Position numbers and translations under genes: made by a program | Shown: positions 1-51,842 of the stretch, one piece after another | Numbering within the stretch: position 1 is the first letter of the stretch | How the letters are laid out: every line of letters starts with the position of its first letter | Origin: a virus | Length of the DNA: 51,842 bases | IMG/VR virus record: IMGVR_UViG_3300028800_002455 | Location: 1 to 51,842 of that record | Reading direction: 5' to 3' (one strand) | The notes under the pieces: generated by a model | Databases searched by the model: none | What the model was told of the DNA's origin: nothing | Seen by the model: only the letters and a program-made list of their open reading frames with translations

Positions 1-1083
1 CTAGGTTTTTTCGCCTGCCGTGCCCACCATCCGCTCAGGTGGGCACATAGAACGTTCCAGCTTTGTTGCTGCGCCCTTCGATAGGCGCGCGCGATCAGCG
101 TCACGAGTATAGAGCGAAGCCATTCCGCCGCCATGCCAGCCGAACAGGGCCTCGAGCTCTGCCACGGTCGCTCCGTTTTCAGCAGCCCTGGTTGCGGCGA
201 TCTTGCGAATGCCGTGCGCTGATCCGGGGACGCCTGCTTCCTTGCAGGCCAACCGGAACATATTGCCAAAGCTTTCCTTGGTCAGCGGCTGCCGGCGGCC
301 GCCACAGATAAAGGTCATTTCACCGATTGGACCCGCGGCGAGGGTGGTTTGCAGAATCCGAAGGATTGGGATGGTGACGACTGTCTCCTGCCGGCTCTTT
401 TCGGTGCGGAGGGTGGCGATTCCGTTCCTGACATGCTGGCGCCCCAGCTTGACCGCGTCGCCGCGCCTGAGCCCCGTATAGAGCAACACGTCGAGCCAAA
501 CCCGCTCTCTTGTCCCGAGTGGCCATTTCGCCTGATAGCGGTCCACATCGTCCTCGGCCCACACCGGGAAGCCCGGCCCCTTTGTCTTTGGTGGGTTTGT
601 CACGCCGACGGTTGGATCGGTTTTGATGTGATCGGCTTCGAGCGCCCAGCGAAAGAGGCCGCGCATGGCATCCAGGAAGTTGCGGGCCTGAGCGGGCGTT
701 GCAGAGCGGGCATCCCGCGACGCCACGACATGGCTGCGCTTGATTGCGGCGCACTTCTCCTCGCCTATCTTCTTAAGAACCCCGACCATGATGTTTTCCC
801 GCTGCTTGCGGGTGGCGGGCGAGAGGCCAGTCCACGCGGTCGTCTGCCGGTATTGGCCCCAGAGCCACGTCATGGTGCCCTTGGCCTCGGGAAGTTTTGC
901 CTGGGAGGGCTGCAGACCGTCCAGCGCCGCGACATAGGCCGCATTGAACTCGGGGCTGCCGTATTCGCCCTTGATCCGCACCCGCCTCCCGCCCGGTCTC
1001 CTGACGTACCAGACGTAATTGCCGTGGCGCGTCTTGAACCTGTGGAGGTAAAGAGGCCTGGGGCGGGGCATTTCTTCGGTCAA
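1..1083 (-). CDS. int: Tyrosine recombinase (phage integrase 1)
   Basis: Site-specific recombinase expected to integrate and excise prophage 1. The 360-residue protein has an N-terminal arm-binding and core-binding region and a C-terminal catalytic domain. Catalytic residues visible: Arg206 in LLYTGLRRGD, a Lys near 229, His290 and Arg293 in HGIRK, His317 in GWHGG and the nucleophile Tyr325 in SLYTRD. The start is a TTG that overlaps the stop of the upstream gene (TTGA) with GGAG about 10 nt upstream; an internal ATG at codon 5 is the alternative. The stop codon is the first base triplet of the window, so the attachment site beyond it is not visible. A perfect inverted repeat lies in its last 50 bases. 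Confidence 0.95.
   Translation of the reverse strand: MTEEMPRPRPLYLHRFKTRHGNYVWYVRRPGGRRVRIKGEYGSPEFNAAYVAALDGLQPSQAKLPEAKGTMTWLWGQYRQTTAWTGLSPATRKQRENIMVGVLKKIGEEKCAAIKRSHVVASRDARSATPAQARNFLDAMRGLFRWALEADHIKTDPTVGVTNPPKTKGPGFPVWAEDDVDRYQAKWPLGTRERVWLDVLLYTGLRRGDAVKLGRQHVRNGIATLRTEKSRQETVVTIPILRILQTTLAAGPIGEMTFICGGRRQPLTKESFGNMFRLACKEAGVPGSAHGIRKIAATRAAENGATVAELEALFGWHGGGMASLYTRDADRARLSKGAATKLERSMCPPERMVGTAGEKT
20..46. repeat. 9-bp perfect inverted repeat in the integrase 1 3' end
   Basis: GTGCCCACC (20-28) and GGTGGGCAC (38-46) are perfect inverted arms separated by 9 nt. On the integrase strand the hairpin is followed by an A-run rather than a T-run, so it is not a normal intrinsic terminator for that gene. 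It could be a recombinase or excisionase binding site near the attachment site, or an mRNA-stabilising hairpin. Confidence 0.6.
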
Positions 1084-1262
1084 AACACGATTCTCCGTTC
1101 TTCCTCAACGCCGCCCTCGGGGATACGCACAGGCATGGGGACGACCGGCACGATCCGAATTGACCCATCCGGGGCGATCTCCACCGCCATGCCCTGCGCC
1201 TTCGCGACCTTGGCGGCGCGGCTGATCTCGGCCTGGGTAAAGCGCGCGGATCGGCGGGTCAT
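1080..1262 (-). CDS. Small prophage protein next to integrase (60 aa)
   Basis: Starts MTRRSARFTQAEISRAAK and contains AVEIAPDGSIRI, a pattern I associate with short proteins next to integrases in alphaproteobacterial prophages. The N-terminal helical part could bind DNA, so an excisionase-like or recombination-directionality role is possible but inferred only from position. ATGA overlap with the upstream cysteine-rich gene and TTGA overlap with the integrase mean all three are translationally coupled. The second prophage has a different HTH gene in the equivalent slot. Confidence 0.75.
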   Translation of the reverse strand: MTRRSARFTQAEISRAAKVAKAQGMAVEIAPDGSIRIVPVVPMPVRIPEGGVEEERRIVF

Positions 1263-1522
1263 AGCTCCAGCCCCAGCTGCGCCGGGCCTGGCGGCGTCTC
1301 GGTTTTATGGTGCGGGCAGTAATCCAGGTTCTCGCCCATCTTGACGGCGCACTCGGTACACAGCGGCTTGTCGCAGGTGCCGGACTTCTTCTTCGCGTCG
1401 GGATAATCGCATTCCAGGCTGGCCCAGGCGTTCTTGCAGGCCGAGCACTGGCGGCGGCCGCGCCGGCCGGTGCATACGATCATGCGGCGATTTTCGATGG
1501 TGACGTGCTCGCAGGGCATCAT
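1259..1522 (-). CDS. Cysteine-rich zinc-finger-like protein, copy 1 (87 aa)
   Basis: An 87-residue protein starting MMPCEHVTIENRR with CSACKNAW, LECDYPD, CDKPLCTECA and CPHH. The cysteine/histidine pairs suggest two structural zinc sites. Function unknown. The start at 1522 is chosen because it overlaps the upstream stop and because the second copy (51570-51833) has the same length. The two copies are near-identical proteins that diverge only at the C-terminus. It lies in the end module with the integrase. Confidence 0.85.
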   Translation of the reverse strand: MMPCEHVTIENRRMIVCTGRRGRRQCSACKNAWASLECDYPDAKKKSGTCDKPLCTECAVKMGENLDYCPHHKTETPPGPAQLGLEL

Positions 1523-1531
1523 GCGTTCGCC
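1309..1531. repeat. Long direct repeat, copy 1 (partner 51620-51842)
   Basis: A 223-bp segment matching 51620-51842 at a constant offset of 50,311 bp. About ten substitutions, counted by eye, all lie in the first 101 bp; the last 122 bp (1410-1531) are identical to 51721-51842. It covers most of the cysteine-rich gene and runs past its start. The second copy reaches the window edge, so the homology may extend further. Confidence 0.95.
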
Positions 1532-1893
1532 AGCTCCAGCAAAACGTCGGCGTGACAGGGCGAGCCGGGCTTGCACCAGCAAGCGAGATTTTTGCCGCGC
1601 AACTCCTTCGTGATATCGGTCAGGTCAAAGGTGCAGAGGCCGAAGGCTTCGATGTTTTCTCGCTCGGCAGGCGTATCAATCCTCGTTACCCAGAAGCGGA
1701 ACAGGTCAACCGCTTCTTCCGGAGGCATGAGGTAATCGCCCTTGCTGCTGAGCACTTCCGACCCGACCACGAACGGATTTCCCCATTTGCTCCGCCGCGT
1801 GACATTGACCGCGTCCAGGCCGTTCGTGGACCGGCTCAGGGCTTGGAGGTCGAAACCCTTGCGACGGGAAAGCTGGAGGCGGACCGGCTTCAT
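1519..1893 (-). CDS. DUF4326 domain protein (124 aa)
   Basis: Recognised by VNVTRRSKWGNPFVVG at about residues 30-45 and the C-terminal LRGKNLACWCKPGSPCHAD, the signature of the DUF4326 family found in phages and their hosts. The biochemical function is not established; conserved Cys and His near the C-terminus could bind a ligand or metal. ATGA overlaps join it to the DUF5131 gene upstream and the cysteine-rich gene downstream. Start at 1893 follows from the overlap. Confidence 0.9.
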   Translation of the reverse strand: MKPVRLQLSRRKGFDLQALSRSTNGLDAVNVTRRSKWGNPFVVGSEVLSSKGDYLMPPEEAVDLFRFWVTRIDTPAERENIEAFGLCTFDLTDITKELRGKNLACWCKPGSPCHADVLLELANA

Positions 1894-2639
1894 GCCGCAA
1901 TTGCCTTTGGAAATTGCCGGACCAGAAGATCGGTGGGTATCGGCGCCTTGTGCGCCATTTGCTTCATGAAAAAGGCTTTGCCCCGTCTGACGGTTTGCTC
2001 TTTCAGGTCGAAAGCCCAGCGCTCCGGCATGTCGCGAGCATGTGGCCCGCTTTCACCGCCGCAGATCACCCAATCCGGGCACGGCGTGTCGCCAATCCAT
2101 ATCCGCTCAAGCATCGGTTCGACGCTGGCGAAGGTGAACAGAGCCCCGAGGCGTTCGGCGGCTTCGGCCAGCTTTCGCGCGTCACGGTCCCATTCCGGCT
2201 GATTGACCATCGTGGCACCGAGTGCCGCGTTGGGCGGAAGTGACACGGTGCCCTGCATTGGGCCTCCGGCCATCTTCACCGCGTTTCCTATGCGCTTGGA
2301 CAACAGCAAATAGATCAGGTTCGGGGTTTCCCACATGGTGGTGAGCGCCTGATCGCGCCAAACCTGATCCACCTCGTTGTCCCATATATCTCCCAGGCTG
2401 AGGCAGAAGACCGTATGTTTCTCGCCGGCGGCCGCAGCTGCTCGGTCCCAGCGGTATGGCAGCTTCCGGTTCGCCTCGCTGGTGCGCTTTCTATCCATCC
2501 CAGCGCCCCACTCAACCCGGTGGTAGCGGTCATCCATCATCACGCGCGCATAGCAATTATCGCAGGCCGGGCTCACCTCGGTACAACCTACCCACGGATT
2601 CCAAGTAAAATCCGCCCACTCAATTCTGGTTTTCGCCAT
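1890..2639 (-). CDS. Phage Gp37/Gp68 (DUF5131) family protein (249 aa)
   Basis: N-terminal KTRIEWADFTWNPWVGC followed by CTEVSPACDNCYARVM is the hallmark of the Gp37/Gp68 (DUF5131) family. Its three-cysteine cluster resembles, without matching, radical-SAM iron-sulfur sites; members often occur beside a three-Cys-motif partner gene. Further conserved segments: FCLSLGDIWDNEVD, LSKRIGN, ASVEPMLERI and WVICGGESGPHARDM. The start at 2639 is chosen because family members begin just before the IEW motif; the frame stays open upstream for 64 codons without similarity. Function unknown. Confidence 0.9.
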   Translation of the reverse strand: MAKTRIEWADFTWNPWVGCTEVSPACDNCYARVMMDDRYHRVEWGAGMDRKRTSEANRKLPYRWDRAAAAAGEKHTVFCLSLGDIWDNEVDQVWRDQALTTMWETPNLIYLLLSKRIGNAVKMAGGPMQGTVSLPPNAALGATMVNQPEWDRDARKLAEAAERLGALFTFASVEPMLERIWIGDTPCPDWVICGGESGPHARDMPERWAFDLKEQTVRRGKAFFMKQMAHKAPIPTDLLVRQFPKAIAA

Positions 2640-3087
2640 TTTCTGCTTCTTTCTTGGCGGCGCGATATTGGCGCCAGTATTCCGCCCCGCGCCCGCGATT
2701 TCGGTCAAATGCCCGTCGACATTCTCGGCATTGCCGCATTCCGTTCGATTTAATGATGGTATTTTCCGGCGTAAATTCATGGCCGTGAGAACAATGTGTT
2801 TGCTGCGCCTTAGCATTGTCGCGCGCGGCATGGCATTTCGTGCACACGGCCTGCACGTCGTAATGATGCTCTGCCGCGTATCCTAAAAAATGGTCGTACT
2901 CATGGCGGCGCTCGCCGTCCGACCATACATGTCCACAATCATGGCACGGCATCGCGTTAGGATGTGGTCTGCGCCCTTCACGCACCTCGACATTAATGCG
3001 CTGCCTAGCCTGTTTCTTATCGCCATCACGCGGCTGCGAAGGTGCTGGGCCAGGTCTCCCCGTAAGAGGGTTCATGCCGAAGGGCAT
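2620..3087 (-). CDS. HNH endonuclease-like protein (155 aa)
   Basis: Residues about 50-100 contain CHDCGHVW, RRHEYDHFLGYAAEHHYDVQ and CTKCHAARDN, an HNH fold with a zinc-binding CxxC pair at each end. A second zinc-ribbon-like unit, HCSHGHEFTPEN...CRECRRAF, follows. It could be a packaging-associated or homing nuclease; homing is favoured by the extra zinc ribbon, but this is inference. Start at 3087 is set by GGAGG 5 nt upstream of ATG. Its last 20 nt overlap the start of the DUF5131 gene. Confidence 0.85.
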   Translation of the reverse strand: MPFGMNPLTGRPGPAPSQPRDGDKKQARQRINVEVREGRRPHPNAMPCHDCGHVWSDGERRHEYDHFLGYAAEHHYDVQAVCTKCHAARDNAKAQQTHCSHGHEFTPENTIIKSNGMRQCRECRRAFDRNRGRGAEYWRQYRAAKKEAENGENQN

Positions 3088-3146
3088 ATGCTCCTCCAAA
3101 GTTTGATCAGCGTGTTTTCAGCCATTTCAGCCCCTCTCCACCGCTG

Positions 3147-3338
3147 TCATGTCTTTGTCTGTGCAGCTTGGAGGGCGGCGCGACCGGTTCCGTTGCATGA
3201 AGGGCACGGCATCCCGGCACCACACTCGCAGCCAAACGAGTCCCATGATTTATCTGGGTGGTTTTCGCAAACGAGGCCATCACCTCCGCAATTCCGGCAA
3301 ATGTCTTTGGCGAAACCGTATTCGACTAGGATGCCCAT
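3147..3338 (-). CDS. Small cysteine-rich zinc-binding protein (63 aa)
   Basis: Contains CRNCGGDGLVC, CECGAG and CPSCNGTGRA, with the CxxCxGxG pattern seen in DnaJ-type zinc fingers. Probably a structural zinc protein of unknown role. Start at 3338 directly follows the upstream TAA. Confidence 0.8.
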   Translation of the reverse strand: MGILVEYGFAKDICRNCGGDGLVCENHPDKSWDSFGCECGAGMPCPSCNGTGRAALQAAQTKT

Positions 3339-4097
3339 TTATGTGTTCCCCCTCTCCACCGCCCCATCATCAATGGGTGTGGGGGTAGGGCCGCGACCTA
3401 CGGTCGCTTGGGCTGCACGAAAGCCAACGTTAAACGCGGCACGCATCCAGCGCGGCAGAAAATAGCTCGCGTCGTTGCGCATGTCATCAATCGCGCGCTC
3501 GGAGCGGAGCGAGAAGTTCTCGACTTCATGCCACCAAGCCGCGAACGCCTCTGCTTCCCCCACCCCGCATTGCGGCTCTAGGTTAGGGGGAGGAGCCGCT
3601 TGCGCCTGCGGCGCGGCGCTTGAAGTAAGAAGTGCTAAGCCGGGATGCGCGACGTACCAAGTGTCGCCGGGCTCGGCGTCATAGACTGACTCGCCGTGCT
3701 TTTCTGGATCGTAGCCGCCGGGGACTTCCTGCATTACGCCGGATTTGATGCCAAGCTCTTGAATCTCGGCTCCGTCTATGTCGTTACAGTCGGGCCAATA
3801 GGCGTCTAAAATCAAGTTGGCGAATTTCACAGCAGCTAATTTTGCTTCTTCTTCAAGCGAAGCCGAAGGCGTAGCGGCTCCCTCGCTCTTGCAATGTTTC
3901 TTTTCATGTTCCCGGCGGCAAATATCGCTGACGCACACATATACTTTTCCAGCCCCATCAATTCGACAGTCAGCGCAGCAGTATGATGTTCGAACTGTGC
4001 ATATCACGCACGGCTCGCCCATGTTCTTTTCCAAATAGGGACAATCGATTGATCCGTAGTGCGTGCCGCCGCAATTCTCGCAGTTGGTGATGGTCAT
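3339..4097 (-). CDS. Uncharacterised early phage protein with N-terminal zinc cluster (252 aa)
   Basis: The first 70 residues carry CENCGG, CVICTVRTSYCCADC and CRREHEKKHC, consistent with a treble-clef or FYVE/B-box-like zinc module. The middle is acidic. The C-terminus has EAFAAWWHEVENF...AFNVGFRAAQA, an architecture I associate with variable phage proteins. No function assigned. ATGA overlap with the next gene upstream. Confidence 0.75.
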   Translation of the reverse strand: MTITNCENCGGTHYGSIDCPYLEKNMGEPCVICTVRTSYCCADCRIDGAGKVYVCVSDICRREHEKKHCKSEGAATPSASLEEEAKLAAVKFANLILDAYWPDCNDIDGAEIQELGIKSGVMQEVPGGYDPEKHGESVYDAEPGDTWYVAHPGLALLTSSAAPQAQAAPPPNLEPQCGVGEAEAFAAWWHEVENFSLRSERAIDDMRNDASYFLPRWMRAAFNVGFRAAQATVGRGPTPTPIDDGAVERGNT

Positions 4098-4318
4098 TTG
4101 TCTTTTCCTTCAAGCGCCGTAGGCGCGGCTCCCCCACCATTACCGCTAAGGCGGGAGAGAAGGTTGGTAAGGTCGATGTCGAAGCGAGCCATCTGTTGAG
4201 CCAAGACGCCGTAATGATCACCGTATTCGCTGCCAAGGATGGCCTCAGCTTCGTTAAGGGCGTTGCGAGCGTTCTTCAGAACCGCCACCAACTCTGACAG
4301 GCTGGGTGTGTCTGTCAT
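4094..4318 (-). CDS. Small helical phage protein (74 aa)
   Basis: Predominantly helical with a regular hydrophobic spacing (LSELVAVLKNARNALNEAE, FDIDLTNLLSRL) that suggests coiled-coil self-association, and a Gly/Ala-rich tail. Function not recognised. Overlaps both neighbours by ATGA. Confidence 0.75.
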   Translation of the reverse strand: MTDTPSLSELVAVLKNARNALNEAEAILGSEYGDHYGVLAQQMARFDIDLTNLLSRLSGNGGGAAPTALEGKDK

Positions 4319-4632
4319 GGAACATCCCCCAAATAAATCACCGTTTTCCGCCCGGCTTTACGTGCGGCAGATGTCGCTGGAATGTCTATGGTCCGTCCCA
4401 ACCACCACGCGCCATCCATGTCGGAGTATCTTCTGCGGAGCATCCCGCGAGAGGCCAATTCATCAACAGCGCCGCGCGTCGTTCTGATGCCGCTTGATTT
4501 GGTGATGTACCAACCACCGTCTTGGCCTTCATACGCGTATTCATCGGGGTTCGCAGTAAGGTGGGCGAGCAGTTCATCCGCACCCAATGTTCTTGGGTAG
4601 ACTTGCTGGCCGCACGTTGGGCAGGTTGCCAT
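4315..4632 (-). CDS. Small zinc-ribbon-start phage protein (105 aa)
   Basis: Begins MATCPTCGQQVYPR, a single CxxC knuckle, followed by a helical, winged-helix-like stretch (TTRGAVDELASRGMLRRRY) ending in IYLGDVP. GGAGGAG sits just upstream of the ATG at 4632, which decides the start. The start overlaps the end of the upstream gene by 59 nt, a long overlap for this operon. Confidence 0.75.
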   Translation of the reverse strand: MATCPTCGQQVYPRTLGADELLAHLTANPDEYAYEGQDGGWYITKSSGIRTTRGAVDELASRGMLRRRYSDMDGAWWLGRTIDIPATSAARKAGRKTVIYLGDVP

Positions 4633-4957
4633 CTCTCTCCTCCACAAAAGTCATTTCCCAGTGAGGCCCATGCGGCTCACCATCTTCGATTGACCAGTAG
4701 CGCCGCAGCGCAGTTGGCTTGAGGCCATGCTGTAAGGCGATACCGAGAGCGCGCATCCCTTCACCCTGGCCACCGTGAAAGCGCACAGTCGGTTCTTTGA
4801 AGGCGTGGCCTTCGCGACCGCTACAACTCTCGAAAGTCTCCACGCCGCAATTGTCCAGAACGCGTACTGCGGGCGCGATCTCGGGATCGAGAGGATAATT
4901 CTCGTTCTCCCAAGGCTGCCGGTTGTTGCGATCATCGGTGCCAATTGGCCAAGGCAT
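4574..4957 (-). CDS. Uncharacterised phage protein (127 aa)
   Basis: Starts MPWPIGTDDRNNRQPWENE and contains CGVETFESCSGREGHAF, with histidines and cysteines that could coordinate a metal. It resembles a widespread phage protein of unknown role. AAGGA lies at good distance upstream of 4957; the frame stays open further upstream but without a better start. Confidence 0.7.
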   Translation of the reverse strand: MPWPIGTDDRNNRQPWENENYPLDPEIAPAVRVLDNCGVETFESCSGREGHAFKEPTVRFHGGQGEGMRALGIALQHGLKPTALRRYWSIEDGEPHGPHWEMTFVEERDGNLPNVRPASLPKNIGCG

Positions 4958-4971
4958 AAATCGTTCCTTCT

Positions 4972-5067
4972 CTATCGACCGTTCTTCGCCATATAGGCGA
5001 CACACAAACAAAACAAATATGGGGTGATAAGCAGCATCTTCGCCGTGGCGGAGAGATAGCGGATCAT
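4972..5067 (-). CDS. Tiny membrane protein (31 aa)
   Basis: Reads MIRYLSATAKMLLITPYLF and ends MAKNGR. Residues about 9-26 form one hydrophobic membrane segment. The ATG overlaps the TGA of the upstream HNH gene (ATGA), as elsewhere in this operon, and the stop is 14 nt before the next start. Function unknown; coding status rests on the overlap and the membrane segment. Confidence 0.5.
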   Translation of the reverse strand: MIRYLSATAKMLLITPYLFCLCVAYMAKNGR

Positions 5068-5432
5068 CTGGCCACCACTTCACCGTTGAATTTACGGGTC
5101 TTAGTCTTGTCAAAGCCTCGGCTCTGTATTTTCTTCTTTGGGCCGTTGCAGGTCTCACCCCTTAGACGCTTCCCCTTGGCATTGGCAGCTATATCGCGCG
5201 CCGTTTTTGCCTTGTGGCATTCGGCATGGAGGGGACGCAGATTGGAGAAGATATGTGGGCCGCCATGTACAAGAGCGTGAACATGATCCCATTCGATCTC
5301 GTGGCCCGGCTGAATATCCTTCCCACAAACCGCGCATGTGACCGCATATCTATAGAGCAAGCAGTCGATCTTCATGTCAGGCGTGATCGCGGTGCGTTTT
5401 GTGTTGTTGAAGAATTCAGCAGTGCGGGCCAT
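5064..5432 (-). CDS. HNH endonuclease (122 aa)
   Basis: A compact HNH nuclease: CAVCGKDIQPGHEIEWDHV (residues about 33-51) supplies the first CxxC and the catalytic His, NLRPLHAECHKAKTARD the Asn, His and second zinc site. The C-terminus is Lys-rich. Such free-standing HNH proteins in phages may assist packaging, recombination or homing; here it lies in the early operon upstream of the recombination genes, away from the terminase. Confidence 0.9.
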   Translation of the reverse strand: MARTAEFFNNTKRTAITPDMKIDCLLYRYAVTCAVCGKDIQPGHEIEWDHVHALVHGGPHIFSNLRPLHAECHKAKTARDIAANAKGKRLRGETCNGPKKKIQSRGFDKTKTRKFNGEVVAR

Positions 5433-5434
5433 GG

Positions 5435-5623
5435 CTATTTCATCTTCCCCACGATCCGCAGAAGGAAGACCAATGCGTCAATCGACATGTTGGCTTGATC
5501 GCCGATAAGTGGAATCCGCTGTATCTCAGTTCCCAGAACACACCGCAGCCGGTTCGGTTCTTCCGCGAAGTCAATCGCGTGATGGACGCGTCCGTTGACA
5601 CTGGTCAGGACAAGGGATGGCAT
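5435..5623 (-). CDS. Small phage protein (62 aa)
   Basis: Reads as a compact beta-rich protein (MPSLVLTSVNGRVHHAIDF) with a helical C-terminus. No family recognised. Its ATG overlaps the upstream TAA (TAATG), and its stop is 2 nt before the HNH gene start. Confidence 0.7.
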   Translation of the reverse strand: MPSLVLTSVNGRVHHAIDFAEEPNRLRCVLGTEIQRIPLIGDQANMSIDALVFLLRIVGKMK

Positions 5624-6144
5624 TAGGCGGCCCGCCCTGCATTATCTGAAAGCTCTTTCTTAGCCACGCCGATCATTTCGCTAATGACGCGCAACACATC
5701 GTCTTTCGAGGTCTGGAATTCCTCTTTGGACATTGCCTGTCTGGATTGGGATTTCGGTTTGTAGCGGGTCACCACGTTCTTCTCGACCGTGACGACAGAA
5801 AACTCTTCGGCATTGCGGACGAAGGCGGCGACCCGCAGAGCGTCAGCGTGCGACGCGCAGATCACGCTGTCGGTGTAGCAATGTCCGGATTTCACAAGGG
5901 CGTATTTACGCAGCGCCTCCGGTGAATTGAACCGTTCCGCCATGAGAGGTGGCAGATTGCGCCAGGCTTCTTCCACGGCAGCGAATAGATGATTGTGCGA
6001 GCTAGTGGACCGCTCCGGATTGTCGATCAGTCGCAGCACTTCACCGCGGGCATATTGCCTGTCGGCACGACGCGCCCAATATGGAGAGACGGGGCGGAAC
6101 ACCTCGCCGTCCCAGACCGCTTCTATGGGCGCGCCAGAGGTCAT
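5623..6144 (-). CDS. Conserved alphaproteobacterial phage protein beside YqaJ (173 aa)
   Basis: Core segments RPVSPYWARRADRQY, STSSHNHLFAAVEEAW, EALRKYALVKSGHC and SKEEFQTSKDDVLRVI match a protein I recognise from alphaproteobacterial prophages next to exonuclease and annealing genes, distantly like DUF1367 (a nin-region type protein). A role with the recombination pair is inferred from neighbourhood. ATGA overlap with the YqaJ gene. Confidence 0.8.
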   Translation of the reverse strand: MTSGAPIEAVWDGEVFRPVSPYWARRADRQYARGEVLRLIDNPERSTSSHNHLFAAVEEAWRNLPPLMAERFNSPEALRKYALVKSGHCYTDSVICASHADALRVAAFVRNAEEFSVVTVEKNVVTRYKPKSQSRQAMSKEEFQTSKDDVLRVISEMIGVAKKELSDNAGRAA

Positions 6145-6767
6145 GCGGCCTTGACCTCTTGCCCATACCGGCGCACTCGGTCCACGATCTCGGTCAGTTC
6201 GACATTGAAGGCATCCACCGCCGCCTTGATCTCGGCTATATATTTCTCATCGCGGTGCGCGCGCTTCACCAGTTTGGGGACGCCGGGCCAGTAACAGACC
6301 AGATCGATCCACTCCCTCTCCGTCACCCAGAGCGCGCCCTGACACTGAGCTCGGTGTTCTGGCGGAAAATCATCTTTCAGCAGCAGCTCGATCAGGATGT
6401 GTGGTAGCTTGGTCTTGATCTCGGCAACGCCATTCGTGCCAATCAGGAAGTCCGGGCTGCACCCCTTGGGGCCGTTCTTAACGAACCCAACGCGTTCCGG
6501 CTCGACATTCCGGGTGAAGCAGTAGAATTGCCGGGCATCGTCTTCCATGACGTGCCCGCGCTCCATGTGCCAGTTGGTGTAATTCTCAGCGGGCTCGCCC
6601 GTGATGATCTCGCCGGCCAATTTGTAGAGATAGGTTTTGCGGGTCTTGCTTTCTCCGCCTCCGCGACCGGAAGCCATAACGGTATGGAATTCGCTGGCGG
6701 TCGGGAGCCCAGCCCTGCACCGCAGCCACTCATCCGAGTTCTGGTCCATGTGGAAGATTTCGATCAT
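6141..6767 (-). CDS. YqaJ-family (lambda Exo-like) recombination exonuclease (208 aa)
   Basis: A PD-(D/E)XK nuclease of the YqaJ/lambda exonuclease type. Visible motifs: QNSDEWLRCRAGLPTASEF at residues 9-27, WHMERGHVMEDDARQFY (the Glu helix), and CSPDFLIG...GVAEIKTKL carrying the catalytic Asp and the E-x-K. Family members resect duplex DNA to give single strands for annealing. It overlaps the Erf gene by ATGA, so the two would work as an exonuclease/annealase pair in phage recombination. Confidence 0.92.
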   Translation of the reverse strand: MIEIFHMDQNSDEWLRCRAGLPTASEFHTVMASGRGGGESKTRKTYLYKLAGEIITGEPAENYTNWHMERGHVMEDDARQFYCFTRNVEPERVGFVKNGPKGCSPDFLIGTNGVAEIKTKLPHILIELLLKDDFPPEHRAQCQGALWVTEREWIDLVCYWPGVPKLVKRAHRDEKYIAEIKAAVDAFNVELTEIVDRVRRYGQEVKAA

Positions 6768-7510
6768 TTTCCCCTCGGCTGGCTGTTAAGGGCCTCTATG
6801 ATCCGCGGTAGCTGTTGCTTGGTGATGTCCTGCAGGGATGTCAGATTGAAGTGCTTACAGACCTTTTCCGGATCGGATTTGGTCAAGCCGATTACATCCT
6901 GAAGGCGCGCGAGTTCTTCTTCGTTGATTTTGCCATTTCCTGAGGCGCCGTTGCCGTCATCGTCGCTATCGCTCACGATGATGTTGAACGCGCCGCCGCC
7001 GACATAACGCTTGCCGTAGGTGAAGGCGGACCCGACCGCGTGGGTCTTGGTCATCACATCGTTGCCTTTGGCCCCTTTGCCGTCGGCGGGCATATCCATG
7101 TGATAGGTCTTGGTGTGACCGGACTTGTGCATCACATAGAGGAGGACGCGCACATAATCGGCCGGCGCACCGTCGCCAGTGTCGAAGCTCAGGGCGAATC
7201 CGTGCTTGCTGTAGATGGGCCGGATTGCCCGGTCCAGGGCTGCCCAGGTGGCATATCTACTGCTTGTCTGCTTGTTGGCAGCATCAGTGCGGACAGGATC
7301 CATTTCATCCTGTGCGGCGATCATGGCGACGTTAAAAGCTTGCTGGGCGTGGCGAGCTTCAAAGCGCTCGGCCATTTCCATGAGTTGCATCATCTTAGTG
7401 GCATCGACATCCGGGTCCTTAGTGGCCCGGTATATCATCGCCAGCATGTCCAAAGGCTCGGCCGGAACGCCAGGAAGCCCCGGTTGTTCAGCTTTGGTAA
7501 GAGCGTTCAT
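6764..7510 (-). CDS. erf: Erf-family single-strand annealing protein (248 aa)
   Basis: The central region reads as an ERF core: FNVAMIAAQDEMDPV, SRYATWAALDRAIRPIYSKH, GFALSFDT, and the hallmark AVGSAFTYGKRYVG followed by SDSDDDG. These ring-forming proteins anneal complementary strands. The C-terminus is a helical extension. AGGAGACACC immediately precedes the ATG; the same block precedes the gene at 7519-8013. Confidence 0.93.
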   Translation of the reverse strand: MNALTKAEQPGLPGVPAEPLDMLAMIYRATKDPDVDATKMMQLMEMAERFEARHAQQAFNVAMIAAQDEMDPVRTDAANKQTSSRYATWAALDRAIRPIYSKHGFALSFDTGDGAPADYVRVLLYVMHKSGHTKTYHMDMPADGKGAKGNDVMTKTHAVGSAFTYGKRYVGGGAFNIIVSDSDDDGNGASGNGKINEEELARLQDVIGLTKSDPEKVCKHFNLTSLQDITKQQLPRIIEALNSQPRGK

Positions 7511-7518
7511 GGTGTCTC

Positions 7519-8013
7519 CTAGCGATAGGTTGGGAAAAAGGTGCCGGTAAGCTCACCGCGATCAATCGCAGCGATTGCGTTGCGACAATCAGCCATGCGG
7601 TCTTGAGCCATCTTTTCTTCGCGCTGAAACCGTTCGGCTTGCTCGCGGTAGTATTGGCGCATGGTCTCAGGGTCTCGCTCACCTTTGACATAGACTGGCG
7701 CGCGCGAGTTATTGGCGTGGTTTAGGTCAACCACATCCTCTGGCCGATAGAAAACCTTGTAGCCTTCCGAGATTTGCGTCATGTCGGCTGGGTTGCCGAG
7801 GAAGGTGATTTCGGTCCTCTCCAAGTCTAGCGTGTAGGTGCTATCGCTGCCGCCACCCCAGTAGGTGTCACGCAGACGGCCATCTTGGAAAATGGCGATT
7901 TGCGACATGCACCAATAGACGGTTGAGCCGCACTGTTTCTGCCGTTTGCTGTATTCCTCAGGCGTCCAGCGCCACCGGAAAATATCGCCCTCCTCGGGAA
8001 CGTTATCTTTCAT
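7519..8013 (-). CDS. Uncharacterised early phage protein (164 aa)
   Basis: Starts MKDNVPEEGDIFRWRWTPEE; the N-terminal 100 residues look like a beta-rich domain and the C-terminus a charged helix (REQAERFQREEKMAQDRM). No family recognised. The start at 8013 is fixed by AGGAGACACCATG and by an ATGA overlap with the gene upstream. Confidence 0.75.
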   Translation of the reverse strand: MKDNVPEEGDIFRWRWTPEEYSKRQKQCGSTVYWCMSQIAIFQDGRLRDTYWGGGSDSTYTLDLERTEITFLGNPADMTQISEGYKVFYRPEDVVDLNHANNSRAPVYVKGERDPETMRQYYREQAERFQREEKMAQDRMADCRNAIAAIDRGELTGTFFPTYR

Positions 8014-8282
8014 GGTGTCTCCTGTTCCTCGAAAAAGGTGCTGCCGATGGCCTGGGCCGCCATAATGGTGATCGGCGTGTTGGGCGCTTCCCAGGTGGTA
8101 TTGTTCCGCCGGTTGAACCCTTCGTTCTTCAGGGTCCAGCGCACGCCGCGCGGCGGCTCGCCTGTGATGACGACCTGGATGCGCTCGCGGCAATCCAGAA
8201 TTTGCATGTTGCGGTAGCGGCAGACTTCTCTGGGCTTGTCAGCATCGGGCGGCATTGGCGCGGGCGAGCTGGGCGTCTTCAC
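8010..8282 (-). CDS. Small phage protein (90 aa, GTG start)
   Basis: Reads from a GTG (KTPSSPAPMPPDADKPRE) through CRYRNMQILDCRERIQVVIT to FEEQETP. The GTG overlaps the TGA of the upstream small membrane protein gene (GTGA), which is why the longer open frame running to 8534 is not accepted as one gene. Beta-rich; function unknown. Confidence 0.65.
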   Translation of the reverse strand: MKTPSSPAPMPPDADKPREVCRYRNMQILDCRERIQVVITGEPPRGVRWTLKNEGFNRRNNTTWEAPNTPITIMAAQAIGSTFFEEQETP

Positions 8283-8434
8283 GAACACCAGCCTTTCACC
8301 CGGCAGATGAAAGCCGCGAAGGCCATCATCCGAAACCAGCCGACTACCGCAGAAATCAGGATCAGGGCTGCGAAGCTGTCCATCACCCACGGCCGGGCCG
8401 CATACCATCGGCGTTTCCAAAGCAAAGAATTCAT
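8279..8434 (-). CDS. Small membrane protein (51 aa)
   Basis: MNSLLWKRRWYAARPW is a positively charged, aromatic N-terminus; residues about 20-42 (SFAALILISAVVGWF and on) are a membrane segment; a basic tail follows. It starts 2 nt after the previous stop and ends in a GTGA overlap with the next gene. Function unknown. Confidence 0.6.
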   Translation of the reverse strand: MNSLLWKRRWYAARPWVMDSFAALILISAVVGWFRMMAFAAFICRVKGWCS

Positions 8435-8436
8435 AG

Positions 8437-8577
8437 TCAGCCCCATTGTTGAAGCAGCCCCTCAGCTGCGTTGCGAAGAAGATCAGGCAGAGACCCGCGC
8501 CGTTTGCCGGCGAGCCTGCGGAGGAAAGCCGCATAGCTTTCGAGTTCGGGCGCGGACATGAGGACGGGTGCGGTCAC
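8437..8577 (-). CDS. Small phage protein (46 aa, GTG start)
   Basis: Reads VTAPVLMSAPELESYAAFL and ends GLLQQWG, a plausible amphipathic helical protein. The GTG overlaps the TGA of the 122-residue gene upstream (GTGA); an in-frame ATG at 8559 is the alternative start. Function unknown. Confidence 0.6.
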   Translation of the reverse strand: MTAPVLMSAPELESYAAFLRRLAGKRRGSLPDLLRNAAEGLLQQWG

Positions 8578-8942
8578 GGCTTGCCCTTCCGTGCGCGGGC
8601 CAGGGCGTCCTGGGCGCGCCTTATCGCGTCGTCCCAGCAGGCTTCTGCTTTGTAGGGCTCAACGTCTCTGCAATGCTCGATGCCGCCTAAGCACTCGATC
8701 TGCTCCAGCAGTTCATCCAGCGCCTGGCGCAGCCCATGAAAGGACTGGGCCGCCAGCACCAGGAAATCGCGGTCTTCTTCCTTGTGGCAACGGGCGACCT
8801 CGCGGCCATCGCGGGGAGCCAGGATGCCAAAGCCCCCGATGCCGTGACGTGCGGGAAACCAGCCCTCGGCGTCCTTGCGGGCTATGTCCTGCCGCGCCTG
8901 TTCGGGCGTGCGGCTGTCCAGTTTGAGACCAGAGCCAGACAT
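8574..8942 (-). CDS. Uncharacterised phage protein (122 aa)
   Basis: Starts MSGSGLKLDSRTPEQARQDI; mixed N-terminal half (ARKDAEGWFPARHGIGGF) and a helical C-terminal half with Cys/His residues (LEQIECLGGIEHCRD). No family recognised. TGATG overlap upstream and GTGA overlap downstream. Confidence 0.7.
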   Translation of the reverse strand: MSGSGLKLDSRTPEQARQDIARKDAEGWFPARHGIGGFGILAPRDGREVARCHKEEDRDFLVLAAQSFHGLRQALDELLEQIECLGGIEHCRDVEPYKAEACWDDAIRRAQDALARARKGKP

Positions 8943-9235
8943 CAGCGAATACCTCCGGGTATCGAAGCGATTTCATTGTCTGTCAGAGAAGAGATGCTCA
9001 GGCTGCGCTGCGCCGCGATCTCAGCTTGTTCAGCCAGAAAATTGTCTATGTCCTTGCGGGCCTGATGCAGGCTCGGCGCATCGCCGTGGCGGCGGTCATA
9101 GAGATCGTCCATCTCCGCAGATGGGTGGCACCAAATGAAAATCTGCCGGTCCCGGTCATCAGTGGCCGACCAGATCGCAAAGCCGCGGTGGTAAAGAGGA
9201 TTGGAAGCAGAGCTTCCGGGCAGACGGTCGCTCAT
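8942..9235 (-). CDS. Uncharacterised phage protein (97 aa)
   Basis: Contains HRGFAIWSATDDRDRQIFIW, a short beta-meander, then DAPSLHQARKDIDNFLAEQ, a helical segment. No family recognised. Joined by ATGA to the gene upstream. Confidence 0.7.
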   Translation of the reverse strand: MSDRLPGSSASNPLYHRGFAIWSATDDRDRQIFIWCHPSAEMDDLYDRRHGDAPSLHQARKDIDNFLAEQAEIAAQRSLSISSLTDNEIASIPGGIR

Positions 9236-9783
9236 GCGGCGCCCGCCTTCTCAGGTTCTTTTGCCCTGATCGCGGCGACGGCCAGTTTTGCCGTGTGATA
9301 TTCAATGTCCTTCTGAGCCCGCTTGATACAGTTGCGGTGATAGCTGGCATTCCAGGCCCATGTGCGCGCGTCTTTTTCCTTAGTCAGGACCTTCGCGCGC
9401 TCGGCTGCGTCAGCTTCGGCGGCAATGACCTTGGCGCGTTCAAGGGCTGCGGCTTCTGTCTCGAAAATGTCCCGGTCGTCTACGATCCGATAACAGGTAT
9501 CGGAATAACCCAGCCGCCAGCGCATTTCATTGGGCCCGAATTCGCAGCCGTTGACGTGGACCCGCTCGGCGCGCGGCTTGCGGTCAAAGACACGGATGCG
9601 GCCTGTCGGCGGATCATATCCAGCCCGGCAATTGCCGCATTCGATCGAAACCTCGGTACCGTCATGGAAAATGACGCGGATGCGACCGGTGGCTCCGCAA
9701 TCCGGGCATGGCAGCCAGTTATCAGCGGCGTCAAAGGCGGCGATCCAGGCGATATCCCCGATTTGGAAGCGGCGCTCGCTCAT
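9232..9783 (-). CDS. Zinc-ribbon phage protein (183 aa)
   Basis: The first 60 residues include WLPCPDCGATGRIRVIF and ECGNCRAGYDPPTG, a four-cysteine zinc ribbon enclosing a beta hairpin, in a setting like SPRTY-type adaptor folds (FQIGDIAWIAAF). The rest is a long helical region with many Ala, Lys and Glu (AAALERAKVIAAEADAAERA). Start at 9783 follows a GGGG-type ribosome site; the frame is open upstream but dissimilar in composition. Confidence 0.75.
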   Translation of the reverse strand: MSERRFQIGDIAWIAAFDAADNWLPCPDCGATGRIRVIFHDGTEVSIECGNCRAGYDPPTGRIRVFDRKPRAERVHVNGCEFGPNEMRWRLGYSDTCYRIVDDRDIFETEAAALERAKVIAAEADAAERAKVLTKEKDARTWAWNASYHRNCIKRAQKDIEYHTAKLAVAAIRAKEPEKAGAA

Positions 9784-10160
9784 ATTGCCCCCAGGTATGG
9801 CTTGGCGTCCTTCGAGGTCTTGCCCACCGGATAGGTGCGGGCACCGCCGCCGCAATCCATGCAGCATTCGATCACCTGACCGGCTTCCTCGCGCACGACC
9901 TGATGGCGGTGCCCCATCCAAGCGCATTGCGGCTGCTGACCGGCGGCGACACGTTGCGCGGCGGCAAGGCACTGCAGGCGGCCCTTCTCGTTGCGGGCCA
10001 GCACCAGCGCTTCAAAGGGCCCCAAAACCGCCGCCCCGGCAGGTGTAGCTTTGCGGGGGCTTGGGTTGGCAAACCGATCCTGTGATTTTACCGCCAGTGG
10101 GCGAGGATCAGCGGCAACAGTGGCTTCGACGCCAGCCCGGATCACCTTGAGCATGTTCAT
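9780..10160 (-). CDS. Uncharacterised phage protein (126 aa)
   Basis: N-terminal MNMLKVIRAGVEATVAADPR, then an Ala/Gln-rich helical middle, and a C-terminal CCMDCGGGARTY with a possible metal site. No family recognised. ATGA overlaps on both sides. Confidence 0.7.
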   Translation of the reverse strand: MNMLKVIRAGVEATVAADPRPLAVKSQDRFANPSPRKATPAGAAVLGPFEALVLARNEKGRLQCLAAAQRVAAGQQPQCAWMGHRHQVVREEAGQVIECCMDCGGGARTYPVGKTSKDAKPYLGAI

Positions 10161-10582
10161 GCTGCGTTGGCTCCCGCGAGTTCGATGATCTCAAACGGGC
10201 CGTTTTCCGCCATCTTGTTCGCAAGCGTCAGCGCCTCAGCAGAGAACTGTTCCAATTCGCGCGTTGTAAATTCCGCCCGCAGCGCGGCATCTGTGCACTG
10301 GCCTTGCTCATGCGTGATCCGGATAATCGCGAGGGCCAGCTTTTTGAGTTGCTGGTCATGAACGCGGGTCGACATCTCCTTCCACTTTTCGGTGGCCTTG
10401 GAAATTGCCTCTTCCGGTGTGGCGCCATATTCCAACACCATTGGTTTATCGACGCCCCAGCCGAGCGGGCGAAAATAAGCGTGCACTTCGCCGCCCTTGA
10501 TCGTCACAGACGCATCGGCCTCTTTACTGGAAGATGTCGCGGCGAGGTCGCGAAGAAGCTTTTGGATCAGCGCCAGTTCCAT
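10157..10582 (-). CDS. Uncharacterised early phage protein (141 aa)
   Basis: A small beta unit (SVTIKGGEVHAYFRPLGWGV) is followed by helical segments (ATPEEAISKATEKWKEM and on). No family recognised. TGATG overlap with the first gene of the operon. Confidence 0.72.
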   Translation of the reverse strand: MELALIQKLLRDLAATSSSKEADASVTIKGGEVHAYFRPLGWGVDKPMVLEYGATPEEAISKATEKWKEMSTRVHDQQLKKLALAIIRITHEQGQCTDAALRAEFTTRELEQFSAEALTLANKMAENGPFEIIELAGANAA

Positions 10583-10782
10583 CAGACCGCCTCCATCCGC
10601 ACAAAACCTGGATGGCTCTGCACCTTCGCAACCGCCTTCTCAGGCGTGCTGAAGTGCATGGAGCGCCAGCCAGGGGCGTAGACGTTCCAGACCTTCTCGC
10701 CGCGGAAGCGCATCGGCCGAACCGGAACGCGCTCTTCGCCGTACGAACCCTTGACGATTGCGACTTGCTGTTTGCTGGCCAT
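10582..10782 (-). CDS. First gene of the leftward early operon (66 aa)
   Basis: A 66-residue basic, beta-rich protein (KQQVAIVKGSYGEERVPVRP) with the segment KVWNVYAPGWRSMHFSTPEK. As the promoter-proximal gene of the early operon it occupies the slot often used by anti-host or antitermination factors, but nothing in the sequence proves that. GGAAGAG precedes the ATG. Confidence 0.72.
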   Translation of the reverse strand: MASKQQVAIVKGSYGEERVPVRPMRFRGEKVWNVYAPGWRSMHFSTPEKAVAKVQSHPGFVRMEAV

Positions 10783-10825
10783 CTCTTCCGTCTCCCTTCG
10801 CCCGATGCGGAGCGCGAGGATGAAT

Positions 10826-10840
10826 GTGCCATATGGTCAC
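10826..10840. promoter_or_regulatory. Operator O1 (left)
   Basis: GTGCCATATGGTCAC, a near-palindrome and the exact reverse complement of the operator at 11655-11669. Probably bound by the XRE repressor and/or the Cro-like protein. Confidence 0.7.
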
Positions 10841-10859
10841 CATCGCTGTAAAGCGAAAA

Positions 10860-10874
10860 GTGCCCAATAGGCAC
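10860..10874. promoter_or_regulatory. Operator O2 (left)
   Basis: GTGCCCAATAGGCAC, perfect GTGCC/GGCAC half-sites with 5-nt spacing, centred 34 bp from O1. Confidence 0.65.
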
Positions 10875-10925
10875 ATTATTTTACAAGCCTTTGTTTTTGC
10901 GGCGGGTTGGGCGGCTACCCGGGCA

Positions 10926-11273
10926 CTATTTCTGCTGGAGGGTGTAGCCCTTGGAGACCATGCAGAGCCTCTCAGCCTGCTTCTGGCGGGCCATATTGGT
11001 CAGCGCGGCCCCGAGGTCAGCGAATCCCTGGCCGGGGTTCTGCTGCTGCTGGATGGTCGTGTAGGAGGAATTGCCGGCATAGGTCGTCTGGGCCGTATAG
11101 ACCGGCGCCAGCTGCTGGGCCGGCATCTGGGGCACGCTCATCGCGTACATCTGGCAGTTGGCGTAATCGACGTTGAAACCCTGCTGGGTCAGCCCTGACT
11201 TCAGCCAGATATCCGGAGTTTCGCACCCGCACAAAACAAGAGCCAAAGTGCTGAAATATACCACTTTTCTCAT
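10926..11273 (-). CDS. Small lipoprotein downstream of the repressor (115 aa)
   Basis: MRKVVYFSTLALVLCGCETP is a lipoprotein signal: basic start, hydrophobic core and a lipobox-like LCGC with the modified Cys at residue 17. The mature part is Gln/Tyr-rich (AGNSSYTTIQQQQNPGQGF) and polar, so it should sit at the inner face of the outer membrane. GGAGGTG precedes the ATG. It lies 12 nt after the repressor gene and should be transcribed in the lysogen, the position of superinfection-exclusion or conversion genes; that role is inferred. Confidence 0.85.
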   Translation of the reverse strand: MRKVVYFSTLALVLCGCETPDIWLKSGLTQQGFNVDYANCQMYAMSVPQMPAQQLAPVYTAQTTYAGNSSYTTIQQQQNPGQGFADLGAALTNMARQKQAERLCMVSKGYTLQQK

Positions 11274-11285
11274 CGCGCACCTCCG

Positions 11286-11585
11286 CTATCCGGCTTTTTT
11301 GAATGCTTCCAATACCTTCATGGCCTGATCCCTCGAATGAGGGGGAATTTGTTCCCATATGGTCCAAATGGAACCTGGCTGGGTCGGGTCGCGCATGATG
11401 AGATCGGCCGGCTCGCAACCCATGGCGGTCGCCGCAGCCTCTAAGAACGGCTGGTCGTAGCGCTTTTTGCCGTTTTCGATCTTGTTGACATAGGAGCGGT
11501 CCACCCCGACCCGTTCGGCCAGCTGCTCTTGGGTCAGGTTCCGGAACTTCCGCCACTCTTTGATGAAATGCCGCTGTTTGGCCAT
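11286..11585 (-). CDS. XRE-family phage repressor (CI-like, 99 aa)
   Basis: A helix-turn-helix of the XRE/Cro-CI type spans residues about 5-60: EWRKFRNLTQEQLAERVGVD then RSYVNKIENGKKRYDQP. The short C-terminus (PHSRDQAMKVLEAFKKAG) has no S24/LexA peptidase domain, so RecA-stimulated self-cleavage is not expected. Starts at 11603 (inside operator O3) or a GTG at 11627 are possible; ribosome sites are weak for all three. It faces the Cro-like gene across the operator region and is the likely lysogeny repressor. Confidence 0.85.
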   Translation of the reverse strand: MAKQRHFIKEWRKFRNLTQEQLAERVGVDRSYVNKIENGKKRYDQPFLEAAATAMGCEPADLIMRDPTQPGSIWTIWEQIPPHSRDQAMKVLEAFKKAG

Positions 11586-11594
11586 TTCCAGAGT

Positions 11595-11609
11595 GTGCCA
11601 CATAGGCAA
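11595..11609. promoter_or_regulatory. Operator O3
   Basis: GTGCCACATAGGCAA, one base from perfect half-site symmetry. It overlaps an alternative repressor start, so binding could block repressor expression. Confidence 0.6.
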
Positions 11610-11654
11610 TCTGCCAAATATGCTCACGGGGTCACATTTCGCTTGACCAGCTTA

Positions 11655-11669
11655 GTGACCATATGGCAC
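11655..11669. promoter_or_regulatory. Operator O4 (right)
   Basis: GTGACCATATGGCAC, identical on the opposite strand to O1. It starts 7 nt after a TTGACC (11643-11648) that could be a rightward -35 box, so it would cover the promoter spacer and -10 region. Confidence 0.7.
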
Positions 11670-11670
11670 G

Positions 11671-11685
11671 GTGACCATATGGCAA
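11671..11685. promoter_or_regulatory. Operator O5, overlapping the Cro-like start codon
   Basis: GTGACCATATGGCAA, a 16-bp-spaced tandem copy of O4. The ATG of the Cro-like gene (11679-11681) lies inside it. Confidence 0.7.
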
Positions 11686-11927
11686 CACGCGCTAGCGTTC
11701 ATCCTGAAATTGATCGAACGGCCCTTGCCAAGCAACTTGGCAAAGACCGGGGCTACATCACGAAGCTGCTAAACGGCACGCGCGCCGCCCCTCTGCCGGT
11801 GGCGCTTGAAATATTTCGGATCACGGGAATCTGCCTTGGCCAGCTGGCTGGACGCACGGCTTCTGAGATTGATGCGCTGAAGTTAGCGCACTCGGTCATC
11901 GCCGATACGCGGGTGGCTGCCGAATGA
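11679..11927 (+). CDS. Cro-like XRE DNA-binding protein (82 aa)
   Basis: A small helix-turn-helix protein: DRTALAKQLGKDRGYITKLL at residues about 11-30 with continuation NGTRAAPLPVALEIFRI, and a short helical tail. It is first in the rightward transcript and opposes the XRE repressor, the arrangement of Cro proteins. The start codon sits within operator O5 with only a weak GGTGA upstream, which suggests autoregulation and perhaps a very short or absent 5' leader. The frame is open upstream, but that part runs back over the repressor. Confidence 0.82.
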   Translation: MATRASVHPEIDRTALAKQLGKDRGYITKLLNGTRAAPLPVALEIFRITGICLGQLAGRTASEIDALKLAHSVIADTRVAAE

Positions 11928-11928
11928 C

Positions 11929-12165
11929 CTACGGCTCTTCCTGCGAAAGCTTGCACCGCCCGCACATCTTGCAGTGGAAGGCGAGGAGCATCCGCGATTC
12001 CTCTGTTGCCTGTGCGAATGATCCTGCATGTGGCGAGCGATTCAGAACATCCAACTGCGCCGCTCGCGGCGTGAAATTGTCGAGCCGCTTTCTTATCGGC
12101 CCGATCAGATTCTTTCGGCAATGGTTTGTTCCCAGCATTTCTCGCTGTGCTGAGAAATACGTCAT
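11929..12165 (-). CDS. Possible leftward small protein (78 aa) after the Cro-like gene
   Basis: The frame reads from about MTYFSAQREM through IGPIRKRLDNFTPRAAQLDV to FHCKMCGRCKLSQEEP with protein-like composition and a terminal CxxC pair. It converges on the Cro-like gene, ending 2 nt from it. The opposite-strand frame (11924-12319) begins with an ATGA overlap but is rich in Cys, Ser and Arg, as an antisense frame would be. I favour this strand modestly. No clear ribosome site; an ATG at 12138 is an alternative start. Confidence 0.35.
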   Translation of the reverse strand: MTYFSAQREMLGTNHCRKNLIGPIRKRLDNFTPRAAQLDVLNRSPHAGSFAQATEESRMLLAFHCKMCGRCKLSQEEP

Positions 12166-12242
12166 CAGAACGGCGATGCTGACGCTGGGTGCTGGCAAGT
12201 GCGGCATTGCGCTTATTCCCCCGCCTGAGGGCGATAGCGTGC

Positions 12243-12259
12243 GCAGGAAAAGTTCCTGC
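12243..12259. promoter_or_regulatory. Perfect 7-bp inverted repeat between divergent genes
   Basis: GCAGGAA-AAG-TTCCTGC lies in the 154-bp interval (12166-12319) upstream of the 71-residue gene. Its compact symmetry suggests a dimeric regulator site distinct from the GTGCC operators. No other copy was noticed in the window. Confidence 0.45.
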
Positions 12260-12319
12260 AAGCAACATCTCTCTTTGCGTCTCGCTTCGGCACAGAATCT
12301 GTATGCAGGAATAGCGTAA

Positions 12320-12535
12320 ATGCGCAAACGCGACCTCAAGCGCATGAAGAGGGCGGCCGGGAAAGCGCCGGGATGGATCGTTGGCTGGGCCGCCGCAAAG
12401 CCTGGCACACCCAAAGACTACGACCGCTTCAATTCTCGCGGGTTCTTCAAGGGTAAAAAGCGGACCGCCGTCCGTCATTTCACACCTGAAGAGATTGCTG
12501 AGTACGAGCGCAAGCATCTTGAAGGTACGGCATGA
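12320..12535 (+). CDS. Small basic phage protein (71 aa)
   Basis: MRKRDLKRMKRAAGKAPGW is strongly basic; the C-terminus RTAVRHFTPEEIAEYERKHL is helical. It may bind nucleic acid, by composition only. AGGA lies about 10 nt before the ATG. Confidence 0.75.
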   Translation: MRKRDLKRMKRAAGKAPGWIVGWAAAKPGTPKDYDRFNSRGFFKGKKRTAVRHFTPEEIAEYERKHLEGTA

Positions 12536-12559
12536 GCACTCGTCATGCGTCTGGTTATT

Positions 12560-13006
12560 CTATTGTTCATCGTCTCCAGCGCGGCGAAGCCGTTCCTTCA
12601 TCCGCTGAAGCGCGGCGTATTGCTCTGTCTCTGGGAGTTCTCGAAAGCGCTTTGCATAGTCAAATTCCGACTGATGACATAATCGCTGCATTGCAAGAAA
12701 TAGAGGCGCGCGATCACTCGCTCCCGGGGGAACGCGCCCGATGAGAAGTTTTTCGTCCGCGCCCTCAGTGACCGCAAAGCCGTGTATGCGCCGGACAATT
12801 TCGGCTTTGTCGCCCGCGCTGGCCGAGATCAGCAGGCCTAAATCTTCTGCCGCTATGGCGCGCTCTAGAAGCCGCGTAGTCGCCACGGCGTCGTCCAGGT
12901 CATTTGAATCTGACGGTTCGGGCTGCGCCGCTTTGAGCAGCGGAATGATGTCTATCAAAAGCTTGCGCGCTTCTGGCGCGAACAAGCGCTTGGCTCTTTT
13001 GGCCAT
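12560..13006 (-). CDS. Leftward gene inside the rightward region (148 aa, unknown)
   Basis: From MAKRAKRLFAPEARKLLIDI to EQYAALQRMKERLRRAGDDE the frame has normal protein composition and helix periodicity, and GAGG lies at proper distance before the ATG at 13006. The overlapping rightward frame (12532-12744) is weaker. The helical, charged protein has no recognised family. Its orientation against the neighbouring genes suggests independent expression in the lysogen. Confidence 0.7.
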   Translation of the reverse strand: MAKRAKRLFAPEARKLLIDIIPLLKAAQPEPSDSNDLDDAVATTRLLERAIAAEDLGLLISASAGDKAEIVRRIHGFAVTEGADEKLLIGRVPPGASDRAPLFLAMQRLCHQSEFDYAKRFRELPETEQYAALQRMKERLRRAGDDEQ

Positions 13007-13048
13007 TTCAACCTCTTCGTTCGTGTCTCGCAACTCGAACCTAGCACA

Positions 13049-13073
13049 GGGGACCGGTGGTGCGCCGGTCCCC
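13049..13073. repeat. 9-bp perfect hairpin in a divergent intergenic region
   Basis: GGGGACCGG (49-57) and CCGGTCCCC (65-73) enclose a 7-nt loop. There is no T-run after either arm, so it does not look like an intrinsic terminator. It would form in the 5' leader of the rightward gene at 13100, 26 nt before its start. Confidence 0.55.
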
Positions 13074-13099
13074 GGCGGTGCTTTTGGAGGCGCATAGCC

Positions 13100-13324
13100 A
13101 TGCTCGCTGGGGGCCTCATCATTCTGAAGATCCTGGCCGTACTGGCGGGGATTGCCCTGATCGTAATTCTCTCCGCCCCATTTGCTCTTTCCTCCCGCAT
13201 CAGCCGGGAAGAGGAAGCGGAAGAATATCGGCTGCTTTGCCAGCGGATTCAAAAGCTGGTCAACGAAAAAGCCGCCAACGACGCCGCTCATGAAGAACCG
13301 CCGCTCCGCGTGGTGCAGCAATGA
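13100..13324 (+). CDS. Small single-span membrane protein (74 aa)
   Basis: MLAGGLIILKILAVLAGIAL and the following residues form one membrane segment to about residue 30, followed by a charged helical cytoplasmic or periplasmic part (REEEAEEYRLLCQRIQKLV). GGAGG is upstream of the ATG. Ends in an ATGA overlap with the next gene. Role unknown. Confidence 0.75.
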   Translation: MLAGGLIILKILAVLAGIALIVILSAPFALSSRISREEEAEEYRLLCQRIQKLVNEKAANDAAHEEPPLRVVQQ

Positions 13325-13764
13325 CGGCGCTCAATCTCAGAGCGGTAGTAACGCTCGAAATCCTCCAGGCCCATTTCCGCGACCATGGCGTGATGCCACC
13401 GCAGCACAAGGTCGCGCTGCGCCTCGGGCTCAGTCCCAGCTCGACCGATATTGTTCGCGCCGCTTACGACAGCCTTGAGAGAGCCGGTTTTATCCGCCGC
13501 ATGTCCGCCGGCTGGGACCGGATCAAGCTGGTCGAGCCCGAAGATCAAGACGCCTCCGATTACGCGCGTCGTGCGAACTCGGATGGTCGCCGCGCTCAAT
13601 ATTTGCAGATCGTCCAGGGCTTGCAGGTCGCTCCGCCGGACCGGCTTCTGACCAAACTTCGCGGACTTAAGCCTCTTCATAAGCACACCAAGGCCTACTG
13701 GCTTATTGGCTTTCCGTCGCTTCCTGACCGGAATGCGGCGCTTCCTGGCGGAGATCGCCGATGA
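13321..13764 (+). CDS. Winged-helix DNA-binding protein (147 aa)
   Basis: Residues about 5-65 resemble the LexA/GntR-type winged helix: VVTLEILQAHFRDHGVMPPQ, KVALRLGLSPSS, then AYDSLERAGFIRRMSAGWDR for the recognition helix and wing. The basic C-terminus has no peptidase domain. Probably a transcription regulator of the rightward operon. ATGA overlaps at both ends. Confidence 0.75.
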   Translation: MTALNLRAVVTLEILQAHFRDHGVMPPQHKVALRLGLSPSSTDIVRAAYDSLERAGFIRRMSAGWDRIKLVEPEDQDASDYARRANSDGRRAQYLQIVQGLQVAPPDRLLTKLRGLKPLHKHTKAYWLIGFPSLPDRNAALPGGDRR

Positions 13765-14369
13765 GCATGTCTCTCGCGTCTCCGCCAGGACCTTATCTCG
13801 GGGCATCTAAAGCCTCTTTCCAAATTGGTTTTGAAAATGGACCGGATGGCGAAGACCGCCCGGCCAAGTTGGTGATGGGTCGTGACCGCGCGGGATTGGC
13901 CACGCGGAGAATCAATGGTGAGGGTGCTGTGAGAAGAATTGCAACAAGCCGAAGGGTTGAAAGACTTTCACCCGCTAAAACTTTTACCCCCCTTTTCCCC
14001 TCCAAGACGGAAGCGAGGAAGGAATGGGCCTCGGTCATCCTTCAATTCGAGAACGGCGAAGTCGCAGTTCAAGGGGATGTCACCAAGCAGACCGTGAAGT
14101 GCTGGAAAGCCGGTCGTTCCTTCGCTGACGGCATCAACCTCATGGAATTGATGCAGAACAATCCGGTGATCTTGAACTGGGTGCTCGGCAAACTTGGCGT
14201 CATGCAGATGCCGGAGTTCCTAAACGACCCGCGCGTGCTGAACGCGGTCATGGCGCTCGCATATCAGGGCATCCATCAAATAAACCCGGATGGCGATGAA
14301 ATCCGTGCGGCCATCCAAGAGAACATTGCGAAGTCGAGAACCCCCTACAAGGGAATGAACAAGCCGTGA
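13761..14369 (+). CDS. Putative HTH regulator of the replication region (202 aa)
   Basis: The first 90 residues are basic and poorly structured. About residues 105-150 read VTKQTVKCWKAGRSFADGIN followed by LMELMQNNPVILNWVLGKLG, which fits the helix-turn-helix plus helical tail of small phage regulators. Assignment is from pattern only. GTGA overlap with the next gene. Confidence 0.6.
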   Translation: MSMSLASPPGPYLGASKASFQIGFENGPDGEDRPAKLVMGRDRAGLATRRINGEGAVRRIATSRRVERLSPAKTFTPLFPSKTEARKEWASVILQFENGEVAVQGDVTKQTVKCWKAGRSFADGINLMELMQNNPVILNWVLGKLGVMQMPEFLNDPRVLNAVMALAYQGIHQINPDGDEIRAAIQENIAKSRTPYKGMNKP

Positions 14370-14542
14370 GCGATCCGCGCCTCATAGACATCTCCGGCGA
14401 GAAGCGCGCTGAAAGCGAAAAGGCTTTCCAGATTTACGACGGCGCGCGCACCGAATGGGTGCCGAAGTCTCAGGTCGAAGATAACGGCGACGGCACGTTC
14501 ACGATGCCCGAATGGCTGGCGAAGGATAAGGGGTTCATCTGA
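14366..14542 (+). CDS. Small phage protein (58 aa, GTG start)
   Basis: Reads from GTG as VSDPRLIDISGEKRAESEKA through QIYDGARTEWVPKSQV to MPEWLAKDKGFI, an acidic, compact protein with a repeated Trp. The GTG overlaps the TGA before it and the stop overlaps the next ATG (TGATG). Function unknown. Confidence 0.7.
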   Translation: MSDPRLIDISGEKRAESEKAFQIYDGARTEWVPKSQVEDNGDGTFTMPEWLAKDKGFI

Positions 14543-14739
14543 TGCCAAACGCGCGCGAACTGATGCTCGAATTTATCGACTACGGCTATCGCACTCCGAA
14601 GCCGGAGCGCGTGGGCACAAAGCGCCGCGTTGCCCGTGAGAATGCGAAGCGAGCGGCCGTTGCCAAGCTTTATGCCGACACGCCAGTCCTTGCGCCATCG
14701 CGCCAAGCGCGCCGTAAAGCAGCGAGGCAAGCAGCATGA
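14542..14739 (+). CDS. Small basic phage protein (65 aa)
   Basis: MPNARELMLEFIDYGYRTPK is followed by a Lys/Arg/Ala-rich helical tail (KRRVARENAKRAAVAKLYAD) that could contact nucleic acid. Tight overlaps on both sides. Function unknown. Confidence 0.7.
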   Translation: MPNARELMLEFIDYGYRTPKPERVGTKRRVARENAKRAAVAKLYADTPVLAPSRQARRKAARQAA

Positions 14740-15611
14740 CAGCCGTCCGCGATCTCGACTTCCAGATGGAGACCAAGCCCTGGTCGGCCCAGGACATCGA
14801 GAAGCTGCGCGCTCTTTGGAAAGAACATGGAGGTGGTGCCCGAAAAATCGGCGGCATCATGGGCCGCACGAAAAACAGCATCATCGGCATGTCGCGGAGG
14901 TTGTCGCTTCAATATCACGGTGGCAGAGCCGTGGAAATTGCGCAGAACCATCCTGCCTCAATCCTTGCGGAAAGCATCTTTCACGGGCGGGTGATCGCGC
15001 CGGACGGCAATGTCCTGAAAAGCGGCGACAACCAGCGCAAAATTGGGAAGGTGATCCAGAAGGGGCCTTGGAAAGGGTTTCCTATCTTCTCCCTGACGTT
15101 GGAGGAGCGCGCCACATGTCCGCGCACATGTGCCGAGTGGAAGAATTGCTACGGCAACAACATGTCATTGGCCAAGCGATATCGGCATGGCCAGGAATTG
15201 CTGGACCGGCTCTCGGTTGAATTGAGCGAGCTTCAACGTCGCCATCCGGGCGGCTTCGCTGTTCGGCTTCACATCCTCGGGGATTTTTATTCGTCTGCCT
15301 ATGTGGAGTTCTGGGGCTCCTCGCTGCGACAGTTTCCAGCCCTTCACGTCTTTGGCTATACGGCTCGCAAGGAAGGCGCGCGCATCGGAGATGCCATAGC
15401 GCACCTCCGGAGGCAGTGCTGGGGTCGCTTTGCGGTACGCACCTCCGGCGGCAATGCTGGGCCGCGAACGCTGGTCATTGACCGCAAGGAAGATGCCGGC
15501 GACGCGATCATCTGTCCGGCACAACTCGGCAAGACCGCGAACTGTAGCACTTGCGCCTTGTGCTGGTCGCCGGCCGCAAAAGACAAACCCATCGCATTTA
15601 TCCGCCACTAG
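14736..15611 (+). CDS. GcrA-like HTH fused to GP88-type three-Cys domain (291 aa)
   Basis: Residues 10-60 (KPWSAQDIEKLRALWKEHGG, then IGGIMGRTKNSIIGMSRRL) look like the DNA-binding N-terminus of GcrA, the alphaproteobacterial cell-cycle regulator. The remaining 230 residues match the phage 'gene product 88' family: TCPRTCAEWKNCYGNNM, RYRHGQELLDRLSVEL, GFAVRLHILGDFYSSAYVEF, LHVFGYTARKEG, and ICPAQLGKTANCSTCALCW. The cysteine pattern suggests a metal or Fe-S cluster. Function unknown; targeting to DNA by the N-terminus is inferred. Confidence 0.8.
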   Translation: MTAVRDLDFQMETKPWSAQDIEKLRALWKEHGGGARKIGGIMGRTKNSIIGMSRRLSLQYHGGRAVEIAQNHPASILAESIFHGRVIAPDGNVLKSGDNQRKIGKVIQKGPWKGFPIFSLTLEERATCPRTCAEWKNCYGNNMSLAKRYRHGQELLDRLSVELSELQRRHPGGFAVRLHILGDFYSSAYVEFWGSSLRQFPALHVFGYTARKEGARIGDAIAHLRRQCWGRFAVRTSGGNAGPRTLVIDRKEDAGDAIICPAQLGKTANCSTCALCWSPAAKDKPIAFIRH

Positions 15612-15614
15612 GCA

Positions 15615-15755
15615 ATGAAGAAACCAAGGAAGCAACGCGTGGACGCCGCCACAAAAGCCCTTGAGCAAAGCAGGCATGGCGACGCCCTCCGGATTCTCCT
15701 GGCAGCATCTGAAGATGCCTTTGCGGCCCAGCCGCACAAGAGCGAGGTCGCGTAA
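15615..15755 (+). CDS. Small phage protein (46 aa)
   Basis: Reads MKKPRKQRVDAATKALEQSR then HGDALRILLAASEDAFAAQP; basic start and amphipathic helix. It begins 3 nt after the GP88-type gene and ends in TAATG with the replication gene. Function unknown. Confidence 0.65.
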   Translation: MKKPRKQRVDAATKALEQSRHGDALRILLAASEDAFAAQPHKSEVA

Positions 15756-16567
15756 TGAGTGGACGCCCTTGGTACAAGCGAGATGGCGCGGCCTTTATCC
15801 GGGGCACGATGGGGCTCACCCTGGAGGAAAAGGGAGCCTACTCGCTTTGCCTGGATCTGATTTATTCGGCCGGCGGCCCGATACCTGATGATGCCCGGTG
15901 GCTGGCCGGGGTGTGCAACGTGTCGCTCCGGAAGTGGTCGACCATACGCGAGAGCCTTATCCGGGTTGGTAAGCTTTTTGCCGAGGGTGGGCGCCTGATG
16001 AACGAGCGCGCCGTCTCCGAAATCAAATCACTCGAAGTTGGACAAGATTTCGCGGGAGAAACTGCCGGGAAAAGTGGTCAAAACCGCGTCGAAAACTCAG
16101 TTAAATCTCACGAAACATCGGTGAACCGCTCGGATAATCTTGCCGAGGTTGAGGCTCCGTCTAGTAAAATCATAGAGTTAGAAGAGGTGAATCTCTCCCG
16201 TATAAGAGAGAGAGTAGAAGAAGATAAAGATAAGAGTAGAAAAGAAAAAGAAGGTAGCGCCGCGCCTTCGGCGCTCGCGCCAGCCGTCATCTCCCTCCCG
16301 ACCAATAAATTCAATGCCAAAGGCGAGGAAGTGCCGATTACGCAGGCGCAGGTCGACGACTATTCCGCAACATACCCGGCCGTCGACGTGATGCAGCAGC
16401 TCCGGGAAATGCGGCGCTGGCTCCTCGACAATTCGGACCAGCGCAAGACGGCGGGTGGGATGGCCCGGTTCGTCAATCGCTGGCTCGGCCGCGAGCAGGA
16501 CAAGGCTGGGCGGCTGCCGGCAAACGCAAATCTCTTTCCCACAGCCAAGATCCACAAGGTAGTCTGA
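15755..16567 (+). CDS. DUF1376 (YdaU-like) replication protein (270 aa)
   Basis: Residues 3-100 match DUF1376: PWYKRDGAAFIRGTMGLTLE, GAYSLCLDLIYSAGGPIPDD and WLAGVCNVSLRKW, a winged-helix domain found in phage replication proteins. A low-complexity charged linker (about 105-180) follows, encoded by an AT- and purine-rich run, then a C-terminal domain (VDVMQQLREMRRWLLDNSDQ). Likely binds the phage origin and recruits the helicase machinery; family knowledge, not shown here. Confidence 0.82.
   Translation: MSGRPWYKRDGAAFIRGTMGLTLEEKGAYSLCLDLIYSAGGPIPDDARWLAGVCNVSLRKWSTIRESLIRVGKLFAEGGRLMNERAVSEIKSLEVGQDFAGETAGKSGQNRVENSVKSHETSVNRSDNLAEVEAPSSKIIELEEVNLSRIRERVEEDKDKSRKEKEGSAAPSALAPAVISLPTNKFNAKGEEVPITQAQVDDYSATYPAVDVMQQLREMRRWLLDNSDQRKTAGGMARFVNRWLGREQDKAGRLPANANLFPTAKIHKVV
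16160..16255. other. Candidate replication origin inside the YdaU-like gene
   Basis: A markedly AT/purine-rich block in an otherwise GC-rich region, with CTCTC-8 nt-GAGAG symmetry at 16193-16210 and runs such as AGAAAAGAAAAAGAAGG near 16238-16254. In lambda the origin lies within the initiator gene O in a similar setting. Proposed by analogy only. Confidence 0.35.
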
Positions 16568-17199
16568 TGAGCGCGGCAGACGTGCAGGTTAAGATTTTGG
16601 AGCCGATGCAGCGGGTTTTCCTGCCGCCGCGGAAAATGGAGCCAGCGGACGAGATGGCCGCGCTCCGCGATTATGTCGAGGCCCTGCAGCAGTTCGAGGC
16701 CAGTGATCTCAGCTATGCCTGGAGTCGGGCGCGTGAAACTCACGTCAAGCGGGAATGGCCGCAAATCGGGGTTTTCTACAAGTTCGCGAACGAAAATAGG
16801 CGGGATCGCCATGAGGCATCGGGCACCAGCCGCAGGCGCGGCGATGAACCCACGCCCGCCGAACTGTGGGAGCGCTGGAGGACCGTTTCACGCTCTCCCT
16901 TGGCCTATGAGGCTGTAAAGCGCGGCGTGGCATGGACTCTAAAAAGCGCCATTCTCTACGGCAAAAAGCTGCCGGAACAATGTGACCTCCGGGAATTTAC
17001 GGCTCAGAAGGAAAGCGCGGCGCGCACGGCCAAAAAGATAGAGAACGGCGAGCAGATTGAGTTCAAGGGGAAGCTTTTACCGCCTTTCGCCGGCCATAAC
17101 CGCAGCCTCGCACTCTCCATGTATCACAACGTGCAGATGCAGGAGACGCGCACGCAAGATGAAATAAAAAATGGCGCCCCGAATTCTCCTGATGAATGA
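16567..17199 (+). CDS. Replication-region protein (210 aa, unknown)
   Basis: Follows the YdaU-like gene with a TGATG overlap. Helical N-terminal half (EMAALRDYVEALQQFEASDL, VKREWPQIGVFYKFANENRR) with the look of phage replication helper proteins; the C-terminal part (WTLKSAILYGKKLPEQC) is basic. A helicase-loader role is possible from position; no motif proves it. Confidence 0.7.
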   Translation: MSAADVQVKILEPMQRVFLPPRKMEPADEMAALRDYVEALQQFEASDLSYAWSRARETHVKREWPQIGVFYKFANENRRDRHEASGTSRRRGDEPTPAELWERWRTVSRSPLAYEAVKRGVAWTLKSAILYGKKLPEQCDLREFTAQKESAARTAKKIENGEQIEFKGKLLPPFAGHNRSLALSMYHNVQMQETRTQDEIKNGAPNSPDE

Positions 17200-17241
17200 A
17201 CGTCTCCGCAATATGAACAGGACGAAAGAGCAAGCACAGCC

Positions 17242-17985
17242 ATGGAAAAACATCCGTATCTTGATCGCGCGACATATGCACTCCGCAAGGAGGCACATAA
17301 ATCGCAAATCACGCTGAATGAAGAAATTGGTCGCAATCTCGCCCTGGCTGTTCTCACCGCACTTCCGGACCGCAGTTGGTTTGTGCTCGCCATCGAGCGC
17401 GAGAGGGAAACTTGTCAGCGACTGGTGGATATGGGCGCTCTAATCTATCGGCCAAAAATATTCTGTCACCCCGACGATGATGACTACGAATCATATGGCT
17501 TGGTCGGCTATCGCCTTGACGGCTATGTGCTCGTTGGCATTGAACCTACAGACGATGTTTTTGCGGCAATAAAAGCCACAAAGGGAGTGAGGGGCTTTGT
17601 TCTTGGGGCCCATGGCGGCGATGTCATGCCGAAACCGCTCCCTCCTGGCACCGTGGAATGGTTCAGGAGGCTGGAGGAAATCGATTGCGCCAGGGCGACA
17701 GAAAAGAAGCCCGATCCTCGGGACGATCTATATGAAGGGGTTAGTGTTCTTGTCGATGACAAAGATCACCGCGTTTACGGACAAACAGGGACATTGAGAT
17801 TCCTTGGTCCGACAGTAAGCAAGGTGCTGGTTGGCGCGATCGTCTGGGAAGCTGAGACTGCCTGCCTCAAGAAAATCGTGCCACCCAAAAAGGTCAAAAA
17901 GAAAAAAGCTGTCACACCAGAGCCGGATTCACTCGAAACATTGATGAAACGGGTCGAGCAGCATCGGCAAAAGAGGGCGGCGTGA
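17242..17985 (+). CDS. NusG-like protein, candidate late antiterminator (247 aa)
   Basis: Residues about 45-125 read as an NGN domain: RSWFVLAIERERETCQRLVD, MGALIYRPKIFC, DGYVLVGIEPTDDVFAAIKA and VRGFVLG. After a linker, EGVSVLVDDKDHRVYGQTGT resembles a KOW motif, and a Lys-rich tail ends the protein. NusG-family proteins bind RNA polymerase and modulate pausing and termination. Located between replication and packaging genes, it holds the place of lambda Q. Ribosome site weak (AAGAG about 14 nt upstream). Confidence 0.75.
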   Translation: MEKHPYLDRATYALRKEAHKSQITLNEEIGRNLALAVLTALPDRSWFVLAIERERETCQRLVDMGALIYRPKIFCHPDDDDYESYGLVGYRLDGYVLVGIEPTDDVFAAIKATKGVRGFVLGAHGGDVMPKPLPPGTVEWFRRLEEIDCARATEKKPDPRDDLYEGVSVLVDDKDHRVYGQTGTLRFLGPTVSKVLVGAIVWEAETACLKKIVPPKKVKKKKAVTPEPDSLETLMKRVEQHRQKRAA

Positions 17986-18077
17986 TGATCATGGCAAGCG
18001 TTCTCTTCGGAATCGCCGTCAAGGAAATCGAGCTGATCCACCTGCGGAAGGTCGAGCTGGAGGAGCAGGCGGCATGA
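17985..18077 (+). CDS. Possible 30-aa peptide
   Basis: Begins with TGATG overlap at the NusG-like stop and reads MIMASVLFGIAVKEIELIHL then RKVELEEQAA, a hydrophobic then charged helix. Supported only by overlaps with both neighbours. Confidence 0.35.
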   Translation: MIMASVLFGIAVKEIELIHLRKVELEEQAA

Positions 18078-18145
18078 CTCACATAAAGCAGCACGTCGCC
18101 ACCGTCACTCACCCCGGACAGTCTACCGCTATTGAAAGGGCCTGA
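18074..18145 (+). CDS. Possible 23-aa peptide
   Basis: ATGA overlap with the preceding peptide; reads MTHIKQHVATVTHPGQSTAI. Too short to judge; coding is possible because the overlap pattern continues. Confidence 0.2.
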   Translation: MTHIKQHVATVTHPGQSTAIERA

Positions 18146-18147
18146 AT

Positions 18148-18258
18148 TTGAGCGTCGCCGTTCTAGTTGTTGCCTTCATATCCTACGGCATCGGCGCGCC
18201 GTGGCTATGGCTGGGAAACAAGCGACAAGAATTGTCGATGCGGATCGCGAAAAGATAG
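18148..18258 (+). CDS. Tiny membrane protein (36 aa, TTG start)
   Basis: Reads from TTG as a membrane segment (VAVLVVAFISYGIGAPWLW) followed by a basic tail (KRQELSMRIAKR). AAGG lies about 9 nt upstream. A typical small phage membrane peptide of unknown role. Confidence 0.5.
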   Translation: MSVAVLVVAFISYGIGAPWLWLGNKRQELSMRIAKR

Positions 18259-18271
18259 GAGCCCATTGCCG

Positions 18272-18511
18272 ATGACCGATACACCGCACAACATTCCCGA
18301 AAAGCACGTCGAATTTTGCAAGGCCGTTTCGCGCCTCTGCAAAGAGCACGGCATCGGCAATCTGTCGGCCACTTACCGGCCCGACTGGCAGGACGAATGG
18401 AAGTCCGACATTCGGCTGCGCTGGACCCAGGGACGGCATGGCGAGGATAGTGGGCGCGTGGAGATCGGCTCCACGATTGAAGTGCATCTTTCAGCAGAAG
18501 CCAAGGTTTAG
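18272..18511 (+). CDS. Small phage protein (79 aa)
   Basis: Starts MTDTPHNIPEKHVEFCKAVS after AGGAG; N-terminal helix, then a beta-rich part (NLSATYRPDWQDEWKSDIRL, RVEIGSTIEVHLSAE). No family recognised. Upstream codons in the same frame overlap the tiny membrane protein and were left out. Confidence 0.72.
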   Translation: MTDTPHNIPEKHVEFCKAVSRLCKEHGIGNLSATYRPDWQDEWKSDIRLRWTQGRHGEDSGRVEIGSTIEVHLSAEAKV

Positions 18512-18524
18512 AGGGGAGGGAAAA

Positions 18525-18761
18525 ATGACAAAGCGCAATCCGCATACCGTCACGTGGAAGCCAATCAAGGATGCCGATAAGCGCGGCATAGTCTACTGGC
18601 TGTCGGGCTGGAGAAAAAACAGGAAGGGCGGCGAGCGGTACGTCCGCGAGGGTTACTACAGCCAAGCCGCGCGCGCGTGGTGTTCCACTGACCTGGACGA
18701 TCCGCTGAACCCACCAACCCACTTTGCCGAGATTTATGTCCCGGCACCGCCTGCGGATTGA
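18525..18761 (+). CDS. DUF551-like phage protein (78 aa)
   Basis: HTVTWKPIKDADKRGIVYWL near the start and the end PPTHFAEIYVPAPPAD resemble DUF551 proteins (W-x-P...PTHW-PLP-PP). These are variable small proteins of phage early regions with unknown function. GAGGGGAGGG before the ATG fixes the start. Confidence 0.7.
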   Translation: MTKRNPHTVTWKPIKDADKRGIVYWLSGWRKNRKGGERYVREGYYSQAARAWCSTDLDDPLNPPTHFAEIYVPAPPAD

Positions 18762-18771
18762 GGAGCGGTTC

Positions 18772-19542
18772 GTGCCTGATAAAGCGATCACATCGAACGA
18801 CATCGTAACCGGCATGGCGAAGCGATTTGCCGCGCCGGAGTGGGCGATGTTCTTCAACGTGGCCAACGGTACCGGCTGGCAGGGCAAGCGGTACGCCGAT
18901 GCTATAGGCATGTCCCTGTTCCCGTCGCGCGGGTTGGAACTGCACGGCTACGAAATCAAAGTCAGCAAGTCAGATTATCGCCGCGAAGCCGAACAGCCCT
19001 TGAAGGCCGAAACCATCGCCGCCTACTGCGACCGCTGGTGGGTGGTGACGCCGCCAGGATTGCTAGACGGGGAAAATCTGCCGATGAACTGGGGGTGGCT
19101 GGCCTATGACGGTCGGGCCTTCTTTACCAAGCAGAAGGCCGCGAAGCTGGAAGCCAAGACCATGGACCGCTCCATGCTCGCCGCCTTGTTGCGCCGAGCG
19201 CACGAGTCGGCTGAAGGCCGCGTTGGTGTCCTGGTGGAGAAAAAGACAGCCAGCGTGGAAGCTGAGATCAAGCGCCGGGTAGAAGATCAACTGAAATACC
19301 GGACACGCGACTACGAAACCCTGAAGAGCGCCGTTGAGGCATTCGAGAAGGGCGCTGGCATCCAGATCAAGGACTGGCGCGGGGAAGACATTGGGCGCGC
19401 AGTTGCCGCCGTCGAGGCCACCGGGATCACCAGCACCTATGCCCGCACCGCCGACCTTTCCAAGCGGTTCCGCACCATCGCAGATCAGATTGACAAGGCC
19501 ATCGCAGATACCGGGTTTCCGGTACATGCGGCGGCGGAATAG
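18772..19542 (+). CDS. PD-(D/E)XK nuclease-like phage protein (256 aa, GTG start)
   Basis: The N-terminal half contains YADAIGMSLFPSRGLELHGY then EIKVSKSDYRREAEQ, where the E-I-K fits the nuclease E-x-K, and AAYCDRWWVVTPPGLL plus LPMNWGWLAYDG. Similar proteins in phages are annotated as MmcB/VRR-NUC-like or hypothetical. The C-terminal half is helical. GAGGAG six nt upstream of GTG at 18772 decides the start over an upstream TTG within the previous gene. Confidence 0.75.
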   Translation: MPDKAITSNDIVTGMAKRFAAPEWAMFFNVANGTGWQGKRYADAIGMSLFPSRGLELHGYEIKVSKSDYRREAEQPLKAETIAAYCDRWWVVTPPGLLDGENLPMNWGWLAYDGRAFFTKQKAAKLEAKTMDRSMLAALLRRAHESAEGRVGVLVEKKTASVEAEIKRRVEDQLKYRTRDYETLKSAVEAFEKGAGIQIKDWRGEDIGRAVAAVEATGITSTYARTADLSKRFRTIADQIDKAIADTGFPVHAAAE

Positions 19543-19586
19543 GAGCATCATCCATGAACCCGATACAGGCAGGATTAGTCGCGGCA

Positions 19587-20174
19587 CTACTCGCCGTCGC
19601 TGTCATTTTTTGTGCTCGATACTTCGGGCCAAAGCCCATCCCGGTTGCCGCAACCATCACCGTTGGAACTGGCGGACCATTTCGCGGGATCACATGCTGC
19701 GCGGAAGGTACCTGCTGGAACGCCCGCAAAAACGGCATGTGCTTTCTCGCTGACAAGCGGCAGTTCAACTCCCAAGGAAGCGGAAGCCTGTTTGCTGGCG
19801 GCATCGGCAGCAGCGCGAGCGGCATCGGCGCTAATTCGCGCTGTTTCATCGGCCCGTCGCAGGAACCAAAGCTGAAAAGCAGAAACGACCGCCAAGACGG
19901 CGGTAAACCAAGCCAGAACCTTGGTGTAGTCTGCCACCGCCCAGGCAGCGGCATCGGCATTGCTTATGGGTGGGGCGTTCTGTGCGGCCTTATACTGTGC
20001 TGCCTCATAGTTGCTAATGCCGGTAAGAGCGGGCAGCAAAACGAACGCAAGGAAGACGAAAGCCGCTAGGTCGCCCTGTAGCCGATCTAGTTCGCGCCTG
20101 AGATCAACCATGCGCCCGGCAACCTCGGAACGCTTCTGCTTAAGACCGCCTATCAGGATGATGTTTTCGCTCAT
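19587..20174 (-). CDS. Leftward two-span membrane protein (195 aa)
   Basis: N-terminal MSENIILIGGLKQKRSEVAG then RELDRLQGDL, a short coiled segment, precedes two membrane spans (AAFVFLAFVLLPALTGI and KVLAWFTAVLAVVSAFQLWF) and a helical ARISADAARAAADAASKQAS. The first 35 residues resemble a small mobile-element-associated family; the rest resembles membrane proteins of lysogenic-conversion genes. The last 40 residues look less regular and may be a decayed end. It opposes the surrounding genes, so expression in the lysogen is likely. Confidence 0.7.
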   Translation of the reverse strand: MSENIILIGGLKQKRSEVAGRMVDLRRELDRLQGDLAAFVFLAFVLLPALTGISNYEAAQYKAAQNAPPISNADAAAWAVADYTKVLAWFTAVLAVVSAFQLWFLRRADETARISADAARAAADAASKQASASLGVELPLVSEKAHAVFAGVPAGTFRAACDPAKWSASSNGDGCGNRDGLWPEVSSTKNDSDGE

Positions 20175-20311
20175 GCGCTTGAAACTAAGCGCGAAGCAGT
20201 TCAGATTCTTGTGGCGTTTGCGCCAACATACCGGAAGTTTCAGCGCTTTGTATGGGGAAACTCATGACCTCTTCTTCAAGCGCGCAGCGCGGCTAACACC
20301 GGTAGGCACGC

Positions 20312-20569
20312 GTGATCCTGACGGGGCAAAAGCTGGAAGAATTCGGACGGGCCATCTGGGGAGAATTCTGGATAGCCCGTATGGCTGAGCGGCTTGGTCT
20401 GTCACGCCGCACCATCATGCGAAAACGGTCCTGCGAAATGGGGCTTTCTATCTCATGGCAGCTAGAACTGCTCGACATGGCGGACCAGCAAATTAAGATT
20501 CAGGAAGAAAGGCTTAGAGTGCTAGGCCATATCCGAAACCAATTGGCGGAGACGTTTGATGATGGCTAA
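20312..20569 (+). CDS. Small HTH protein (85 aa, GTG start)
   Basis: Contains EFWIARMAERLGLSRRTIMR, a helix-turn-helix, followed by a helical dimerisation-like tail (QQIKIQEERLRVLGHIRNQL). Probably a small regulator or a terminase-type DNA-binding protein. The 137 bp upstream (20175-20311) separate it from the leftward membrane protein and presumably hold divergent promoters. Confidence 0.65.
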   Translation: MILTGQKLEEFGRAIWGEFWIARMAERLGLSRRTIMRKRSCEMGLSISWQLELLDMADQQIKIQEERLRVLGHIRNQLAETFDDG

Positions 20570-20807
20570 TGGACAAAACTTGAAAGCGCCAGCAAAAGAT
20601 GCGCGTGTGGCCACGGCTATTCGGTTTCGCCAAGCGCGCGATGCCGCGTCTCCACTAACCGCCAGTGAGATCGCAACGCTTGAGAGAGATTGGACACAGG
20701 ATGGGGTTCATCATCACATGGGCGCGACCAATACCGTTCATCGGCTGTTGGCGACCATCGCCGCGCGATCTGTCACAGGGGTAGGACAGCACAACGGTGT
20801 TCCCTGA
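20559..20807 (+). CDS. Uncharacterised phage protein (82 aa)
   Basis: MMANGQNLKAPAKDARVATA, then SPLTASEIATLERDWTQDGV and HRLLATIAARS. Helical; no family recognised. GGAG lies 7 nt before the ATG at 20559, which overlaps the previous stop. Confidence 0.6.
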   Translation: MMANGQNLKAPAKDARVATAIRFRQARDAASPLTASEIATLERDWTQDGVHHHMGATNTVHRLLATIAARSVTGVGQHNGVP

Positions 20808-20957
20808 ATTTTGTTCCTTGACGAGATTCCGATAAAGGTTCATTCCTATTGCGCTTTCGCTGATTTGGGGCTCGGCAGCTTGCGCCACCCAAAAGCTGCG
20901 CATTGGTGAAGGCCTCCCAGACTTTCGAAAATATCCGGATACACTTTCGGGCTCGCA
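20808..20957 (+). promoter_or_regulatory. 150-bp intergenic region before the packaging genes
   Basis: No frame worth calling. A TTGACG at 20818-20823 could be a -35 box, but no good -10 lies 16-18 bp downstream. The position suits a late promoter or an antiterminator loading site. Confidence 0.25.
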
Positions 20958-21188
20958 ATGCTTCTGGCCAGATCCCCGCATGACTGGCCGGTTGCCGGTG
21001 AATGGACGCCCTTCATCGCCGATGGCGATCTAACCGCTCTGATTTCATGTCCAGAATGCGGACACCGCCAAAGCATTGAAATCTATGCCATTGGCCCTCA
21101 TGGCGATGTCACTCCCGGGCTTCGTTGCAACGCCGGCTGCGGCTGGTTTGAGCCAAAACCCCAGCTTCAAGGCTGGAAAGTGAACTGA
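20958..21188 (+). CDS. Zinc-ribbon protein (76 aa)
   Basis: Contains ALISCPECGHRQSIEIYAIG and LRCNAGCGWFEPKP, a CxxC...CxxxC zinc ribbon around a short beta unit. Function unknown. Weak ribosome site. Confidence 0.7.
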   Translation: MLLARSPHDWPVAGEWTPFIADGDLTALISCPECGHRQSIEIYAIGPHGDVTPGLRCNAGCGWFEPKPQLQGWKVN

Positions 21189-21202
21189 CAAGGAAATCCG
21201 AC

Positions 21203-21463
21203 ATGGCCGAACTTGATGCCGCCCAACGCCGGGCGATTCCGACCAGCCAATATGCGGGGCCAAGCCGCTCTTTCCCCATAGAAAATGCCGCGCACGCTGT
21301 AGCTGCCCTTCGCCTTGTCGGCCGCGCCCAGGCTGCTGGCCATATCACGGCCGAAGAGGCCGCCCATATCCGCGCCCGTGCCCATGCCAAGCTTCAGGAA
21401 ACTAACGGCGGCTATGCTGGTCAGGTCATGAACGCCGCGGCGCCCGGTCGACCGGGCCAATGA
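21203..21463 (+). CDS. DUF6582-like small protein (86 aa)
   Basis: LDAAQRRAIPTSQYAGPSRS then FPIENAAHAVAALRLVGRAQ resembles short phage proteins that share the pattern 'R..LP.SQFA.P.R.FP..D..HA..AL'. These are usually found near structural genes; function unknown. AAGGA precedes the ATG. Confidence 0.75.
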   Translation: MAELDAAQRRAIPTSQYAGPSRSFPIENAAHAVAALRLVGRAQAAGHITAEEAAHIRARAHAKLQETNGGYAGQVMNAAAPGRPGQ

Positions 21464-21711
21464 GCAAGGGCCATATGGAAGCCCTGGCCGCGCTGAAGGC
21501 ACTCCGGCAACCGATCATTTCCAGGCCGGCTCATAAGGCGGCACAGAAGGATTTGAACCGGCAAGCACGTGCCGCGGTCGAAACCGTAACGCAGGCCACG
21601 GCACAAACCGTAACGCGCGGTGGCCGTGGCAAAAAGGTTCACGCCTCGAATGCTGACCGTCAGCGCGCCTACCGCAGACGCAAGAAAATTCCAACGGGCA
21701 CAGGAAATTAG
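21460..21711 (+). CDS. Small basic protein before terminase (83 aa)
   Basis: Ala/Gln-rich helix (QKDLNRQARAAVETVTQATA) and a strongly basic C-terminus (RQRAYRRRKKIPTG). Could bind DNA; no family recognised. ATGA overlap with the gene before. Confidence 0.65.
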   Translation: MSKGHMEALAALKALRQPIISRPAHKAAQKDLNRQARAAVETVTQATAQTVTRGGRGKKVHASNADRQRAYRRRKKIPTGTGN

Positions 21712-21721
21712 GATTTAAACC

Positions 21722-22105
21722 TTGGCAGGTCGCGGCAATCCCAATCCCACCGGTAGCAAGCCCGATAAGTTAATGCGGGATGCATTGATGGTCGCCCTCA
21801 AAAGGGAAGCCAAGGACGCGGACGGCCAGCCCACCACGAAGCTTGCGCAGATCGCCGACAAGCTGGTCGATCTGGCCGCCGGCGGCGATGTCCAGGCCAT
21901 CAAGGAAGTCGCCGATCGCGTGGACGGGCGCCCAGCCCAAGCCCTCACCAATCCGGCCGGCGGTGATCTATTTGAGAATTTTGCCGCGCTTCTCCCCACC
22001 ATGACGGATGAGCAGCTTGAACTCCTTGACCGCGCTCAAAGACTTCTCGCCGGAATTACTGGCGAAGCTCCCGGTCCAGCAGGAGATCCTCAGACGACGC
22101 ACTGA
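21722..22105 (+). CDS. Terminase small subunit-like protein (127 aa, TTG start)
   Basis: Starts from TTG as AGRGNPNPTGSKPDKLMRDA with AGGA upstream. The basic GNPNPTG start and helical core (TKLAQIADKLVDLAAGGDVQ AIKE) resemble DUF5681-type small subunits, which recognise packaging DNA. Position directly before the large subunit supports this. Overlaps it by 98 nt. Confidence 0.7.
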   Translation: MAGRGNPNPTGSKPDKLMRDALMVALKREAKDADGQPTTKLAQIADKLVDLAAGGDVQAIKEVADRVDGRPAQALTNPAGGDLFENFAALLPTMTDEQLELLDRAQRLLAGITGEAPGPAGDPQTTH

Positions 22106-23525
22106 GGCCAGCAAGGAGCGCGTTCCTGATGGCCAGGCAGGACCGCAACAGCAATTCCTTCAATCTGACGCGGATATCGCCATTTACGGGGGCGCAGCCG
22201 GCGGTGGAAAGTCCTTCGCCCTTCTGCTCGATCCGCTGCGGCACATCAGCAATCCGGGTTTTGGCGGCGTCATCTTCCGCCGCACTACCGTCCAGGTCCG
22301 CAATGAGGGCGGCCTATGGGACGAGAGCAAAAAGCTCTATCCGCTGGTCCAGGCGAATCCAAAACAGCACGCGCTGTGGTGGGATTTTCCGACCGGCGCG
22401 TCCCTTTCCTTCGGGCACCTGGAACACGAAACCACCGTTAACGATTGGCAGGGCGCGCAGATCGCATTCATCGGCTTCGATGAGCTGACGCATTTCACCG
22501 AAAAGCAGTTCTGGTACATGGTATCCCGCAATCGCTCGATGTGCGGGGTCAAGCCCTATATCCGGGCGACCTGTAACCCTGATGCAGATAGCTGGGTCGC
22601 CAAGCTGATCGCCTGGTGGATCGACCAGGACACGGGGTTCGCCATTCCAGAGCGCAGCGGCGTTCTCCGCTATTTCGTGCGCATCAACGACCAACTGATC
22701 TGGGGCGACAGCACTGAGGAATTGCTGGCGCAATATCCTGGAATTCCGCCGAAATCCGTCACATTCATCTGCGCCAAACTCAGTGACAATGCCGCGCTGA
22801 TGAAAGCCGATCCCGGCTATTACGCCAATCTATTGGCTCTTCCGTCTGTCGAGCGCGAGCGATTGCTGGCGGGCAACTGGAAAATCAGGGCTGCGGCCGG
22901 CCTATTCTTCAGCCGCGCGTGGTTCCCGCGCTTCAGCCCATCTCAAATACCCGCCAATCTCTCGAGATACGGCACCAGCGACTATGCGGTGACGCAAGGC
23001 GGTGGAGACTTCACGGTCCTGCGAATCTGGGGTCTCGATCCTGATGGCGATCTTTGGCTGCTGGATGGCTGGCGCGGACAATCCACCGCAGATGTCTGGA
23101 TCGAGCGCCAGATTGATCTGATTGCCGCCCACAAGCCGCTGTGCTGGTTCGGAGAAGCAGGCGTTATCGCCAAGACCATCGAGCCTGCACTCTTTCGGCG
23201 CCTGCGTGAACGCAAGGTCGCCTGTCGCTTGGAATGGCTGCCGTCGATCACCGACAAGCCCACGCGCGCTCGCGGTTTTCAAGCCCGCGCCGCGATGAAG
23301 AAGGTTCACTTGCCGGAAAGCGTTGAGGGCGACCTGGTCCTTGATGAATACGAGCAGTTTCCGGTCGGGAAATTCGATGACGAAGTGGATGCCGGCTCCC
23401 TGATCGGCCGCGCACTGGATGAGGTTCATCCGGCTCTCGTCAAGGTCAAGACCAACAACCCCAATCCGCCAGACCTCGGCATGTTCAAGAAGCAGCCGAC
23501 GGGCGCGAGCTGGAAGACGCTATAG
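22008..23525 (+). CDS. terL: Terminase large subunit (505 aa)
   Basis: ATPase-nuclease motor of DNA packaging. Walker A GGAAGGGKS at residues 61-69; Walker B IAFIGFDELTHF with Asp157/Glu158; coupling segment RATCNPD near residue 187. The C-terminal RNase-H-like nuclease has SDYAVTQGGGDFTVL with a catalytic Asp, WFGEAG, and FDDEVDAGSLIGRA supplying the last acidic residues. Length and motif order are those of an intact TerL. The start at 22008 lies well inside the small-subunit gene in another frame. Confidence 0.95.
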   Translation: MSSLNSLTALKDFSPELLAKLPVQQEILRRRTEASKERVPDGQAGPQQQFLQSDADIAIYGGAAGGGKSFALLLDPLRHISNPGFGGVIFRRTTVQVRNEGGLWDESKKLYPLVQANPKQHALWWDFPTGASLSFGHLEHETTVNDWQGAQIAFIGFDELTHFTEKQFWYMVSRNRSMCGVKPYIRATCNPDADSWVAKLIAWWIDQDTGFAIPERSGVLRYFVRINDQLIWGDSTEELLAQYPGIPPKSVTFICAKLSDNAALMKADPGYYANLLALPSVERERLLAGNWKIRAAAGLFFSRAWFPRFSPSQIPANLSRYGTSDYAVTQGGGDFTVLRIWGLDPDGDLWLLDGWRGQSTADVWIERQIDLIAAHKPLCWFGEAGVIAKTIEPALFRRLRERKVACRLEWLPSITDKPTRARGFQARAAMKKVHLPESVEGDLVLDEYEQFPVGKFDDEVDAGSLIGRALDEVHPALVKVKTNNPNPPDLGMFKKQPTGASWKTL

Positions 23526-23583
23526 CGGCGCGCGCCTGCCGTTATCTGTGCACTTGGCGCAAACCAGAAGCAGGAGTAGCAGC

Positions 23584-23886
23584 ATGTTCACGATCAAGCT
23601 TTACATGGGCGGCGGTTGGAGACAGCGGATTTACGAAGCCGAGAGTTTTACCGTCCTTCGGGAATATGAATCAGAAATTACCGGCGGACCGCTGGGCGGT
23701 CACGCCGAAATCACCGCGCATCTCAAAGGCGGCGAAAGTATCAGGTTCGATATTGGCGATAGCCCCTATGAACCCGCTGGCGGCAAATGGGAAAAGGCGA
23801 TTATCGAAAATGCCGCGGGCCGCACCACCGAAATCATCGGCAACCACATCCCTCAGCCGAGGGCCGCAAAGCCGGTGGCCGCCTAG
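23584..23886 (+). CDS. Small virion-region protein (100 aa)
   Basis: MFTIKLYMGGGWRQRIYEAE is a beta-rich start; pattern continues with GGHAEITAHLKGGESIRFDI. No family recognised; likely a small structural or assembly protein. AGGAG precedes the ATG. Confidence 0.72.
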   Translation: MFTIKLYMGGGWRQRIYEAESFTVLREYESEITGGPLGGHAEITAHLKGGESIRFDIGDSPYEPAGGKWEKAIIENAAGRTTEIIGNHIPQPRAAKPVAA

Positions 23887-23897
23887 TTCTCCCCCAA

Positions 23898-23937
23898 GAG
23901 ACGGCGGTTTCGCCCGTCCCAGCCTTTCTGCCGTCTC
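23898..23937. terminator. Hairpin between 23584-23886 and the KTSC gene
   Basis: GAGACGGC (23898-23905) pairs perfectly with GCCGTCTC (23930-23937) across a 24-nt loop. No T-run follows, so termination is uncertain; it may be an RNA-processing or attenuation hairpin. Confidence 0.35.
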
Positions 23938-23949
23938 AATGGGTGAACC

Positions 23950-24186
23950 ATGTCCCACATCCCCCGCAAGCCCGTCACCGGCTCATCCAACATCGCGGCC
24001 CTCGGTCACGATCCCAAGACCAACACGCTGGCCGTCGAGTTTCAGGGCAGCAACCCGCCACGCGTCTATCACTACGACGGTGTGACGAGGGCTGATCATC
24101 TCGCATTGCTGGCCGCGCCATCTATCGGCAGCCACTTCGCGGCGCACATCAAGGGCCGCTTTCCCAGTCGCAAGGTGAGTGGATGA
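23950..24186 (+). CDS. KTSC-domain protein (78 aa)
   Basis: SSNIAALGHDPKTNTLAVEF followed by YHYDGV and SIGSHFAAHIKGRF are the signature of the KTSC domain, common in phage and bacterial proteins and near lysyl-tRNA-synthetase-like sequences in some fusions. Biochemical role unknown. Ends in an ATGA overlap. Confidence 0.85.
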   Translation: MSHIPRKPVTGSSNIAALGHDPKTNTLAVEFQGSNPPRVYHYDGVTRADHLALLAAPSIGSHFAAHIKGRFPSRKVSG

Positions 24187-24389
24187 AGCGATATGAAAGC
24201 CGGCCAAGATCGGCCTTGGTTCAGGGCGAGGATGCCTATCTTTATGACAGCGGACCATCCAATCCTCCCTCAGTGACGGTGCTAGAGGCTGAACGTATTG
24301 AGCGGCGCACCGGGTTGTTTGGTCAGCATGGCGACCCAATTGTCATGATCGAAGAAACCGCGCCCATTGGGTTCGGGCGTTGCCGTTAA
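24183..24389 (+). CDS. Small virion-region protein (68 aa)
   Basis: MKRYESRPRSALVQGEDAYL, then VTVLEAERIERRTGLFGQHG. Short beta-rich protein of unknown role, 13 nt before the portal start. Confidence 0.7.
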   Translation: MKRYESRPRSALVQGEDAYLYDSGPSNPPSVTVLEAERIERRTGLFGQHGDPIVMIEETAPIGFGRCR

Positions 24390-24402
24390 CGGGAAACTCG
24401 AC

Positions 24403-26568
24403 ATGTCCGAACCCGGCGTCCCCGATCTTTCAGCGCTGACACCGGCTGGCCCGCAGGCTGGGATTTACACGCCCAATGCGCCGGCGCCGGCGAATGATGC
24501 TGAAAAGCCGGTGGTTGACATCGTGCGTCTCAAAAAGATGTTCGATGATGCCCGGACCGGAAACGAGATCAGCCGCAAAGATTCAGAAATCAGCCGCGAC
24601 TATTACGACGGATACCAGTTCACGCCCGGAGAGAGGGCTAAGCTGGACGAGCGTGGCCAGCCCATCGTCGAGAACAACCGCATCCGAGGAGCTGTCAACG
24701 GCATCCTCGGTGTGATGGAGATGGGCAAGACCGACCCGCGGGCCTACATGCGCAACCCGCAGGATGGACCACAGCAGCAGCGTCCCGCGCCGCGGCCGGT
24801 CCCGCAGCAACCAGGTCAGCCGCCGCAGATGGGGACGCCACAGCCCGGTCAACAGGTCATGGGCGGCAATGACGGTCCGCCGATGGACCCCGCGCCGCTC
24901 GATCCGGCCGATGTCGCGACCATGACATTGCGCTTCATCTCCGACACCACCCATTTCCAAGCCACCAAGATGGACGTGCTGGAAAATGGCCTTGTGGAGG
25001 GCACGGGCGCGGCCATATTCGAGGTATCGGGCCAGGATGTCATGGCCACCCAAATCCGCTGGGAAGAGTTCTTTTACGATCCGCGCTCTCGCCGCCACGA
25101 CTTCAAGGACGCCCGGTATATGGGCGTCGCGAAGTGGATGTACGCGGACATGCTGGCCGCCATCTATCCCGAGATGGGCGACAAACTGAACGGCTTCATC
25201 ACCACCGGTTCGATCGACGGCTTCGGCTTCGATATGACCTGGGAAGACCGGCCAAACACCAATGTCACGCTGCCCTGGTTCGACAGGGCCCAGAAGCGCC
25301 TGATGGTGGTGGAGATGTACCACATCGAGGCGCAGACCTGGATGCGGGATGTGTTCTTTGCCGGCGGACCGCTTGAATCCGGGCCGTCACCCTATCTGGA
25401 CGACGACAAGCGCCCGACCAATCCTATCGAGGCCTATTCGTCGTACGTGGACCGGCAGAACAATCGGGTTGGCGTGGTTCGCGATATGCGGCCGCTTCAG
25501 GACGAGGTGAACAAGCGCCGGTCCAAGGCCCTCCACGAGATCAGCACGCGGCAGATTCAGAAGACCGATCCCAATGCCCCTCCTGTCGATGCCGACGAAG
25601 TTCGCAAGGAAGCTGCCAGACCGGATGGTGTCGTTCCCGAGGGTTGGGCGATTGTTCAGCGCTCCGACGTCGTCGCGAACAACATGCAGCTCTTGGCCGA
25701 AGCCAAGGCCGAGATCGAGCGATTTTCGCCCAATCCGGCGATCCTTGGGCGTCAGGGCGCCGATGCTTCCGGCCGCGCCGTTCAGGTCCGGCAACAGGCG
25801 GGTATGACCGAATTGGCCCGCGTCTTGGGCCGATTCAATGACTGGGAATTCCGCTGCTATCGCCAAATGTGGAGCAGGGCTCGGCAGTTCTGGAAAGACC
25901 CGCAATGGATCCGGGTGACCGACGATCTGGGCGCGCCGCAATATGTCCGCGTTAATGATCCGGTGCATGCGGTTGATCCCCAGACCGGCCAGCCAGCCAT
26001 CGATCCCCAAACGCAGCAGCCCATCGTTTCGCATGTCAAAAACGATATCGCGAAAATGGACATCGACATCATCATCGACAGCGTTCCCGACACGGCCACG
26101 CTCGAACAGGAGATCTTCGACGAACTGGCCAAGCTGGCCCAGACCTATGGACCGCAGAACGTGCCGTTCAGCCTGGTCATCGAAATGTCGTCGCTGCCCA
26201 AGAAGCGCGAGCTGATCCAGAAGCTGGAAGCCTTTATGGCGCAGCAGCAGCAGGCCCAGGCCGCCGCCGCCCAGCAGAAAATCCAGATGGAGACCGCCGG
26301 CAAGCAGGCCGAGATCGCCAGCGACACGGCCACGGCGCGGAACAAGAACGCCCAGGCCCTCCTGTACGAAGTCCAGGCCGTTGCCCAAGCGCTCGCCGCC
26401 CACGTCAAGGCGATGGAAGCTGCCGCAGCAGAGCAGGCGTTAGGACTTCCCGCTATCGGCGTACCTGATGGACAGCCACAGGCCGCTCCCGCGTCACTCG
26501 CGCCGCAGCAGCCTCAAATCCCCATCCAGCCGCAGCCGGGCGGCGCTCCCTCACAGGCAGCGCCATAG
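24403..26568 (+). CDS. P22-type portal protein (721 aa)
   Basis: Dodecameric head vertex protein through which DNA is packaged and ejected. RKDSEISRDYYDGYQFTPGE and ENNRIRGAVNGILGVMEMGK are typical of the P22-like portal family, as are the length and a long C-terminal helical region (MAQQQQAQAAAAQQKIQMET and on) ending in a Pro/Gln tail, comparable to the P22 barrel helix. An unusual Pro/Gln-rich insertion at about residues 120-165 interrupts the wing. Start at 24403 is preferred over an upstream GTG/ATG by GGGAA spacing. Confidence 0.92.
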   Translation: MSEPGVPDLSALTPAGPQAGIYTPNAPAPANDAEKPVVDIVRLKKMFDDARTGNEISRKDSEISRDYYDGYQFTPGERAKLDERGQPIVENNRIRGAVNGILGVMEMGKTDPRAYMRNPQDGPQQQRPAPRPVPQQPGQPPQMGTPQPGQQVMGGNDGPPMDPAPLDPADVATMTLRFISDTTHFQATKMDVLENGLVEGTGAAIFEVSGQDVMATQIRWEEFFYDPRSRRHDFKDARYMGVAKWMYADMLAAIYPEMGDKLNGFITTGSIDGFGFDMTWEDRPNTNVTLPWFDRAQKRLMVVEMYHIEAQTWMRDVFFAGGPLESGPSPYLDDDKRPTNPIEAYSSYVDRQNNRVGVVRDMRPLQDEVNKRRSKALHEISTRQIQKTDPNAPPVDADEVRKEAARPDGVVPEGWAIVQRSDVVANNMQLLAEAKAEIERFSPNPAILGRQGADASGRAVQVRQQAGMTELARVLGRFNDWEFRCYRQMWSRARQFWKDPQWIRVTDDLGAPQYVRVNDPVHAVDPQTGQPAIDPQTQQPIVSHVKNDIAKMDIDIIIDSVPDTATLEQEIFDELAKLAQTYGPQNVPFSLVIEMSSLPKKRELIQKLEAFMAQQQQAQAAAAQQKIQMETAGKQAEIASDTATARNKNAQALLYEVQAVAQALAAHVKAMEAAAAEQALGLPAIGVPDGQPQAAPASLAPQQPQIPIQPQPGGAPSQAAP

Positions 26569-26579
26569 GGCTTAACCGG

Positions 26580-26600
26580 GATTCTCAGCCGGTCATCTGA
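26580..26600 (+). repeat. Short direct repeat, copy A, flanking the HNH gene
   Basis: 21 bp matching 27177-27197 with two mismatches (core TCAGCCGGTCA). Lies just after the portal stop. Confidence 0.7.
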
Positions 26601-26672
26601 GGGACAAGCCACCGTTGTTAATCGGGTGAATCCGCGGCAGCCGGCGGTTATCGGGCTTTGTTGGATCCACGA

Positions 26673-27197
26673 ATGACAAAGAGGCTCGAATTAGTAGGAA
26701 TTCGGTTCGGCCGCTTGGTTGTTGAAGCTTTCAGCCATGTAGCCAATGAAGAGACGCATTGGACATGCAGATGCGATTGCGGAAATACGAGCGTGGTCTC
26801 ACGGTATTCTCTTCGGCGGAAGCGCATGCCAACCACCACATGCGGATGCAAGGGCACGGTGCATGGACATGCAAAGCATGCCTCAGTAACCGCTGAGTAT
26901 CGGGCTTGGCAGCAGATGCTGGAGCGGTGCCGGAATAAAAACAGGCACAATTATCACCGATACGGCGGTCGCGGCATCACTGTTTGCGAACGCTGGAAAG
27001 ACTCCTTCGAAAATTTCCTAGCGGACATGGGCCCGAGACCATCGGCCAGTTTGTCTATGGACAGAATCGATAACGACAAAAATTACGAACCGGGAAACTG
27101 CCGCTGGGCCACAAAATCTCAGCAGTCGAAGAACCGGTCGCCTTGGAGACGCCGTCCATTAACGGGCGCTTCCGGAGATTGTCAGCCGGTCAACTGA
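26673..27197 (+). CDS. HNH-type homing endonuclease-like protein (174 aa)
   Basis: N-terminal zinc unit [20 protein letters not shown]...CGC, then [40 protein letters not shown] and [20 protein letters not shown], the well-known signature of phage HNH/AP2-type homing endonucleases. It separates portal and scaffold genes that are normally adjacent and is flanked by short direct repeats, the second of which contains its stop codon. A TTG at 26658 is an alternative start. Presumed mobile, not required for the virion. Confidence 0.85.
27177..27197 (+). repeat. Short direct repeat, copy B, at the HNH gene end
   Basis: Partner of 26580-26600, 19 of 21 bases identical; includes the TGA of the HNH gene. 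The flanking spacers also repeat the motif TTAAYCGGG or close variants (26572, 26618, 26648, 27159, 27222). Confidence 0.7.
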
Positions 27198-27291
27198 CAT
27201 TTGGGCCAACTCCAACAGGTTGTAACCGGGCCGCCTCCGGTCATAGGGCGCTACCGTTTTTCCCGCGGTTAATGGGAGCGAAGGAACAATC

Positions 27292-28152
27292 ATGTCAGAA
27301 GGAATCGGAAATCTCATCGCTGAAGGTCTTGGTTCAACGTCCGCGCCCGCTGCGCCGGCATCCGATCCAAATCCCGCGCCTGCTCCTGCCACGCCGGAAG
27401 CCGCTCCAGTAGCAGCTTCGCCGGCGCCAGCTGCAGATCCTGCTCCGGCCTCATCGGTCGCGCCGGCAGATGCGGCACCTTCAGCGTCAGCCCAACATGC
27501 CGCTCCTGCGGCCGGAAAGGTCCCCGAGAGCATCCCGCTCCCCCTGTATCTTGATACCCGCGACGAGAACAAAAAGCTGAAGGCACGCCTGGCGGAATTG
27601 GAAGCCAGAGCCCCGGCCACGCCTCCCGCGCCCGTTCCCTCGTTCAAAGACGACCCTGATGGCCTCGCCGCCTATCTTGCCGAGCAGACAAACCGTACCG
27701 CTGTCGGTACGCGCTTCGATGTCTCGGAACTGACGGCGCGCGAGAAACACGGTGACGAAGCCGTCACCGCCGCCATGGATTGGGGACTTCAGCGCTCACA
27801 GGAATCGCCGGCCTTCGCCGCCGAATACCTGAAGCAGAAGAACCCCATCGACTGGGCCGTCAAGCAGATGAAGCGCGCCAAGCTCTTGGACGAGATTGGC
27901 GATGACGAGGAGAAGTATTTCGCCGCCCAAGCTGAAAAGCGCGGGTATGTGAAGGCTTCCGCCCCCGCTCCCGCTGCACCTGCCGCACCCGCAACCCCTC
28001 AGCCGCAGGCCACCGCGCCTGCACCCCAGCAACAACCAGCGCCACAGGCGGCACCGACGCGATCCCTCGCGTCAGCACCCAGCGCAGGCGGTCCAGCGAT
28101 CGTACCTGCAGGTGACTTCGCCGCCTTTGACGCCCTTCCCATCGGGCGATAG
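27292..28152 (+). CDS. Head scaffolding protein (286 aa)
   Basis: Placed directly before the capsid gene. Pro/Ala-rich N-terminus (residues 15-75), a helical charged core (DTRDENKKLKARLAELEARA; DWAVKQMKRAKLLDEIGDDE) and another Pro/Ala/Gln-rich tail. This acidic, helical, low-complexity make-up is typical of scaffolds that guide procapsid assembly and then leave. Identity is by position and composition. Confidence 0.78.
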   Translation: MSEGIGNLIAEGLGSTSAPAAPASDPNPAPAPATPEAAPVAASPAPAADPAPASSVAPADAAPSASAQHAAPAAGKVPESIPLPLYLDTRDENKKLKARLAELEARAPATPPAPVPSFKDDPDGLAAYLAEQTNRTAVGTRFDVSELTAREKHGDEAVTAAMDWGLQRSQESPAFAAEYLKQKNPIDWAVKQMKRAKLLDEIGDDEEKYFAAQAEKRGYVKASAPAPAAPAAPATPQPQATAPAPQQQPAPQAAPTRSLASAPSAGGPAIVPAGDFAAFDALPIGR

Positions 28153-28166
28153 GAGGCCCAAAGTAA

Positions 28167-29303
28167 ATGGAAGTTCAACTTGCTTCGTCTTCCGAACGCC
28201 AAGTTTGGGTGACGAAATTCCTGTCGGAATATGTCCGTGAATCCGGCTTCATGCCGTACATGGGCAAGTCCGACACCAGCATCTTCCAGTTCCGCACGGA
28301 ACTGCTGAACGAAGCTGGCAAGACCATCAACGTGCCTGTCATCGCCAGCCTGAAGGGCGGTGGTGTCACCGGCTCCCAAGTCCTGGACGGTAACGAGGAA
28401 GACTTGCAGAACTTCAACGACCAGATCGTCGTTGATTGGCTCCGCAACGGCGTCCGCGTTCCCAAGTCCACGCAGTATCTCACCGAGATCAACCTCATGG
28501 ACGCTGCCAAGTCGGCTTTGCGCACCTGGGACGCGGAGAAGCTGCGCGATGGCATCATTCAGGCCCTCGGCTCCATCATCATCGCCGGCGCCAATGCCGG
28601 CGCGGCTGATAGCTGGGTGTCCTATACGGCGGCCACGGCCGGTCAGCGCAATTCGTACTTGACGCTGAATGGCGACCGCATCTTGTTCGGCGCCAATATC
28701 AGCAACGCGTCGTCCAATGTGTGGGCAACCGCGCTGGGCAATGTCGATTCGACCAATGACATCATGTCCACCGCAATCGGCTCGCTCGCCAAGCGCATGG
28801 CCAAGAATACCGGTCCCTACAACACATCCTTCCCGACGAACCTGCGCATTCGTCCGTTCAAGACCGACGACGGCAAGGAATATTTCGTGATGTTCTGCGC
28901 CCCGAATTCCTTCCGCGATCTCAAGAAGGATACGGTGCTCCAGCAGGCCAATCGCGAAGCCCGTGCCCGTGAAGGCAACGCTATGGAGAAGAACCCGCTG
29001 TTCCAGGATGGCGATGTCATCTATGACGGCGTGATCTATCGCGAAATCCCGGAACTGAACCAGCTGACGATCGCTGGCGCCGGGGCTGCCGGCATCAATG
29101 TGGACCAGAACTTCCTGTGTGGCACCCAGGCCGTCGGCATCGGTTGGGGCCAGCAGCCCAAGCCGGTGACCGATTACATCAAGGACTACGGTTTCCGTCC
29201 TGGTGTCGGCATCGAGGAACTGCGCGGGCAGAAGAAGCTGAGCTACACCGGCGTGCAGTATGGTGTTGTTAGCGTGCTGACCTCTTCCACGCCTGACACG
29301 TAA
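28167..29303 (+). CDS. Major capsid protein, DUF4043 (N4 gp56-like) family (378 aa)
   Basis: Probable HK97-fold coat protein. WVTKFLSEYVRESGFMPYMG, NVPVIASLKGGGVTGSQVLD, GNEEDLQNFNDQIVVDWLRN and KSALRTWDAEKLRDGIIQAL follow the N4-gp56/DUF4043 pattern; the C-terminal VGIGWGQQPKPVTDYIKDYG fits too. AGGAGG lies upstream of the ATG, in keeping with high expression. Confidence 0.92.
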   Translation: MEVQLASSSERQVWVTKFLSEYVRESGFMPYMGKSDTSIFQFRTELLNEAGKTINVPVIASLKGGGVTGSQVLDGNEEDLQNFNDQIVVDWLRNGVRVPKSTQYLTEINLMDAAKSALRTWDAEKLRDGIIQALGSIIIAGANAGAADSWVSYTAATAGQRNSYLTLNGDRILFGANISNASSNVWATALGNVDSTNDIMSTAIGSLAKRMAKNTGPYNTSFPTNLRIRPFKTDDGKEYFVMFCAPNSFRDLKKDTVLQQANREARAREGNAMEKNPLFQDGDVIYDGVIYREIPELNQLTIAGAGAAGINVDQNFLCGTQAVGIGWGQQPKPVTDYIKDYGFRPGVGIEELRGQKKLSYTGVQYGVVSVLTSSTPDT

Positions 29304-29355
29304 GAACTGATCGCGCTCATCCGCATCAGATACTTCTCCATCAACAATCTGTGAC

Positions 29356-29388
29356 GGCGCGTGACTTGCTTGAGTGCGGTCACGCGCC
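29356..29388. repeat. 10-bp perfect inverted repeat after the capsid gene
   Basis: GGCGCGTGAC (29356-29365) and GTCACGCGCC (29379-29388), 13-nt loop, ending directly at the ribosome site of the next gene. Without a T-run; may stabilise the capsid mRNA 3' end or hinder initiation of the next gene. Confidence 0.55.
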
Positions 29389-29400
29389 AGGAGACCCAAA

Positions 29401-29847
29401 ATGACGACCACTTACAATGCACCCGGATATACCAATAAGGCCCCGACCCCGGACCCTGGTCTCGCGAAGGCCACGGTCAATTTCCGGGACACCGTTACCA
29501 CCACGGCCGCCCTCGGGCTGAACGATGGTGGTATCCTCGGTTATCTGCCGCCGAATGCGGTTGTGACCGGCGGTTATGCCAAGTTCGCGACGGCGATGGA
29601 CACCAATGGTGCGCCCACACTGACGATCGACATTGGCGTGACCGGCGCTGCCCAGACCTTCTTGGCGGCCGACACCACGGCGCGGGCCGGCGGCACGGTT
29701 TCTCTCGGCGGCAAGGGCTACAAGAACACGACGGGCGCCAAGATCGCGCTGACGTGGCTTGCCCATGCCGCGGCGGCGACCGGTGCGGCCGGGACCATCG
29801 AGGTTCACATCCCCTACTTCATCGAAGAGCCTGCCACCTCCGGCTAA
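29401..29847 (+). CDS. Probable head decoration protein (148 aa)
   Basis: Beta-rich, Ala/Gly/Thr-rich protein (TVTTTAALGLNDGGILGYLP, PTLTIDIGVTGAAQTFLAAD) just after the capsid gene; similar proteins are annotated as head decoration or minor head proteins. Function inferred. AGGAGA upstream of ATG. Confidence 0.65.
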   Translation: MTTTYNAPGYTNKAPTPDPGLAKATVNFRDTVTTTAALGLNDGGILGYLPPNAVVTGGYAKFATAMDTNGAPTLTIDIGVTGAAQTFLAADTTARAGGTVSLGGKGYKNTTGAKIALTWLAHAAAATGAAGTIEVHIPYFIEEPATSG

Positions 29848-29859
29848 GGCTCATCCCGT

Positions 29860-29882
29860 GCCCGGCGGTTCCGGGCTTTTTT
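29860..29882 (+). terminator. Intrinsic terminator inside the virion operon
   Basis: GCCCGG-CGGTT-CCGGGC followed by TTTTTT: a 6-bp GC stem, 5-nt loop and T-run, 13 nt after the decoration gene. Confidence 0.88.
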
Positions 29883-29921
29883 CATTGCTGACCATCCGGT
29901 CCGCTACAAGAGGAATTCCGC

Positions 29922-30272
29922 ATGACCAAAGTGACCTGGAAAGGTGAAGCCGGCGCGCCCGACACCATCGAGCAGTTCGGCCACACCTTCACCAAAAATC
30001 AGCCGGTTGACGTGCCGGCGACCCACAAGCAGCTCGACAAATTCCGGGGCAACCCGCATTTCGATGTCGAGGAAGAGGCCGCGCCACCGGACGAGACCGG
30101 TTTCAAGGCCGTTCACAGAGGCCGGGGCGTCTATGTCGTGACGGGGCCCGGCGGCTTTGTCTCGCCTGCCACCTTCACCAAGGACGAGGCCCTGGCCTTT
30201 GCCGCGGAGAAGAATGGCGATCCCGCCACGGCCGAAACCGTCGAACCCTCCGATCCGTCGCCCAGCGCGTAA
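29922..30272 (+). CDS. Small virion-region protein (116 aa)
   Basis: VTWKGEAGAPDTIEQFGHTF then FTKNQPVDVPATHKQLDKFR resembles short phage proteins between capsid and head-tail connector genes. Acidic; C-terminus unstructured. Role unknown. AGAGGA upstream. Confidence 0.72.
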   Translation: MTKVTWKGEAGAPDTIEQFGHTFTKNQPVDVPATHKQLDKFRGNPHFDVEEEAAPPDETGFKAVHRGRGVYVVTGPGGFVSPATFTKDEALAFAAEKNGDPATAETVEPSDPSPSA

Positions 30273-30890
30273 ATGACCACCAATCTCGACATCATCAAGG
30301 GTGCAATGAAGAAGTTGCATGTCCTGGCCAGCGGTGACGATCCATCATCATCCGAAGCCTCAGACTGCATGGACGCATTGCAATCCTTGATTGTCGAGAT
30401 GGTTGGCCAGGGGACATTCGGTAAGCTCAGGGATGTCCTGGCAACTGCCGACTATACCGCCCGGGAAAATGATCGCATCCAGGCGTCGGACGGGGTGACA
30501 ATCACCCTCCCGACCGTCATCACGCCAAGCGATTGCGGATATTGGGGAGGGAGTGACTGGGCAGCCTGGTATGGGTTTCCCTTTAACAAGCCACGGCCTC
30601 CGCGTGATCGTTCAGTCGTCGTCGTCATCACCGACAATGTGCCGGTCTATAACGTCTGGTGCACCTATCTCAACAAATGGGTGGTGGTGAATAGCCTGGC
30701 GCAAACGGACAATTTCCCCTTCGCGCAATATCTGGAAGATGGGTTCAAGGCCATCTTGGCTGAGCGGGTCGCCGATGATTTCGCGACCCAGGCGGGTCCT
30801 TCCGTTCAACAGGCCGCGCGAGCATGCCGCTGGATGCTGGTGGGTAAGCCGGACAGCGAGCGCCGGCCTGCGCGCACCGAATATTTGTGA
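30273..30890 (+). CDS. P22 gp4-like head completion protein (205 aa)
   Basis: ATNLDIIKGAMKKLHVLASG-type start (here MTTNLDIIKGAMKKLHVLAS), with SSEASDCMDALQSLIVEMVG and GFKAILAERVADDFATQAGP, fits tail-accessory proteins that plug the portal after packaging. Position between capsid and gp10-like genes agrees with P22 order. It begins directly after the previous TAA. Confidence 0.8.
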   Translation: MTTNLDIIKGAMKKLHVLASGDDPSSSEASDCMDALQSLIVEMVGQGTFGKLRDVLATADYTARENDRIQASDGVTITLPTVITPSDCGYWGGSDWAAWYGFPFNKPRPPRDRSVVVVITDNVPVYNVWCTYLNKWVVVNSLAQTDNFPFAQYLEDGFKAILAERVADDFATQAGPSVQQAARACRWMLVGKPDSERRPARTEYL

Positions 30891-30896
30891 GGCCCC

Positions 30897-32339
30897 ATGG
30901 TAGGTCTTCCTCTCGGTGTCACGGAATACAAGCGCAATGGGGCTGAAACCGCTGAAATCGCGCTGGTGAATTGTCTGGTTGAGGCGGATTCGACCAACAC
31001 CGTCACCGGTAAGACCATCATTCAGCGCCCGGGCCTGACACGGTTCGTCAACAGCGGCGCCCGGCAGGTGCGAGGAACCTACCGCGAGCACGGCGTATTC
31101 AATGACGCGTGGATCGTTGTTTCGGACAGCAATCTTTACACCATCGATCCCGTCACAAAAATTCTGACGCTGGCCATCAACGGCACCATCACCGGAACAG
31201 ATCGCGTGAAGATGGCCGGAAACGCCACGCGGCTGATAATCGTCGCAAGCGGTATTGCCTATAGCTTCGATGGCACGACAAGCACACCCATCGTCATGCC
31301 TGACGGTGAGATGGTCAGCGACGTTGAATATATCAACGGCTATTTCATTCTTACCTGTTCAGCGAGCCAGAAATGGTTCTATCTCGCTCCTGGCGATGTG
31401 AATCCGGACCCGCTCAGTTTCTTCTCCTGCGAAACATCGGCAGGCTTCCTCGTCGGTGTTAAGCGCCTGGTCGATGAACTGTGGTTCTTCACGCAAGATG
31501 CAATTGAAATCTGGCAACTGACGGGAGAATTGGACGCGCCGTTTTCGCTCGTGCCTGGCCGGCTCTATCAAAAAGGCTGCGCGTCCCGGGATAGCATCCG
31601 CGAGCTGGACAATACCCTCTTCTGGATCGGCGCCGATCTGATCGCCTATCGTGCTGACACGACGCCCCAACGCATTTCCACCCACACAATCGAGGAAAGG
31701 CTTCGCGTTGCCGTAGAATCTTCAGCAGAGGGTTTCGGCAGCATCACTGCCTGGGATTGCGTCTATCTCGGCCATACCCTTTATCTCGTGACAGCCGGCG
31801 ATGAGGGCACGCATGTCTTCGATGTCGAAAATGTCAACTGGGCCCACTGGAAATCGTATGGCCAGGAAAACTGGCGCGCGTGGGTCGGTTGTCAGGCAGA
31901 TGGCGATCAAACCCTGACAGGTGATGTTCAGTCCGGGCAATTGTGGCTGCTCGACAGCAGTCGCAATACCGATGACCCGGGAACCTTCGAAACCGGCACG
32001 CTTCCGTTAGAGCGCAAGGTAACGGGTGGTATTCCGGTTATCGGCCCTACCGTGAAATGCGGAAATGTCTCGATCAATACCGCGGTGGGCCGAGCCCCAA
32101 TCACGGGGCCTTCCGCAAATCCTGTTATGGCGATGCGCTTTTCTGATGACAGCGGGCAGCGCTGGTCTTCCTGGATCACGGCACCTCTTGGTGCCCAGGG
32201 CAAATACAAGACCCAGGTTGTCTGGAAACGGCTCGGCCAGATCAAAGACCCGGGCCGCATTTTTGAGTTTAGGTGCACAGATGATGTGCCTTACCGGATT
32301 TCATATGCGCGGATGAACGACGCGGTACTGTCAGCATGA
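30897..32339 (+). CDS. P22 gp10-like packaged-DNA stabilisation protein (480 aa)
   Basis: Tail-hub beta-propeller-like protein. NCLVEADSTNTVTGKTIIQR, RPGLTRFV, RGTYREHGVFNDAWIVVSD, FFTQDAIEIWQLTGELDAPF and GRLYQKGCASRDSIRELDNT are typical of phage stabilisation proteins of the P22 gp10 type. Length matches. GAGG precedes the ATG. Confidence 0.9.
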   Translation: MVGLPLGVTEYKRNGAETAEIALVNCLVEADSTNTVTGKTIIQRPGLTRFVNSGARQVRGTYREHGVFNDAWIVVSDSNLYTIDPVTKILTLAINGTITGTDRVKMAGNATRLIIVASGIAYSFDGTTSTPIVMPDGEMVSDVEYINGYFILTCSASQKWFYLAPGDVNPDPLSFFSCETSAGFLVGVKRLVDELWFFTQDAIEIWQLTGELDAPFSLVPGRLYQKGCASRDSIRELDNTLFWIGADLIAYRADTTPQRISTHTIEERLRVAVESSAEGFGSITAWDCVYLGHTLYLVTAGDEGTHVFDVENVNWAHWKSYGQENWRAWVGCQADGDQTLTGDVQSGQLWLLDSSRNTDDPGTFETGTLPLERKVTGGIPVIGPTVKCGNVSINTAVGRAPITGPSANPVMAMRFSDDSGQRWSSWITAPLGAQGKYKTQVVWKRLGQIKDPGRIFEFRCTDDVPYRISYARMNDAVLSA

Positions 32340-32614
32340 AGCTTCCTCGCCTCACGAGCCTGGTCGGCATTACGGATGGGAATGGCAAGCCTGGCTCGCG
32401 GTTCCAGACCATATGGAACGCGATTTGCGATGCCATCGAGGCAAGCGCGCCGGTGGATTCGCCGGTCTTCACCACCCAGATCGTGATTCCTACGCATACG
32501 CCAGCCAACCACGCTGACACCGGGGTCACTGGCCAGATCGCGTGGGACGCCAATTTTTTATACGTGTGCGTCGCTCCGAATTCCTGGAAGCGCGTCGCAA
32601 TAGCCGCTTGGTGA
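32336..32614 (+). CDS. Small tail/virion protein (92 aa)
   Basis: MKLPRLTSLVGITDGNGKPG then FQTIWNAICDAIEASA and PANHADTGVTGQIAWDANFL, YVCVAPNSWKR, a C-terminal pattern common in phage tail-fibre-associated proteins. Probably a minor virion component. ATGA overlap with the gp10-like gene. Confidence 0.7.
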   Translation: MKLPRLTSLVGITDGNGKPGSRFQTIWNAICDAIEASAPVDSPVFTTQIVIPTHTPANHADTGVTGQIAWDANFLYVCVAPNSWKRVAIAAW

Positions 32615-32617
32615 TCG

Positions 32618-33376
32618 ATGCTTCTTAAACGCACCATGGACGCCACGTTTCTGAATGGGGTGGCCAATCATCCTGATGTTCGGCCGGCGCTAGGGGGCGA
32701 AGGCCAACTCGATCAGGGGCCGCTACTGGCCAATCCTGAGAACGTTGCGCTTGAGGGTGAGCATGGTGGCTTCGTCGCGATAAAGCTCGCGCCAGGACTT
32801 TACGAATGCCACTCCATGTTCCTGCCAGAAGGGCGCGGAAAAGCTGCGCAAGCGGCAATGGAAGAGGGGCTTCGATACCTCTTCACCCAGACCGATTGCG
32901 GCCAGGTCGTTACCAAATGTCCCGAAACGAATGGGGCGGCCAAGGGCGCGGCGCGCGCCATGGGTTTTGCACCCATGTTCAAACTGGAAAAGGCGTGGCC
33001 AGTTGAGGGCGATCTCGTCGGCGTCGAAGTCGTCACTCTGACCATGCACAAGTGGATATCCAGGGATGCCGAGGTCGAAGCCAAGGGCAAATGGTTTCAT
33101 CAGCGGCTTGAGGAACTGACGGCGCTCATCGGCCGAACCATTCCTGAGCATTTCGAGGAGCCGTCTCACAATCGTGCTGTCGGCGCCGCCTGCCTCATGT
33201 TCCAGGCCGGAAATCCAGGCAAAGCCCAGGCTGTCTACAATCTCTGGGCCCGGATCGCGGGCTATCCGCAAATCCGCATCGTCAGTCTCAACCCGGTGAT
33301 CGTGGACATGGATCAGGTCGTGGTTGGCGTGAAGGGTGACGATATGGAGGTCTTGCTATGCCGATCGGCATCGTAG
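32618..33376 (+). CDS. GNAT-like protein among virion genes (252 aa)
   Basis: FLNGVANHPDVRPALGGEGQ, EHGGFVAIKLAPGLYECHSM, FLPEGRGKAAQAAMEEGLRY and PETNGAAKGAARAMGFAPMF fit an acyltransferase (GNAT) fold with an EGRGKA acetyl-CoA loop. Such proteins recur in podovirus head/ejection clusters (DUF2824-like) without known substrate. The C-terminal 90 residues are extra to the GNAT core. Overlaps the next gene by 19 nt. Confidence 0.7.
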   Translation: MLLKRTMDATFLNGVANHPDVRPALGGEGQLDQGPLLANPENVALEGEHGGFVAIKLAPGLYECHSMFLPEGRGKAAQAAMEEGLRYLFTQTDCGQVVTKCPETNGAAKGAARAMGFAPMFKLEKAWPVEGDLVGVEVVTLTMHKWISRDAEVEAKGKWFHQRLEELTALIGRTIPEHFEEPSHNRAVGAACLMFQAGNPGKAQAVYNLWARIAGYPQIRIVSLNPVIVDMDQVVVGVKGDDMEVLLCRSAS

Positions 33377-34548
33377 CCGCCGGCGTCGGCGCGGCCGGCG
33401 CGATCGGTGGCGGGATTATCGCTTCCCAAGGTGCGCAGTCGGCTGCCCAGACCACGGCGGCAGCGAACGAAAACTCGGCCCAGCTTCAATATCAGGAAAA
33501 CCAAGCTGCCCTTGCTGCGCAGCAAGACCAATACAATCAGACGCTCGCCGAGCAGCAGCGCCAGTACAACAATAACGTCGCCCTGCAAGAGCAGGCCTAT
33601 AACGACAATATCGGACGGCAAACCGGCGTTTATAACGATGCGCTGTCCAGGACAGATCAGGGTGTCACCGCTTCCACTGGTGTGGCGAAACAGGAACTCG
33701 ACGCCAATACGGCGCTCAATAATCCGTTTCTCACGACGGGGATTTCATCTCTCAACCAGCTGGCCAGCCTCTATGGGCTGGATACGGTTGACCCGACCAC
33801 CGGGCAAGTTGTCAAAGGTAGTGGGACCGGCGCCGGCATCGATCCGAACGCCACCTTCTATCAAACCCCAGACTATCAGTTCACGCTTTCCCAGGGCATC
33901 AAGGGTATCGATGCCGGTGCCGCAGCCACTGGCGGTCTCGATAGTGGCGCGACACGCAAGGCCGAAATCGCCTATGCGGGCAACCTCGCGTCCGGGCAGT
34001 TCAATAACTATGCTTCGCGCCTTGCGGCTTTGGCTGGAGTTGGCCAATCCGCAGCCGGAAACCAGCAGAACGCGAACACCAACTATGCCTCGCAGGTGGG
34101 GAATGCCATCGGGGGCGGCGTCGCTCAGGAAAACGCAGCCGGGCAGAATTTTGCCAATAGCTCTTCGCTGGCCGCATCCAACTATGCGAACAACAGCGGC
34201 GCCGCAGGCACCAATTACGCCAACGCGATCCAGAACGCAGGCCAGAATTATGCTACGGGCGTGACGTCCGCTGGCACAAACTACGCCAACGCAGTGACAG
34301 ATCTGAACACGAGCACGGCGAATACGCAGGCCAACGCCGACCTTTCGAGCGCCAACAGTCTGAATACGACCCTCAATACGCTTGCCGGTCAGCTTCAAAA
34401 CGGCCTCACCGGGAAAAATCCTTTCCAGACGTCTTATACGCAGAATCCCACACCGCAGACCTTCACTCCTGGCGCAACTGGCACTCCTACACCATTGAGT
34501 GGTGATTTTTACGGAAATACCTCTAACGGCACCGGGGTGATCTACTGA
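33358..34548 (+). CDS. Ejection (injection) protein, gp7-like (396 aa)
   Basis: Begins with a glycine-zipper membrane-active stretch (MPIGIVAAGVGAAGAIGGGI), then a long Gln/Asn-rich helix. TFYQTPDYQFTLSQGIKGID with GGLDSGATRKAEIAYAGNLA is a common podovirus injection-protein motif. Residues about 239-320 carry repeated NYA units spaced 8-11 residues. Released from the virion to help form a channel for DNA entry; family inference. Confidence 0.8.
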   Translation: MPIGIVAAGVGAAGAIGGGIIASQGAQSAAQTTAAANENSAQLQYQENQAALAAQQDQYNQTLAEQQRQYNNNVALQEQAYNDNIGRQTGVYNDALSRTDQGVTASTGVAKQELDANTALNNPFLTTGISSLNQLASLYGLDTVDPTTGQVVKGSGTGAGIDPNATFYQTPDYQFTLSQGIKGIDAGAAATGGLDSGATRKAEIAYAGNLASGQFNNYASRLAALAGVGQSAAGNQQNANTNYASQVGNAIGGGVAQENAAGQNFANSSSLAASNYANNSGAAGTNYANAIQNAGQNYATGVTSAGTNYANAVTDLNTSTANTQANADLSSANSLNTTLNTLAGQLQNGLTGKNPFQTSYTQNPTPQTFTPGATGTPTPLSGDFYGNTSNGTGVIY

Positions 34549-36455
34549 TGCCCGATTTCAGCCTCCTCAATACCGATCCGACTGCGACCCAAGAGCGTGC
34601 GTTCAACTATGCTGATAAAATCGTGCAGAACGCAGCGGGGAAACAGGCGGGTCAGCAGTTCGCGGCCGGTGATTATCAGGGCGCAGCCAAGACGCAGGCC
34701 GAAGCCGGAAATACGGACACGGCCCAGAATATCCAAGATTACGGTGTTAAACACTTCCAGGCACAGCAGTCCTATCTGCAGCGCGCCGTGCCTGTTTTCA
34801 CCCAGATCTATCAAAAGGCAGGCCCTCAGGCGCTTTTGCAGGCGTACGATCATGTGACGCCCGATTTGCAGTCCCTTGGCGTCGCACCAGACAAGATTCA
34901 GCAATATCGGCAGGCGTTCGCCAGTGATCCGCAGGGGACGCTTCAGACCCTCGGCGCCTTGGCCCAGCATCAATTCCAGTATCATCAGTCTGGTGACGAC
35001 ACGATCATCACCAACGAGCTTGGCCAGGTCGTCGGCACGTATCAGGGCACGAAGTTCATCGCGGCCGAGCCGGGAAAGAACATCTACCAGACGGGCGGCC
35101 AGGGCGTTCAGATGACCCCTAACAGTGGACTCCAGGCCCCGGGGACGGATCAGGCGCCTTCGCCTGCGGCGCCTGCACCCGCTCCTGCCAGCGGGCAGCC
35201 TTCGGGCGGTCCGCTGATCGCCCGGGCCGATCCGGCCGCCATGCACGCCGTAGAAAGTGGCAACAACCCCGCTGCGGTAAGTCCGGCCGGCGCCGTCGGG
35301 GTGGCCCAGACAATGCCTGCCACTCTGCAGAGCCCAGGTTTTGGCGTACAGCCGGCCAAGGACAATTCGCCCGAGGAACAGCAGAGGGTAGGGGATGATT
35401 ATCTCCAGGCCCTCAATCAGAAATACGGCAATCCAGTTCTGGCCCACATCGCCTACAATTACGGCCCGACGAACACCGATAAATGGCTGGCCGCCGGTGG
35501 CGATTTCGCCAAGCTCCCTCCCGAGACCCAGCAATATCTTGGCCGCATTGCCGTGGCACAGGCAGTTCCGCAAGGACAGCAGCCGGGCCAGCAACCGCAA
35601 CCTGGTGCGCAAGGCCAGCCGCAGCCTCAGCAGCCGGGCGGACCGCGTCTCGTGGCGCAGGGCTCTCCCGTTTGGCGCCAGCTCACTGCGGAAGAGAAGA
35701 AGCAGTATCCCGGCGCGACCCAGATCAACGTCAACGGCGAAGTGAAATATCCGCCGTTGTCGGCTGCCGGCGCCAGCATGACGGACGATCAGTTGCAGCC
35801 CTTGGTCGAAATCGTGAAGGCTGGTGGTCAACTACCCGCCCGCGCCATGAGCAATCCGGCGGTATTTTCCAAGGTCCTTCAGATGGCACAGGACCAGGGC
35901 GTCTCGCCGGCTGGATTTCTCGCCAACCAAGGCAATCGGAAAGCCACGCAATCGACGTTCCAGCAGATCAACACGCGCTACACCATGGTGCAGGCGCAGG
36001 AACAGGCATTTCAGAATTCGCTCAATCTGGCTTACTCGCTCGCTCAGAAAGCCGGCCCCCAGGGCGGCGGCACGCTGATCAACGGCTGGAAAAACTGGCT
36101 CAAGACCGGTGTGGTGGGCGATCCCACCACCGGGGCGTTCATCAATGCGGTCAAAACCGCGATGAACGAATATGGCAAGATCATCGAGGGCTCGACAGGA
36201 AATGCCGGCTCCAGCATTTCAGCGCGCGATGACGCCAATTCAATGCTGAGCGGTGCAGATAATCTGCCGGCATTTGTCGCCAAGATGCAGGTTCTTCAGC
36301 AGGATGCCGGCTACAAGATCAATTCTCTGAAGGATCAGCACGACGCGCTTTTGGGGACGCTGGGAAGCATTGGTCAGACTGCTCCAGCACCCTCCGACAA
36401 TCCTGCGCCGCAGAAAATCCGCGTCTACGATCCAAAGACTGGCCGTCTCAACTAA
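34548..36455 (+). CDS. Ejection protein with lytic transglycosylase domain (635 aa)
   Basis: A transglycosylase (SLT) segment lies at about residues 225-335: MHAVESGNNPAAVSPAGAVG gives the catalytic Glu in ESG, followed by VAQTMPATLQSPGFGV, EEQQRVGDDYLQALNQKYGN and LAHIAYNYGPTNTDKWL. Flanking regions are helical and Gln-rich with a Pro/Gln linker. It should be injected with the DNA and open the peptidoglycan locally. Translation is coupled to the previous gene (TGATG). Confidence 0.85.
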   Translation: MPDFSLLNTDPTATQERAFNYADKIVQNAAGKQAGQQFAAGDYQGAAKTQAEAGNTDTAQNIQDYGVKHFQAQQSYLQRAVPVFTQIYQKAGPQALLQAYDHVTPDLQSLGVAPDKIQQYRQAFASDPQGTLQTLGALAQHQFQYHQSGDDTIITNELGQVVGTYQGTKFIAAEPGKNIYQTGGQGVQMTPNSGLQAPGTDQAPSPAAPAPAPASGQPSGGPLIARADPAAMHAVESGNNPAAVSPAGAVGVAQTMPATLQSPGFGVQPAKDNSPEEQQRVGDDYLQALNQKYGNPVLAHIAYNYGPTNTDKWLAAGGDFAKLPPETQQYLGRIAVAQAVPQGQQPGQQPQPGAQGQPQPQQPGGPRLVAQGSPVWRQLTAEEKKQYPGATQINVNGEVKYPPLSAAGASMTDDQLQPLVEIVKAGGQLPARAMSNPAVFSKVLQMAQDQGVSPAGFLANQGNRKATQSTFQQINTRYTMVQAQEQAFQNSLNLAYSLAQKAGPQGGGTLINGWKNWLKTGVVGDPTTGAFINAVKTAMNEYGKIIEGSTGNAGSSISARDDANSMLSGADNLPAFVAKMQVLQQDAGYKINSLKDQHDALLGTLGSIGQTAPAPSDNPAPQKIRVYDPKTGRLN

Positions 36456-38447
36456 ATGCCCATCCAGGTTCAAACCCCTGATGGCAATATCGCGCAGTTT
36501 CCGGATGGTATGTCCGATGACGCGATCAGCGCTGTCTTGGCCAAAGAATTCCCGGCGCCGAAGGCTGCGCCGGTAAAGCCAGCTCCAAGCACCTATGCCG
36601 ACGTGATTAAATCGGCTGCGTCCGGACTGGGCCAGGGTGTAGCCGCCGTCGTCGGCCTTCCTGGTGACATTGGAAAAGGCGTCCAATATGTCGGGGACAA
36701 GATCGTCGGGTATTTTGACCCGGCGACGGTCGCCAAAATGCAGGCAGACCGCCAGGCCCATCCTGACCTTCTGGGGCTGCCGACAAGCTCCGGCGTCAAC
36801 AAAGCCATCGAATCTGCGACGGGTGGCTATCACCAGCCTGAAACCACACCCGGCCAATATGCGCGCACGATAGCGTCCTTTGCGCCTGCCGCGCTCGCTC
36901 CTGGTGGCATTGCTACGCGCGCTGCCCGGGTCGTCATACCGGGGGCAGCATCCGAGGCCGGCGGCGAGATCGGCGATACCATCAGCCCCGAGGCCGGAAC
37001 CGTTGGCCGAGTGGTTGGGGCTGTGGGAGGGGCAGGAATTCCTTCCATAGCCAGCGCCGGAATCCGGATGGCCAACAAGGCGGCAGATGCCATAACTGGA
37101 TCAGGGTTTCTCGATCCGAATGTGGAGGCAGCGCGGCGCCTGTCCAACGCGTTTGCAGCCGATGGTGGTCTAGACCGAGCCCTAGACCGCAATGCCAGTT
37201 TCACCGATAGCGGGGCATCGGCGCCGACCGTGCTGGATATTGGCGGCGGCAATGTCCGGCGCCTGGTGAGGGCAGCGGCCGGCGGCGGTGACGCGGCCCA
37301 TGGGGTTGCCACGGATTACGCTGATCGTGTCAGGGCCAACCTTCAGGACAATGTGATTGCCCGAGCCGGCGAACTCACGCCAGGCGATGCGCGGACGGCC
37401 GGGCAGGCGGCGACCGACCTCGAAACCGGTCAGAGCAACCTAGCGAGAGAGCAATATGCGGCCCCGTATGCCGAGCCCGCGGCAGTGACCAGGGAAATGG
37501 TCTCGGCGCTGCAGGGCCCGGAGGGCCGGGGTGCGATCAATCAGGCCTATGCCACGGCGCGCGCCAACCGCGACCAGCAGGCCATGGCTGAACTGTCTGA
37601 TCTGCGGGACGTCGCCGCGGCTCAGAGCGGAGGCACCAATCAGGTCACGGGCCGTTTCCAGAGCCTTGGGGATGCCCTGGCCAATCTATCGGCTGGCTCA
37701 TTGGACCGCGTCAGGATTGCCATGAGGGAGCAGGGCAGGGCACTGGCTGCTCAAGGCCGAAACGGCATGGCAGGCGGCTATTTCGGCCGTGTGCGCGATA
37801 TTGACACCGCCCTTGACCAAACCCCGGGACTGACCGACGCTCGGGCCTCCTATCGGCAAATGCAGGGGTCGCGAGATGCCCTGGACGCCGGCGCCACCGT
37901 CCTGAGCAGTCCCAGTGCCAACTACTCCGCCCAAATCAGTGATCTTGCATCCCGCGGGGGACCACCAAATCTTAGGCCCCTCCAAATCGGTGCCCGTCAG
38001 GCTATCACCGACGCTGTTGAGGCCCCTGCCGCAGGACAAACCGGTGTCCTTACAAAGCTTGCAACTGGCAATCGCGCAACAGCTAATCTGGCAAACACTT
38101 TCGGAGCAGACCGAGCAGCCTCATTCCAGGAAGCCGTCCGAAACGAGGTTTCCCGACTCCGCAACGCTAACTTCATATCTCCGGAAACTGGGTCGCAGAC
38201 CCAACTCCGGGGTTCTGATGAGGCTTTGGTCGGCGGTATCCCAACTTCTATCGGGTCTTTTGTCTCGAAAATCGCGGACAAGATTTTCCGTGGAACGCAG
38301 CTTACAGCGGCCGAACGTGAAGCAATTGTCCGGCTCGGAACGTCAGAAGCTGACGTTCGACGCTTCGCTGCCCAGGCCCCCTCGCCAGTAGCTCGCGTCG
38401 CAGCGCCAGCACTTCTCACAAACGCCTCGCGCGCTGACCAGCAGTAG
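36456..38447 (+). CDS. Large ejection/internal virion protein (663 aa)
   Basis: IQVQTPDGNIAQFPDGMSDD AISAVLAKEF at the start is the short beta-unit found in podovirus internal proteins. Then Gly/Ala-rich hydrophobic stretches (FAPAALAPGGIATRAARVVI; VGRVVGAVGGAGIPSIASAG) and a long helical body. Third of three adjacent ejection genes, by analogy with P22 gp7, gp16 and gp20. Starts directly after the previous TAA. Confidence 0.75.
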   Translation: MPIQVQTPDGNIAQFPDGMSDDAISAVLAKEFPAPKAAPVKPAPSTYADVIKSAASGLGQGVAAVVGLPGDIGKGVQYVGDKIVGYFDPATVAKMQADRQAHPDLLGLPTSSGVNKAIESATGGYHQPETTPGQYARTIASFAPAALAPGGIATRAARVVIPGAASEAGGEIGDTISPEAGTVGRVVGAVGGAGIPSIASAGIRMANKAADAITGSGFLDPNVEAARRLSNAFAADGGLDRALDRNASFTDSGASAPTVLDIGGGNVRRLVRAAAGGGDAAHGVATDYADRVRANLQDNVIARAGELTPGDARTAGQAATDLETGQSNLAREQYAAPYAEPAAVTREMVSALQGPEGRGAINQAYATARANRDQQAMAELSDLRDVAAAQSGGTNQVTGRFQSLGDALANLSAGSLDRVRIAMREQGRALAAQGRNGMAGGYFGRVRDIDTALDQTPGLTDARASYRQMQGSRDALDAGATVLSSPSANYSAQISDLASRGGPPNLRPLQIGARQAITDAVEAPAAGQTGVLTKLATGNRATANLANTFGADRAASFQEAVRNEVSRLRNANFISPETGSQTQLRGSDEALVGGIPTSIGSFVSKIADKIFRGTQLTAAEREAIVRLGTSEADVRRFAAQAPSPVARVAAPALLTNASRADQQ

Positions 38448-38480
38448 CGCGTCAATCCCTCAGATCAGGAACGCACCCGC

Positions 38481-39992
38481 ATGACTGGCGGTCGCATCAT
38501 TCTGCCTCCCACGAATCCATCGCTGGATGCCAATGGCAAGCCGGTGAATGGTGCGACGCTGACCTATTATGAGAACGGCACCACCATGCTGGTCTCAATC
38601 TATTCCGATATCGAACTCACGGTTCCACTTGCCAACCCGTTGACTTCCGACGCAGCAGGTGTCTTTCCGCAGGTTTGGGCGCCGAATGGAGTGGGATATT
38701 CGGTCAAATGGTCGCGGACCGGCTTGGGCGATGTCACTTTCGATGACATCTTCCCCGATCTCGATTCCAGCGCCGTCGGAACATTCGTTTCTTTAAACCA
38801 GTCCCAGGTCTCCCTCGGGAGCAACGTCAACACGTCGTTCGGAAATCAGGGCGTCGGTCTGATTGAAAGCGCCTTTACCTGGACGGATAGCACAACCGGT
38901 GCAGGAACAGTCGCGACCGCATATGCCTCGCTTTTTGGTGCCGTAACCTTTGCGACCCCACTCAATGCCATCACGATCACGAATGCGTACGGTCTTTATC
39001 TCAAGGACCCCGTTGCCGGCGCGCATGTCACGCTGACAAACAAGTTTGCTCTCGGCGTTGATAGTTTCCAGTGCGTCGGCGCTCTCAATTACGGAGGCGT
39101 GACCCTCGCCAACAGCGTAACTGGAACAGGGAGCATGGTGCTCAGCACCAGCCCGACTTTCACCGGTACCGCGAATTTCAACAGTGCCCAGGCTGTTTCA
39201 TTTTCTGTCGGAGCTGGAGTTGTCTTGTTGAGTTCAGCAAGCACACAGCTCAACATATCGACGCCGGGCGTAAATGAAGGCGGTGTTATTGCCTCGATCT
39301 TCGGAACGCACACTTCAACACCCACATCGATTTTCGATGTTGCGAGTAGTGGCGCGAATAACACCGCGACCGGCCTTCAAATCCAAAAGCACAGCAGTTC
39401 TGGCAGATCGATAAACGCTGCCGGCACGATCAATGCCTCTGGCGCCGACTATGCCGAATATGAGCGCAAGGCAGATGGTTGTGGCGATATCGCCAAGGGT
39501 CAGATCATAGGCTTCGATGCTGATGGCAAGCTGACCGATAAATGGTCAGCCACAAAATCCTTCGGCATCAAGAGCACGGCTCCGGCCTATGTCGGAGGTG
39601 ATACATGGGGTTCCCACGAAGCTCTTGGGATCGATCCTGTCGCGCATCCTGCACCGGTAACTCGCGGCGAAAATGAAACGGATGCGGATTGGAAAAAACG
39701 CTCCGCGGAATATGAAACCGCGCTCGCAGCCTTCCAGGCTCACAGGAAAAAAGGCGCGGCCGCAGCGGACGCAGCCCGTATGTCTTTCGATCGCATCGCT
39801 TACAGCGGAAAAGTCCCCGTTAATGTGACGGGAGCCAACCCCGGTGACTACATCATCGCCATCCAGGATGGTGACGGGATCGGCGGTCAGATCGTGACGA
39901 CTCCGACTTTCGAGCAATATCGCATGGCCGTTGGGCGCGTGCGCAATATCGGCACTGACGGCCGCGCAATCGTCGCGGTCATCGTTCACTAG
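38481..39992 (+). CDS. Tail fibre/spike with C-terminal processing domain (503 aa)
   Basis: N-terminal GGRIILPPTNPSLDANGKPV then YYENGTTMLVSIYSDIELTV PLANPL is a virion-attachment domain common to podovirus fibres. The middle is beta-repetitive and Thr/Ser/Ala-rich. The C-terminus (GADYAEYERKADGCGDIAKG, QIIGFDADGKL, SFGIKSTAPAYVGGDTWG) resembles peptidase-G2/intramolecular chaperone domains that trim themselves after trimerisation. Probable receptor-binding protein. Confidence 0.82.
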   Translation: MTGGRIILPPTNPSLDANGKPVNGATLTYYENGTTMLVSIYSDIELTVPLANPLTSDAAGVFPQVWAPNGVGYSVKWSRTGLGDVTFDDIFPDLDSSAVGTFVSLNQSQVSLGSNVNTSFGNQGVGLIESAFTWTDSTTGAGTVATAYASLFGAVTFATPLNAITITNAYGLYLKDPVAGAHVTLTNKFALGVDSFQCVGALNYGGVTLANSVTGTGSMVLSTSPTFTGTANFNSAQAVSFSVGAGVVLLSSASTQLNISTPGVNEGGVIASIFGTHTSTPTSIFDVASSGANNTATGLQIQKHSSSGRSINAAGTINASGADYAEYERKADGCGDIAKGQIIGFDADGKLTDKWSATKSFGIKSTAPAYVGGDTWGSHEALGIDPVAHPAPVTRGENETDADWKKRSAEYETALAAFQAHRKKGAAAADAARMSFDRIAYSGKVPVNVTGANPGDYIIAIQDGDGIGGQIVTTPTFEQYRMAVGRVRNIGTDGRAIVAVIVH

Positions 39993-40032
39993 GCCCTAAG
40001 CGGGCTCCAAAATTCCTACAATGGAGAGTTTC

Positions 40033-41469
40033 ATGAAGCGACTTCTTGTTGCTGCCTTTGCGCTGTCTGCTGCGCTATTCGCCTGGCATCCGGCAGACGC
40101 CGCATCCATCAATGGGATGGAGCAGGTTGTCATCTGCGATCCGACGACCAATCAAGGGAAGAACTGCGCCAAGCCTGACTCCAGCGGGAATCTGCCCATA
40201 ACAGGGTCGATCAGCGCGAGCTTGAATGGCTTCACGCCGACTGCGGCGGCGACGGCAAATGTCACGGATGTGGTCAATACCTCTCAGGACGTGGCACTTC
40301 CCGCCGGCACCGATGTCGTGGTCACGAACAAAGGCTCGGTGGACGTCAACTTCCGCATCCAGGTTGGAGCGGGCACGGCTGTTTCGACTGATCAAACCCT
40401 GAAGGCCGGAGCCGCTATCGGCCTTCATGTCGGTACAGCGACCCATCTTAGCGTCATCGCGCCGACAGGGACCGGTACTGGAGCAACCGCGGGCCAGGTG
40501 AACATCCAGGGCGGTGCTGGACTTGCGACGGGATACGGTGGCAGTTCGTCTTCCGGAAGTAGCGGTGCCATCTATGGACCGACGGCAACCGGTTCGGCCG
40601 CGGCCAATCCTCCCGTCCAAGCTGGCGGCACGATAAACGGCGGCGCGACCGGGAACGTCCAGGGCTTTGCCATGAAAGCGGCCAGCACGGCGCCGGCCGC
40701 TACCGATCCGGCCCTCGTTGTTGCTGTAAGCCCGAATGGTGGTCAGGCCACGGCAGCACTCCAGCCCACCAACGCAGCCCAGGGCTCAACCACTTCAGGA
40801 CAGACAGGACCGCTTGTTCAGGGCGCCGTCACCACTTCGGCCCCGACATATACCACGGCCCAGACCAATCCTCTGTCTCTCGACACCGCCGGTAATCTCC
40901 GGGATGTCGAAAAGAACAGCGCGTCGATCCTGTCCGCTGTTCAGGGCGCGATCCCGGCTGGCACCAACCTCATCGGTAAAGTTGGTATCGATCAGACGAC
41001 GCCGGGCACCACAAACGGTGTTCAGGTCAATGCCGCGCTTCCTGCCGGTACGAATGTCATCGGCAAAACCAGCATAGACCAGACCACGCCGGGAACAACC
41101 AATGCGGTGCAGGCAATCGCGGGGACCACGGGCGGCACTACGCCGTTCACACTGACCGCCGCCGCCTCGACAAATGCCACGAATATCAAGGCGTCTGCCG
41201 GACTCGTGGATCATGTCAGCGTCTACAATATTTCCGCGACACCGGCTTGGGTGAGTTTTTACGACACAGCCTCAACGCCAACTTGCGGGACCGGAATAAA
41301 ATACCAAGTCTTGGCCCCGGCTAATTCAACTTCCGGCGCTGGCGCTGTCGAAGATTACGCAATCGGCGTAGGCCACACCTCAGGCATCGGTATTTGCTTC
41401 ACCACTGGCATAGCGGGAACGGGCAACGTTGCCGCTTCGTCGTACGTGGTCAACGTTTTCTACAAGTAA
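40033..41469 (+). CDS. Exported repetitive protein 1 (478 aa)
   Basis: MKRLLVAAFALSAALFAWHP ADA is a Sec signal peptide with a likely cut after ADA (residue 23). The mature protein is Thr/Ala/Gly-rich and beta-repetitive; residues about 306-332 and 335-361 repeat PAGTN-IGK--IDQTTPGTTN. A C-terminal globular part (GLVDHVSVYNISATPAWVSF) is common to tail-associated proteins. A signal peptide is unusual for a virion component. GGAG 7 nt upstream sets the start. Role unknown; perhaps a surface or tail-associated fibre. Confidence 0.75.
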   Translation: MKRLLVAAFALSAALFAWHPADAASINGMEQVVICDPTTNQGKNCAKPDSSGNLPITGSISASLNGFTPTAAATANVTDVVNTSQDVALPAGTDVVVTNKGSVDVNFRIQVGAGTAVSTDQTLKAGAAIGLHVGTATHLSVIAPTGTGTGATAGQVNIQGGAGLATGYGGSSSSGSSGAIYGPTATGSAAANPPVQAGGTINGGATGNVQGFAMKAASTAPAATDPALVVAVSPNGGQATAALQPTNAAQGSTTSGQTGPLVQGAVTTSAPTYTTAQTNPLSLDTAGNLRDVEKNSASILSAVQGAIPAGTNLIGKVGIDQTTPGTTNGVQVNAALPAGTNVIGKTSIDQTTPGTTNAVQAIAGTTGGTTPFTLTAAASTNATNIKASAGLVDHVSVYNISATPAWVSFYDTASTPTCGTGIKYQVLAPANSTSGAGAVEDYAIGVGHTSGIGICFTTGIAGTGNVAASSYVVNVFYK

Positions 41470-41473
41470 TCCC

Positions 41474-42253
41474 ATGAAGAAAATCATCGCCCTCGCTCTC
41501 GGCTTCTGCCTTTGGGCAGCGCCAGCTTTTGCTGGCATCGCTATTATCTCGGGGACTGCGACGAATGGCGCGCAAACCGCGATCACATTCAACGCTGGAA
41601 CTGCTCTGGCATTACAGCCGACTTCTTCGATCCCATCGGGAAGTCTGGTTCTCATGTTCATGTCGAACAACACCGGCGGGAGCGCGACCACTGGGTGGAA
41701 TTGTGCCGATACAAAGAGCAACACATATCATAACGTTGGCGGCCCATCCGCCGTCACTGCCGCTGGCGTAGAGACTAATTGGTCATTCCTGACGTCCGGG
41801 CTGACCACAAGCGACACCGTCACCTGCACGCAGATATCTGGGCCATCCGGGATCGCTGGCCAAATGGCGGCCTTTTCCGGTGTGGCCTCCCAAGATAGTG
41901 TTGCAACACCATCTGGCTTTTCCACGACTACGTCCTCCACATCTATCACCGTGGGGCCAAGCGGGACGCTCAACAGCCCATGTCCTGGCACTGGCTGCGC
42001 GCTTCTGACCTGTAATACACTCTGGCGGAACACCGGTACGATTGGAGTTGATGCAAACTTCACGCCCTTTACGTCCGGGGCGTCACAAGCGGCTGGTATT
42101 GGATACTGGATAGTCTCAGCGACCACCGCACGAAGCTGCACCAACACAAATACCACCTCCGACAGAAATGCTGGCGATCTCATCGTCTTCAAGGCGTCGG
42201 CAAGCGCGACGACAACCCCCGCCGGTCTCACAACGCTCGGTGCCGGGCCATGA
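41474..42253 (+). CDS. Exported protein 2 (259 aa)
   Basis: MKKIIALALGFCLWAAPAFA is a clear Sec signal peptide. The mature part is a Ser/Thr-rich beta protein (ITFNAGTALALQPTSSIPSG, SLVLMFMSNNTGG) with six or more cysteines that could form periplasmic disulfides. It starts 4 nt after the previous gene and overlaps the next. Resembles jelly-roll or Ig-like tail proteins; no family named. Confidence 0.72.
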   Translation: MKKIIALALGFCLWAAPAFAGIAIISGTATNGAQTAITFNAGTALALQPTSSIPSGSLVLMFMSNNTGGSATTGWNCADTKSNTYHNVGGPSAVTAAGVETNWSFLTSGLTTSDTVTCTQISGPSGIAGQMAAFSGVASQDSVATPSGFSTTTSSTSITVGPSGTLNSPCPGTGCALLTCNTLWRNTGTIGVDANFTPFTSGASQAAGIGYWIVSATTARSCTNTNTTSDRNAGDLIVFKASASATTTPAGLTTLGAGP

Positions 42254-43716
42254 TGAAGCGCTTCATATCACTCATAGTCGCCGGTATTTTCATCTTGGCG
42301 ACACTGCCAGTTGTCGCCCCGGCTCCCGCACGGGCATGGACACATGGCACATCCGCCAGCTGCCCATATGCTACAGACAATGGTTGTGCCGCCGCAAATC
42401 CGAACGGCTCTTTCCAAAATGCTGGGCTTCTAACATCGGCAACGCAAAGCGGACAGAATAGTCTGCTGTACCTGCACCCGATGACTTTCAATATTCCGGC
42501 GGTCGATTATCCGATTGGCCCGGATAAGACGCTCACGCCGCAAGACCCCCGAAACATCACGACGGGAAATAGCGGAGGGGCTTGTGCCTGGGATGGAACA
42601 GAAGTTGGATGTTCAGGCAGCGGTGTTCTCACCGGCGTTCTGAACAACTACGATTTCTGCGGCAGCAAGATCGGCAAAGCAGCGGTCTCTGTCTATGCCG
42701 GTGGCACTCCTTCCGCTGGGAGCAGCCTAACGATCACCAACAGCTATTTTTGTCTCCAGGCGAGTGGAGGGGGGCAACTCTCTTGGGGAGGCGGCGGCGG
42801 AAATAATTGGAGTTTCGTTTACAAGAATAACCAATGCGACGGCACCTCCGCGACATCTTCCTCGGATTATTGCCTAAGAGATGATGTCGATGCCGTCGGA
42901 ACGTCGGTAGATGTCGAGTATAGCGCGTTCACAAATCAAAATGTTCCGCGCGTTTCCACAGGTCTGACCAACGCGACATGGAAGTTCCGGTATAACTTCG
43001 TACAAGGGCTTAACGATATCTCTACCGCCATTCACGGCGAGATCATGCTGCGCAATTGCACGGGCGCACGAGCAAATTGTACCTCCACAGAGGACGACAC
43101 CGGCAATTTCATTGTCTGGAACAGGATTGCAGTTCACTCACAGAACAATGCCACCTTCTTTCCAAGCGACGGCGCGAGCGATGGGCTAACACTCGGCTTT
43201 GTAAATTTCGTCAATAACGTGGTCGTTACCAACCTGGCGGCCGATGGTATCGCTAGCGTCGGCAATGGCCTTTTCGGCCAGCGGGCCTCGACACTCGGAA
43301 ACGTCACCATCACCGGGAACTGGCTTGACGCCAGTGGATCAGGTGACTGCGGCATCAGCGGCGCGGTCAGCGGCGGCAACACAGTTGGAGCGCAACAGAC
43401 CGGAACGGTGCTCAACGTCACAAGTTTAAGCGGCAGCTTTGGAAACAATCCTATCGAGCCTGGCTGGCAGGCATTTCATTCGGCCTATACCACATCGTCC
43501 ATTACGTCCTTCGGGACCGCGAGTGGCAACACTGGCACTTACAACATGAGCGGTAGCTCGCAATCCGCAGGTCCGGATAGCAATTGGACGCTTGTCCCTG
43601 GATTTACCAGTCAGACCCTGACTGGCAACATGTTGCTCAACGATCCAAGCCACACGGGCTCTCCGACTGCAATCGGATATACCGGCCCTCAGATGGCAGC
43701 GACGAACTGCTTCTGA
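42253..43716 (+). CDS. Exported beta-helix-like protein 3 (487 aa)
   Basis: MKRFISLIVAGIFILATLPV VAPAPARA is a Sec signal peptide. Repeated short strands (SLTITNSYFCLQAS, NWSFVYKNNQCDG, VDVEYSAFTNQNV, KFRYNFVQG, NVTITGNWLDASGSGDCGI) indicate a right-handed parallel beta-helix as in pectate lyases and tailspikes, with cysteine pairs. It could bind or cut a surface polysaccharide. An ATG at 42250 is one codon earlier. The last 28 nt overlap the opposing acyltransferase gene. Confidence 0.75.
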   Translation: MKRFISLIVAGIFILATLPVVAPAPARAWTHGTSASCPYATDNGCAAANPNGSFQNAGLLTSATQSGQNSLLYLHPMTFNIPAVDYPIGPDKTLTPQDPRNITTGNSGGACAWDGTEVGCSGSGVLTGVLNNYDFCGSKIGKAAVSVYAGGTPSAGSSLTITNSYFCLQASGGGQLSWGGGGGNNWSFVYKNNQCDGTSATSSSDYCLRDDVDAVGTSVDVEYSAFTNQNVPRVSTGLTNATWKFRYNFVQGLNDISTAIHGEIMLRNCTGARANCTSTEDDTGNFIVWNRIAVHSQNNATFFPSDGASDGLTLGFVNFVNNVVVTNLAADGIASVGNGLFGQRASTLGNVTITGNWLDASGSGDCGISGAVSGGNTVGAQQTGTVLNVTSLSGSFGNNPIEPGWQAFHSAYTTSSITSFGTASGNTGTYNMSGSSQSAGPDSNWTLVPGFTSQTLTGNMLLNDPSHTGSPTAIGYTGPQMAATNCF

Positions 43717-44792
43717 AGCCAACGCCGCGTGGGTAGGTCGTAATATCTGTCGAGCAAAATCACAGCGCCAAACAGCGATGCGATGAACGCGATCTCCAAG
43801 GTCATTGGAGCATCTATCCGCTTTGTGAAGTGTGAGAACAGATCGATCCACGAACCTTGTAGAATATAGATCCCGTAGGACGCGATACCTAGTGCTGAAA
43901 GGGCAGGGGATGCGGCACTTGAAGCGGCCGAAGACGCCCCGATCCAGACGATCAGCGGAAACACGAAAATAGTCGCCGCCAGATCAAACGCCGGTTGATA
44001 GACAGCGCCGGGGTGAGCGCCCAGCACGGTCAGCAGCATGGCGCACGGAATCAGCGGCGACAGGTGCAGATGGGCCGGCGTCGCTTTCCATATTCGATGC
44101 AGAAGCACGCCACAGAAAAATGAATAGCCAACCCTGATGAACCCGGCGACGAGAGTGTGCCACTGATAGCCATTATCCATGACGCCCGTGCCGGATGCAG
44201 AGCCGAAGCCAGCGGTTCTAGTCAATACAGTGCCGGTCAAGACCAGAGCCATGACGGCAACAAATATCGCCAGATTGCGGTTGCTGATGCGTCGCCAAGC
44301 GATTGCCCACCAGGCGTTAGCAGCCAACTCAAAAGACAGTGACCATGCCGTTAAATTGAGCGGAAGAAATCCCGACGGAGTTGGAAGAAATAGGACTGAG
44401 AAAAGCAAAACCGACCAGCTGATTTCGTGCCCGCGATGCCCTGAAACCAGTTGGCCATATCCCCACACCGCCAGCGCGAGCATGATCGTAAGGCCATAAA
44501 GCGGGTACAGCCTGATCAGGCGCATAGTCATGAAGCGCCGCGTGGAAAGGCCGGATGCAAGCCTTTGGGCATAGGCGTGTGAAAGCACGAACCCGCTCAG
44601 GACAAAGAAAAAGTCCACGGCGAGATAGCTCTCGAAGAGCGGATTGTGGAAATACCGCAGATGCCGCGTGACGACGGCGATGGCCGCTATTCCACGCAAA
44701 CCATCGAGCACGACAAAGGACCGATCTTTGGCCTTCTCTTCTAGTAGAGATAGGGCTGGCGTGTCGTCCGCTATGGCTGCGGCTTGCGTCAT
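43689..44792 (-). CDS. Acyltransferase family 3 (OafA-like) membrane protein (367 aa)
   Basis: VLDGLRGIAAIAVVTRHLRY and VDFFFVLSGFVLSHAYAQRL at the N-terminus are the signature of acyltransferase-3 proteins, with about ten membrane spans in total and the conserved RHL-type motif and YPLYGL/TAWSLSFE segments. Such phage genes acetylate O-antigen or capsule and so change the host surface against further phage adsorption. Leftward among rightward genes, so likely expressed in the lysogen with the small gene before it. Confidence 0.9.
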   Translation of the reverse strand: MTQAAAIADDTPALSLLEEKAKDRSFVVLDGLRGIAAIAVVTRHLRYFHNPLFESYLAVDFFFVLSGFVLSHAYAQRLASGLSTRRFMTMRLIRLYPLYGLTIMLALAVWGYGQLVSGHRGHEISWSVLLFSVLFLPTPSGFLPLNLTAWSLSFELAANAWWAIAWRRISNRNLAIFVAVMALVLTGTVLTRTAGFGSASGTGVMDNGYQWHTLVAGFIRVGYSFFCGVLLHRIWKATPAHLHLSPLIPCAMLLTVLGAHPGAVYQPAFDLAATIFVFPLIVWIGASSAASSAASPALSALGIASYGIYILQGSWIDLFSHFTKRIDAPMTLEIAFIASLFGAVILLDRYYDLPTRRWLQKQFVAAI

Positions 44793-44801
44793 GTGTTGGC
44801 G

Positions 44802-44933
44802 CTAATTCGGCCACAGGTGCGTGGGCCAAATTGGCTCCACGCCAGTGCTCAAGAGAATGCATCCGCCAAAAAGCAGGACGAACATTCCCAACATAGCGAT
44901 ACGGCTGATTACCGCCTTCGTGCGCTCGGACAT
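44802..44933 (-). CDS. Small membrane protein before the acyltransferase (43 aa)
   Basis: MSERTKAVISRIAMLGMFVL then LFGGCILLSTGVEPIWPTHL: one membrane span. GGGGAG lies 8 nt before the ATG; ends 9 nt before the acyltransferase start, forming a two-gene operon. The frame runs on upstream but without a good start. Role unknown, perhaps a partner or leader. Confidence 0.65.
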   Translation of the reverse strand: MSERTKAVISRIAMLGMFVLLFGGCILLSTGVEPIWPTHLWPN

Positions 44934-44995
44934 GTTCGCTCTCCCCAGCGGCTTAGGCCCGCACCCTATCCCTCCCACCCCGGACAGATCAACCG

Positions 44996-45400
44996 ATGGC
45001 CTTTTCCCGCCAAATTGCTGCCCTGGTGGCCTTTTGCGAGGCCTCAAATGCCAACCCGTCCGAGCGCCGGTGCGTGGTTCACTCGATGTTCAACAGGGTA
45101 AAGAGCGGTCGATATCAGCCGACTGTGGCCGGGGTATGCCTCAAGCGATTCCAGTTTTCTGAGTTGAACGACGACAAGCCAGATAACGACAATCTGGAGC
45201 GTGGAGCAAACGCTTCTGATAGCGATCCGGTCATTCTGGACTGCCTCGCGGCTTTTGATGAAGTGATTGCCGGGGCGTTTGATCCCACCGGCGGCGCCAC
45301 CCACTACCACGACAAGTCGATCTCCCCGCCGTCGTGGACAGTTGGCGCAACCATGTCGCTCGAAACGCCGAAGTTCTTCTTCTACCGGGACGTGAAGTGA
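44996..45400 (+). CDS. SleB-like cell-wall hydrolase, probable endolysin (134 aa)
   Basis: FCEASNANPSERRCVVHSMF NRVKSGRYQP, CLKRFQFSE and FDPTGGATHYH with SPPSW fit the hydrolase-2 (SleB/CwlJ) fold; Glu16 in the first segment is the likely catalytic acid. These enzymes cut the glycan strand of peptidoglycan. No signal peptide, so a holin would release it. First gene after the conversion operon and first of the lysis region; GTGA overlap with the holin-like gene. Confidence 0.82.
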   Translation: MAFSRQIAALVAFCEASNANPSERRCVVHSMFNRVKSGRYQPTVAGVCLKRFQFSELNDDKPDNDNLERGANASDSDPVILDCLAAFDEVIAGAFDPTGGATHYHDKSISPPSWTVGATMSLETPKFFFYRDVK

Positions 45401-45546
45401 TCGCCATTCTGCTGGCCGTCCTCATCACCACGCTACTTTTCGGAGCGGCCTTTCGCGCGGCTGGCTTCAACTGGCGCACATCATGGCTGTTCGCAGCGCT
45501 TATGGCGGCCGGCCTCGGCGCTTCTGCCGCCTATTACCTCAACTAA
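45397..45546 (+). CDS. Holin-like two-span membrane protein (49 aa, GTG start)
   Basis: Reads from GTG with a first span (IAILLAVLITTLLFGAAF), a short loop (RAAGFNWRTS) and a second span (WLFAALMAAGLGASAAYYL). The GTG overlaps the endolysin stop. Small size, two spans and coupling to an endolysin suggest a holin or antiholin. Confidence 0.65.
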   Translation: MIAILLAVLITTLLFGAAFRAAGFNWRTSWLFAALMAAGLGASAAYYLN

Positions 45547-45675
45547 TCCCTCATCGCCCAGCCCTCCTTGCGGATGCCCCTCCGGGTCATCGTGTCGTTC
45601 GGCTCCCTCCAAACGATGTGCAGGGAGGGTTGGGCCATGTGGGCATCCCGCTCGCATGTAACCCGGAGAACTGAA
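45547..45675. other. 129-bp spacer with G/C-rich inverted repeat
   Basis: Holds CCCTCC/GGAGGG complementary blocks (about 45608-45633) that can form a hairpin in the leader of the next gene. No gene seen. Confidence 0.3.
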
Positions 45676-46059
45676 ATGGACATCAATCAAAACGGAAAAG
45701 ACGACCTGCAGGAAATCAAGGATGGTTTCGCGCAGCTTGTGACGGACGCCAAGAACCTCGACGCCACGGCGCTGGTCAATGACCTGAAGAATGGCGCGGC
45801 ATGGACCGTCAACTATGTGACGGACCTGTGCGACGAAGCGCAGACTATCTTCAATGCCGTCATCACCAAGGTGAAGGCCGAAAGCGCCACGCTGGGCGAA
45901 GCGGTAGCCAATGCGCTCACCCTGCTCAACAATCCTTCGCTTCACACCGCCTTCGGCGCGGCTCAGACCACCATCCAGCAGTTGATGGCGATCGGTTCAG
46001 ACGTCATCACGAAGGTCCTCAGCCTGCTGAGCGCCCTTCCGGCTGCGGTCGGCGCCTAA
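45676..46059 (+). CDS. Helical lysis-region protein (127 aa)
   Basis: MDINQNGKDDLQEIKDGFAQ starts a largely amphipathic helical protein (LVNDLKNGAAWTVNYVTDLC, AAQTTIQQLMAIGSDVITKV). No membrane signal at the start. Function unknown. GGAG precedes the ATG. Confidence 0.7.
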   Translation: MDINQNGKDDLQEIKDGFAQLVTDAKNLDATALVNDLKNGAAWTVNYVTDLCDEAQTIFNAVITKVKAESATLGEAVANALTLLNNPSLHTAFGAAQTTIQQLMAIGSDVITKVLSLLSALPAAVGA

Positions 46060-46478
46060 TGGCAATCGGGAAGGCTGGCACGCTGGTTTTATTGCTGGCC
46101 TTCCTGCTGCCGCTTTTCGGCTGCGCCGCGCTCACGGATGCTCTCGCACCGCCATACGTCCCAGTCCCTATCCACGTCTACGACATGGCCGCATTTGAGG
46201 CCGATGTTCTGGAATGTCGGCAAGCTGGCGCGAATTACAAGCCGCACTTTTCGTTCGGTGCCGTGGCTTCCAGCGCCGTCAAGGGCGCGACAGCAGATAG
46301 TTCGCTTGTTCCCCTATATCCGCCAGTTCTCGCATGGGGCGCAGCTGGCGGGGCTGCCGGCGCTACAGCGGATGGCCTGGACGTGATGTCAGGCTCGCAC
46401 GCCGCGGTTTTCAAAAACTGCCTGCACGACGAAACCCAAATCGATCATTCAGCCGTCCTGGTCAACCCGAAGGAGTAA
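46059..46478 (+). CDS. Lipoprotein of the lysis region (139 aa)
   Basis: MAIGKAGTLVLLLAFLLPLF then GC gives a lipobox LFGC with the modified Cys at residue 22. The mature part has a glycine-zipper stretch (AWGAAGGAAGATADG). Could be an outer-membrane spanin-like component or a structural lipoprotein; no inner-membrane Rz partner is obvious. ATG overlaps the previous TAA. Confidence 0.7.
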   Translation: MAIGKAGTLVLLLAFLLPLFGCAALTDALAPPYVPVPIHVYDMAAFEADVLECRQAGANYKPHFSFGAVASSAVKGATADSSLVPLYPPVLAWGAAGGAAGATADGLDVMSGSHAAVFKNCLHDETQIDHSAVLVNPKE

Positions 46479-46481
46479 CCG

Positions 46482-46922
46482 ATGCACATTGACCTTTCAC
46501 CTCTGATCCCCGTCATCAATGGCCTGATCGTCGCCGTTGCTGGAATGCTGGCCACTGCGACGCCGGTCATCATTGCTTATGGCGTCATCTGGCTCCGCAA
46601 TCATGGCATCGCGGTCAAGGCCTCTGATCAGCAGAATGCAGTCAGCCGGATCAACGCGACCATCGCCAATGGCTTGAACTTCGCAACCACCGAGGCGGAC
46701 GTCGGGGTGCAGAAGCTCAATGTCGAAGTGAAAGACCCGGTGGTCGCAAAGGCGGTCAACTATGTCATCGCCCAGTCGCCGGACTTGCTCAAGAAGGTCG
46801 GCCTGGACCCGGAAACCACCGAAGGCCAGCAGGCTCTCGTGCGCCTTGTCACCGCCAAGAGCGCGGCGCCGGCTGTGCCGACTTTGAACGTCGACGCGAA
46901 TGTCAGCGGGGGTAAAGCCTGA
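46482..46922 (+). CDS. Holin-like protein, LLH-type layout (146 aa)
   Basis: One long membrane segment at residues about 9-37 (IPVINGLIVAVAGMLATATP VIIAYGVIWL) and an amphipathic helical remainder (NYVIAQSPDLLKKVGLDPET). This layout is like LL-H-type phage holins. Assignment tentative. Confidence 0.6.
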   Translation: MHIDLSPLIPVINGLIVAVAGMLATATPVIIAYGVIWLRNHGIAVKASDQQNAVSRINATIANGLNFATTEADVGVQKLNVEVKDPVVAKAVNYVIAQSPDLLKKVGLDPETTEGQQALVRLVTAKSAAPAVPTLNVDANVSGGKA

Positions 46923-46924
46923 TC

Positions 46925-47164
46925 ATGTTCTACCGTCTGATGGGATGGTGGATCAGATTGCAAGCCTGCCGGATGGCTGCACAGGTCATGCAATCGCAAG
47001 GAATGGGGACACCTGAAGAAGGGCCGTGCCCCAAGCTTTGGTCATCTGTCGTCTTCTTTGAGCGTTACATCATGGAAGGCGCGGAAGGCACTTGCGACGA
47101 TTTTGGCCCGAAAGAGCCGGTTGAACTCAAGGCGGTAAAGCCTAGCGCAGAGGCTAAGCCATGA
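46925..47164 (+). CDS. Small protein (79 aa)
   Basis: MFYRLMGWWIRLQACRMAAQ is an amphipathic, aromatic start; PKLWSSVVFFERYIMEG follows; C-terminus acidic with Pro/Lys. May associate with the membrane. ATGA overlap with the next gene. Confidence 0.65.
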   Translation: MFYRLMGWWIRLQACRMAAQVMQSQGMGTPEEGPCPKLWSSVVFFERYIMEGAEGTCDDFGPKEPVELKAVKPSAEAKP

Positions 47165-47490
47165 CTTTCGCGACGATCCTTTGCTTGCTGATTGTCGGTC
47201 ATGCGCTGGCGGATTATTCGCTTCAAGGTGACTTCCTTGCCCGCGCGAAGAACCGGACATTACCCATCCCCGGATTCCCCTGGTGGCAGGCCCTAACGGC
47301 ACACGCGGTCATTCACGCTGGGACAGTCGGTATCATCACTGGAAACATCGCGCTTGGGCTAGCTGAGTTGGTTGCGCACTGGGTCACCGATGATCTCAAG
47401 TGTCGCGGCAAGATTGGCTTAAACACCGACCAAGCGATTCACATCATCTGCAAAATCGTGTGGGCGACTATTGTCGTCGCGTCCCGATAG
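47161..47490 (+). CDS. DUF3307 membrane protein (109 aa)
   Basis: FATILCLLIVGHALADYSLQ GDFLARAKNR followed by LTAHAVIHAGTVGIITGNIA and AHWVTDDLKCRGK match DUF3307, a membrane family with conserved His and Asp residues and unknown activity. Three membrane segments. In the lysis region, so a lysis or membrane role is possible. Confidence 0.82.
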   Translation: MTFATILCLLIVGHALADYSLQGDFLARAKNRTLPIPGFPWWQALTAHAVIHAGTVGIITGNIALGLAELVAHWVTDDLKCRGKIGLNTDQAIHIICKIVWATIVVASR

Positions 47491-47501
47491 GAGGGATATT
47501 C

Positions 47502-47774
47502 ATGAAATACAACATCCAAGCGGGCTCGCACGCTGCTCAGGTCGAAATTACAATGGACGGGAAGGGCGGCTTCGCTGGCGGTATCGTGAGCCCGGACTTT
47601 GGCGACGGCCAGATCACGGGCGGCCAGGTCTCGGGCGATGATTTGACCGGGACCGTTGCGCTGGACGGTCACACTGCGAAATTCTCTGCGACCGTTACGG
47701 GCGCGACGATCACCGGCAAACTGACCGTCGGATGGTTCTGGTCCCAAGATTTCTCAGGCATCCAAGCCGTGTAA
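47502..47774 (+). CDS. Small beta-rich protein (90 aa)
   Basis: MKYNIQAGSHAAQVEITMDG and GGIVSPDFGDGQITGGQVSG, TVALDGHTAKFSATVTGATI: repetitive strand/turn pattern like a lipocalin-fragment or beta-sandwich. Function unknown. AGGAGGG upstream of ATG indicates strong translation. Confidence 0.72.
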   Translation: MKYNIQAGSHAAQVEITMDGKGGFAGGIVSPDFGDGQITGGQVSGDDLTGTVALDGHTAKFSATVTGATITGKLTVGWFWSQDFSGIQAV

Positions 47775-47790
47775 AAGAAAAGGAAACGCC

Positions 47791-47946
47791 ATGAACCTTC
47801 TTATTCTCCTGATCGTCCTGCTGTTGGTATTCGGCGGTGGTGGCGGCTATTACGCGCACCAGAACTGGGGCGCTCCCGGAGTTGGCGGCGTATTGGGGCT
47901 TGTCCTGATCATCATCTTTGTGCTGTTTCTATTCGGTCGAATCTAG
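47791..47946 (+). CDS. DUF3309-like small membrane protein (51 aa)
   Basis: MNLLILLIVLLLVFGGGGGY then GVLGLVLIIIFVLFLFGRI match DUF3309: two hydrophobic segments around a Gly-rich turn and a final GRI. Common in alphaproteobacteria and their phages; function unknown. AGGAAA upstream of ATG; stop overlaps the next GTG. Confidence 0.8.
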   Translation: MNLLILLIVLLLVFGGGGGYYAHQNWGAPGVGGVLGLVLIIIFVLFLFGRI

Positions 47947-48308
47947 TGTCCATCGAAACCATCCCTCTCAAGGAGCATTTTGAATCTCTCTTGAGAGAGA
48001 TGGAGAAGCGGAACGAGCAGCGGTTTGACGCGCAAGAAAAGGCCGTCCTCAAGGCAGAGGTCGCCACGGAAAAACGCCTAGAAGGCGTGAACGAATTCCG
48101 CAAGACCCTATCGGATCAACAGTCCACATTCGTGAGCAAGGAGGTGTCGGACGCCAGATTCAAAAGCCTGGAAAACCTAGTAGCGGTATTGACCGCCCAG
48201 CAACAGCAAAACAGTGGCCGGGGAGCTGGCCGAAATGATGTCTGGCTTGTTATCGTCGCGATCGCCAGCCCCGTAATTGCCATTGCTGCAATCTTCTTCA
48301 AACACTGA
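47946..48308 (+). CDS. Coiled-coil protein with C-terminal membrane span (120 aa)
   Basis: Charged helical region (REMEKRNEQRFDAQEKAVLK AEVATEKRLE) and a C-terminal membrane segment (VWLVIVAIASPVIAIAAIFF). This tail-anchored layout recurs in phage lysis regions, as holin accessory or Rz-like proteins. GTG start overlaps the previous TAG. Confidence 0.72.
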   Translation: MSIETIPLKEHFESLLREMEKRNEQRFDAQEKAVLKAEVATEKRLEGVNEFRKTLSDQQSTFVSKEVSDARFKSLENLVAVLTAQQQQNSGRGAGRNDVWLVIVAIASPVIAIAAIFFKH

Positions 48309-48316
48309 CAGCGCCA

Positions 48317-48344
48317 GCCCGGTTCTCGGCGAAGAAAACCGGGC
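48317..48344. repeat. 8-bp perfect hairpin after 48308
   Basis: GCCCGGTT and AACCGGGC with a 12-nt loop. No T-run; weak or non-intrinsic terminator, or a processing site, in the 132-bp gap before the last late gene. Confidence 0.4.
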
Positions 48345-48440
48345 CAGCTTCCGCAACCAGCCCCTGACAGGACTGATCACAGCCATGCATTGTGCGCAAA
48401 ATAAGATGGTTTACGAAACCGCCAGCCATGGTGGCCAGAT

Positions 48441-48860
48441 ATGAACGACCGCCGCTATATAGGTTCAGGCGAGAAGGATGAGACCATCGGCCGATTGCTT
48501 GAACGCACCGAGACAATTCTCAGGCAGAACGAAAGTTTTGAGCGAACGCTCGACACTTTCAATGGCACCATGGACAGCTTCGGAAAAACGGTGGCTAAGC
48601 TTGAAGTCGCCGTTCAGCATCTCAGCAATGCCATTGACCGCCAGGAAGCCATCGAAGATTTCTGCAACACTGCCAAAACGCGACTAGACAATCTGGAAGC
48701 CGTGACTGAAAGGCTGCCGGAGATTGAAGATGAAGTGCTGTTCTGGCGCCGCGTGTTGGGCGGCGGGATACATGCCTTCTGGAAGATAGCGGCTTTCCTT
48801 GTCAGCTCTGGCGGCCTGGGCGCCGTGTCTATGAAGCTGATCGAGAAGTGGTCAAAATAA
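48441..48860 (+). CDS. Coiled-coil membrane-anchored protein (139 aa)
   Basis: Long heptad-like helix (SFERTLDTFNGTMDSFGKTV AKLEVAVQHL) and one C-terminal membrane segment (FWKIAAFLVSSGGLGAVSMK). Same layout as the gene before it; probably another lysis-accessory or superinfection-related membrane protein. Last rightward gene before the terminator. Confidence 0.7.
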   Translation: MNDRRYIGSGEKDETIGRLLERTETILRQNESFERTLDTFNGTMDSFGKTVAKLEVAVQHLSNAIDRQEAIEDFCNTAKTRLDNLEAVTERLPEIEDEVLFWRRVLGGGIHAFWKIAAFLVSSGGLGAVSMKLIEKWSK

Positions 48861-49039
48861 CGATTTCGGCGTAGACTCGCTTCGTCTGATTTGCACGACA
48901 TGATGGAGGCAATCATGTGAACCCGCACCCCAAAGTCCTGCCCACATGGCAGGCAATGAAGGAATCGACTTTGGTCAGTTAGTTTCCTTCTACGGTTACC
49001 CCTGAACATTCACTCAGGACGTACCCGATGAATAAGGCA

Positions 49040-49073
49040 AGCCCTGGTGCCGAAAGGTGCCGGGGCTTTTTTG
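49040..49073 (+). terminator. Strong intrinsic terminator ending the late operon
   Basis: AGCCCTGGTGCC-GAAA-GGTGCCGGGGCT followed by TTTTTTG: a 12-bp stem including G-U pairs, a GAAA tetraloop and a T-run. 49,040 is 180 nt after the last late gene. Confidence 0.92.
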
Positions 49074-49076
49074 TTT

Positions 49077-49196
49077 CTAGGGCGCTCGCTTCTCTAGCAT
49101 CCAAAGGACAAGCGTGCCGCCGTTGCAGAAATAAGCCACCATCGCGACGGCGAGTAAGAAGCGCAGCGGTTCCCAGATGATTTGGAATAGCGTCAT
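49077..49196 (-). CDS. Tiny membrane protein (39 aa)
   Basis: Reads MTLFQIIWEPLRFLLAVAMV then AYFCNGGTLVLWMLEKRAP, one long membrane segment. GGAG lies upstream of the ATG. Last gene of a leftward operon; its stop abuts the T-run of the late terminator. Confidence 0.6.
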   Translation of the reverse strand: MTLFQIIWEPLRFLLAVAMVAYFCNGGTLVLWMLEKRAP

Positions 49197-49198
49197 CT

Positions 49199-49378
49199 CT
49201 ATCTCCACCTGCTGGTTCCTGACGCAATGATCTTCAGCGGGCCGTCTTTGGTGTGAAGGGTGTCGCCGATGCGGAGATTGACGCCAGCTTTCAAGGCTAG
49301 GCGTTTGACCTGATCACCGGTCTTGCCGCGCTTGATTTGGCGCTGACCTTTGTTGTTGTGATGACGCCGCGTTTTCAA
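49199..49378 (-). CDS. Small basic protein (59 aa, TTG start)
   Basis: Reads from TTG: KTRRHHNNKGQRQIKRGKTG then DQVKRLALKAGVNLRIGDTL and KIIASGTSRWR. Basic N-terminus and a small beta unit suggest nucleic-acid binding. GAAGGAAGA upstream; ends 2 nt before the next start. Function unknown. Confidence 0.55.
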   Translation of the reverse strand: MKTRRHHNNKGQRQIKRGKTGDQVKRLALKAGVNLRIGDTLHTKDGPLKIIASGTSRWR

Positions 49379-49408
49379 TTCTATCTTCCTTCGAAGCGAA
49401 GCGGCCGA

Positions 49409-49798
49409 TTATAGACTAATCGCCGCCTTCATCTCTACCTGCGCCACACCCAGCCTATAAGCCCTGCGCATGGCCTCAGCTTCTTTCTCTGCATCTGAAA
49501 CGCTGGTATCTGCCCGGACCTCTCGTGCAATGATCCTGAGCGCCTGGTCCAGATTGGCGAGGCCCTGAAGACGAGAGACCTTGTTCCGCTCATCTCCGAC
49601 TGCAATTCGATAAACAGCCTGGACGCCGGTCCATAGTGCATCTGACCAAGCCCGAATTTCATGACGTCCATCTGGCTGGGAAATGAACGTATCTGCCGGT
49701 TCTCCCCCGGGGAGTGCCTTCGACGCAAACTGGCGCCTGAGCAGCGTCTGGGTCTCAGCGGGAATCTCGATGTTTGGAATCTGAAATTGTCGAAGCAT
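49409..49798 (-). CDS. Uncharacterised protein near the prophage junction (129 aa)
   Basis: MLRQFQIPNIEIPAETQTLL, then DGRHEIRAWSDALWTGVQAV and GLANLDQALRIIAREVRADT: helical. No family recognised. GGAGGAG precedes the ATG. First gene of the leftward operon at the right end of prophage 1. Confidence 0.7.
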   Translation of the reverse strand: MLRQFQIPNIEIPAETQTLLRRQFASKALPGGEPADTFISQPDGRHEIRAWSDALWTGVQAVYRIAVGDERNKVSRLQGLANLDQALRIIAREVRADTSVSDAEKEAEAMRRAYRLGVAQVEMKAAISL

Positions 49799-50096
49799 GC
49801 GGACTCCTCCTGTTTTCAGGTGAGCCCACGGGTTCGCAGCCGCGCAGCTATATAAGGTGTGGAATGGACCGGGAACAAGTAGGTCTGCGGTCCTATCCGG
49901 CCGGCGCCGGTGAGATTTGCCGAATCTGTGGAGGAATCGGCCGGCGACCGCCGGCGGAGTGGGACACTTGCTGAAATGCCCTGGCGTGCCTTACTGGGAA
50001 ATGCCGCGAGACACCCATCCGACAAGACATTGATTTTGCTTAAATTTGGCTCCCCGGGCAAAGCTGGCCTGCGGGAAAATCGCCTTTCCAGATCAA
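49799..50096. other. Intergenic region likely holding an attachment site
   Basis: About 300 bp without a gene between the leftward operon and integrase 2. Holds the palindrome CCGGCGCCGG (49901-49910), AGTGGGACACT (49958-49968) and GAGACACC (50008-50015), the latter two related to repeats at the integrase 2 end. No tRNA gene seen. By symmetry with integrase 1 it should contain the att site of prophage 2 and perhaps attR of prophage 1. Confidence 0.45.
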
Positions 50097-51329
50097 TCAT
50101 TTGGAGGCCGAAAGTGTCTCACTGGGAAGCACCTGATCTGAATGAGGATCCAAGTGAGACACCGGTATGGGCCCGAGCATGTGCATAGCGCCGGCCGCCA
50201 GGCGCTTCTGCTCAGCCGCCCGGGTGTAGACCAGGGCCTGTGTGATCGACCGCCAGCCGAATATGGCCATGAGCTGGTGAGCCGTGGCGCCGCGCTCCGC
50301 CGCGATCGTGGCCGCAGCCTTCCGCAGCCCATGGGCGCTGCAGTGGCCCAATCCTGCCAGCCGGCACCACCTCTTGAACTGGGTTCCAAAGCCCTTGGCG
50401 GTAAACGGCTTGCCGAAGAACGTTTCGAGGTAGGTGGTGTGTCGGACGGATGCTTCCGGCCGGGGCTTTGTCGGCGTGGCGTCAATCACTTCCTGAAGGG
50501 CCGGCAGGATCGGGATCCATGTGGTGACGGGGGTGCGGTCTCGGCCCTTGAACTGCGTGAACTGCCAGCCTGGAACGCCCTGGACTGCCTTCTTATGCTG
50601 CCGGCCGATCACCACGGCATCCGACCGCCTGGTGCCGGTGAACATGAGCATGGCAAGGGCAAGCTTCTGTACGCTTCCCAGGGGCCATCTGGCCTCATAT
50701 TGGGCGACTTCCTCCACCGTCCAAGTGTGATAGCCAGCGGATTTTGAGACCCGGTACGGCACTTCCTTGGCCGGGTTGGCGGTCATCATGTCTTGCCCGA
50801 TGGCGAACTTGATGGCCTCCCGGTAGGCCTTCAGACGGGCGTTGAAGGTGGCCGGCGTCGGGCAGCGACCGCAAATGACGGCGATCGCCTTGGGTCTGAG
50901 GGTGGAATAGGGCCGGTGCCCGATCGGGGCCTTGTCGGTATCCGAGATCGGTTCGGCGCAAATCTGGTCCATCACCACCCGGCGCCGGGCTTTGGTGGTC
51001 TGGCCCAGTGCCCTGAAGCTTTCGGCCCGGGCTTCATATTCGTTGAATAGCCATGCCAGGGAGCCCTTGGGCGCGCCGCGGCGGGTGGGAGCGCCCGACG
51101 GGGCCGAAGAGGGCGTTTGCGGGGCCGGCCCCGCGTAGGCAGCCTGGAATTCCGCCAAAAATTCGGCCGTTCCCGGCGGCGCGCGGAGCCGGATTTTCTT
51201 CTGGCCCTTGCGCCGGAAATAGTAGCGGGGTTTCCCGTGTCGATCGGGGTCATAGACCAGGTATTTGCTGACCGTCAGGCCCAACCCCGCAATATCGACC
51301 TTGGCCAACGCATCCTCAGCGCACATCAT
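50097..51329 (-). CDS. int: Tyrosine recombinase (phage integrase 2, 410 aa)
   Basis: Integrase of the second element. Catalytic residues visible: Arg234 in MFTGTRRSD, His333 and Arg336 in HGLRK, Trp359 in GWRS (the His/Trp position) and Tyr368 in LVYTRA. N-terminal arm- and core-binding regions precede it. Start at 51329 (MMCAEDALAKVDIAGLGLTV) overlaps the upstream HTH gene by 14 nt; the frame is open to 51476 but that part runs antisense to the HTH gene reading. Only distantly like integrase 1, so the two may use different sites. Confidence 0.93.
   Translation of the reverse strand: MMCAEDALAKVDIAGLGLTVSKYLVYDPDRHGKPRYYFRRKGQKKIRLRAPPGTAEFLAEFQAAYAGPAPQTPSSAPSGAPTRRGAPKGSLAWLFNEYEARAESFRALGQTTKARRRVVMDQICAEPISDTDKAPIGHRPYSTLRPKAIAVICGRCPTPATFNARLKAYREAIKFAIGQDMMTANPAKEVPYRVSKSAGYHTWTVEEVAQYEARWPLGSVQKLALAMLMFTGTRRSDAVVIGRQHKKAVQGVPGWQFTQFKGRDRTPVTTWIPILPALQEVIDATPTKPRPEASVRHTTYLETFFGKPFTAKGFGTQFKRWCRLAGLGHCSAHGLRKAAATIAAERGATAHQLMAIFGWRSITQALVYTRAAEQKRLAAGAMHMLGPIPVSHLDPHSDQVLPSETLSASK
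50114..50162. repeat. 10-bp inverted repeat in the integrase 2 3' end
   Basis: GTGTCTCACT (50114-50123) and AGTGAGACAC (50153-50162), 29-nt spacer, perfect match. Related half-copies lie at 49958-49968 and 50008-50015. Candidate recombinase arm sites. Confidence 0.6.
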
Positions 51330-51573
51330 CCCAGCCCTTATCTGACCCGGGATTCGCCGTTTCCTTCCATTCGCGGACGAGGTTGCGCACATCTTCGGCG
51401 TCCCATCGCAGCAGCCTGGGATGACCCGGAACCGCAAAGGGCTTAGGAATTCTTCCCTCGGCCACCAGTTGGTCAAGCATCGTCTCGCTGATCATCAGCG
51501 CGCGCGCGACGGCCGGCGCATTTAGCGCGAAAACAGGATCGGAAAACTGATCCGCCCGGCTGAGCTTGCTCAT
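51316..51573 (-). CDS. HTH excisionase-like protein (85 aa)
   Basis: NAPAVARALMISETMLDQLV then AEGRIPKPFAVPGHPRLLRW DAEDVRNLV is a MerR/AlpA-type winged helix as in excisionases. It lies directly before integrase 2, the usual place for Xis. Start at 51573 from an ATGA overlap with the cysteine-rich gene upstream. Confidence 0.8.
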   Translation of the reverse strand: MSKLSRADQFSDPVFALNAPAVARALMISETMLDQLVAEGRIPKPFAVPGHPRLLRWDAEDVRNLVREWKETANPGSDKGWDDVR

Positions 51574-51833
51574 CCCGCCAGCGCCCCCCGTGCCGGTCCA
51601 GGCGCCGTGCCGCGTGGGTGGTGCGGGCAATAATCCAGGTTCTCGCCCACCTTGATGGCGCATTCAGCACACAGCGGCTTGTCGCAGGTGCCGGACTCCT
51701 TCTTCGGATCGGGATAGTCGCATTCCAGGCTGGCCCAGGCGTTCTTGCAGGCCGAGCACTGGCGGCGGCCGCGCCGGCCGGTGCATACGATCATGCGGCG
51801 ATTTTCGATGGTGACGTGCTCGCAGGGCATCAT
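51570..51833 (-). CDS. Cysteine-rich zinc-finger-like protein, copy 2 (87 aa)
   Basis: Second copy of the protein at 1259-1522: MMPCEHVTIENRR, CSACKNAW, LECDYPD, CDKPLCAECA, CPHH. The first 42 residues are identical; differences appear after LECDYPD and the C-terminus diverges (PRGTAPGPARGALAG). Complete within the window, 9 nt from its end. Confidence 0.85.
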   Translation of the reverse strand: MMPCEHVTIENRRMIVCTGRRGRRQCSACKNAWASLECDYPDPKKESGTCDKPLCAECAIKVGENLDYCPHHPRGTAPGPARGALAG

Positions 51834-51842
51834 GCGTTCGCC
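51620..51842. repeat. Long direct repeat, copy 2 (partner 1309-1531)
   Basis: 223 bp matching 1309-1531, the last 122 bp identical, and reaching the window end. The similarity probably continues outside the window. Confidence 0.95.

Follow-up and report, generated by a model that had tools for sequence, protein, structure and literature searches.

A NusG paralogue encoded in the position of a late antiterminator in a P22-like temperate phage

RfaH of Enterobacteria is a specialised paralogue of NusG that serves long foreign operons, with ops as its short noncoding element. Two further specialised NusG paralogues, LoaP of Bacillota and UpxY of Bacteroidota, are antiterminators of long operons; LoaP loads through an RNA hairpin. 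How such paralogues choose their targets has been answered in detail for only a few of them, RfaH above all. The known antiterminators of phages, N, Q and the put RNA of HK022, work with or around the NusG of the host. Here, a NusG-like gene of a virus is compared with these systems.

The window, meaning the whole stretch of DNA that was analysed, is a complete linear IMG/VR virus record of 51,842 nucleotides (IMGVR_UViG_3300028800_002455), and the host of the virus is probably an alphaproteobacterium. Since it carries two integrases, a RecE-like exonuclease, Erf, a NinB/Orf-type gene, a P22-type coat, Hc3 and ejection proteins, besides terminase and portal, the window was assigned to a P22-like temperate phage. 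The features on which the argument rests are as follows.

15755-16567, + strand: DUF1376/primosomal-type replication gene, upstream of nusG (Pfam, PHROG)
17201-17250, + strand: leader and start of the nusG-like gene, shared with the closest relative, L101 (84% over 50 bp)
17242-17985, + strand: nusG-like gene, ATG start, 247 aa, predicted as NGN, linker, SH3-like/KOW-type barrel and charged C-terminal tail
20312-20569, + strand: small HTH gene (HTH_8/Fis-type; Pfam, PHROG), adjoining the late element on its 5' side; a similar small ORF has the same place in L101
20804-20878, + strand: late-operon element conserved in L101, candidate late promoter and/or loading site
22008-23525, + strand: terminase large subunit, near the start of the virion genes
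24367-26568, + strand: portal protein
28167-29303, + strand: P22-type major coat protein (PF13252)
29860-29882, + strand: intrinsic terminator inside the virion operon, candidate site of action (GCCCGG-CGGTT-CCGGGC-TTTTTT)

One ORF without assignment separates the DUF1376 gene from the nusG-like gene, which closes the clearly assigned part of the rightward early block; small genes come after it, the virion genes start near 21.2 kb, and the distance to terminase is 4 kb. The initial annotation had placed the gene between replication and packaging genes, and this holds, with DUF1376 upstream and terminase, portal and coat downstream. In L101 (portal 91% identical; early region and terminase differ), a replication-type ORF likewise lies directly 5' of nusG. 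The terminator that had been reported inside the virion operon is real as sequence and is conserved in L101, its T-tract included. Elsewhere in the window, tyrosine integrases were seen at both ends of the record (4-1083 and 50100-51476, both on the - strand), one of which may belong to a neighbouring element. An O-acetyltransferase related to O-antigen acetylases (43692-44792, - strand) is possible serotype-converting cargo, the gene at 14736-15608 matches GP88 and is weakly GcrA-like in its N-terminal region, and a strong 13-bp terminator hairpin (49039-49068, -24 kcal/mol) lies near the right end.

The ORF at 17242-17985 was matched by Pfam NusG (PF02357; E 1e-5, 26.4 bits against a cut-off of 22.2) over residues 45-139 and by PHROG 6386, 'transcription antiterminator' (E 2.9e-4), and its best PDB sequence match is NusG (E 2.3e-5). 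No homology to the Q protein family was found for this protein, the Pfam, PHROG and TIGR00922 searches giving only NusG-type matches. Because it reached only 15.5 bits with TIGR00922, the equivalog of housekeeping NusG, against a cut-off of 135.7, the protein is regarded as a paralogue and not as the housekeeping factor. The AlphaFold model, for which the alignment was built from 17 phage relatives, has an NGN fold over residues 44-150 or so, with pLDDT of about 81-93 for most of them, and is not confident beyond; an N-terminal extension of about 43 residues precedes the fold. Foldseek matches of the NGN model were NusG and RfaH, including RfaH on ops-paused polymerase, and the top ones were among RfaH-ops complexes. 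For the C-terminal part, no sequence-profile match to KOW was obtained. When residues 154-215 were modelled separately with the closest relative, a five-stranded SH3-like (KOW-type) barrel was predicted (pLDDT 81), spanning residues 165-213 approximately. Structure matches of this barrel were weak (best E 0.03 for any match) and included the KOW domains of NusG and Spt5 among other SH3-like folds; a profile comparison of the window and L101 C-terminal domains with other KOW segments was not significant. An NGN-type domain and a KOW-like segment had both been claimed, with structure prediction as the check on their arrangement. The former is established by the Pfam score and the confident model, while the latter is supported by the modelled barrel alone and has no backing from sequence profiles.

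A profile of the 17 phage NusG-like members found RfaH as its best match (E 1.4e-20), covering the NGN and KOW positions, and NusG more weakly (E 1.1e-17 to 6e-16). This closer match to RfaH belongs to the family profile and was not shown for the window protein alone, whose own PDB match is NusG. Having RfaH as nearest match of the family may be read as consistent with loss of the housekeeping role. No close homologues of the window protein were detected in phages, plasmids, IMG/VR or genome contigs by tblastn and back-translated patterns. Even the window and L101 proteins are only 29% identical, though both accompany the same late element, and judged from these sequences the pair would be evolving fast.

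Over the 8-kb early/late region, the window and L101 share only three blocks of DNA: the leader and start of nusG (17201-17250), the block 20804-20878, and the first late gene from 21233. The second block lies upstream of 20958, where the initial annotation proposed to look for a conserved loading element, and is a candidate late promoter and/or loading site. It contains TTGACG (20818-20823), then a 17-nt spacer that is diverged in sequence and equal in length between the two phages, and then 38 bp identical to L101 (20841-20878). By its sequence, this looks like a promoter followed by an initial transcribed region that has been conserved. The 38-bp identity alone is not exceptional, and a recombination joint is possible, since runs of at least 38 identical bases are also present in the conserved late coding region of the two phages. 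An exact 20-mer search of IMG/VR recovered the window element only in L101, and no hairpin in it, as DNA or as RNA, was more stable than in shuffled sequences. In L101 the same element is followed, just before the first late gene, by a strong intrinsic terminator, a hairpin of -25.7 kcal/mol with TTTTATTT; unlike L101, the window has no strong terminator of its own in the leader. A leftward ORF (19587-20174, - strand), assigned by sequence reading to a putative membrane protein, lies between nusG and the late operon; it opposes read-through from the early block, which favours a separate late promoter.

Relatives were collected by terminase or portal only, without reference to NusG. By Pfam alone, NusG was found in 1/50 and 5/50 records of the terminase and portal collections, respectively, and a profile built from phage NusG proteins detected more NusG-like ORFs. 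All confident ones have the orientation of the late genes and precede terminase by less than about 5 kb, the distances being roughly 0.3-4 kb. Besides the window, 8 lineages have the gene in this slot (L022, L039, L076, L078, L101, L127, L143 and L159), for which the rough joint chance is 8e-7, an estimate in which the terminase starts of some lineages were placed by hand. The iterated HMM could drift; Pfam independently passes 6/10 of the members tested. The L101 protein falls below the Pfam threshold (E 0.0028), only weak KOW matches were obtained for L127, L134 and L078, and a pooled alignment of four sequences was too diverged for a pattern scan. The same slot is occupied in Bradyrhizobium phage ppBjS10J-1, carried by Bradyrhizobium japonicum S10J, by a gene annotated as 'hypothetical' (OP596615.1, 29025-29657). 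In Microcystis phage yong2, where terminase opens the record, a NusG-like gene ends the early block as the last gene before terminase. A recognisable NusG exists in only 11/54 relatives with at least 5 kb of upstream sequence, so that most relatives manage otherwise; such a patchy distribution is as alternative regulators would show. In relatives without NusG there were only weak matches, 1/9 of them in the slot (E of about 5), and these were disregarded. In L082 (418-1144) a GNAT-like gene was noted directly before the phage nusG; it overlaps a small ORF on its upstream side, an arrangement similar to that of toxin-antitoxin pairs.

In the intervals between nusG and terminase, the + strand has 0.37 terminators per kb and the opposite strand 0.06; outside these intervals the density is 0.09, and the + strand excess over this background is about 4 times. 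Leader terminators are present in L101, L084 (12837-12876), L090, L127/L134 and several element-bearing contigs. The L127/L134 hairpin has a 10-bp GC stem and a long loop and lies about 115 nt past nusG; in L107 a promoter-like island is found about 125 nt past the gene. A 104-bp C-rich noncoding leader before the late genes is identical in L107 (2009-2112) and L106 (3852-3955), possibly as a Rho-related or loading signal.

In six relatives of the Bradyrhizobium phage type, alignment of the DNA 3' of nusG revealed diverged flanks around a near-invariant 25-bp element, TTTCACCCGCCGGGYGGCTTGTGTCC, preceded by the boxes CAAATCRG and CGGCCGGT. Searching IMG/VR with this element alone returned 23 stretches. 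In 19 of the 20 viral contigs that extend far enough upstream, a nusG-like ORF with the orientation of the element stops 48-316 nt short of it; 4 of the nusG-bearing contigs had served to derive the element, and the count for the new ones is 15/16. In the exception, L176, the element (1464-1483) has portal-like sequence upstream instead of nusG, and may belong to a degraded prophage or be a second target site. The 250 nt that follow each element, 6.25 kb in all, contain 10 terminators (a stem of at least 8 pairs plus a T-tract), while 0.9 would be expected at the density seen elsewhere in these contigs, an excess of about 10 times. Eight of the ten start 26-57 nt past the element, and their stem sequences differ. 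Such an order of element and terminator is what would be expected of a putative loading site before a terminator. The element core has a single variable position, occupied by C (15), T (6) or A (3) in the 24 copies. With T in only 6/24, the copies do not preserve the simplest hairpin, whether of RNA or DNA, and recognition of DNA sequence, as by RfaH, is slightly preferred over an RNA hairpin, as with LoaP. This preference carries little weight, because everywhere except at the variable position only exact matches were accepted in the search. In the other NusG lineages, including the window element, the best matches to the Bradyrhizobium-type element were no better than background, which indicates that the elements are lineage-specific.

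These findings suggest that the gene probably encodes a phage RfaH-like NusG paralogue, serving as the late processive antiterminator of a P22-like temperate phage, a function that is inferred. The NusG-like protein would come from the end of the rightward early block, and with its NGN domain it would displace host NusG from RNA polymerase that either initiated at the element near 20.8 kb or travels across it; the modified polymerase would then read the virion operon of about 23 kb through intrinsic terminators such as that at 29860, and probably through Rho. Computation gave the NGN fold, the modelled KOW-type barrel and the conservation of position, noncoding element and terminator, and it showed nusG, element and terminator to be linked in relatives; that the protein is recruited at the element, displaces host NusG and causes read-through is inferred only, without functional data. 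The initial annotation's placement of the protein 'in the position of a late antiterminator' is strengthened by a family assignment independent of that first reading, by recurrence of the slot across several phage lineages and by the coupling of element and terminator in the related group. On a broader scale, the balance tips slightly towards several lineages of temperate phages having captured a NusG paralogue in place of a Q- or N-type antiterminator, with loading on a phage element just behind the gene. The result would be a self-contained nusG-element-terminator cassette with lineage-specific targets, a compact natural switch for antitermination of the NusG type. Against the late-antiterminator reading stand the lack of a strong leader terminator in the window, the presence of a recognisable NusG in only 11/54 relatives, a window element that is common to one contig only, is unlike the Bradyrhizobium-type one and has an identical run that is not exceptional by itself, and the 29% identity of the L101 protein.

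The most serious alternative, although an unlikely one, is that the HTH protein (20312-20569) is the late switch, acting on the promoter-like element, while the NusG-like protein adds processivity or shields phage transcripts from Rho throughout infection. The HTH gene is directly upstream of the conserved element in the window, with a similar ORF at the same place in L101, and the window element does resemble a promoter. In the compact relatives L127 and L107, however, nothing lies between nusG and the leader signals, and in the Bradyrhizobium type it is nusG that is consistently linked to the element. Control of late initiation by the HTH protein and antitermination by the NusG-like protein are compatible roles, and the HTH gene may be the primary late switch.

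The early block also contains the gene, and NGN domains bind RNA polymerase generally, so an early N-like factor, or a takeover factor displacing host NusG globally with no specific late target, can be conceived. This is improbable, as the gene stands at the end and not the start of the early block, keeps the same slot in several lineages, and is tied in one group to a specific downstream DNA element and terminator. Still less credible is a moron, in which a NusG/RfaH-like gene captured from a host would be carried as a passenger without regulating anything in the phage: the patchy distribution (11/54) and the strong divergence of NusG would fit it, but the constant slot and strand, the conserved leader and the linkage to element and terminator would not. 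Position and linkage thus make both of these readings less likely than late antitermination by the NusG paralogue.

In a literature search of partial coverage, no paper turned up that treats NusG paralogues of phages as regulators of late genes. PHROG 6386, the Microcystis phage yong2 protein and gp582 of Bacillus phage G are phage NusG-like proteins already annotated as antiterminators, for which no published role was found. The description of such regulators as little described can therefore be kept, although annotated copies exist (yong2, Bacillus phage G). What is new is specialised antitermination of the NusG type in the late-switch role of a phage, with its own elements, as an inferred function. 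If true, the universal elongation factor itself has been turned into a viral regulator, a phage-supplied NusG paralogue being the late switch, and new protein-element pairs become available for asking how NusG paralogues choose targets. The Bradyrhizobium phage version is directly testable, since it is compact and resides in a named, sequenced phage.

Among the known systems, RfaH with ops is closest, being the best profile match over NGN and KOW and among the top Foldseek matches, and the short conserved noncoding element of the Bradyrhizobium type parallels ops. In contrast to RfaH, the window gene is phage-encoded, lies next to its own proposed target and encodes the N-terminal extension, and the phage elements have no demonstrated homology to ops. 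LoaP and UpxY resemble the proposed role as specialised NusG paralogues on long operons; the LoaP hairpin differs from the Bradyrhizobium-type element, which does not maintain the simplest one. The plasmid-encoded PrfaH (PDB 9ik0), matched by fold and profile, is a NusG paralogue of a mobile element; unlike the proposed phage protein, it is plasmid-borne and is not a lytic switch. No adjoining late operon was seen for gp582 of phage G in the stretch viewed. In position the nusG-like gene agrees with lambda Q, since it closes the rightward early block ahead of terminase, and the relatives, like the lambda pR'-tR' cassette, have an element and leader terminator between this gene and the late genes. 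It differs from Q in protein family (NGN/KOW), with no evidence of contact to sigma or promoter, and the window differs from lambda in having no terminator like tR'.
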